The position numbers and the translations under genes are program-made. A DNA stretch of 32,432 nucleotides from Gemmatimonas sp. (GTDB lineage: Bacteria; Gemmatimonadota; Gemmatimonadetes; Longimicrobiales; Longimicrobiaceae), in NCBI GenBank assembly GCA_009380025.1, contig WHSP01000009.1, forward strand, positions 29,286 to 61,717, in the 5' to 3' direction. Below, piece by piece: positions 1 to 32,432 of the stretch (the stretch's first letter is position 1; every line of letters begins with the position of its first letter). The notes beneath the pieces were generated by a model. It saw only the letters and a program-made list of their open reading frames with translations. It did no database searches and was not told the DNA's origin.

Positions 1-834
1 GAGGGTGAGAATCTCGGCGATGATCACGTTGTTGTCGTGCTCACCGCCTAGATCCCCGCGGCTGACGAACATGCGCCATGCCCGTTCCCGAAGGTCGCGG
101 CGATCCGCGTAGGTCAGGAACGGCTCGACCGACGATCGCGTGTTGGCGATCCGCCACTTCCCGGGCTCCCCCGCCGCCTCCGAAGCCGCCGCGGCCGCCT
201 CGCGAAACGATTCCGGGACTCCCGTGAGCTGACTCTCTTCGTCGAACACCAGTTGCTGACCGCCTTCGTCCGCGAGAACGTTGACGCTGAACTCCGTGAA
301 CAGCACGGCAAGCCGCTCATTGATCCCTGCAACCCGACGCTTCGCCTCACCGTCCAACTTCGCACCAGCGTGCAGATGGTTGATGTAGTATCGCCACACC
401 AGGCGCTGCTGCTCCTCGGTGAGGGTCGCCTCCGACTCGTAGACGGCCTCTACGCGACGGAAAAGCTCCTCGTTCTGGCGGATCCGGTCCCAGTGGGCCG
501 TCAACCGCGGCGCCATCTCCCGCTCTACTTTCTGGAACTCCGGGCTCGTCCGGTTCGCCGCCCAGACGTGGTAGATCGCACCCACGCGATCGAGCGTCCT
601 TCCCGCCCGCTCGAGCGACTCGACAGTGTTGCCGAAGGTGGGCGGATCGTCCGCAGCAATGATCGCCGCGATCTCCGCCTCCATCAACTCCATTCCCTTC
701 TCCAATGCTGACTTGAAGTCATCGACCTCGACTCGGTCGAAGGGAGGAAGGCCCCCGAACGGACCCCGCCAGGGCTCGAGGAGCGGGTTCGTCGATTCGG
801 CTTTCGACTGCGTTGTCCGACTCGGTTCTGTCAT
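1..834 (-). CDS. dcp: Peptidyl-dipeptidase, peptidase family M3 (Dcp-like), N-terminal part
   Basis: Reading leftward from the ATG at 834-832 gives 278 codons without a stop, running off the window edge, so the gene is incomplete. The start MTEPSRTTQ is followed by NPLLEPWRGPFGGLPPFDRV and then DFKSALEKGM, the hallmark N-terminus of Dcp-type zinc dipeptidyl carboxypeptidases. Further on come NTVESLERAGRTLDRV and YHVWAANRTSPEFQ, also typical of the family. Known family members are about 680-700 residues and remove C-terminal dipeptides from oligopeptides. The catalytic HEXXH zinc motif lies in the C-terminal half, outside this window, so activity cannot be judged. No signal peptide is visible, but some homologues are exported. 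No strong ribosome-binding site precedes the ATG. It lies 92 bases downstream of the NFACT-R gene on the same strand. Confidence 0.87.
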   Translation of the reverse strand, partial: MTEPSRTTQSKAESTNPLLEPWRGPFGGLPPFDRVEVDDFKSALEKGMELMEAEIAAIIAADDPPTFGNTVESLERAGRTLDRVGAIYHVWAANRTSPEFQKVEREMAPRLTAHWDRIRQNEELFRRVEAVYESEATLTEEQQRLVWRYYINHLHAGAKLDGEAKRRVAGINERLAVLFTEFSVNVLADEGGQQLVFDEESQLTGVPESFREAAAAASEAAGEPGKWRIANTRSSVEPFLTYADRRDLRERAWRMFVSRGDLGGEHDNNVIIAEILTL

Positions 835-926
835 CGGATGTCGGGATGGTTCGCACCGGATCGCATGATCATGGGGTCTGACCGCGGCCGCGACCGATGC
901 AATCGGCTGGCCGCTGTGCGCCTCGG

Positions 927-1319
927 TCACTCGTCGTCCGCGACCTCTGGGAAGGGGTTCCGCGCATAGACCCTCATCGCCTCGCCTCGTCTGATCCGTA
1001 CCTGTCCCGCCGGTGCGCCCGGCGGCTTTCGAACGTCTCCGGCACGGCAGACGTGAACTTCGACCTTTCCGCGCACGCCGCGAGCCTTCGAGTGAAAGGC
1101 GGCGAGCTGGGCGGCCACCTCGACAACGGCCCGAGGCACCTCTTCCGTCGCCGGCTGGCGAACGATCACGTGACTCCCGGAATAGCCGGACGCGTGCAAC
1201 CACAAGTCCCCAGGTGTGGCCACCCTGAACGTTAGCCGATCGTTGTCCCGGGCATTCTTGCCGACGAGGATTTCGTGGCCGTCGAAGATAAACGTCCGAT
1301 AACCTCCGCCTTCCGCCAT
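927..1319 (-). CDS. Stand-alone NFACT-R (DUF814) RNA-binding-domain protein
   Basis: This encodes 130 residues starting MAEGGGYRTF. The core (FDGHEILVGKNARDNDRLTF, then DLWLHASGYSGSHVIVR, then AAFHSKARG) matches the NFACT-R domain found at the C-terminus of Rqc2/RqcH/NEMF and Fpb proteins. RqcH recruits tRNA in ribosome-associated quality control. Here the NFACT-N, helix-hairpin-helix and coiled-coil parts are absent, so the protein is one domain only; single-domain NFACT-R proteins are known in several phyla, with unclear function. The frame stays open upstream to about 1661, but that extension runs through intergenic repeats and looks noncoding, so I place the start at 1319, with a purine-rich GGCGGGAA just upstream. 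Homology is clear; the role is not. Confidence 0.85.
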   Translation of the reverse strand: MAEGGGYRTFIFDGHEILVGKNARDNDRLTFRVATPGDLWLHASGYSGSHVIVRQPATEEVPRAVVEVAAQLAAFHSKARGVRGKVEVHVCRAGDVRKPPGAPAGQVRIRRGEAMRVYARNPFPEVADDE

Positions 1320-1353
1320 TTCCCGCCTTTCGTCATTTCGGATCTCGCCTAAC

Positions 1354-1430
1354 GTCATTCGCTCGAAAGCGGGAATCCAGCGCCGGGGCCCATCAACGGT
1401 GCCACTGGATCCCCGCCTACGCGGGATGAC
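1354..1430. repeat. Dispersed palindromic intergenic repeat, copy A
   Basis: GTCATTC...GCGGGAATCCAG at the left is mirrored by CTGGATCCCCGC...GCGGGATGAC at the right, with a unique centre. The same half-elements recur near 3828, 14733, 18611 and 25772. Repeats of this type are widespread in GC-rich bacterial intergenic DNA; mobility is not shown here. Confidence 0.75.
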
Positions 1431-1506
1431 AAACAATGGACACGGGGATGACAAACAAGTGAACCCGCGGATGACAACAATGGGAACCCGGGGAGGACAA
1501 GAAAGC
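1423..1506. repeat. Degenerate short tandem repeat, period about 22-23 bases
   Basis: The motif GGGATGACAAACAATGGRAC recurs about three and a half times with drift (units near 1423, 1445, 1468 and 1490). It starts within the right end of repeat copy A, so it may have grown from that end by slippage or unequal exchange. Confidence 0.55.
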
Positions 1507-1627
1507 GGCTGGTGTCCCGCGTCCGCGATCGCCGGATGGAACATTCTAGCAGAACGAGAAGTAGATGGCAGATAGCTCCTCAACCCGGGCCCCTTGCGGG
1601 GCCCCCGCCCGTTGCCCAGGACTTTCG

Positions 1628-2392
1628 ATGAAACCGCTTCCCCGCTGGTTCGTCGCTTCACTGGTCCTTCTTGCCGTCCCGATCATTGATCCAGCCCCGG
1701 CCCTGACGCAGAACTCGGGCGATGGCTTCTTCTTCTCCCGGCCGAGTCTAGTCGTCAACGTTCATGGCGGGTTCGCGCGACCTCAGGCGGGGGGCGACCT
1801 CTTCTCGTTCGTCTCCGAGCTGCTCACAGTGGAGGGAAGCGATTTCCAGGGCTTCGTCGGCGGTGCGACGGTTGCAGTCCCGATTCGCGACCGGATCGAC
1901 GCATCGCTGTCGGTCGAGTACACTGGCCGAACGCGCAACTCGGAGTTCCATGACTACGTCGAAGAGGTGAACGGGGTCGATCGACCGATCGAGCAGACCA
2001 ACCGCTTTCAGCGGATACCGGTCACCGTCAACGCGGCGTACTACCTGCTGCCACGTGGGCGTTCGATCGGTAGCTTGGCTTGGGTACCCGAACGTTATGC
2101 CCCGTATGTCGGCCTCGGTGCTGGCGCGGTCCGGTACCACTTCAGCCAGGCGGGGGACTTTGTGGATATGGACGATTTCGGTATCTTCGTGGATCGGCTC
2201 GAGTCTGAGGGTTGGGCACCGGCCGCCCGCGCGTTCGTCGGATTCGAGTACTCGCTGACAACGCGGTTCGGTTTCACCACCGAGCTGGACTACCTCTGGT
2301 CTCGAGCGGAGTTGCAGCGTGATTTCAGCGACTTCGAAAACATCGACCTTTCCGGCTTCTCGGCTTCCGCCGGACTTTCGCTGCGCCTCTGA
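1628..2392 (+). CDS. Outer-membrane beta-barrel protein
   Basis: The product is 254 residues. Starting at the ATG at 1628 gives MKPLPRWFVASLVLLAVPII, a clear signal peptide, with cleavage likely near ALTQN. An upstream start at 1565 would put 21 unhelpful residues before it. The mature part alternates aromatic and small residues: LVVNVHGGFARPQAGGDL at the start, YAPYVGLGAGAVRYHFSQ in the middle, FGFTTELDYLWSRAEL late, and a C-terminal SASAGLSLRL. This is the pattern of small OmpX/OmpW-like barrels annotated as outer membrane beta-barrel domain. No ligand or pore specificity can be read. The next gene starts 17 bases after the stop, so the two probably form an operon. Confidence 0.75.
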   Translation: MKPLPRWFVASLVLLAVPIIDPAPALTQNSGDGFFFSRPSLVVNVHGGFARPQAGGDLFSFVSELLTVEGSDFQGFVGGATVAVPIRDRIDASLSVEYTGRTRNSEFHDYVEEVNGVDRPIEQTNRFQRIPVTVNAAYYLLPRGRSIGSLAWVPERYAPYVGLGAGAVRYHFSQAGDFVDMDDFGIFVDRLESEGWAPAARAFVGFEYSLTTRFGFTTELDYLWSRAELQRDFSDFENIDLSGFSASAGLSLRL

Positions 2393-2409
2393 CATTGGAG
2401 GACCCCTTG

Positions 2410-3699
2410 ATGCCTACCCGTTCATCGCCACGATCGCACGTGCTCCCGTCCGCTCACCGGCCCCTAGACCGAACGACGATTGAGACGGATCGGCCAGCCG
2501 GGCCGAGCGGATCTCGGTTGGCGGTTCTGGCTCTCACGTTCGCGATTACTGCTCTGGTTCACACCGAGGCGGGAGCGCAGACCACGGCGGGTCCGGGGTG
2601 GACCGCGTGGCTCGGCTGCTGGGAACCAATTCCGGCGGACGGCCTGCCCGCACCAGACGGGGATGTGACGTCCCCTGTCTGTGTCCTGCCAACTGGCGAT
2701 CCCGACGCCGTTGAACTGGCCACGATCGAAGGCGGTCAGGTCGTTGAGCGAGATCTCGTGAGCGCCGACGGGGTCGAGCGACCCCTCGAGCGAGAGGGCT
2801 GCACCGGCGTGGAAAGCGCCTCCTGGTCAGCGGATGGGACCAGACTGTATCAGCGGTCAGAATTCGCCTGCACCAGCGAGTTGACACGAGGTTCGAGCGG
2901 CATCTTCGCGATCCTCGGAAACGGGGAGTGGGCGACGGTGCACGCCGTCTCAGTCGGTAGCTATACGGATGTGCGCGTGCTACGGTACCGGCCGATCTCG
3001 GACCTCGAGAGCGTCAGCGCTGAAGCCGCCCTCGCGCTCGAGGGTCGTGCCATGGCCTTGGACGCCGCTCGCACCGCCGCCGGGGCCCCCCCGGAATTTT
3101 CGGACGTGGTCGAGGCCACCACCCGAGTGAACGATGCGGCAATTGAAGGATGGCTCATCGAGCACGGTCAGGGCTTCCCACTGAACGCCGGGCGCCTCGT
3201 CATGTTGGCCGACGCCGGTGTATCCGACCGGGTGATCGATGTCATCGTCGCACTGTCCTATCCGACCGTGTTCGCGATCGACCGTTCGGCACGCGAGGGC
3301 CGCGAGCGTACTGTCGATCGCCCCCCGCTAAGCCGCCCAGCAGGGCCGGTGGCCGTGCTCGACCCCTTCTACGGGGGCTACTACCCCGGCCGCTATCGGG
3401 GCGGCTACTACGGCGGCAGCTACTACGGCGGCGGCTACGGCGGCGGCTGGTATGGCGCCCCGGTAATCGTTCCACGTGAGCAATCCCAGGACGACGACAA
3501 CGGAGGTCGACTGGTGAAGGGGCGGGGGTACTCTCGCGGTCGGGGTTCCGACGACTCTGCCGGACCGGCTTCCCGTCCATCTGCCTCCCCATCGGGCTCG
3601 CGAGGTTCCTCGGGTTCGGCATCCGGCGCTGGAAGATCTTCCGGTGGTTCTTCTGGTGGCTCAACCGGGCGAGTTGCGAAGCCACGTTCCAACGATTAG
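2410..3699 (+). CDS. Exported Gly/Tyr- and Ser-rich protein of unknown function
   Basis: The product is 429 residues. I chose the ATG at 2410 because GGAGG lies eight bases upstream; a TTG at 2395 would remove the spacer. A hydrophobic segment near residues 37-57 (LAVLALTFAITALVHTEAGAQ) looks like a late signal peptide or anchor. Then comes a globular part beginning WTAWLGCWEPIPADG with several cysteines, and an acidic/alanine-rich region around residues 200-290. A tail follows with GGYYPGRYRGGYYGGSYYGG-type Gly/Tyr repeats, then a Ser/Gly run. Such tails resemble adhesive or matrix-associated segments, but I recognise no family. It is followed by a strong hairpin. Confidence 0.7.
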   Translation: MPTRSSPRSHVLPSAHRPLDRTTIETDRPAGPSGSRLAVLALTFAITALVHTEAGAQTTAGPGWTAWLGCWEPIPADGLPAPDGDVTSPVCVLPTGDPDAVELATIEGGQVVERDLVSADGVERPLEREGCTGVESASWSADGTRLYQRSEFACTSELTRGSSGIFAILGNGEWATVHAVSVGSYTDVRVLRYRPISDLESVSAEAALALEGRAMALDAARTAAGAPPEFSDVVEATTRVNDAAIEGWLIEHGQGFPLNAGRLVMLADAGVSDRVIDVIVALSYPTVFAIDRSAREGRERTVDRPPLSRPAGPVAVLDPFYGGYYPGRYRGGYYGGSYYGGGYGGGWYGAPVIVPREQSQDDDNGGRLVKGRGYSRGRGSDDSAGPASRPSASPSGSRGSSGSASGAGRSSGGSSGGSTGRVAKPRSND

Positions 3700-3733
3700 T
3701 GCCGTCCGCCGCGAAGTCGCTTCCACGAATGGA

Positions 3734-3769
3734 AGGAGGCCGGGATCCTCGTCTGGATCCCGGCCTCCT
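3734..3769. terminator. Hairpin downstream of the Gly/Tyr-rich gene
   Basis: A perfect 15-base inverted repeat (AGGAGGCCGGGATCC and its complement) surrounds a six-base loop, 34 bases after the stop at 3699. No T-run follows on either strand, so it may be a transcript-end stabiliser or repeat relic rather than a classic intrinsic terminator. Confidence 0.5.
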
Positions 3770-3827
3770 CATTGCCGTCATCATCCCCCAAGTCCTGAAG
3801 CATTGCTACCCCGAGGTGCCCACTCGC

Positions 3828-3850
3828 GTCATTCCCGCGGAAGCGGGAAG
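3828..3850. repeat. Dispersed palindromic repeat, half copy B
   Basis: GTCATTCCCGCGGAAGCGGG matches the left half of the element at 1354 and 25772. The second half is missing or diverged. Confidence 0.6.
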
Positions 3851-3870
3851 ACAGTGGCGATGGATTCAGC

Positions 3871-3957
3871 TTCCTGGGAGCGCGGGCCTCTGGCCCGCCG
3901 TACCGCTGCGCCGTGGATTGCCGTGCGTGCGGGCGAGGACGCCCGCGCTCCCAGGAA
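3871..3957. repeat. 17-base-arm inverted repeat between convergent genes
   Basis: The arm at 3871-3887 (TTCCTGGGAGCGCGGGC) is the exact reverse complement of 3941-3957, with a 53-base centre that itself holds shorter GC-rich palindromes. A related right-arm-like motif (GGGACGCCCGCAGTCCCAGG) appears near 24728. The shape suggests a small MITE-like or REP-like element. Confidence 0.6.
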
Positions 3958-3969
3958 CGTGGCTATCGG

Positions 3970-6129
3970 CTAGTTCGCCAACGGATCCGGCCGGAGCTGG
4001 AACTTCACCACCTTGCTCGTCGTACCCGACCCACCTTCCATGTGGAAAGGGGCACGTGTGCTCACCGTCGTCCAGATCCCCCTCCCTTTCCAGCCAGCGT
4101 CGGGGTCGTCGATCCGACCATCCATCCACTTCGTGTAGAACCCGCTCGGATACGGTACCCGCAGGACGACCCACTCGCCGTCGCGTAGCGCGAGGAGACC
4201 CTCCGAACCGTTGCCTGTATTGATCGGCACGTTCTCGCCCAGGCCGAGCGTATTGAACTGGTCCACCCAGGTGTAGTAGCTGGACTCGGCGCTGCCCGAG
4301 GTCTCGACCCCACCGACTTGTGGAACCGGTTCAGTGTAGAACGTCCACCCCTCGGGGCAGTGCTGCCCCGTCGCCTCAGGCCCGTTCAGTGGTCCCTGGC
4401 ACCTGCTTCGATCGAAGCTGGCCATGTGACCACTCGCGAGGGCCGCCCAGTAGACTCCGTTGCGATCCACGTCACCGCCGCGCGGGCTGAATCCCTCGAT
4501 GGGGTTGCCCGAGGGGTCGAGCGGGAGCTCATAGACTTCTGCGAGTGCCGTTGCGGGCGGATCCTCGCCCGGGACCAGCCGGATGACCGCCCCGGGGTAC
4601 CCGAGGTTGGTCCCCCAGACCGACCCGTCAGGTGCCGGTGCGACGGCATAGAAGGCGCCACCAAAGCGCTTGTCCATCGCCGGGTCGACGGGCTCGTCCG
4701 GTTCGATGTAGTCATCGCGCTGGCCGTTCCCGTTCGTATCCATGATCAGGGCAGTCCACCCCTGAGCGGCCTCTTCGTCGCCCGTCTCCTCGAAGAGTCG
4801 GGTGTTGAGCCAGCCGACGACCTGGCCGCCGCCACTGGTCCACAGGGTGTTGTCGTCATCCTCCGCAAACATCAGGTGGTGCGTGCCAAAGCAAGTGCTC
4901 ACGTGAGTGATCTCACCGGTTTCGCGATCATACATCGCGAGGTGACGCCCCGAGGCCGCGAGCGGGAAGAGCGCTGCAGAGGGGTGACTCGAGCCCTCCC
5001 GACAGAAATCCGGATTCTCCCGGGGGCGGACGGCTGCCGTTAGCCAGACGCGGCCGCGGTCGTCGAGCATCGGGTTGTGGACGTTGCTCTGACTGGTCCA
5101 GATCGCCTCATCCCCCCAGTACGCCGACGGGGCGAGCATCTCCCCGGCAGCAATTGGTGTCTCGGGATCCCTCGGCTCCAGCGGGACCTGGCTCGCCGTG
5201 TGGGTCGCGGGGTCGAGCGCGGGAACGTAATCGGCGCTGGCCTCGAGCGCTCCGAAGACCGGTCCGTTCGCATTGACCGTCGGATCCCGTCGATCCGTCG
5301 AAGCGACATCGTGAAGGTAGGCCTTCGGATCGGCCCAGTCCCACATCGTGATCACGACGTTTCGCTCGATTCCCTCCGGGCGTGGCGGCGCCGGGGGTAC
5401 CTCCCCGGCAGCGATTCGATCGGTCCAGTCGGCGAACATCTCCAGAGCGCGCTCGGTGCCGACTCCGCTCAGACCCCCAACCATGCTGCCTCCCGCCTGG
5501 CCGGACTGAATCCTCCGCGCCCAGGCCTCCACTGAACTGTCGAACGAACCCAATTCGGCGGGAATCGTTCGAGTGCCGGGGGTACCGAGCGCGTGGCACG
5601 CCATGCACCCGCCCGATTTGACGCTCCGGACCCACTCCGCCTGGGTCGACACCGAAGGGTCGATGCCGTTCCCCTCGTCACCCGTTCCGGGGAACTCGCT
5701 GGCCGCGGGCATCTCGATCAGCGAGAACCAGTACCCGGCCGGGTAGTACTGTGCGGCCTCCTCCGGACTCGGGGCCGGGACCGCCTCGAGATCGAGATCC
5801 GTACCCGGCCTCGCCGGGGCCCTCGGCGAATCCACCAGACCGTAACCGCGAACCCACACGTCGTAGGTCGCCTCCGGAAGATCGGGCAGGGCGTACCGAC
5901 CCGCGTCGTCCGTCACCACGATCTTGACGAGTTTCGTCGGAAGATCGGTCGTCTCGGCGATTACCCAGACGCCCGCCTCGGGTCCGTTCGAACCGCTCAC
6001 CACCCCGCCTATATCATCCGCATCGAGCGCAATGGGCCCCGCTGCGGGATCGTCGACTTCCGCGCACGCCGCCAGAGCGCCAACACCGATGGCTGCAACC
6101 AGCCCGGGATCGAAGCGAAATCTCATCAT
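3970..6129 (-). CDS. Lipoprotein with carboxypeptidase-regulatory-like domain, cytochrome c site and propeller-like region
   Basis: The product is 719 residues. The N-terminus MMRFRFDPGL...GALAAC carries a lipobox with Cys22, predicting a lipid anchor. Residues about 38-115 (IGGVVSGSNGPEAGVWVIAE...DDAGRYALPDLP...) form a carboxypeptidase-regulatory-like beta-sandwich. CMACH at 175-179 is a covalent haem c site in a cytochrome-like segment. The remainder has repeated stretches such as DDRGRVWLTAAVRP, DDDNTLWTSGGGQVVGWL, APDGSVWGTNLG and DRNGVYWAALASG, which look like blades of a lyase- or NHL-type beta-propeller. Homologues of this architecture occur in Acidobacteriota and Gemmatimonadota with unknown substrate. 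Two adjacent ATGs (6129 and 6126) are possible starts; neither has a good ribosome-binding site. A role in periplasmic redox chemistry is inferred. Confidence 0.8.
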   Translation of the reverse strand: MMRFRFDPGLVAAIGVGALAACAEVDDPAAGPIALDADDIGGVVSGSNGPEAGVWVIAETTDLPTKLVKIVVTDDAGRYALPDLPEATYDVWVRGYGLVDSPRAPARPGTDLDLEAVPAPSPEEAAQYYPAGYWFSLIEMPAASEFPGTGDEGNGIDPSVSTQAEWVRSVKSGGCMACHALGTPGTRTIPAELGSFDSSVEAWARRIQSGQAGGSMVGGLSGVGTERALEMFADWTDRIAAGEVPPAPPRPEGIERNVVITMWDWADPKAYLHDVASTDRRDPTVNANGPVFGALEASADYVPALDPATHTASQVPLEPRDPETPIAAGEMLAPSAYWGDEAIWTSQSNVHNPMLDDRGRVWLTAAVRPRENPDFCREGSSHPSAALFPLAASGRHLAMYDRETGEITHVSTCFGTHHLMFAEDDDNTLWTSGGGQVVGWLNTRLFEETGDEEAAQGWTALIMDTNGNGQRDDYIEPDEPVDPAMDKRFGGAFYAVAPAPDGSVWGTNLGYPGAVIRLVPGEDPPATALAEVYELPLDPSGNPIEGFSPRGGDVDRNGVYWAALASGHMASFDRSRCQGPLNGPEATGQHCPEGWTFYTEPVPQVGGVETSGSAESSYYTWVDQFNTLGLGENVPINTGNGSEGLLALRDGEWVVLRVPYPSGFYTKWMDGRIDDPDAGWKGRGIWTTVSTRAPFHMEGGSGTTSKVVKFQLRPDPLAN

Positions 6130-6565
6130 GGCACGGTTGTCTCAAAGTGAGGAAAAAGCGATAGGAGACGTGCTGTGAGGGTCATGGTCGGTCGGACAGG
6201 ACCTTCCAAGTGGAGAGTAAATTCGCCAATGCTCGGTAGCAAGGGAATTCGCCGCCTTGCGTCTTCCCGTCACCTCCCGTCGAACCGGACGCGACACTTG
6301 ACTGCACGTGCCTCCAGCCGTACGCTGATCGGGCGCTTGCAGTTTGCGACCGCTTCTTTGGCCCGTTGCCGGACCGACTCGGTCCACTTCCTTCCCTCCC
6401 GATCCACCCGTAAGCGGGCCGTAGCACTTCCGAGTTCGAGCACAACCCCATCTCGCGGTCAGCGCGTAGAGCCGCGACCTGGTTTTCGATAGACGGTCGA
6501 GCAGTTCGCTGGAGCGTCGTAGGAGGCCATTCATCATCGAAGGCTGAGGAGGCTACGGTCTCATG

Positions 6566-6587
6566 CCTCGGCGCCCGCCGAGGTTTT
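6566..6587 (+). terminator. Terminator-like hairpin in the susC leader
   Basis: CCTCGGC, a four-base loop, then GCCGAGG is followed at once by TTTT, about 85 bases before the susC-like start. Its position suggests a leader attenuator, but the T-run is short and no leader peptide or alternative fold was found. Confidence 0.35.
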
Positions 6588-6658
6588 GCGGGTGGAACTC
6601 AGGGCAGATCGGCTCTTGGATCTCCCCTCAGGTTCCACTCATCCCTTTCCTCTCCCCC

Positions 6659-6665
6659 AAGGAGG
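6659..6665 (+). promoter_or_regulatory. Strong ribosome-binding site of the susC-like gene
   Basis: AAGGAGG sits seven bases before the ATG at 6673 and decides this start over an in-frame candidate at 6586. An intact strong site suggests the gene was recently expressed despite its internal stops. Confidence 0.75.
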
Positions 6666-6672
6666 CGTGGAC

Positions 6673-9600
6673 ATGTACCAAACGCTGTCAACGCGAATGT
6701 CCCGATTGGCGACTGGTCTAGCGGTCGCGCTGCTGGGCATCGCACCCACCCTCGATGCGCAAACCGGAACGGTCACCGGGGTGGTGACGGATGCGCAGAC
6801 GCTGCAACCGCTGGCGTCAGCACAGGTCTCGATCACGGAGCTCGGGACCGGAGCGGTGACGCAACAGAACGGACGCTTCGTGCTGATCAATGTGCCCGCC
6901 GGCACGCACACGGTGAGCGTCCAACGAATCGGGTATGGAACGGAGGAAGCGGCGGTCACGGTTGCCGACGGCGAATCCGTCAACCAGGACTTCGCGATCA
7001 CCGAAGAGGCCCTGGCGCTCGACGAAGTCATCGTGACGGGCACACCGGGAGGAAGCCAACGCAGGGCGATAGGCAACACGGTGGCGACCATCGACGCCGC
7101 AGAAATCACCGAGCAAGTCGCCGTCAGCACCATGCAGGACATGCTCGCCGGCCGCACACCCGGACTCCAATAGAATGTTCAAAACGGCAGCGTAGGAGCC
7201 GGCTCTCCCGTCCAGCTTCGCGGCGCCGGCAGCTTCACCTCCTCACGGAACCAACCCCTCATCTACGTCGACGGCGTCCGCGTCAACAACAGCACGGAGG
7301 CTGGGCCCAACCTCGGTGAGGGCGAGCAAGTCAACGTCCTGGACGACTTCAATCCCGAAGACATCGAGAGCATCGAGATCATCAAGGGTCCGGCGGCCGC
7401 CAGCCTCTATGGCACCGAGGCTTCCGCCGGCGTGATCCAGATCATCACCAAGCGCGGCCAGGAGGGCGCCCCGCGGTTCAACGTCTCGATCCGGCAGGGT
7501 ACGAATTTCATGATGGATCCCGCTGGCCGGCTGGGAACGATGTGGACATGCCCTGAGAGCGAATCTCCAGGCACCTGCGAGACGGAGGAAGAGCTCGTTT
7601 CGTACAACATGTATGAGGAAGCGAATCGATACATCCAGGAGGGCTACTTCGACTGGCCCACCGAGAACCTCTACTCATACGGCCGCGCTCAGGGCTACAA
7701 CCTGGACGTGGCGGGTGGTGCTCAGGCGATCCGCTATTTCGTTTCGGCCAACTACGACACCGAGGCTGGGTCGGCCTGGTACAACACGGACGAGACGTTC
7801 CGGCTGCGTGGGAACCTCGGCGTCATCTTCAACGACTACCTTTCGCTCGACGTTTCGAGCGGCTTCGTCGATGGTAGCACGCGCTTCGAGGGATCCACCA
7901 TCGGCGACGGCGGTCTCTGGCAGGATATGGTCTGGTCCAACGGCTACTACCTGGATCGGATCACGCCGTTCGACAGCCCGACTTCGCGCAACCCGAACCC
8001 GCGGCTCGGCGGCTTCCAGGAGCACCTTCCCGCCGATGTCGCTGAGACCGAGGGCACGCGGGACTTTTCTCGGTTTACCGGCTCCGCGACGCTCAACTTC
8101 GTCGTGCCGGAGATCGACCTCGGGGTCACGACAGCCGGAATCAACTCTCGGGCCGTCGTCGGTATCGACAAGGGGTGGGACGTCAACCGCCTCCTCTTTC
8201 TGGCCGAGGACGGCATCGTGCCGGAGCACCTGAGGCAGTATACCGATGAGTGGTCGTCGGTCTACTCCGAGACTGAGACGGGCGAGATGACGTACGAGCG
8301 ACCGATCAGCACCAACCTCACGTTCGACTATTCGCTCAGCGCGAGCCTCGACCTGGGAGAGGCGTTCGGTTCGCAGACGTCGTTCGGCGCGCAGTACTAC
8401 ACCAGCTCGGTCGATGAATTCGCTAACAGCGGGAACGGGTTCGCCTCGCCGTTGTCGAAGACAATCAATCAGCTGTCGCAGCCGCAGATGACCACGGAGT
8501 ACTCCTACACGGAGAACAAGTCTCTGGGTTTCTACGTGCAGCAGGAAGTCAGCTTCCGGGATCGGCTGTTCCTCACGGGAGCGATGCGCTTCGACGACAA
8601 CTCCACTTTCGGCACCGACGCGCCGGCTATCCGCTATCCGAAGGTCTCGGGCGCATGAGTCATTTCTGAAGAGAGCTTCTGGCGCATCAATCCGATCAGC
8701 ACGTTTCGCCTACGCGGCGCGTGGGGCAAGGCCGGTCGTCAGCCGAGCGCGCTATCGGGCCTGAATACCTACACGACGATTCCTGGCCCGGGCGGGGCCT
8801 CTGCCATTCGCCCGGATAGCCTGGGCAACCCGGCGATCGAGCCGGAGGTCAGTACTGAGCTCGAGCTTGGTTTCGACTTCGCCATGTTCGACGATCGGAT
8901 CTCAGGTGAGTTCACGCACTACTGGCGGAAGGATGAGAACCAGCTCCTCGGGGTCGACGTTCAGTCCAGCTACGGCATCCCGGGCGACGTGGAACAGAAT
9001 CTCGGAAGGATCGACAACTGGGGATGGGAGGCGCTGGTCAGTACCCGGGTGTACGACAGTCCAAGTTTCTCGTTCGGCCTCGATCTCTCCGCCGACCACA
9101 CGGACAACGAGATCAAAGAGCTCGGCGCCTACAACGGGGACGTCGCGGACGGCATACTCGTCGGGCTACCCTTCCCCAACGTGATCACGGACAACTGGGT
9201 CCTGTCAGCTGAGTTCGACCCGGATGCGCCGGCCGCGGGGAACTTCACGAACGCGTTGGGTGAGCGGATCACCGCCCTTTGTGATGCCGGGATCAGCCTG
9301 GCGCCAGAGGGGGCCACTAATTCGGCACAGTACGGGCGGATGCCGGGCGGTGACGCCGTTCCCTGTTCCGAGATCCCGGATCAGCAGCTGTACGTCGGGC
9401 GCGGGTTCGCGACCCATACGTTCAGTGTTGCGCCGACGATCGGGCTATTCGGCAACCAGCTGCAGATCTTCGCGCTGGCCGAAGGACAGTACGGCCGGAC
9501 GAATCTCGACAACGCCCACGCCTGGGGTCACTTCTACAACAACTCGAAAATTGCCCAGCTGGAGAACGATGCGCTCTGGGTGGCCAGCGATCGCTTGAAC

Positions 9601-9897
9601 GAGACCGGAGTGGATCACGCCAAGACGATCTACGACGCCTCTTTCTGGAAGCTGCGCGACGTCGGTGCCCGGTACAACCTGCCGCAGTCCATCGTCCAGC
9701 GGACGGGCGCGGACCGGGTCTCCCTTGCGATCTCTGGCCGCAACCTCTGGACTATCTGGCGGGCACAGGAGGAAATCTGGGGTCACGCCATCACCGACCC
9801 TGAGTTTGGAGATCCGACGGTGCAAGGCGGCGGCGGGAACTTCTACTCAATTCCGCCTCTGTCGAGCGTGAACGCGACCCTTCGAGTCTCGTTCTGA
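6673..9897 (+). pseudogene. SusC/RagA-type TonB-dependent receptor with two in-frame stop codons
   Basis: Read through, this is a full-length receptor of about 1074 codons. It has a signal peptide (MYQTLSTRMSRLATGLAVAL), a carboxypeptidase-regulatory-like domain from residue 30 (TGTVTGVVTDAQTLQPLASA), the segment LDEVIVTGTPGG, a plug (PLIYVDGVRVNN; IESIEIIKGPAAASLYGTEA) and a barrel ending in RVSF, the usual aromatic C-terminus. TAG at 7171-7173 (codon 167, after AGRTPGLQ) and TGA at 8656-8658 (after YPKVSGA, before VISEE) interrupt it, with no frameshift anywhere. The TGA lies where homologues as I recall them carry Trp. Each stop is one transition from a sense codon (CAG or TGG). TAG and TGA end other genes here, so recoding is unlikely. 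It is either a recent pseudogene, a readthrough gene or carries sequence errors. SusD follows. Confidence 0.85.
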
Positions 9898-10018
9898 TCG
9901 CGAGGTTGCCAAGCTGAGCGTAGGTCGATGCCATGTGGGCGGCAGTGCGCGACTTCGATCGCGCCGCTGACCGCCAGGCTCGACGACCATCCATTTGACC
10001 AACCAACGACTTTTGAAG

Positions 10019-11629
10019 ATGATCTTCCAAGAATGGCAAGGACAACGCCGGGGGAGGGCGGCCACGGCCGGCATCGTTCTCCTCTCCCTCGGTGGGTTCA
10101 CCGCATGTGATAGCTTGCTCGAAGCGGACCTGCCCCACGTCCTCACCGATGCTGCGATCGAGGCGCCGGGAACGGCCGAGACCCAGGTAAACTCGGCGAT
10201 CGCACTCTTCGAGTGCGGCTACTCGGCGCTCGGCGTCACAGCGCTCGGTCACGAGGACGTGATGGAGTCAATCGCGGGTGCCGCACAGCAACATCAGTTC
10301 GATCAGACCCCCAACCTGGGCAACTGTGACCCGACCTCGGCGAGCACCGCCTGGCTGGACCCGGTGATGGGTGCGCGGTCCCGGATCTCGACCGATCCGG
10401 CGAAGCTGGTATCCACCGCTGAGGGCGAAGCGAACGGGGTCTATGACCGGATCAACGGCGAGTGGGCGCTCGGTGCGGACGGAGAGAGGCTCTCCGCGAT
10501 CGCTTCGATCTATATGGCCATGTCACTCACCCACCTCGGCGAGTTCGTGTGCGAAGCGTCGTTCGACGGTAGCGATCTCGTGACACCGACGGAATTGCTC
10601 AACCTCGCCGACGACTGGATCACCAGTCGTGCGCTCGTGCACATCGACGAGTTCGGCGACTTCACGATGCCCTTCGGGATCGCCCCGAGCGCTCGGGGGA
10701 TGGCGTTGGCAGTTCGCTCGCGAATCCGCTGGGCGAACCGCGACCTCGAAGGCGTGGCGGCCGACGCAGCCGAAGTCCTTGGCGGCAACCCGACGTTCAC
10801 CGCCTGGATCACCCGTGAGACCGGCGAGACCCGACGGAACAAGATCTACCATTCGGTGACGGCCGTCGGCTACTCCGGAGGCCTCGGGATCAACGACTGG
10901 TGGAACCCCTCGATCCGCAGGGCCAATCCGGTCACGGGCGAGCCGTGGCCGGATCCGATCCCCTTCACGGGCTACCTATTCCTTGGCATTATGCCCGACG
11001 GCCGGGCACTCGAGGCGGGGAACCTCCCCGTTCGTTGGGCGGAGGAGGAGCGTGACGACGCCCGCCAGCCGATTCCGCTGAACAACGGTGCGGTTCCCGA
11101 CACCCGCGTCCAGCACATCTTCAAGTCCATCCAGGGACCCGCGCCTCGCGAAGTGCCCGATCGCTACGGGGCCGAGGACGACGACATCCCGTACATGTCG
11201 TGGGAAGAGCTCCGGCTCATCCAGGCGGACTACAACCTGAGCCAGGGAAATCTAGAAAGCGCAATCGACCATGTGAACTCGCTGCGCGTTGGGCACGGGC
11301 TTCCCGAAGTTTCCGGCGCCTATCGTACGAGCCTGGCTGGCAACGCCGAGGCGGTGCGCTCGTTGCTGCTCGAGGAACGGCGGCGGGAGTTCTACGCGGA
11401 AGGGGGTCGCTACTGGTCAACCAAGATCCAGAACACCGACGTTCTCTGGTTCCCGCGCAACGAGGGGGAAACGCCCTTCCAGGGTTATGCGCTCGAGGGG
11501 GGGGTTAGACAGCGGTTCGGCGAGGACGAGTATACCGCGAATCCATACTTCATCGAACGCGGAGGTCTCGATGCCCGCGGGACGGGCTGTACAGACCTGT
11601 TCGGAGCGCAGGCGCCGGTGATCTTCTAG
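10019..11629 (+). CDS. SusD/RagB-family outer-membrane lipoprotein
   Basis: The product is 536 residues. It carries a signal peptide with lipobox GGFTAC (Cys30), followed by DSLLEADLP, the usual start of mature SusD-like proteins. Helical TPR-like stretches follow (ASIYMAMSLTHLGEFVCEAS; WEELRLIQADYNLSQGN). The C-terminal third contains SLLLEERRREFYAEGGRYW, the conserved RagB/SusD motif. SusD proteins sit on the cell surface, bind glycans, peptides or other oligomers, and cap the SusC channel. The substrate cannot be deduced; no glycosidase genes are adjacent. The ATG at 10019 is preferred; an in-frame TTG at 9995 is also possible, and neither has a clear ribosome-binding site. The gene is intact although its SusC partner is interrupted. 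Confidence 0.9.
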   Translation: MIFQEWQGQRRGRAATAGIVLLSLGGFTACDSLLEADLPHVLTDAAIEAPGTAETQVNSAIALFECGYSALGVTALGHEDVMESIAGAAQQHQFDQTPNLGNCDPTSASTAWLDPVMGARSRISTDPAKLVSTAEGEANGVYDRINGEWALGADGERLSAIASIYMAMSLTHLGEFVCEASFDGSDLVTPTELLNLADDWITSRALVHIDEFGDFTMPFGIAPSARGMALAVRSRIRWANRDLEGVAADAAEVLGGNPTFTAWITRETGETRRNKIYHSVTAVGYSGGLGINDWWNPSIRRANPVTGEPWPDPIPFTGYLFLGIMPDGRALEAGNLPVRWAEEERDDARQPIPLNNGAVPDTRVQHIFKSIQGPAPREVPDRYGAEDDDIPYMSWEELRLIQADYNLSQGNLESAIDHVNSLRVGHGLPEVSGAYRTSLAGNAEAVRSLLLEERRREFYAEGGRYWSTKIQNTDVLWFPRNEGETPFQGYALEGGVRQRFGEDEYTANPYFIERGGLDARGTGCTDLFGAQAPVIF

Positions 11630-11657
11630 ACCTGACCGAAACGCAACCGCAATTCAC

Positions 11658-11710
11658 CGCAGAGGCGCAGAGGACCTTCGCCAACGGCGTGGTTCTCTGC
11701 GCCCTCTGCG
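11658..11710. repeat. CGCAGAGG-type inverted repeat after susD
   Basis: The left arm CGCAGAGGCGCAGAG (11658-11672) pairs with the right arm CTCTGCGCCCTCTGCG (11695-11710), with one bulged base. Similar CGCAGAGG repeats are scattered through many bacterial genomes. It begins about 28 bases after the susD stop and may end or stabilise that transcript. Confidence 0.55.
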
Positions 11711-11814
11711 TACCTTGAGCTCTCCACGAGGCAAACCGAGCGACGCCGTTCGGATTGGATCACACAGGTGGCGTATTCTCGTTTTCGTCTCGGATCACCT
11801 GAATTTCCAATCGA

Positions 11815-11866
11815 TAGCCAGTAGAGTAGGGACCAGGCTCCGGCCTGGTCCCTACTCTACTGGCTA
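11815..11866. repeat. Perfect palindrome, 23-base arms, 6-base loop
   Basis: Bases 11815-11837 are exactly complementary to 11844-11866 around the loop CTCCGG; the arm contains AGAGTAGGGACCAGG. It would fold into a very stable hairpin on either strand and sits between two converging genes, as expected of a bidirectional transcription barrier. There is no T-run on either side, so the mechanism is uncertain. Confidence 0.75.
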
Positions 11867-11955
11867 ATCTTTGCCGTCCCGTGAGGCTGGACACGCCCGA
11901 CTCGCGACGCACCGCCCACAAAGCCCGGGGCGGGTGCCTTCTTAAGTTTCGCAGT

Positions 11956-14694
11956 TCAGGGGTTGAGCCAGTAATTGACCTTGAGGGCGACGATGTTGTC
12001 GGGCCGGATGCGGAAGAGCTCGCGGGCATCGTCGCCGAAGTCGAGGCGTCCGAAGGATTGTGCGACGGGGTCGACATCCATCCCGGTGATCGTGTGTTCC
12101 CGGTGCTGCTGCCAGACGAGGTACAGCGTCGAACCCTGGCGCCATTCCCAGCGGAGCACAGCATTCCCGAGCAGACTCCGGTAATCGAAATCGAGGTCCC
12201 GGACGAGGAAGGCATTCGCATCCCCAGAGCCGTCCGGATCCACTTCCAGCATGCCATCCGGCTGTCGCTCGACGGTGCCGGCGTCGTCGCCGTAACGCAC
12301 GAACTCGAAGGTGCCCGGCGCACGCAACTCCTTCAAGGTTCCGTAGCTCCCGGTCGAAATGAACGGTTGGGCGTACATCTGAAGCGATAGGCCCGGAAAG
12401 AAGGTCACGTTGACCCGAGATTCGATGCCGAGCGTCGTCTGATCGAGGCTCGCGAAAACGTACCGGTTGGCGAAGGTGTGGGTGGCCAACGGATCGATGA
12501 CGGTCGTGACGTACTGCGCCGCTGTCCGATCTCGGGACAGGCTCGGACCAATCCGGATTTCCCAGTTCTCTCGCGGCTGGTAGCCGAGCTCCAGGTCAAG
12601 GCTCCGGCCCCACGAGCCGCCCTCTTCTCCGTACCACGCGAGGGACCCGCTCCCCGAGTAGGCCTTTCGCGTATCGGTGTTGAGATTGATGCTGGCCTGG
12701 TAGCCGCGGGGGACCCGGCTGAGCGGCCCGCCGCGCGTCAGACGATCATCGTAGGTTTCCGGCGTGTACTCGACCCGCCAACCGCTCCCCCAGTAGTTCG
12801 CCCACTGGTAGCGGCCGTTGAGGTTGAAGTTGAGCAGCAGCGGTTGGCCGGCGTAGTTCCAGATCGCGTCGGGGCCGCCTCCGACGTTCCAGCTGCGTAG
12901 GAACCTCCCGGGCGTCACCTGGTTGTACTGGAGGTGGGTATCGAAGATGAGCCGATCGGCGTAGCTCTGGAAGCCGATGTCGTTGACTTCATACCTTGGG
13001 CTTGCGGCCGCAAGGGCGATCCGGCCAGTCATCGCGCCGGCCTGCTTGTTGATCTCGGTCATCGCGTAGTAGCCGAAGAGGCTCTCCGCGCTCGGGTCGT
13101 AGTCGAGGTGGGTCGCATCCGGCCGCTGGAGGTATCGCGTCGACGTGCGCTGTGTGCGTGCGACCGCTCCGGCGCTCCCGGTGACGTAGCTGGGGCTGAA
13201 GGTGGTACTGAATCGCCAGGTCCGCTCCGCCCATTCGTGCGCGAAGTCGAGCCCACCGGTCAGAGCCGCCGAGTGAAGGCGGTCTCCGAGGTCCTCGCCC
13301 AGGTCCCGATTGACTGCGGTGAAGACGCCACCGATCCGAGTGTTCCCTCCGTTGGCATCCCGGCGTACCCGCCCAACCACGTAGTTCGCCGCCGCCTCGA
13401 CCACGGCCCGTGCGGGCAACCCCTCTCCATCGATATAGCGAGCCGTCTCCCGGTTCGTGACCACGTCCAGGAGGCCGATCGACCATCCCTCCCCGACCTT
13501 GCCGGTGAGCTTGGCTGCCCCGAGGATCGTCGTAGCCGCCGGCTCATCCGAATAGAGAGCCCCGGACGGTACTGACCCCTGAGGGGACCGTCCCATCCGA
13601 CGGGAATAGAGGAGCTCTGGCGCACGTCCGGTACTTCCGGTCGGTCCTCCCTCGCCGAACCGGAAGATCTCGGCACCCTCGATGAAAAACGGTCGCTTCT
13701 CGTCGAATCGAGTTTCGAAAGCTGTGAGGTTGATCACCGCCGGATCGACCTCGACCTGCCCGAAGTCGGGGTTCACGCTGGCGTCGAGGGTGATGTTCGA
13801 GCTGACCCTGTACTTCACGTCCAGCCCTGCGTTGCCGAAAACCTCAGATCCCGTGCGGTACGGGTTCTCGAGGTCGATCCCGGGGGTGGTCTGTCCGTCG
13901 AGGTACTCCGCGCGACCGGTGACGTAGGGGAGGAGCTCGAGCCGTCGCCCTTGCCGGATCCCGCCAATCCCCTGGAGGTGGCCGAAGCGCGGAACGCCCC
14001 CACGCTCTAGCTTCGGCGTGAACGCGAAGAGCGTCTGCTCCTGCTTTCGGTGAATCCAACGCTCGAACTGGATACCCCAGACCTGGGCTTCGACGGGCCG
14101 GAAACGCAACTGGCTGAACGGAATTCGCATCTCGACCGACCATCCCTCCGGGTCCAGCGATGTCGCCACGTCCCAGACGGGATCCCATGAGCTGTCGTTT
14201 TGACCGATCGAGATCAGCTCGTCCTGCCTGACCCCCGACGGATTGGTGGCAAACCTGTAAGCCGTCTGGTGGTCGTGATAGCTATCGAGGACGACGACGA
14301 AGAGGTCAGACTCCGAGAGCGAGGCGTCCCGGCGGTCCAGGCGCGTCGTTACCTCGCCGGAGTCCCCCAGTCTCCCTCCGATATAGATCGCCTGCTCGTC
14401 GAACGCGATCCGAACCTCGGTGACTTCGCTCGCGGGTCGACCTTCGAACGGGTCGAGCTGGGTGAACTCGGTTACAGCCGGCGCTGCCGACCAGACCGGC
14501 TCGTCGAGCTGCCCGTCGACGGCGATCGGCTCCTCGGCCTGGACTGCGTGTGCCTGCGGAGCGGCGACTGCGTGGGACTGTTGCAGAGCAGGCGGTACGC
14601 TCCCTTCCTGCGCCGACGCCCCTCGCGGAAGAAAAGCCGCGAGCAGCAACGCGGCAGCAGTCAGAAGGATACGCCGGCCTTGCCGTCGGGTCAT
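11956..14694 (-). CDS. DUF5916 outer-membrane protein with CBM9-like N-terminal domain
   Basis: The product is 912 residues. The signal peptide MTRRQGRRILLTAAALLLAA ends near GASAQ. Residues about 55-230 form a carbohydrate-binding family 9-like domain (IAVDGQLDEPVWSAAPAV; VRIAFDEQAIYIGGRL; DLFVVVLDSYHDHQTAYRF; WSVEMRIPFSQLRF). The rest is the DUF5916 region, with NAGLDVKYRVSSNITLDASV, NPDFGQVEVDPAVINLTAFE and RFDEKRPFFIEGAEIF, all characteristic, followed by alternating beta-strands of a barrel. The family is common in Gemmatimonadota, Bacteroidota and Acidobacteriota; its substrate is unknown, with transport or surface binding of carbohydrate or peptide suspected. Length is typical. No strong ribosome-binding site is visible. 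It stands alone on the minus strand. Confidence 0.9.
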   Translation of the reverse strand: MTRRQGRRILLTAAALLLAAFLPRGASAQEGSVPPALQQSHAVAAPQAHAVQAEEPIAVDGQLDEPVWSAAPAVTEFTQLDPFEGRPASEVTEVRIAFDEQAIYIGGRLGDSGEVTTRLDRRDASLSESDLFVVVLDSYHDHQTAYRFATNPSGVRQDELISIGQNDSSWDPVWDVATSLDPEGWSVEMRIPFSQLRFRPVEAQVWGIQFERWIHRKQEQTLFAFTPKLERGGVPRFGHLQGIGGIRQGRRLELLPYVTGRAEYLDGQTTPGIDLENPYRTGSEVFGNAGLDVKYRVSSNITLDASVNPDFGQVEVDPAVINLTAFETRFDEKRPFFIEGAEIFRFGEGGPTGSTGRAPELLYSRRMGRSPQGSVPSGALYSDEPAATTILGAAKLTGKVGEGWSIGLLDVVTNRETARYIDGEGLPARAVVEAAANYVVGRVRRDANGGNTRIGGVFTAVNRDLGEDLGDRLHSAALTGGLDFAHEWAERTWRFSTTFSPSYVTGSAGAVARTQRTSTRYLQRPDATHLDYDPSAESLFGYYAMTEINKQAGAMTGRIALAAASPRYEVNDIGFQSYADRLIFDTHLQYNQVTPGRFLRSWNVGGGPDAIWNYAGQPLLLNFNLNGRYQWANYWGSGWRVEYTPETYDDRLTRGGPLSRVPRGYQASINLNTDTRKAYSGSGSLAWYGEEGGSWGRSLDLELGYQPRENWEIRIGPSLSRDRTAAQYVTTVIDPLATHTFANRYVFASLDQTTLGIESRVNVTFFPGLSLQMYAQPFISTGSYGTLKELRAPGTFEFVRYGDDAGTVERQPDGMLEVDPDGSGDANAFLVRDLDFDYRSLLGNAVLRWEWRQGSTLYLVWQQHREHTITGMDVDPVAQSFGRLDFGDDARELFRIRPDNIVALKVNYWLNP

Positions 14695-15408
14695 CGCAAA
14701 GAACTGGACTGTGATGGAGTGCCTCCCTCTCCGTCATTCCCGCGAAAGCGGGAGTCCAGCCCCTGGATCCCGGCCTTCGCGGGCATCTGACCAAGGGGCG
14801 CAAGAGATCTAGAGGAAGCACAAGGACGAAGGGAAACGCAAGAATGACAAGAGCAGCGCGGCGGATGACGAAGAAGCACGAGCTGCCGCCTTCGACTACC
14901 CTGCCCTACTGTCGCGGCAAGATATCGCCGGCCTCTAATCCGTCAAAGTGGTGACGAGCAATCGCTATTGGCCCGCGGACGGGTGACTAATGTATACACC
15001 CGTTCCGGACCGGACGCTGGGACGAGCAGCGGTCACCCTGAGCTTCGTTGCGCTCGGACCGCGTATGCTTCAGATTTGGTTACAGGTAGTCCCGACGTCG
15101 TGGGCGCAGTTTTCGGGCGAACGCCTTTCGGGATGCCACTCGCTGGCTCTGCGTGCGACCACGGCGGCAAACGTGAATCCCTGCCCGGTGGTACTCCGGA
15201 TCGAATGCGCGAGTTCGTCGGTGCTCCGCTTCCACATTGCGTACCGCGAATCAGCGCATCCGCACCCGTAGCGGGCCGGCGCGATCTCGCGCGGATGCCT
15301 TGCCCATAGATCCCCATCGACACCGGGTCCGAACCGGGCCCAGGAACAGTGCAGTACCGGTAGTTCGACTCGTCGTGGCAAAGAGCAACGCGAACCCGGG
15401 AAAGTTCC
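14695..15408. other. Divergent intergenic region, 714 bases, no recognisable gene
   Basis: This is the longest gene-free stretch. It carries a copy of the dispersed repeat (14733-14788) next to the DUF5916 start, then sequence with no family resemblance in any frame. Open frames around 14990-15310 on both strands give Ser/Arg/Pro-rich translations, overlap each other and lack ribosome-binding sites. A weak promoter-like TATACA lies at 14993-14998 with TTGGCC 19 bases upstream. It could be decayed coding sequence. Confidence 0.5.
14733..14788. repeat. Dispersed palindromic repeat, copy C
   Basis: GTCATTCCCGCGAAAGCGGG followed by AGTCCAG, then after three bases CTGGATCCCGGCCTTCGCGGG. Both halves are nearly adjacent, so this copy folds into a compact hairpin in the 5' region of the minus-strand DUF5916 gene. 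Confidence 0.75.
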
Positions 15409-16284
15409 ATGAAGTCGAGCGTCAGATCTCCAATCCCGACGATCCGAAGGGCGGGACTCGGAATCATTATCGCGGCTGCGCTGCTGCCCTCCCCTGCCCA
15501 CAGCCAGGCGGAAGACATCCCTCGGACGCCGTCCGGTAGACCTGACCTGAACGGCATCTGGCAGGCGCTCGGCAATGCCCACTGGGATATCGAGCCACAC
15601 ACGGCGCGTCCGGCTCTGGCCATGCAGCCGGGGCCGGTCGTTCCGGTACCGGCGGAAGAAGTGCTCGCGCTGGGGGCGATCGGTGCGGTGCCGGCGAGCA
15701 TGGGAATCGTGGTTGACGGCGAGATTCCGTACCTACCGGAAGCGCTCGAACAACGAGAAGAGAACCGGGCGAATTACCTCGAACTCGACCCGGAAATCAA
15801 GTGTTACCTGCCCGGCGTTCCGCGCGGCAACTACATGCCCTTCCCGTTCCAGATCTTCCAGAGTGATCAGAAGTTCTTCATCGCGTACGAGTACGCGGGC
15901 GGGGTACGCGATATCTACCTCGAGGATCCCGGTCCGCCGGAAGTCGACTCGTGGATGGGCCAATCGGTCGGGCACTGGGAGGGCGACACCTTCGTCGTCA
16001 GGGTGAACGGATTCAACGGCCAGACGTGGTTCGATCGCGCCGGAAACCACCACAGCCCCTCGATGACGGTGGAGGAACGCTACACGATGACGAGCCCCTA
16101 TCACATCCTCTACGAGGCAACGATGGAGGATGCGGAGACGTTCTCTCGGCCGTGGATGATTCGGCTCCCGCTCTATCGTCGCATCGAGGAGAATACGCGG
16201 CTCGGACAGTTCAAGTGCGTCGAGTTCGTAGAGGAGCTGATCTACGGAGATCTCCGCAAGAACCCCATCGACCCGGAGAACTGA
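15409..16284 (+). CDS. Secreted protein of unknown function, PDLNGIW / GHWEGDT family (paralogue A)
   Basis: The product is 291 residues. The signal peptide RRAGLGIIIAAALLPSPAHS ends near residue 32; then TPSGRPDLNGIWQALG opens the mature protein. The core carries DPEIKCYLPGVPRGNYMPFP, QIFQSDQKFFIAYEYAGGVR and SVGHWEGDTFVVRVNGFNGQ, followed by MTVEERYTM. The GHWEGDT block is shared with the gene at 17048, so the two are distant paralogues of an uncharacterised exported family often found beside DUF6152 genes. No catalytic motif is recognised. GGGAAAG lies just upstream of the ATG. It opens a plus-strand run reaching 20288. Confidence 0.72.
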   Translation: MKSSVRSPIPTIRRAGLGIIIAAALLPSPAHSQAEDIPRTPSGRPDLNGIWQALGNAHWDIEPHTARPALAMQPGPVVPVPAEEVLALGAIGAVPASMGIVVDGEIPYLPEALEQREENRANYLELDPEIKCYLPGVPRGNYMPFPFQIFQSDQKFFIAYEYAGGVRDIYLEDPGPPEVDSWMGQSVGHWEGDTFVVRVNGFNGQTWFDRAGNHHSPSMTVEERYTMTSPYHILYEATMEDAETFSRPWMIRLPLYRRIEENTRLGQFKCVEFVEELIYGDLRKNPIDPEN

Positions 16285-16289
16285 TCATG

Positions 16290-16458
16290 ACGGGGCTCGC
16301 CTATACGGAGGGGGAGGCGAGGTGCCGATGGTGAGGATTGACGATCTGTTCTACGACGCCTGCCACGAAGAAACTACGCACTCTCCAACGTGCTGAGCGG
16401 TGCCCGCGCCGAGGAACGGCGCGAGGCCGAGGCAGCCGACACCGAGGATCGGAGGTAG
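16290..16458 (+). pseudogene. 3'-end remnant of a gene like the one at 17048
   Basis: A decayed start (AYTE, then GEVPM and RIDDLFYDACHE in shifting frames) matches the C-terminus of the gene at 17048 (AYTLPWGGEVPMNRMDEQLY...ACHEGNYAL). From about 16358 the DNA becomes almost identical to 18018-18118, encoding NYALSNVLSGARAEERREAE, but one base is missing after CACGAAG, so the frame is broken. The natural stop TAG at 16456 and the GGAGG that serves the next gene are kept. Only the last 50 or so codons of a gene about 356 codons long remain. Confidence 0.8.
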
Positions 16459-16918
16459 TCGAGATGCGATGGATCTATGCGACACTGGCCATGGCCGTCC
16501 TTGCATTGATGGTGCGGACCGCTCCGGTGGAGGCACACCACGCCTTCGGAGCCGAGTTCGACAGCGACGCGCCAATCCGGCTCCAGGGCGAAATCGTCCG
16601 GCTCGAATGGGTGAACCCGCACTCCTGGATCCACCTCGAGATCGAGAAGGACGACGGCACCGCCGAGGTCTGGATGGTGGAGGGGGGCACGCCGAACGTG
16701 TTGCTCCGACGCGGTCTCCGGCGCGACTGCCTGACGATCGGGACCGAACTGATCGTCGACGGCTATCAGGCCAAAGATCACTCGCTGCTCCGTGCCAACG
16801 GCCGCGACGTGACCTTTACCGACGGGCGTAAGTTCTTCATGGGCTCTTCCGGAACCGGAGCCCCCGACGATGGTGCGGAGCAACGCGAACGAGAGACCTC
16901 GGGACGTTGTTGACGACG
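16358..16918. repeat. Tandem duplication, upstream copy
   Basis: This is about 96% identical to 18018-18579 and covers the tail of the upstream secreted-protein gene plus the whole DUF6152 gene. Upstream of 16358 similarity drops sharply, marking a duplication or gene-conversion border. Confidence 0.85.
16464..16913 (+). CDS. DUF6152-family exported protein, copy 1
   Basis: The product is 149 residues. The signal peptide MRWIYATLAMAVLALMVRTA ends near PVEAHH. The mature start HHAFGAEFDSDAPIRLQG, followed by EIVRLEWVNPHSWIHLEIE, is the signature of DUF6152 proteins. GTPNVLLRRGLRRDCLTIGT follows, then VDGYQAKDHSLLRANGRDVT and DGRKFFMGSS. The fold is probably a small beta-barrel; function is unknown. 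The N-terminal HH of the mature protein and the conserved NPH could bind metal, which is speculative. GGAGG at 16451 is eight bases upstream and lies inside the remnant gene, preserving the translational coupling seen at the second copy. It differs from copy 2 by only two residues (Ala/Ser and Thr/Asn). Confidence 0.85.
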   Translation: MRWIYATLAMAVLALMVRTAPVEAHHAFGAEFDSDAPIRLQGEIVRLEWVNPHSWIHLEIEKDDGTAEVWMVEGGTPNVLLRRGLRRDCLTIGTELIVDGYQAKDHSLLRANGRDVTFTDGRKFFMGSSGTGAPDDGAEQRERETSGRC

Positions 16919-16974
16919 GGTTTCCGGTTAGGCGGGTTGCCGGTTACCAGGTACCGGTGAACTGCCAACGTCTG

Positions 16975-17009
16975 GTATCTGGCAACATGTATCTGGCAAC
17001 TGGCAACTG
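16975..17009. repeat. Short direct repeats GTATCTGGCAAC
   Basis: GTATCTGGCAAC occurs at 16975 and 16989, followed by TGGCAACTG at 17001, in the gap before the next gene. It probably arose by slippage; no regulator is recognised. Confidence 0.5.
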
Positions 17010-17047
17010 AAAAACCGAATGCCGATGCGCCTTCCCAGGAGGGTACC

Positions 17048-18118
17048 ATGAATCTACCGCGTTCAGTTTTGCTCCGATGGGCTCTCGCGGGAATCGGAGT
17101 CCTGGCGCTCGCCGATTCGACGGCCGCCCAGGCAGCGGCGCGTGACGGCGGCGACTACGTTGCTCCGCGGACCGTCTGGGGCCACCCGGACCTCCAGGGG
17201 AATTGGAGGAACGCGACGCTTACACCGCTGGAGCGTCCCCGCGGACAGGGCCCGACGCTCACCGAGGCTCAGGTCGCGGAGATGGAGGGCGCACTGCGGG
17301 CCCGCTTTGCTGAAGACGCGTCGCCGAGCGATCCGAACCGAGCCGCGCCTCCCGTGGGTGGCGACGGCTCCACCGGAGCAGCCGGCGGGGTCGGTGGCTA
17401 CAACACCATCTACATCGATCCGGGGGAACGGGTCGCCAGAGTAAACGGTGAGTATCGCTCTTCGTTGATCACGAACCCGCCCGACGGCCGGATTCCGGAG
17501 CTCACGGACGAGGCAAGGCAGCAGTTGATGGCAGCGCGCCAGAGTCGGGGGTCGTTCGGCATATACGACAACCCGGAGAACCGGCCGATCGGCGAACGCT
17601 GCATCCTCTCGTTCGGCTCGAACGCTGGACCGCCGATGCTACCCAACGGCTTCTACAACAACAACTACACGATCGTCCAGAACGAGGACCACATTCTCAT
17701 TCTGGTGGAGATGGTGCACGACGTCCGGATCATCCGTCTCTGGGACGGTGAGGAGCTCCCCGAGAGCATGCGTCCCTGGTTCGGCGACTCGTGGGGGCAT
17801 TGGGAGGGTGAAACGCTGGTCGTCGAGACGACGAACATCCACCCGTCGCAGGGTTTCCGCGGTTCGCCAGCAGAGGGCGCCCGCGTGGTCGAGCGGTTCC
17901 GTCGGGCCGACGAGAACACGGTCGTGTACGAGTTCACGGTTCACGATCCCGCGTACACGCTGCCGTGGGGCGGCGAGGTACCGATGAACAGGATGGATGA
18001 GCAGCTCTACGAGTACGCCTGCCACGAAGGGAACTACGCACTCTCCAACGTGCTGAGCGGTGCCCGCGCCGAGGAACGACGCGAGGCCGAGGCAGCCGAC
18101 CCCGAGGATCGGAGGTAA
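17048..18118 (+). CDS. Secreted protein of unknown function, PDLQGNW / GHWEGET family (paralogue B)
   Basis: The product is 356 residues. The signal peptide VLLRWALAGIGVLALADSTA ends near AAQ. The mature part opens with TVWGHPDLQGNWRNATLTPL. The middle has a Gly/Ala-rich insert around residues 95-120, then GERCILSFGSNAGPPMLP and NNNYTIVQNEDHILILVEMV. Next come RIIRLWDG and DSWGHWEGETLVVETTNIHP, and the C-terminal block is EYACHEGNYALSNVLSGARA. The GHWEG(D/E)T and ACHEGNY blocks define an uncharacterised exported family frequent in Acidobacteriota, Gemmatimonadota and marine proteobacteria. AGGAGGG at 17037-17043 supports the ATG. Its tail contains the ribosome-binding site of the following DUF6152 gene, six bases after its stop, so the pair should be co-translated. 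Confidence 0.75.
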   Translation: MNLPRSVLLRWALAGIGVLALADSTAAQAAARDGGDYVAPRTVWGHPDLQGNWRNATLTPLERPRGQGPTLTEAQVAEMEGALRARFAEDASPSDPNRAAPPVGGDGSTGAAGGVGGYNTIYIDPGERVARVNGEYRSSLITNPPDGRIPELTDEARQQLMAARQSRGSFGIYDNPENRPIGERCILSFGSNAGPPMLPNGFYNNNYTIVQNEDHILILVEMVHDVRIIRLWDGEELPESMRPWFGDSWGHWEGETLVVETTNIHPSQGFRGSPAEGARVVERFRRADENTVVYEFTVHDPAYTLPWGGEVPMNRMDEQLYEYACHEGNYALSNVLSGARAEERREAEAADPEDRR

Positions 18119-18579
18119 TCGAGATGCGATGGATCTACGCGACACTGGCAATGGCCGTCCTTGCGTTGATGGTGCGGACTGCTCCGGTGGAGGCGCACCA
18201 CGCCTTCGGAGCCGAGTTCGACAGCGACGCACCGATCCGGCTCCAGGGCGAAATCGTCCGGCTCGAATGGGTGAACCCGCACTCCTGGATCCACCTCGAG
18301 ATCGAGAAGGACGACGGCACCGCTGAGGTCTGGATGGTGGAGGGAGGCACGCCGAACGTGTTGCTCCGACGCGGTCTGCGGCGCGACTGCCTGACGATCG
18401 GCACCGAATTGATCGTCGACGGCTATCAGTCCAAGGATCACTCGCTGCTCCGTGCCAACGGCCGCGACGTAACCTTCACCGACGGGCGTAAGTTCTTCAT
18501 GGGCTCTTCCGGAACCGGAGCGCCCGACGATGGTGCGGAGCAACGCGAACGAGAGAACTCGGGACGTTGTTGAACGACG
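18018..18579. repeat. Tandem duplication, downstream copy
   Basis: Partner of 16358-16918. The reading frames are intact here, so this is probably the source or the better preserved copy. The two units start about 1.66 kb apart and flank the whole 17048 gene. Confidence 0.85.
18124..18573 (+). CDS. DUF6152-family exported protein, copy 2
   Basis: The product is 149 residues with the same signal peptide, HHAFGAEFD start and EWVNPHSWIH motif as the gene at 16464. By my count the two genes differ at 18 of 450 bases; 16 changes are silent and two alter a residue. That bias indicates both copies have been kept as working proteins since duplication, or that they exchange sequence. GGAGG at the end of the upstream gene, eight bases before the ATG, couples it to that gene. 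Function is unknown. Confidence 0.87.
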   Translation: MRWIYATLAMAVLALMVRTAPVEAHHAFGAEFDSDAPIRLQGEIVRLEWVNPHSWIHLEIEKDDGTAEVWMVEGGTPNVLLRRGLRRDCLTIGTELIVDGYQSKDHSLLRANGRDVTFTDGRKFFMGSSGTGAPDDGAEQRERENSGRC

Positions 18580-18610
18580 GCCGGGACCCAGGTCGCGCAT
18601 ACTCCGGGCA

Positions 18611-18636
18611 CTGGATCCCAGCTTTCGCGGGATGAC
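18611..18636. repeat. Dispersed palindromic repeat, half copy D
   Basis: CTGGATCCCAGCTTTCGCGG followed by GATGAC matches the right half of the element at 25820-25846. It lies 37 bases after the DUF6152 stop and 16 bases before the 44-base direct repeat. Confidence 0.65.
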
Positions 18637-18652
18637 TACGTCTTCGTGGAAT

Positions 18653-18696
18653 TCGTCCGCCGGCGCCCCGTTTCGGCCCGTCGCCAACGTTCAGGA
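18653..18696. repeat. 44-base direct repeat, upstream copy
   Basis: This is identical to 18821-18864 except for one base. It lies in the noncoding leader of the cytochrome gene, yet encodes the same peptide as inside that gene (SSAGAPFRPVANVQ against SSAGAPFRPVASVQ). It is a displaced duplicate of coding sequence. Confidence 0.8.
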
Positions 18697-18739
18697 TCGG
18701 AGTACGCCCAACGCCATTCACCGCTTCGCAGGGCGCACT

Positions 18740-19237
18740 ATGAATTCGAGACCCATCGCTTCCTTCGTGGGCTTCCTTGCCCTGGCGTCGTGTGCCGGCG
18801 ATGCCCCCGACGCGGAATCTTCGTCCGCCGGCGCCCCGTTTCGGCCCGTCGCCAGCGTTCAGGAGTTGATGCTGACCGTGGTGGAGCCAGGAGCGGAAAC
18901 GTACTGGGACGCGGTCGGGTGGATCATCGATGCGGAGGGAACCCAGGAGATTCGGCCGGGCAGCGACGAGGAGTGGGAGGCAGTGAGGAACGCTGCGTTC
19001 CAGGTGGCAGAATCAGGCAACCTGTTGATGATGGAGGGGCGAGCGCCGGAGGGTGACGAGACCTGGATCGCGATGTCCCAGGCAATGACGGCGATGGCCG
19101 AGCGTGCGATCGATGCCGCCCTCGCGAGGGACGAGCTGGGTGTGTTCAGGATCGGCGGAGATCTCTACGAGACGTGCACGGCCTGCCACGCGGCCTATGC
19201 CCTCGAAACGTTGAGGCCGAACGCCCAGGTCGAATAG
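18740..19237 (+). CDS. Cytochrome c'-like lipoprotein
   Basis: The product is 165 residues. The signal peptide MNSRPIASFVGFLALASC ends in a lipobox with Cys18. The body is helical, and CTACH at 146-150 near the C-terminus, in the context LYETCTACHAAY, is the haem c site of cytochrome c'/c556-type four-helix bundles (CXXCHxxY). The protein should sit on the outer face of a membrane and carry one haem; whether it transfers electrons or binds gas cannot be told. The frame is open upstream to 18530, but that part overlaps the DUF6152 gene and a repeat. I therefore start at the ATG at 18740, in front of the signal peptide. The next gene follows 13 bases after the stop. Confidence 0.82.
   Translation: MNSRPIASFVGFLALASCAGDAPDAESSSAGAPFRPVASVQELMLTVVEPGAETYWDAVGWIIDAEGTQEIRPGSDEEWEAVRNAAFQVAESGNLLMMEGRAPEGDETWIAMSQAMTAMAERAIDAALARDELGVFRIGGDLYETCTACHAAYALETLRPNAQVE
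18821..18864. repeat. 44-base direct repeat, copy within the cytochrome gene
   Basis: Encodes residues about 28-42 of the lipoprotein, the linker after the lipid anchor. See the copy at 18653. Confidence 0.8.
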
Positions 19238-19250
19238 CGGTGGCGTAGAG

Positions 19251-19805
19251 ATGCTGAACTTCCTTCAGTGGTTGGAGAGCACCCCGTGGAGCATCGCTCT
19301 ACTGGAGTCCCTCTACGTTTGGCCGTTGCTCGAGTCGACCCACGTGCTCTCGCTCGGGCTGTTCGTCGGCACCACCGTGATGATGGACCTGCGGCTCCTG
19401 GGCGTGTCGTTCCGCAGCGTTCCGACATCGGCGTTCACCCATCGGCTCCTCCCCTGGACCCGCGCGGGATTCGCGGTGATGGCGGTGACCGGGTTGCTGC
19501 TCTTTTACTCCTCTCCGACACGATACTACTTCAACATCTTCTTCCGGATCAAAGTCCTCCTTCTGATCCTCGCCGGCCTCAACGTCTGGCTGTTCCATTC
19601 TCGTATCCACCGCCTGGTGTCGAAGTGGGATCTGGATCCGGTGCCGCCGAGGGCGGCCCGTTTCGCCGCCGGGGTCTCCATCGTGGCGTGGGCGGGTGTG
19701 GTGGTCGCAGGGCGGATGGTCGCGTACAACTGGTTCGACTGCGATCTCCAGCCCCAGCCGGCCCTCATCAATTGGGCGGCCGACTGCGTCGTCCCCGAAC
19801 CGTAG
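19251..19805 (+). CDS. DUF6644-like integral membrane protein 1
   Basis: The product is 184 residues with about five hydrophobic segments. Near the N-terminus SLYVWPLLESTHVLSLGLFV holds an ExxH pair (Glu28, His31) inside a membrane helix. It is followed by MMDLRLLGVSF with Asp46 and Arg48, then AVTGLLLFYSSPTRYYFNIF and FRIKVLLLILAGLNVWLFHS. This pattern is that of DUF6644. Intramembrane histidines are compatible with b-type haem or metal binding, as in other small membrane cytochromes, but this is not shown. It sits 13 bases after the cytochrome gene and 12 bases before a paralogue, indicating one operon. Confidence 0.78.
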   Translation: MLNFLQWLESTPWSIALLESLYVWPLLESTHVLSLGLFVGTTVMMDLRLLGVSFRSVPTSAFTHRLLPWTRAGFAVMAVTGLLLFYSSPTRYYFNIFFRIKVLLLILAGLNVWLFHSRIHRLVSKWDLDPVPPRAARFAAGVSIVAWAGVVVAGRMVAYNWFDCDLQPQPALINWAADCVVPEP

Positions 19806-19817
19806 GAGAGCGCGCAC

Positions 19818-20288
19818 GTGCTGCTTCCGTTCTTCGAGTGGTGCGAGAACACGGCCATTGGCGAGACGATCCGAAACTCGCTCTGGTTGTTCCCGGTGAT
19901 CGAGGCCGTGCACCTGCTCGCCCTGTGTCTCTTGGGCGGCTCGCTCTTGGTGGTCGATCTGCGGATGCTTGGCGTCGGACTGAAGGGACAGCGGATTTCG
20001 CAGGTCGCCGGGTACGCTCGTCCTTTCCTGATCGGAAGCATCGTGACGCTCGTCTGCACGGGCCTGTTGCTGTTCCTCTCCGAAGCCGTAAAGTGCTACT
20101 ACAACACATCGTTCTGGGTGAAAATCACGACGCTGCCGATCGCTTTGCTGTTGACGTTCGCAGTACGTGACCGCTTCTCCCTTCGGAAGAGCTTCGAAAC
20201 CTCGGCGATGAGCCGGCTCCTGGGGGCTGGCTCGCTCACCCTCTGGTTTGTCGTCGCGGCCGCCGGGCGCTGGATTGGCTTTTCCTGA
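19818..20288 (+). CDS. DUF6644-like integral membrane protein 2
   Basis: The product is 156 residues, read from a GTG start supported by TAGGAGAG seven bases upstream. It shares with the preceding protein the ExxH helix (FPVIEAVHLLALCLLGG, Glu29 and His32) and VVDLRMLGVGL. It also shares TGLLLFLSEAVKCYYNTSFW and the lysine after it (VKITTLPI). It ends in a last membrane helix, VVAAAGRWIGFS. It lacks the polar C-terminal tail of protein 1. The two may form a heterodimer; function is unknown. Confidence 0.78.
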   Translation: MLLPFFEWCENTAIGETIRNSLWLFPVIEAVHLLALCLLGGSLLVVDLRMLGVGLKGQRISQVAGYARPFLIGSIVTLVCTGLLLFLSEAVKCYYNTSFWVKITTLPIALLLTFAVRDRFSLRKSFETSAMSRLLGAGSLTLWFVVAAAGRWIGFS

Positions 20289-20289
20289 G

Positions 20290-20331
20290 AAGGGTGAACG
20301 GGTAAGGGTGAATAGTGAAGGGTGAAGTCGT
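20290..20331. repeat. Three tandem 14-base units beginning AAGGGTGAA
   Basis: AAGGGTGAA recurs at 20290, 20304 and 20318, exactly 14 bases apart, directly after the DUF6644 stop. The remaining five bases of each unit differ. It could be a binding array, but is more likely a slippage product. Confidence 0.7.
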
Positions 20332-20467
20332 GGTGGACAGCGTCCGCGAGGGGGAGAGGCGACTTCTAGCCTTGGCTACCAGGAGTCAGGGAATCTTGGT
20401 CGACCTGGAATGGGTGGTCCTGCTTCCGGCAATAAGGTAGTTGTCCCCCAGAGCGAGCGAGGGTTCC

Positions 20468-21619
20468 TTGAAGACGAAGCTGTTTGCAGCGGTCGTGGCT
20501 TGCCTTTGCTTCGCCACCGTGGTCGTCGGGCAGGAACCGATCGACTACTCGGACGGCGATGCCTGGCTCTGCAGGCCCGGCAGGGCGGATGCATGCGCGA
20601 TCGACCTTTCGACGACGATCATTGCGGCCAGTGGGACCCTCACCCGAGAGGAGTGGACCGCGGATCCGGACGCCCCGATCGATTGCTTCTACGTCTACCC
20701 CACGGTATCGACCGACCAGTCCGAGTTCAGTGACATGGAGGCGAACGAGGCGGAGCTGAACGTCGTCCGCCAGCAATTCGCCCGGTTCACCTCGCAATGC
20801 CGTCTCTACGCACCGATGTACCGGCAGGTGACGCTACAGGGGTTGCGCGTCCGAACCGGCGGAACGTCGCTCGCAAGCGGCCTCAACTACCAGGATGTTC
20901 TCAATGCATGGAACCACTATCTCGAGAACGACAACGGTGGCCGCGGAATCATCCTCATCGGTCATTCGCAGGGCGCATACATCCTGACCGAACTGATCCG
21001 ACAGGAGATCGATGGACGGCCGGTTCAGGATCAATTTGTTTCCGCGATGTTGCTGGGGGCGACTGTGCCGGTCGCGCGCGGCAGGCAGGCCGACGGCGGA
21101 GCGTTCCGGGAGATCCCTCTCTGCACCTCCCCGAGCCAGGTCGGGTGCCTCGTTTCGTACGTTTCGTTCCGCTCGACCATCCCCCCTCCCGAGAACACGC
21201 GCTTTGGCCGGGTGGACGAGGAGGCGCTGGTCGCGGCGTGCACGAACCCGGCGGTGCTGGACGGCGGCAACGGAGATTTGCGGGCTTACTTCTCGACAGA
21301 CAGGCAAGCCATCGTCGGAACGAGTGACCCGGGCGCCTGGGTTACCCCCGATCGTGACATCGAGACTCCCTGGGTCAGCCTCCCGGGACTGCTAACGGCG
21401 CGCTGCACGTCGAACGAGTTCGCCACCTATCTCGAGGTGACCGTGAACGGCGACCCGGCTGACCCGCGGGTCGACGACATCTTCGGAGACCTCGGCGCTC
21501 CGGGTCGGATCGCTACCGACTGGGGCCTGCACCTCGTCGACGTGAACCTGGCGATGGGGAATCTGGTGGAGCTCGTCGGAGAGCAGGCGGAGGCGTGGCT
21601 GGACGCTCACCCGCAGTAG
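20468..21619 (+). CDS. Secreted alpha/beta-hydrolase, DUF3089 family
   Basis: The product is 383 residues from a TTG at 20468, preceded by GAGGG; it gives MKTKLFAAVVACLCFATVVV, a good signal peptide. An earlier TTG at 20441 is less likely. Residues 31-50 (DAWLCRPGRADACAIDLSTT) and IDCFYVYPTVS are hallmarks of DUF3089 proteins. GHSQG at 165-169 is the nucleophile elbow with Ser167, and a late histidine (DWGLHLVDVNLA) is a candidate catalytic residue. Several cysteines may form disulfides outside the cytoplasm. DUF3089 proteins are lipase/esterase-like, without an established substrate. The next gene starts 138 bases later. Confidence 0.83.
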   Translation: MKTKLFAAVVACLCFATVVVGQEPIDYSDGDAWLCRPGRADACAIDLSTTIIAASGTLTREEWTADPDAPIDCFYVYPTVSTDQSEFSDMEANEAELNVVRQQFARFTSQCRLYAPMYRQVTLQGLRVRTGGTSLASGLNYQDVLNAWNHYLENDNGGRGIILIGHSQGAYILTELIRQEIDGRPVQDQFVSAMLLGATVPVARGRQADGGAFREIPLCTSPSQVGCLVSYVSFRSTIPPPENTRFGRVDEEALVAACTNPAVLDGGNGDLRAYFSTDRQAIVGTSDPGAWVTPDRDIETPWVSLPGLLTARCTSNEFATYLEVTVNGDPADPRVDDIFGDLGAPGRIATDWGLHLVDVNLAMGNLVELVGEQAEAWLDAHPQ

Positions 21620-21622
21620 GTC

Positions 21623-21713
21623 TCACGCGGAGAGGTGGAGGTCGCGGAGTGAGGACGTCCTTCTGAAGGTGTTCAACGACAGTAAACGCTTCGCGACTTC
21701 GCGTCTTCGCGTG
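21623..21713. repeat. Imperfect inverted repeat TCACGCGGAGA / TCTTCGCGTGA
   Basis: The left part reads TCACGCGGAGAGGTGGAGG and the right part ends TTCGCGTCTTCGCGTGA. They pair imperfectly around about 50 unique bases, in the gap between the DUF3089 and PQQ genes. CTCACGCGGAGACGCGGAG near 27373 is a half copy of the same motif. Confidence 0.5.
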
Positions 21714-21757
21714 ACATTCTCGAATCGAGTCATCTCGCCCCTGAATGGAGACCGGAC

Positions 21758-23680
21758 ATGGTGACGAGCGCATTGAGTGCTATACCCATCCTCAGCACGG
21801 CGATGCTATTCGCGGTTGGCGCGCAGTCTCCCGCCCAACAGGGTGCGGTGAATGGCGAGTGGTCGACGTATGGGGGAGACCTGGGGAGTACGAAGTACTC
21901 CGCGCTGGACCAGATCGACGAAGCGAACGTCACAGGAGTCCAGGTCGCATGGGAGTGGAGGTCGCCGGACGATGCCCTCGCCGAGACCAATCCAGAGGTG
22001 GTGGGTGGCACATTTCAAGCCACTCCGCTGATGGTGAATGAGGTCCTGTACGTCAGGACGTCGTTGAGTATGGCTGCAGCCATCGACGCATCGACCGGCC
22101 AACAGCTCTGGGTCTTCGACCCGAAGAGCTATGAGGCCGGACGACCGACGAATCTCGGGTTCAATACGCGTGGCGTTGCGTACTGGACCGACGGCGCGGA
22201 AGAACGGATCTTCCTGGCGACGGGTGACTCTCGTCTCTGGGCACTCGATGCGTCGACGGGCGAGCCGAGCCCGGCGTTCGGTAATGACGGAGGCATCGAC
22301 CTGACCCAAGGTCTTCGCAGGGAGGTGCCGCGGAACAGCTACCAAGTCATGTCGCCGCCATTGGTGATCGGGGATGTCGTGGTGGTCGGCTCGTCGATCT
22401 TAGATGTCCCCCAGTTCATGACGGCTCCGCCCGGTGACGTGCGTGCCTTCGACGTCCGAACGGGCACACAACGCTGGATCTTCGAAACCGTTCCGCGGCC
22501 GGGCGCCGTCGGCAATGAGACCTGGGAGAACGGTGGCTGGGAATACACGGGGAATACCAACGTCTGGACGATAATGAGCGCGGACGAGGAGCTCGGCCTC
22601 GTCTATCTCCCGGTGGGAACGCCGACGAACGACTGGTATGGCGGGCATAGACTGGGCGATAACCTCTTCGCGGAAAGCATCGTCGCTGTCGAAGCGGAGA
22701 CCGGCCGGCGGGTATGGCACTACCAACTCGTGCATCATGGGGTCTGGGATTACGACATCCCCGCTGCGCCTACGCTCGTAGACGTGACGGTCGATGGTCG
22801 CTCGATCCCTGCGCTCGCGCAGATCACAAAGCAGGGCTTCGTCTTTGTCTTCGACCGCGGCACCGGCGAGCCGGTGTGGCCGATCGTGGAGCGTCCGGTC
22901 CCCGAATCGACGGTTCCGGGTGAGCGGCTATCGCCCACGCAACCTTTCCCTACCCGACCGCCTCCGTTCGAATCACAGGGGATCTCGGACGACAACCTGA
23001 TCGACTTCACGCCGGAGCTCCGAGCCGAGGCGGAGCAGATCATCGCCGGTTACGATTACGGCGGGCTTTTTCATCCCCCTTCACTGCGGGGAACCATCAA
23101 TAATCCCGGGTGGTTTGGGGGCGCCAACTGGCGGGGTGCCGCGGCCGACCCGGAGACGGGCTGGTTATATGTTCCGTCCCGCACCGGACCCATGGTCGTC
23201 CAACTCGTCGAAGCAGACCCGGAGAGCTCAGACTTCCGCTACGTTCGCGGAGGGCAACAAAGCGTAGCCGGCCCCAGCGGACTGCCGCTCACCAAGCCGC
23301 CGCACGCGCGCTTGACGGCCATCGATCTGAATACGGGCGAGCACGTCTGGCAGATCCCCCTCGGGGACGGCGTACGCCAGAGCGTGATCGACCTCGGGGT
23401 CACCGACCCTGGGCCGCTCGGGGGCGGAGCATTCACGGGCCCGCTACTGACCCCAACGCTCCTGTTCATCGGTCATTCCGGTGCTCGGGACGGTGACTCG
23501 GAAGCAGGAGCCGCCCTCCTGGCAATCGACAAGGCGACGGGCCAGCAGGTCCATGCTATTCCGCTGCCAGCCGTCGCGGGTGGAACCCCCATGACGTACC
23601 TGGCCGATGGCCGTCAGTTCATCGCTGTGGCAGTCAGCGGAAATGAGGGTACCGGACTCGTCGGCTTGGCCCTGGAGTGA
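21758..23680 (+). CDS. Exported PQQ-dependent (quinoprotein) dehydrogenase
   Basis: The product is 640 residues. The signal peptide MVTSALSAIPILSTAMLFAV ends near AQSPAQQ. The mature protein begins GEWSTYGGDLGSTKYSALDQ, the classic start of eight-bladed quinoprotein dehydrogenases. Blade tryptophan motifs recur (AAIDASTGQQLWVFD, RAFDVRTGTQRWIFE, TAIDLNTGEHVWQIPLGD). HHGVWDYDIPAAPTLVD holds the conserved Asp region near the PQQ site. The family oxidises alcohols, glucose or similar compounds in the periplasm and passes electrons to cytochrome c or ubiquinone. No fused cytochrome domain or N-terminal membrane anchor is present, so it needs a separate acceptor. The substrate is not predictable. 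The PETase-like gene follows after 44 bases. Confidence 0.88.
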   Translation: MVTSALSAIPILSTAMLFAVGAQSPAQQGAVNGEWSTYGGDLGSTKYSALDQIDEANVTGVQVAWEWRSPDDALAETNPEVVGGTFQATPLMVNEVLYVRTSLSMAAAIDASTGQQLWVFDPKSYEAGRPTNLGFNTRGVAYWTDGAEERIFLATGDSRLWALDASTGEPSPAFGNDGGIDLTQGLRREVPRNSYQVMSPPLVIGDVVVVGSSILDVPQFMTAPPGDVRAFDVRTGTQRWIFETVPRPGAVGNETWENGGWEYTGNTNVWTIMSADEELGLVYLPVGTPTNDWYGGHRLGDNLFAESIVAVEAETGRRVWHYQLVHHGVWDYDIPAAPTLVDVTVDGRSIPALAQITKQGFVFVFDRGTGEPVWPIVERPVPESTVPGERLSPTQPFPTRPPPFESQGISDDNLIDFTPELRAEAEQIIAGYDYGGLFHPPSLRGTINNPGWFGGANWRGAAADPETGWLYVPSRTGPMVVQLVEADPESSDFRYVRGGQQSVAGPSGLPLTKPPHARLTAIDLNTGEHVWQIPLGDGVRQSVIDLGVTDPGPLGGGAFTGPLLTPTLLFIGHSGARDGDSEAGAALLAIDKATGQQVHAIPLPAVAGGTPMTYLADGRQFIAVAVSGNEGTGLVGLALE

Positions 23681-23724
23681 GAGAACTCCGTCGGAAACCG
23701 GAACTCTCGAACCGCGAGACCCAC

Positions 23725-24600
23725 ATGAGCACACTTTCATCGCCGTCCTGTTGGCGGCTGATGGCGTCTGCGACGTTACTCACGTGGCTTGTTCCAACCG
23801 CGCCGCTCGCACAGGGAGCGGCGCCCACACCAACCTCGCTCTCGGGCAACGGAGAGGAGGAGGTTGCAACGTATACCGATTTCCCCGATGCGTCCGAGTT
23901 CGGGGATGCGACGATCTATTATCCTGCTGACGTGGACGAGCCTGTCGGGGGCGTGGCGATCGCCCCGGGTTTCACCGAGCGGCAGGGCCATATCGAGTGG
24001 TGGGGGCCCCGGCTGGCCTCGCACGGGTACGCCGTGCTCATCCTCGACACGAACGACCCCCGCGACCGTCCGGACGTTCGCGCCGAGGCGTTGATCGCCG
24101 CTGTTCGAACGCTCAAGGAGGAGAATAGCCGTCAGGGTAGTCCACTGTTTGGCAAGGTCGATACCGGGCGGATGGCAGTGATGGGCCACTCGATGGGTGG
24201 CGGCGGAGCGCTTCTCGCCGCCGACCAGCTCGGCGACGAGATCCAGGCGGCCATTCCCTTTACCCCTTGGCAACCTGACGGCGACTTCGACGGGATCACC
24301 GCCCCGACGTTGGTGATCGCGGGCTCCGCAGACGATATCGCTGGTGTCGACGAGCACGCCTGGCCACACTTCCAGTCGATCCCGGCTTCGACGCCGAAGG
24401 TGTACATGGAGGTCGAGGGAGGGGATCATTTCATCGCCGATACGACTCGCGGGGAAGACCTGGAGTTGATTGGCCGCTACGGTATCGCCTGGCTGAAGCT
24501 CTACCTCGATGGCGATGACCGATATCGTGACTTCATCTTTGGGGAAGCACAGGAAGGCACCACGGCGAACCTTTCACGTTACGTCGAGAACCCTGAATGA
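23725..24600 (+). CDS. Secreted alpha/beta-hydrolase resembling cutinases and PET hydrolases
   Basis: The product is 291 residues with a signal peptide (LMASATLLTWLVPTAPLAQG). The mature domain tracks the bacterial cutinase/PETase family closely. ATIYYPADVD opens it, then PGFTERQGHIEWWGPRLASH (oxyanion residue Phe83), then DTN and KVDTGRMAVMGHSMGGGGAL (nucleophile Ser156). Next come IPFTPW (Trp182), a catalytic-Asp region SADDIAGV (Asp203 or 204) and EGGDHF (His235), and finally YGIAWLKLYLDGDDRYRDF. The known family cleaves esters of cutin and synthetic polyesters. WWGPRLASHG and KVDT.RM are especially like Ideonella PETase. Unlike that enzyme it has His before the nucleophile (GHSMGG), Phe at the oxyanion position and no cysteines after the signal peptide. 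I start at the ATG at 23725; a GTG overlapping the previous stop would add 16 residues. The natural substrate is unknown. Confidence 0.85.
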   Translation: MSTLSSPSCWRLMASATLLTWLVPTAPLAQGAAPTPTSLSGNGEEEVATYTDFPDASEFGDATIYYPADVDEPVGGVAIAPGFTERQGHIEWWGPRLASHGYAVLILDTNDPRDRPDVRAEALIAAVRTLKEENSRQGSPLFGKVDTGRMAVMGHSMGGGGALLAADQLGDEIQAAIPFTPWQPDGDFDGITAPTLVIAGSADDIAGVDEHAWPHFQSIPASTPKVYMEVEGGDHFIADTTRGEDLELIGRYGIAWLKLYLDGDDRYRDFIFGEAQEGTTANLSRYVENPE

Positions 24601-24799
24601 CCAGGAGTCAGGCAGGCGGCGAAGACGCGCCAGTTGGAGCCGGAGCTTCTGGGATCCCGCTCGTCTTCGTTGCGAAGACCGGGTTAACACGGGAATCTTG
24701 AGCGTGTGGACGGGTACGCGCTTGGGGGCGGGACGCCCGCAGTCCCAGGCCGGAGCTTCCGGGATCCTGCACTCGATCGACGGCAGCAGGGAGATGACG

Positions 24800-25717
24800 A
24801 TGGCGAAAAGAGGCTTTCATTTGGTCGCGATCACGGTCTTCGGCGTGCTCATGCCGCCGCTGGCCAACCCGGTGCACGGACAGAGCGGCGGCGCTTCGGG
24901 TGAGGTGATCGCATCGAACCTCGGTCCAGTGATCAACTCGGCGGCACGCGATGCGGAACCGACGTTCAGTGCCGACGGTCGAACGATGTATTTCAACTGC
25001 TTCGATCGGGGTGAACGAGTCGGTTCCGATATCTGTGTGTCGACACTCGCCGAGGGAGAGTGGACGGAGCCGGAGATCGTCGGTCCGCCAATTAGCACCG
25101 AGGAGTACCTCGAGGTCGAGCCTCTCCTATCGCCCGACGGGAATCGGCTCTACATCATGAGCAATCGCCCGGGCGGATTGGGTGGTATGGACATCTGGGT
25201 GAGCGAACGAGTCGAGGGCGAATGGACAGAGCCGGAGAACCTCGGGGCGCCGATCAATTCGCCTGAGAACGACCACTGCCTCTACTTTGCCGGGCCGACC
25301 TGGAATGTCGCCTACTGGACCTCAACCCGACCGGGTGGACACGGAGGCAACGACATCTGGATGTCTGAGCGAATCGATGGGATCTGGCAGGAGGCGGTCA
25401 ACCTTGGGCCGAACGTGAACTCTGCAGGAAGCGAGCATCATTCCCTGCCCTCCCCCGACGGGCGCTCGCTCTATGTCTCGTCGGATCGGCCGGGTGGGCA
25501 CGGCGGCGAGGACATCTATGTGACGACCCGTGGCGACGACGGGCTCTGGAGCCCGCTCGTCAACCTCGGGCCGGGTGTCAATTCTGCCGAGCACGATCGG
25601 TGTCCAGCATTCTCGCCCGACTTCGAGCTCTTTTTCTTCGATTCCGAGCGCGCCGGCGGCCACGGCAACAAGGACCTCTGGAGCGTACCGTATGCTCGAA
25701 TCGAGCAGATTCGGTAA
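24800..25717 (+). CDS. Exported PD40/TolB-type beta-propeller protein
   Basis: The product is 305 residues. The signal peptide FHLVAITVFGVLMPPLANPV ends near HGQ. Four to five repeats follow the pattern SPDGxxLYxxSxRPGGxGGxDIW, a short spacer, then GxWxxPxNLGxxxNS: EPTFSADGRTMYFNC, EPLLSPDGNRLYIMSNRPGG, YWTSTRPGGHGGNDIWMSER, LPSPDGRSLYVSSDRPGGHG and PAFSPDFELFFFDSERAGGH. This is a WD40-like PD40 propeller as in TolB. OmpA-like and TPR domains often joined to PD40 are absent. It probably binds a partner protein or ligand in the periplasm. The ATG at 24800 is preferred because GGGAG lies six bases upstream; an ATG at 24794 is in frame. Confidence 0.83.
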   Translation: MAKRGFHLVAITVFGVLMPPLANPVHGQSGGASGEVIASNLGPVINSAARDAEPTFSADGRTMYFNCFDRGERVGSDICVSTLAEGEWTEPEIVGPPISTEEYLEVEPLLSPDGNRLYIMSNRPGGLGGMDIWVSERVEGEWTEPENLGAPINSPENDHCLYFAGPTWNVAYWTSTRPGGHGGNDIWMSERIDGIWQEAVNLGPNVNSAGSEHHSLPSPDGRSLYVSSDRPGGHGGEDIYVTTRGDDGLWSPLVNLGPGVNSAEHDRCPAFSPDFELFFFDSERAGGHGNKDLWSVPYARIEQIR

Positions 25718-25771
25718 CGTCGATGGCGGAACTATGACTATCCGGGCTGGGTGTTTGTCGGGCGCCCACCA

Positions 25772-25846
25772 GTCATTCCGCGAATGCGGGAATCCAGGGC
25801 GCGGCATACGACGGAGCAGCTGGATCCCCGCTTTCGCGGAGATGAC
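25772..25846. repeat. Dispersed palindromic repeat, copy E
   Basis: GTCATTCCGCGAATGCGGGA followed by ATCCAG, 22 unique bases, then CTGGATCCCCGCTTTCGCGG followed by AGATGAC. This is the most complete inverted pair apart from copy A, placed just before the GSDH gene. Confidence 0.78.
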
Positions 25847-25879
25847 GACGTTTTGTTCAACATCAGCAATGAGGTTTTG

Positions 25880-27286
25880 ATGAAGCAGATCCTGTTCATA
25901 CTGGTGGCGGGCCTCGTCGCCTCCCCGGCCTGTGGCCAGACGAACGACCCGTTCCCCGAGCCGATCGAGGCGACTGAGGACGTCATCACCGTCGGCTTCG
26001 AGGACTTCGCCGCCATTCCTGACATCGACGGCGAACCGGCACGGATGATGACGATGGTGGACGAACCGGGCACCGGTCGAATGTTCCTCAGCGACATGCG
26101 CGGTCTACTCTACAGCGTCAGCTATGATGGCCAGGTGGCGGAATACCTGAACATCGACGACGAGAGGTGGGAAGTCAGCGTCGAATCCCAGAGCCGTGAG
26201 CGCGGCTTCCAAAGCTTCGCATTCCATCCCCAGTTCAACGAACCGGGCGCTCCGGGCTTTGGGAAGTTCTACACCTGGACGGATACCGACAACACGACGC
26301 CGGATCCTGATTTCGTATCGGGTGGCGGCGACGATTCCCACGATACCGTTCTGCTGGAATGGACCGCGAGTACCCCCGACGCAGCAACCTACGACGGCGA
26401 TCCTCCTCGCGAGTTGGCTCGCTTCGAGCAGCCCTTCGGCAACCACAACGCCGGCCACCTCGCCTTCAACCCGACGGCCTCGCCCGACGACCCAGACTAC
26501 GGGCTCCTCTACATGGGCGTGGCTGACGGCGGAAGTGGCGGTGACCCGCTCGACAACGCCCAGAAACTCTCCTCCGCCTTCGGCAAGGTCTTCCGCATCG
26601 ATCCGCTCGGCTCCGACAGCCAGAACGGCGAGTACGGCATTCCCGCGGACAATCCGTTCGTCGGCTCCGCCGAAGATGGCACTCTGGGCGAGATCTATGC
26701 GTACGGGGTCCGCAATCCGCAGCGCTTCGGTTGGGACTCGGAGACGGGTGCGATGTACCTGGCCGACATCGGCCAGAACATCATCGAGGAGGTGAGCCCG
26801 GTCACAGCCGGTGCCAATCTCGGGTGGAACGACTGGGAGGGCAGCATGCGCTTCGTCAGCCGCTCTGAAGTGGACGACAGCGATCCGCGCGGGGACCCCG
26901 ACCTGACCTATCCGGTCGCGGAGTTCGATCAGAGCGATCCGATCCTTCAGCCCTCTTGCTGTGCGGCGACCGGCGTTCACGTCTACCGTGACGGCGACAT
27001 CGATCAGCTACGCGATCTCCTGCTCTTCGGCGACTTCCCGAGCGGCGAGATCTTCTACGTCTCGGCCGACGATCTACCCGAGGGTGGGCAGGATCCCATC
27101 CGACGTGTGCTTCTCCGCGGCGAAGACGAAGAGGCGCGAACTGTTCTCGAGCTGATCCAGGAGACGAACCGCTCGCAGGGGCGGGAGCCCGCGGATCGCG
27201 CCGACATGCGCTTCGGCACGGGTCCGAACGGCCAGCTGTTTATCCTGAACAAGCAGGACGGGACGCTGCGGTCCCTCGTCCCGTGA
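25880..27286 (+). CDS. PQQ-dependent sugar dehydrogenase, soluble GDH / GSDH family
   Basis: The product is 468 residues. The ATG at 25880 has GAGG five bases upstream and opens the signal sequence MKQILFILVAGLVASPACGQ; Cys18 could be lipidated, though the lipobox is poor. The six-bladed GSDH fold shows in GFQSFAFHPQFNE, GNHNAGHLAFNP (candidate catalytic His), LLYMGVADGGSGGDPLDNAQ and FGKVFRIDPLG. It continues with IYAYGVRNPQRFGWD (conserved Arg) and YLADIGQNIIEEVSPVTAGA, then NLGWNDWEG. Relatives oxidise aldoses or sorbosone with PQQ and calcium; others have unknown substrates. A CC pair (LQPSCCAATGVHVY) occurs in a late blade, as in many bacterial homologues. It is the second PQQ enzyme here, of a different fold from the one at 21758. 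Confidence 0.87.
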   Translation: MKQILFILVAGLVASPACGQTNDPFPEPIEATEDVITVGFEDFAAIPDIDGEPARMMTMVDEPGTGRMFLSDMRGLLYSVSYDGQVAEYLNIDDERWEVSVESQSRERGFQSFAFHPQFNEPGAPGFGKFYTWTDTDNTTPDPDFVSGGGDDSHDTVLLEWTASTPDAATYDGDPPRELARFEQPFGNHNAGHLAFNPTASPDDPDYGLLYMGVADGGSGGDPLDNAQKLSSAFGKVFRIDPLGSDSQNGEYGIPADNPFVGSAEDGTLGEIYAYGVRNPQRFGWDSETGAMYLADIGQNIIEEVSPVTAGANLGWNDWEGSMRFVSRSEVDDSDPRGDPDLTYPVAEFDQSDPILQPSCCAATGVHVYRDGDIDQLRDLLLFGDFPSGEIFYVSADDLPEGGQDPIRRVLLRGEDEEARTVLELIQETNRSQGREPADRADMRFGTGPNGQLFILNKQDGTLRSLVP

Positions 27287-27713
27287 TGGATTGGGCGGAC
27301 ATAGGGGGAGAACGAGGGAGCATCCTCAACCGGGCGGGCCGCCTTCGGCCGAGAACTCGGGGATCCAGAGGGAGGCTCACGCGGAGACGCGGAGCGCGAA
27401 GCCCTCCGACCCCTCCCTATGAGAGTGGACGTTACGTCGATCTTTACTGCATCATCCTGTCCACTGGGCGCTTGGTTCGGGCGGGTCCCGTTGCCGTACA
27501 CGTTCCGTCCGTCATCGCATCGGGAACGTGGACGTGTACGGGAACGGCGACGCAGTCCCGACGTGAGGTTTCTCGGGAGGAGCGCCCTCAGAAATTAGGC
27601 GCCTGCGGAGTCAGGATCGTGAACTCTGTGAAACTTCACCGCCCCGAGTCCGTCCAGATCAACGCTGCAAGCCGAGGTGTTCTTGACTTTCCCTTGCTCT
27701 CGGAGGTGCATCG
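27287..27713. other. Intergenic region with inverted repeats
   Basis: This 427-base stretch has no credible gene. It holds a small GGCCG-CCTT-CGGCC hairpin at 27337-27350 just after the GSDH gene, a half copy of the CTCACGCGGAGACGCGGAG motif near 27373, and an inverted repeat at 27488-27547. The end (GGAGG at 27702-27706) serves the next gene. Confidence 0.55.
27488..27547. repeat. 16-base-arm inverted repeat
   Basis: CCGTTGCCGTACACGT at 27488-27503 pairs with ACGTGTACGGGAACGG at 27532-27547, with one mismatch. Its function is unknown; it may be a transcript-end hairpin or a repeat element. Confidence 0.55.
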
Positions 27714-29057
27714 ATGCTCACAAATACCCTCGTCCGGACGGTAATTAGCGGAGCCATCGCCGTAACAGCGGTGTTACCCCCAGCGGCCTACGCCCAAACC
27801 GATTCGGGCAGTACGGTGGCAGATCCCCCGACATTCTATTCGAACGTCCTTCCCATCCTCCAGGACAACTGCCAGGTCTGTCACCAGCCCGCGGGCCTGA
27901 ACCTGGGCGGCATGGTAGCCCCGATGTCGTTGATGACCTACGAGGAGACGCGCCCGTGGGCGGGGGCCATGGCCCTCGCGGTCGAGCATCGAAAGATGCC
28001 TCCGTGGCATGCCTCACGGGCATTCGAGGGCAAGTTCCAGGGCGAACGCTATCTGGACGAGGCAGAGATTGAGACGATCGTCGCCTGGGCGGAGGCCGGT
28101 GCTCCCGAAGGAACACCTCCCTCGAACTGGGAGGCTCCGGAACCGGACAAGGAAGCCGATGGCGGCTGGGCGCTCGGCGAACCGGACCTGATCCTGGAGC
28201 TGGACGAGCCGTTCCTCCTGGAAGACGATGTCGAGGACCTCTACGTGACCCTAACGGCGACGTTGACGGAGGACATGCTGCCGGAATATCGCTGGATCAA
28301 GTCGGTCGAGTATCGACCGGGCCCGTATGTCCACCACATCCTTCGAGGAATGGGTGGTCTGGCGCCCGGGAACCAGCCTATCATTTACGACAACGGCTAT
28401 GGCCGGCTGATGCCGGAGGGGCCACGGGCGATCGAGTTCGACATGCACTATCACAAGGAGGCGGGTGAGGAGACGGCAGCCTACGATCAGACGGAAGTCG
28501 GTATTCGCTTCATGGAGCCGGGCGAAGTGGTCCGCTACCGAACGACTTCGGAGATGCTGGGGATCATGGACTTCGTGATCCCACCGGATGAATCGTCGTA
28601 CTCCGCTTCCCGCGAGTACCATTTCGAGGAGGACGTGTACATCGCGGGCTTTACACCTCACATGCACCTTCGAGGCAAGGCGGCGTTGTACGAGCTGACC
28701 TATCCGGACGGGCGCCACGAGCAACTCCTACACGTCCCCAGCTACGATTTCAGCTGGCAGCACAGCTACGACTTCAAGGAGCCAGTTCGGGTGCCGGCCG
28801 GGTCCACCTTGCGGTTCACTCTCTGGTGGGACAACTCGGAGGAGAACCCATCCAACCCGGATCCCACCGTGGAAGTCAGATACGGAGAGCCGACGACCGC
28901 CGAGATGGGCTTTGGGTTCATGCAGCTTAGGGCCATCGAGGAGGATGAAATCATCGTGGGTCAGCCGATCTCGGACGAGGTCCGGCGGTTGTACGGTGAA
29001 ACGATCCCGATGAGCAACGACGCGGAGGATCGGCGTCGGAGCGGGTCGGGACAGTAG
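27714..29057 (+). CDS. Exported cytochrome c fused to a copper type II ascorbate-dependent monooxygenase-like region
   Basis: The product is 447 residues, with a signal peptide ending near AAYAQ. Residues 38-130 form a cytochrome-c-like domain with CQVCH at 53-57 and KMPPWHA at 94-100. Residues about 155-410 resemble the two-domain copper core of peptidylglycine/dopamine monooxygenases. HH at 207-208 (GPYVHHIL) and HYH at 245-247 suit the first copper; HMH at 316-318 (FTPHMHLRGK) plus a methionine in MGFGFMQL (398 or 403) suit the second. In known enzymes copper activates oxygen to hydroxylate a C-H bond, with ascorbate as reductant; here the fused haem could deliver electrons. The substrate is unknown. 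GGAGG seven bases upstream fixes the start. Confidence 0.82.
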   Translation: MLTNTLVRTVISGAIAVTAVLPPAAYAQTDSGSTVADPPTFYSNVLPILQDNCQVCHQPAGLNLGGMVAPMSLMTYEETRPWAGAMALAVEHRKMPPWHASRAFEGKFQGERYLDEAEIETIVAWAEAGAPEGTPPSNWEAPEPDKEADGGWALGEPDLILELDEPFLLEDDVEDLYVTLTATLTEDMLPEYRWIKSVEYRPGPYVHHILRGMGGLAPGNQPIIYDNGYGRLMPEGPRAIEFDMHYHKEAGEETAAYDQTEVGIRFMEPGEVVRYRTTSEMLGIMDFVIPPDESSYSASREYHFEEDVYIAGFTPHMHLRGKAALYELTYPDGRHEQLLHVPSYDFSWQHSYDFKEPVRVPAGSTLRFTLWWDNSEENPSNPDPTVEVRYGEPTTAEMGFGFMQLRAIEEDEIIVGQPISDEVRRLYGETIPMSNDAEDRRRSGSGQ

Positions 29058-29191
29058 GTAGCTCAACCGGGCCCGGGAACGGGCCCGAGGCGTAGCAGGG
29101 CGGCTGCCCGTGCAGGGCCATGTCCGCGTGCGAAGCCCGAAGGCCTTCCTCCGCACGCGGGTGCTCCCAGCCACCTTCCAGGCGAGGCCCG

Positions 29192-31618
29192 ATGACCAAT
29201 CTCCTGCAAGACATTCGGTACGCTGCCCGCCGGCTCAAAGGCGCGCCCTGGTTCACCGCCGCCGCGGTGTTGACCCTGTCCCTGGCGATCGGGGCCAACA
29301 CGACCGTCTTCACCCTGGTCAACGCAGTCCTCATTCGGGGCCTTCCCTTCGAGAACCCCGACGAGATCATGTCGGTCTGGATGGAGAACGAACGGGGTCA
29401 ACAGTCGTCGCTCTCATATCCCAACCTCGAGGATCTCAGAAACCAGTCGCAGAGTTTCCAGAGCCTGGCCGGTTCTCTCGGCGCGTCGGTGAACGTCAGC
29501 GACACCGAACAGGTCGCCGAGCGGATCGTCGGGGCGTACGTAACGGCAAACTTCTTCGACGTGATCGGAGAAGAGCCGGTCACCGGCCGCGGTTTCCTCG
29601 AGGAGGACGATAGGCCGGGTGCACCACCAGTCGTGCTCATCGGCTACACGTTGTGGCAAAACCGATACGGCGGCGATCCGGCGGTCCTGGGCGAAACGAT
29701 CAAGGTCAACAGCCTGCCGGCGACGGTTGTCGGGATCATGGGGCCGGGCATGAGGTTCCCGAACGAAGCGGACGTGTGGATCCCGAAGTCGAATCTTCCA
29801 CCCGAAATCGAAGTCGAGAATCGGGGGACCCGCAACTTCTCCGGGATCGGCCGACTGGCGCCCGGCGTGAGCGAGGAGAGGGCGCGGGAGGAAATCCAGG
29901 CGATCGGTGCGCGACTGGCCGAAGCCTACCCGGAGACAGCCGAGTGGCGTCCCAACCTGATGTCCTTCCAGGAGCGGACGAATGATACGGAGATCCGGAT
30001 CATCTTCCTGTCGCTGTTTGGCGCCGTTGTCTTCGTGCTGCTGATCGCGTGTGCCAACGTTGGGAACCTGCTGCTGGCGCGATCGGCCCAGCGTTCGCGT
30101 GAGATCGCGGTCCGCGTTTCGCTCGGGGCGACGCGAGGCCGGATCGTGCGGCAACTCCTCGTCGAAAGCCTCTTGCTCGCACTGATGGCTGGGGCGTTCG
30201 GGCTGGGTCTCGCAGTACTCGGTGTGCGCTGGTTCGATGCGAATACGCAGGATGTCGGCAAGCCGTACTGGATGGACTTCACGTTCGACGGCATCGTCTT
30301 CGGCTTCATCGCGTTCGTTTGTCTTGCAACGGTCCTCTTCTTCGGGCTCGCTCCCGCGCTAAACGTCTCTCGAACCGATGTCAACGAGGTGCTGAAAGAG
30401 GGCGGCCGCAGCGGATCGGCCGGCATGCGGGCCCGTCGGTGGACTAGCACATTGGTCGTGGGTGAGCTCGTCTTGACGCTCGTCCTGCTGTCCGGCGCCA
30501 TGTTCATGATGCGCAGCTTCATGAGCCTCTACCGGATGGACACGGGATTCGACACCCAGTCGCTGCTGACGATGCAGATGTATCTGCCTTTGACGAAGTA
30601 CCCGGAGCCGGGTCCTCGTCAGCAGCTCTTCGAGAACCTCGAGCGTCGTTTGGGCGACGAGGCCGCACTCGAGGCCAGTACGTTGGCGACCGTGCCCCCG
30701 GTCAGCGGGGGTGCCCAGCCGCCGCTCCAGATCGAGGGCGGAGATGAGGTCGAGCCCGAGCTGCGACCCGTTGTGACCCTGGTAACCGTCGGCGATCGCT
30801 ACTTCGAGACCCTCGACCTACCCCTCATTCAGGGACGTGTCTTCGGCCAGAACGATGGCGATCCCGGATCGGAGACCGTGATCGTGAACCAGCGCTTTGC
30901 GGATCTACACTTCGAGGGGGATGCCCTGGGACGCCGAATCCGGCTGGGTGTAGGGGCTACGGGAGACGAAGAGCCGTGGCTGACCATCGTGGGCATCGCT
31001 CCGAACGTACGACAGGCGGCAATCGAGGAGCGCGAGCCGGACCCGGTTGCGTATCAGCCCCTGCGAGCGAATCCTGCGCGTTCGATGGGGGTGTTGGTAC
31101 GCACGCGAGCCGATCGCGCCGCCGCCACGGCCGCTGTCCGGGAGGCATTGCGTGGCGGCGACCCGGACCTACCTGTCTTCAACATCATGACGATGGACGA
31201 GAGGCTCGCGCAGCAGCGCTGGCCGTTCCGGACGTTCGGGCTCCTCTTCTCGATCTTCGCCGTGATCGCGCTCGTCCTGTCCGGCGTCGGTCTCTATTCC
31301 GTCACCGCATACTCCGTCGCTCAACGAACACAGGAGTTCGGGATTCGGATGTCACTTGGCGCTAAGCCGCGCGACATCTCGTGGCTGGCGCTCCGCCGCG
31401 GTCTGATCCACCTGGCGATCGGCCTTCCGATCGGGCTGCTCGGCGCATTCGGGGTCGGGCAGCTGCTACAGGGCTTGCTCGCCCAGATCAGCCCGACCGA
31501 TCCGATCACACTGATCAGCATCGTCTTGCTGCTCGGAACCATCGCAGTGGTGGCGTGCTTGCGTCCCGCCCAGCGGGCGGCGCGGCTCGATCCGATGGTC
31601 GCGTTCCGGACGGAGTGA
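29192..31618 (+). CDS. ADOP-type orphan ABC permease (MacB/FtsX-like)
   Basis: The product is 808 residues. The start MTNLLQDIRYAARRLKGAPW leads into the first membrane helix and IGANTTVFTLVNAVLIRGLP, the signature of Acidobacterial duplicated orphan permeases. A large periplasmic MacB_PCD-like part follows, then FtsX core 1 (LIACANVGNLLLARSAQRSR; REIAVRVSLGATRGRIVRQL), a second periplasmic part (about residues 450-670) and FtsX core 2 (VIALVLSGVGLYSVTAYSVA; EFGIRMSLGAKPRDI). That gives two repeated permease halves with about eight membrane helices. No ATPase gene lies nearby, as is usual for the family. It probably works as a mechanotransmission or efflux component; the substrate is unknown. 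GAGG precedes the ATG at 29192; the frame is open to 29120. The next gene begins 16 bases after the stop. Confidence 0.9.
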   Translation: MTNLLQDIRYAARRLKGAPWFTAAAVLTLSLAIGANTTVFTLVNAVLIRGLPFENPDEIMSVWMENERGQQSSLSYPNLEDLRNQSQSFQSLAGSLGASVNVSDTEQVAERIVGAYVTANFFDVIGEEPVTGRGFLEEDDRPGAPPVVLIGYTLWQNRYGGDPAVLGETIKVNSLPATVVGIMGPGMRFPNEADVWIPKSNLPPEIEVENRGTRNFSGIGRLAPGVSEERAREEIQAIGARLAEAYPETAEWRPNLMSFQERTNDTEIRIIFLSLFGAVVFVLLIACANVGNLLLARSAQRSREIAVRVSLGATRGRIVRQLLVESLLLALMAGAFGLGLAVLGVRWFDANTQDVGKPYWMDFTFDGIVFGFIAFVCLATVLFFGLAPALNVSRTDVNEVLKEGGRSGSAGMRARRWTSTLVVGELVLTLVLLSGAMFMMRSFMSLYRMDTGFDTQSLLTMQMYLPLTKYPEPGPRQQLFENLERRLGDEAALEASTLATVPPVSGGAQPPLQIEGGDEVEPELRPVVTLVTVGDRYFETLDLPLIQGRVFGQNDGDPGSETVIVNQRFADLHFEGDALGRRIRLGVGATGDEEPWLTIVGIAPNVRQAAIEEREPDPVAYQPLRANPARSMGVLVRTRADRAAATAAVREALRGGDPDLPVFNIMTMDERLAQQRWPFRTFGLLFSIFAVIALVLSGVGLYSVTAYSVAQRTQEFGIRMSLGAKPRDISWLALRRGLIHLAIGLPIGLLGAFGVGQLLQGLLAQISPTDPITLISIVLLLGTIAVVACLRPAQRAARLDPMVAFRTE

Positions 31619-31634
31619 GCGTGAAAGTACCCAG

Positions 31635-32414
31635 GTGCGAGCTGAGTTGAGGAAGGACGAGGGTACTGACCAGCTGCGTGCCCTCGGCGTCGAGGAAGGC
31701 GGTGTTCTGCTCGTACACACCTCCTTTCGAGCGGTGCGACCCGTCGAGGGAGGTCCCGCAGGGCTGATCAGCGCGCTACGCGAAGCACTCGGCCCCCAGG
31801 GCACGCTCGTCATGCCCTCGTGGGGCGAGCTCGATGATGAGCTCTTTGATCCTGCCGTGACGGCTGCCTCTCCGGACCTAGGCGTTGTTGCCGATGTTTT
31901 CTGGAGGCAACCGGGAGTCGTTCGAAGCAATCACCCTCAGGCCTTTGCCGCCGCGGGCCCCGCGGCTCCGGAGATTCTCCGCGATCCTCTGCCACTTCCC
32001 CCGCACATCCCCGCCAGTCCAGTCGGTCGGGTGCATGACCTCGACGGCCAGGTCCTCCTCCTCGGCGTTGGCCACGACGCGAACACAACTCTCCACCTGG
32101 CGGAGCTGATTGCAGACGTTCCGTATCGCGTGCCGAAATACTTCACCGTCCTTCACGAGGGCCGGCCTACCCGAATCGACTACGGCGAAAACGACCATTG
32201 TTGCGCACGATTTGCCCTCGCCGACGATTGGCTCCGCGCGGAGGACCTGCAGACTGAGGGTCCCGTCGGACATGCGCACGCGCGGCTCGCTCGCTCCCGA
32301 GATATCGTACGGCTTGCGCTCGATCACCTTCGGCGGGATCCCCTGCTCTTCCTCCATCTGGCCAATGTTGGCTGTCCCGACTGCGATCTGGCACGTGGCT
32401 CGACAGACAGCTAG
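31635..32414 (+). CDS. AAC(3)-family N-acetyltransferase
   Basis: The product is 259 residues from a GTG at 31635, of normal length for the family. Motifs in order: LRALGVEEGGVLLVHTSFRA, GGPAGLISALREALGPQGTL, VMPSW, GVVADVFWRQPGVVRSNHPQ (the conserved NHP region), FAAAGPAAPEIL, PASPVGRVHDLDGQVLLLGV, GHDANTTLHLAE (conserved His/Asp), and a C-terminal GCPDCD. These define aminoglycoside 3-N-acetyltransferases of the antibiotic_NAT fold, which use acetyl-CoA to acetylate aminoglycosides. Many chromosomal members act on other amines, so resistance is not proven. The start is uncertain, as no clear ribosome-binding site exists; an in-frame TTG lies at 31647. The close spacing to the ADOP permease suggests co-transcription. 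Confidence 0.87.
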   Translation: MRAELRKDEGTDQLRALGVEEGGVLLVHTSFRAVRPVEGGPAGLISALREALGPQGTLVMPSWGELDDELFDPAVTAASPDLGVVADVFWRQPGVVRSNHPQAFAAAGPAAPEILRDPLPLPPHIPASPVGRVHDLDGQVLLLGVGHDANTTLHLAELIADVPYRVPKYFTVLHEGRPTRIDYGENDHCCARFALADDWLRAEDLQTEGPVGHAHARLARSRDIVRLALDHLRRDPLLFLHLANVGCPDCDLARGSTDS

Positions 32415-32432
32415 AAGGCCCGTTATTCAACA

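Follow-up and report, generated by a model that had tools for sequence, protein, structure and literature searches.

The gene at positions 23725–24600 of the window (the whole stretch of DNA that was analysed, 32,432 nucleotides) is real, and almost certainly encodes a secreted enzyme that cuts esters and belongs to the PETase/cutinase family. The enzyme is a genuine member of this family, in a phylum, Gemmatimonadota, that is already known to carry it. What is new is a cysteine-free clade, mostly of lipoproteins, and its co-occurrence with one PQQ dehydrogenase. Taken as a whole, the protein is likely to be a Sec-exported serine ester hydrolase of Pfam family PF12740 from a cysteine-free Gemmatimonadota clade, which would act on an ester other than PET and could be coupled to a quinoprotein.

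Family, fold and active site of the hydrolase

The open reading frame of the hydrolase is intact from ATG to TGA and encodes 291 amino acids; the same frame opens earlier, with a GTG at 23677, which would give 307 amino acids. Its features are the following.

23725–24600, + strand: predicted PETase-family secreted serine esterase, with Ser156/Asp203/His235 and a Phe83/Met157/Trp182 binding motif
23725–23814, + strand: N-terminal signal peptide of about 30 amino acids (...TAPLAQ/GAAP), read from the translation, with a putative cleavage point

A sequence-only reading of this DNA had listed the motifs PGFT, WWGPRLASHG, KVDTGRM, GHSMGGGG, TPW, SADDIA and GGDHF as signs of a polyester hydrolase. 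All of them were found, and the similarity is far above chance. The membership in the PETase/cutinase family was borne out by the PF12740 (PETase) profile of Pfam, which matched residues 41–305 of the 307-amino-acid frame with 257.7 bits (cut-off 28, E 1.6e-76), by the top sequence matches in PDB (E 9e-64), namely IsPETase and variants of it, headed by the double mutant W159H/S238F (7osb), and by a PETase-like structural model. The only match in NCBIfam was to the BHET hydrolase BdeA (NF051441). As its score of 212.1 bits is far under the equivalog cut-off of 520, the protein is not a BdeA equivalog.

The DLH and Abhydrolase families of Pfam also matched the protein weakly, as if it were a dienelactone hydrolase or another intracellular alpha/beta hydrolase mistaken for a PETase. 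However, when the best matches were checked for this, as the sequence-only reading had advised, DLH reached merely 25 bits, more than 230 bits behind PF12740. Moreover, classical dienelactone hydrolases have a Cys-Asp-His triad, whereas this protein has a Ser-Asp-His triad, a signal peptide and PETases as its fold matches. With that profile gap, the dienelactone hydrolase reading was dropped; its probability is practically negligible.

An AlphaFold2 model of the hydrolase, built with an 11-sequence alignment, had a mean pLDDT of 81.5 and a pTM of 0.82; its confidence was low for the signal peptide and for residues 237–242. Its matches in PDB were PETases and cutinases throughout (VIA-align and Foldseek; Z about 35, rmsd 2.0–2.6 Å, about 40% identity), and thus the structural check, run as a fold-level comparison, returned a PETase-like overall fold. 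Sequence and model together show a predicted alpha/beta-hydrolase fold with a Ser-Asp-His triad, a Met oxyanion residue and a Phe/Trp clamp, and put a His and a Phe next to the triad, as in cutinases.

When the protein was aligned with 11 orthologs from the order, with a Piscinibacter PETase, and with homologues from actinobacteria and from three gammaproteobacterial genomes, Ser156, Asp203 and His235 aligned with S160, D206 and H237 of IsPETase and were invariant across the homologues. Of the triad proposed earlier, Ser156 and His235 stood as they were, and the choice between Asp203 and Asp204 was narrowed to D203, which never varies among the homologues, unlike D204. With the corresponding IsPETase positions in brackets, the hydrolase shares M157 (M161), W182 (W185) and I205 (I208), but differs at F83 (Y87), E85 (A89), H155 (W159), G200 (C203), F236 (S238) and I237 (C239). 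The triad and clamp residues are invariant or conservatively replaced in the 11 order-level orthologs. H155 and F236 are natural counterparts of both changes in the 7osb double mutant.

The Phe that had been noticed in place of the usual oxyanion Tyr is there, as Phe83 aligns with Y87 of IsPETase. It is ordinary, since this position is Phe, Tyr or Trp within the clade and is Phe also in Cut190, PET27 and PHL7. The lack of disulfide cysteines held as well: the sole Cys is residue 9, within the signal peptide, so the mature chain is cysteine-free and both IsPETase disulfides are therefore missing. In contrast, the Asp loop had been taken to be one residue shorter than in known enzymes, and this was wrong. 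Both phmmer and MAFFT aligned SADDIAGV to the loop of the ENDSIAPV type without a gap, and the idea of a shortened loop was dropped, as the length equals that of the IsPETase loop. In the stretch compared, the loop following His235 has 21 residues, that of the Piscinibacter enzyme 20 and those of the actinobacterial enzymes 17, that is, one more than in the IsPETase-like enzyme and four more than in actinobacterial type I cutinases.

The likeness to IsPETase thus covers the fold, the triad, the Met oxyanion residue, the clamp Trp, the WWGPRLASHG core and the extended loop after the catalytic His, at an identity of 38–40%. With the actinobacterial type I cutinases of Streptomyces and Nonomuraea (about 36% identity) the hydrolase shares the triad, the His before the catalytic Ser and the Phe after the catalytic His, but these enzymes have a C-terminal disulfide and the shorter post-His loop. 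The Bacteroidetes enzymes PET27 and PET30 resemble it in the Phe at the oxyanion/clamp position (Phe-Met-Trp in PET27) and in having no active-site disulfide, but differ by a type IX sorting domain in both and by one disulfide in PET30. The homologue of a gammaproteobacterial MAG (L033) is 47–49% identical, with Glu89, His159 and Trp216 and a cysteine-free mature chain, but has a post-His loop longer by eight residues and is accompanied in its genome by another, divergent paralog. In that MAG (G402, loci L033 and L056), one of the two divergent PETase-family genes encodes GHSLGGGA instead of GHSMGGGG.

PET-degradation criteria and the probable substrate

PMC5881046 used, among its search criteria for PET hydrolases, GxSMGGGG, an F/Y oxyanion residue, a W/Y clamp residue and I/V180, and the hydrolase has all of these (GHSMGGGG, F83, W182 and I205). 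The same criteria include a C-terminal Cys pair and DxDxR(Y)xxF(L)C, and here the hydrolase reads DGDDRYRDFIF, with no Cys in the mature chain. In PMC12224614, an M5-PETase is described as having the M4 features together with Met after the catalytic Ser and DxDxR(Y)xxFxC; in a motif check the hydrolase had the Met and lacked the Cys. It is consistent with the M4 level as far as the motifs read from its sequence can be compared with published patterns and spacings known by their description, and by this scheme it would be a pseudo-PETase, because the earlier features are present and the M5 Cys is absent. In that study, the enzymes that acted on PET were all M5 enzymes of the IsPETase clade, none of the M1–M4 enzymes tested there being active, and homologues from Gemmatimonadota are said to have a lower PETase activity owing to the Glu and His at positions 89 and 159. 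The type I/II PETase scheme of Joo et al., in the form in which PMC13422221 and PMC13396203 cite it, calls for at least one C-terminal disulfide, and the hydrolase has none.

The polyester activity suggested by the sequence-only reading is thus doubtful for PET, since the disulfide and the M5 signature are missing. Several features would nevertheless suit a genuine polyester hydrolase, active on PET or on biodegradable polyesters: the Phe-Met-Trp binding motif is like that of the PET-active PET27 and Cut190, the natural His155/Phe236 pair equals W159H/S238F of the top match 7osb, and the fold is common to PETases. In addition, PET-active PETases without disulfides have been reported, as cited in PMC13422221, and the missing Cys therefore lowers but does not exclude PET activity. 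The failure of motifs is likewise no proof of inactivity, because PET27 and PET30, among other atypical members of the PETase family, do act on PET. Against this stand the absent C-terminal Cys pair and DxDxR(Y)xxFxC, the Glu and His said to reduce activity in homologues from the phylum, and the inactivity on PET of all tested M1–M4 enzymes (PMC12224614). We consider a true polyester hydrolase unlikely, and a substrate other than PET quite likely; a search of the literature for activity data on the cysteine-free clade returned none. From its sequence, the protein is best read as a secreted esterase, probably with a natural ester as substrate.

In the reaction that we propose by analogy with IsPETase, Ser156 would attack the ester carbonyl to form an acyl-enzyme, which would then be released by water. 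The substrate would most likely be a natural soluble or surface ester, or a small oligoester, rather than PET.

Host, distribution and localisation

The contig that holds the window is 61.7 kb long and belongs to a 5.0-Mb genome, 97% complete, of an uncultured member of Gemmatimonadota. The hydrolase gene occurs in none of the 20 other genomes of its own family (f1), as if the contig had been misbinned and came from another host. However, the PyrB protein of this contig has its nearest matches in its own genus (86% identity) and the next ones in other genomes of family f1, and for two window proteins the best named match in a plasmid collection was Gemmatirosa. The contig is therefore correctly placed, and misbinning, which we regard as very improbable, was dropped on the PyrB evidence. 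The assignment to Gemmatimonadota made from the sequence alone agrees with these matches; a search of this assembly for a 16S rRNA gene found none.

Elsewhere in the window, TonB-dependent receptor-like open reading frames followed by a SusD-like protein (7432–11629) form a Bacteroidota-style uptake pair, and a gene of the aminoglycoside 3-N-acetyltransferase family (31635–32414; PF02522, 186.6 bits) adjoins an ADOP-family permease.

Of the 154 genomes that represent the order, 13 carry the hydrolase gene, its own genome included, as do 13 of 395 sampled across the phylum; the orthologs are 60–71% identical to the window copy, and the other carriers all belong to one other family. A close homologue was present in 3 of 369 sampled genomes of the gammaproteobacterial class, and plasmid records gave only distant homologues, with less than 42% identity. 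In the tree, the Gemmatimonadota and Gammaproteobacteria MAG sequences formed a clade apart from IsPETase and the cutinases (support 97/99), within which the tree gave the window copy no resolved place. Its presence in this genome may be due either to transfer or to differential loss.

It had also been proposed that such a protein would widen the known range of the family. This was not supported, as PMC12224614 (ISME J 2025) already describes Gemmatimonadota PETase homologues, grouped with Gammaproteobacteria, in which Glu and His likewise replace A89 and W159. Its clade V shares with the window copy the phylum and, in its Gemmatimonadota M5 members, Glu and His at positions 89 and 159. However, its five M5 variants must carry the Cys of DxDxR(Y)xxFxC, to judge by their description, whereas the window clade has none.

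A lipobox (LASC, LTSC, LVSC or VTAC) ends the signal peptide in 10 of the 11 other near-complete order-level orthologs, whereas the same pattern match gave none in the window copy and in one ortholog (G333). This suggests that the enzyme is tethered to the membrane as a lipoprotein in most relatives, and is probably soluble in the window genome. What is newly seen is a cysteine-free clade of 13 genomes of the order, mostly with predicted lipoprotein signals, which appear to have been lost in the window copy.

The PQQ dehydrogenase neighbour

Upstream and downstream of the hydrolase gene, the window encodes the following proteins.

17048–18118, + strand: 356-amino-acid secreted protein of unknown family, which recurs near the PQQ dehydrogenase in other genomes
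18124–18573, + strand: DUF6152 protein, second of two near-identical copies; DUF6152 recurs near the PQQ dehydrogenase elsewhere
18530–19237, + strand: possible c-type cytochrome with a CTACH motif, with relatives beside PETase/PQQ genes in loci L048 and L051
20441–21619, + strand: second alpha/beta hydrolase (DUF3089, PF11288), upstream of the dehydrogenase
21758–23680, + strand: periplasmic PQQ-type dehydrogenase (a complete PF01011 propeller, 672 bits over all 595 positions) with a signal peptide
27714–29057, + strand: cytochrome c/copper monooxygenase-like protein; four other loci have relatives of it close to the PQQ dehydrogenase

The PQQ dehydrogenase, recognized earlier from the sequence, does lie directly upstream, the hydrolase ATG following its stop codon by 44 nucleotides on the same strand. 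It scores under the cut-offs of subfamilies TIGR03074 and TIGR03075, and is a distant relative of quinohaemoprotein alcohol dehydrogenases in PDB (E 5e-39). Such a neighbour is not rare, because the genome (G000) has a rich set of about two dozen PF01011 genes in 5 Mb (36 matched stretches). Scans for promoters and terminators around the gene pair found nothing, about one of each being expected by chance. The profile PF07519 (the tannase/MHETase partner) had no match, and gave none in the control genomes either.

An ortholog of the dehydrogenase, counted at an identity of at least 64%, was present in 12 of the 154 genomes, and the hydrolase in 10 of these 12. This amounts to 10 of the 13 hydrolase genomes against 2 of the 141 others (Fisher p 1e-11, a value that ignores shared ancestry and does not come from independent tests). 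The sets of genera carrying each gene were identical (6 of 61 genera), a statistic that ignores shared ancestry as well. On the other hand, the two genes lie side by side on one strand in just three genomes, from two genera (G000, G284 and G385, the latter two of genus g44), and this adjacency is missing in 9 of the 11 near-complete order-level orthologs; the dehydrogenase orthologs found elsewhere, at 69–74% identity, lie at other loci. In G385 (L051, 2796–7771), the PETase gene is flanked by two PQQ dehydrogenases on opposite strands. Thus, the link between hydrolase and quinoprotein drawn in the sequence-only reading, which we also infer, receives moderate support from the co-occurrence in genomes.

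Hydrolase and quinoprotein may also be unrelated neighbours, found together through shared ancestry or lifestyle in a few genera, and we give this nearly an even chance. The adjacency in just three genomes of two genera favours it, as do the many PF01011 paralogs and the fact that five of the six carrier genera belong to one family, where ancestry or lifestyle may explain the sharing. So does genus g34, in which the PETase gene is in G159 and G393, and the dehydrogenase in G161 and G795. The strongest points for a link come from family f1, where the window genome alone carries either gene and has both side by side, and from genus g44, where two of four genomes have both genes, and the other two have neither the hydrolase nor a dehydrogenase match above 58%. 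A coupling of the hydrolase to the quinoprotein is therefore put forward as a tentative reading.

The hydrolase has no conserved neighbourhood, its surroundings varying between genera. Some neighbours do recur around the dehydrogenase: DUF6152, on which a literature search found nothing, the family of the 356-amino-acid secreted protein, and the cytochrome c/copper-monooxygenase-like protein. The products of 15409–16284 and 17048–18118 are related secreted proteins with PDL.G.W near the N-terminus and no Pfam match, which recur near PQQ dehydrogenases. A direct duplication of 300 nt (16372–16671 and 18032–18331, 96% identical) extends into the two near-identical DUF6152 genes, and its upstream copy begins in an apparent fragment of the 17048–18118 gene. 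Within the frame of the possible cytochrome, whose predicted N-terminus resembles read-through of an interspersed repeat, a 45-nt direct repeat (18652–18696 and 18820–18864) is 98% identical. The frames VIPR..RESR and DPRFRGDD at 25751–25840, seen also in L053 within 10213–10947, resemble a common interspersed intergenic repeat; because of them, the GTG start of the GSDH open reading frame at 25751 is probably too early.

If the two enzymes are coupled, the PQQ dehydrogenase that co-occurs with the hydrolase would oxidise, in the periplasm, the alcohol that the hydrolase releases, and the electrons would pass to a c-type cytochrome, for which we infer the product of 18530–19237 as a possible acceptor. 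There is a precedent in Ideonella, which oxidises ethylene glycol with PQQ dehydrogenases (PMC11166783). That the cysteine-free, mostly lipoprotein PETase clade, the specific PQQ dehydrogenase and cytochromes form a periplasmic module, which cleaves esters, oxidises alcohols and moves between Gemmatimonadota families as a unit, we regard as rather doubtful.

When PETase-like genes turn up in metagenomes from the sea or from soil, they are often taken as a capacity to degrade plastic. The clade described here has the fold, the triad and the very His/Phe pair that was engineered into IsPETase, yet is cysteine-free, and offers a good test of the natural role of PETase relatives. It also calls for caution: matches to a profile should not be equated with the degradation of plastic.
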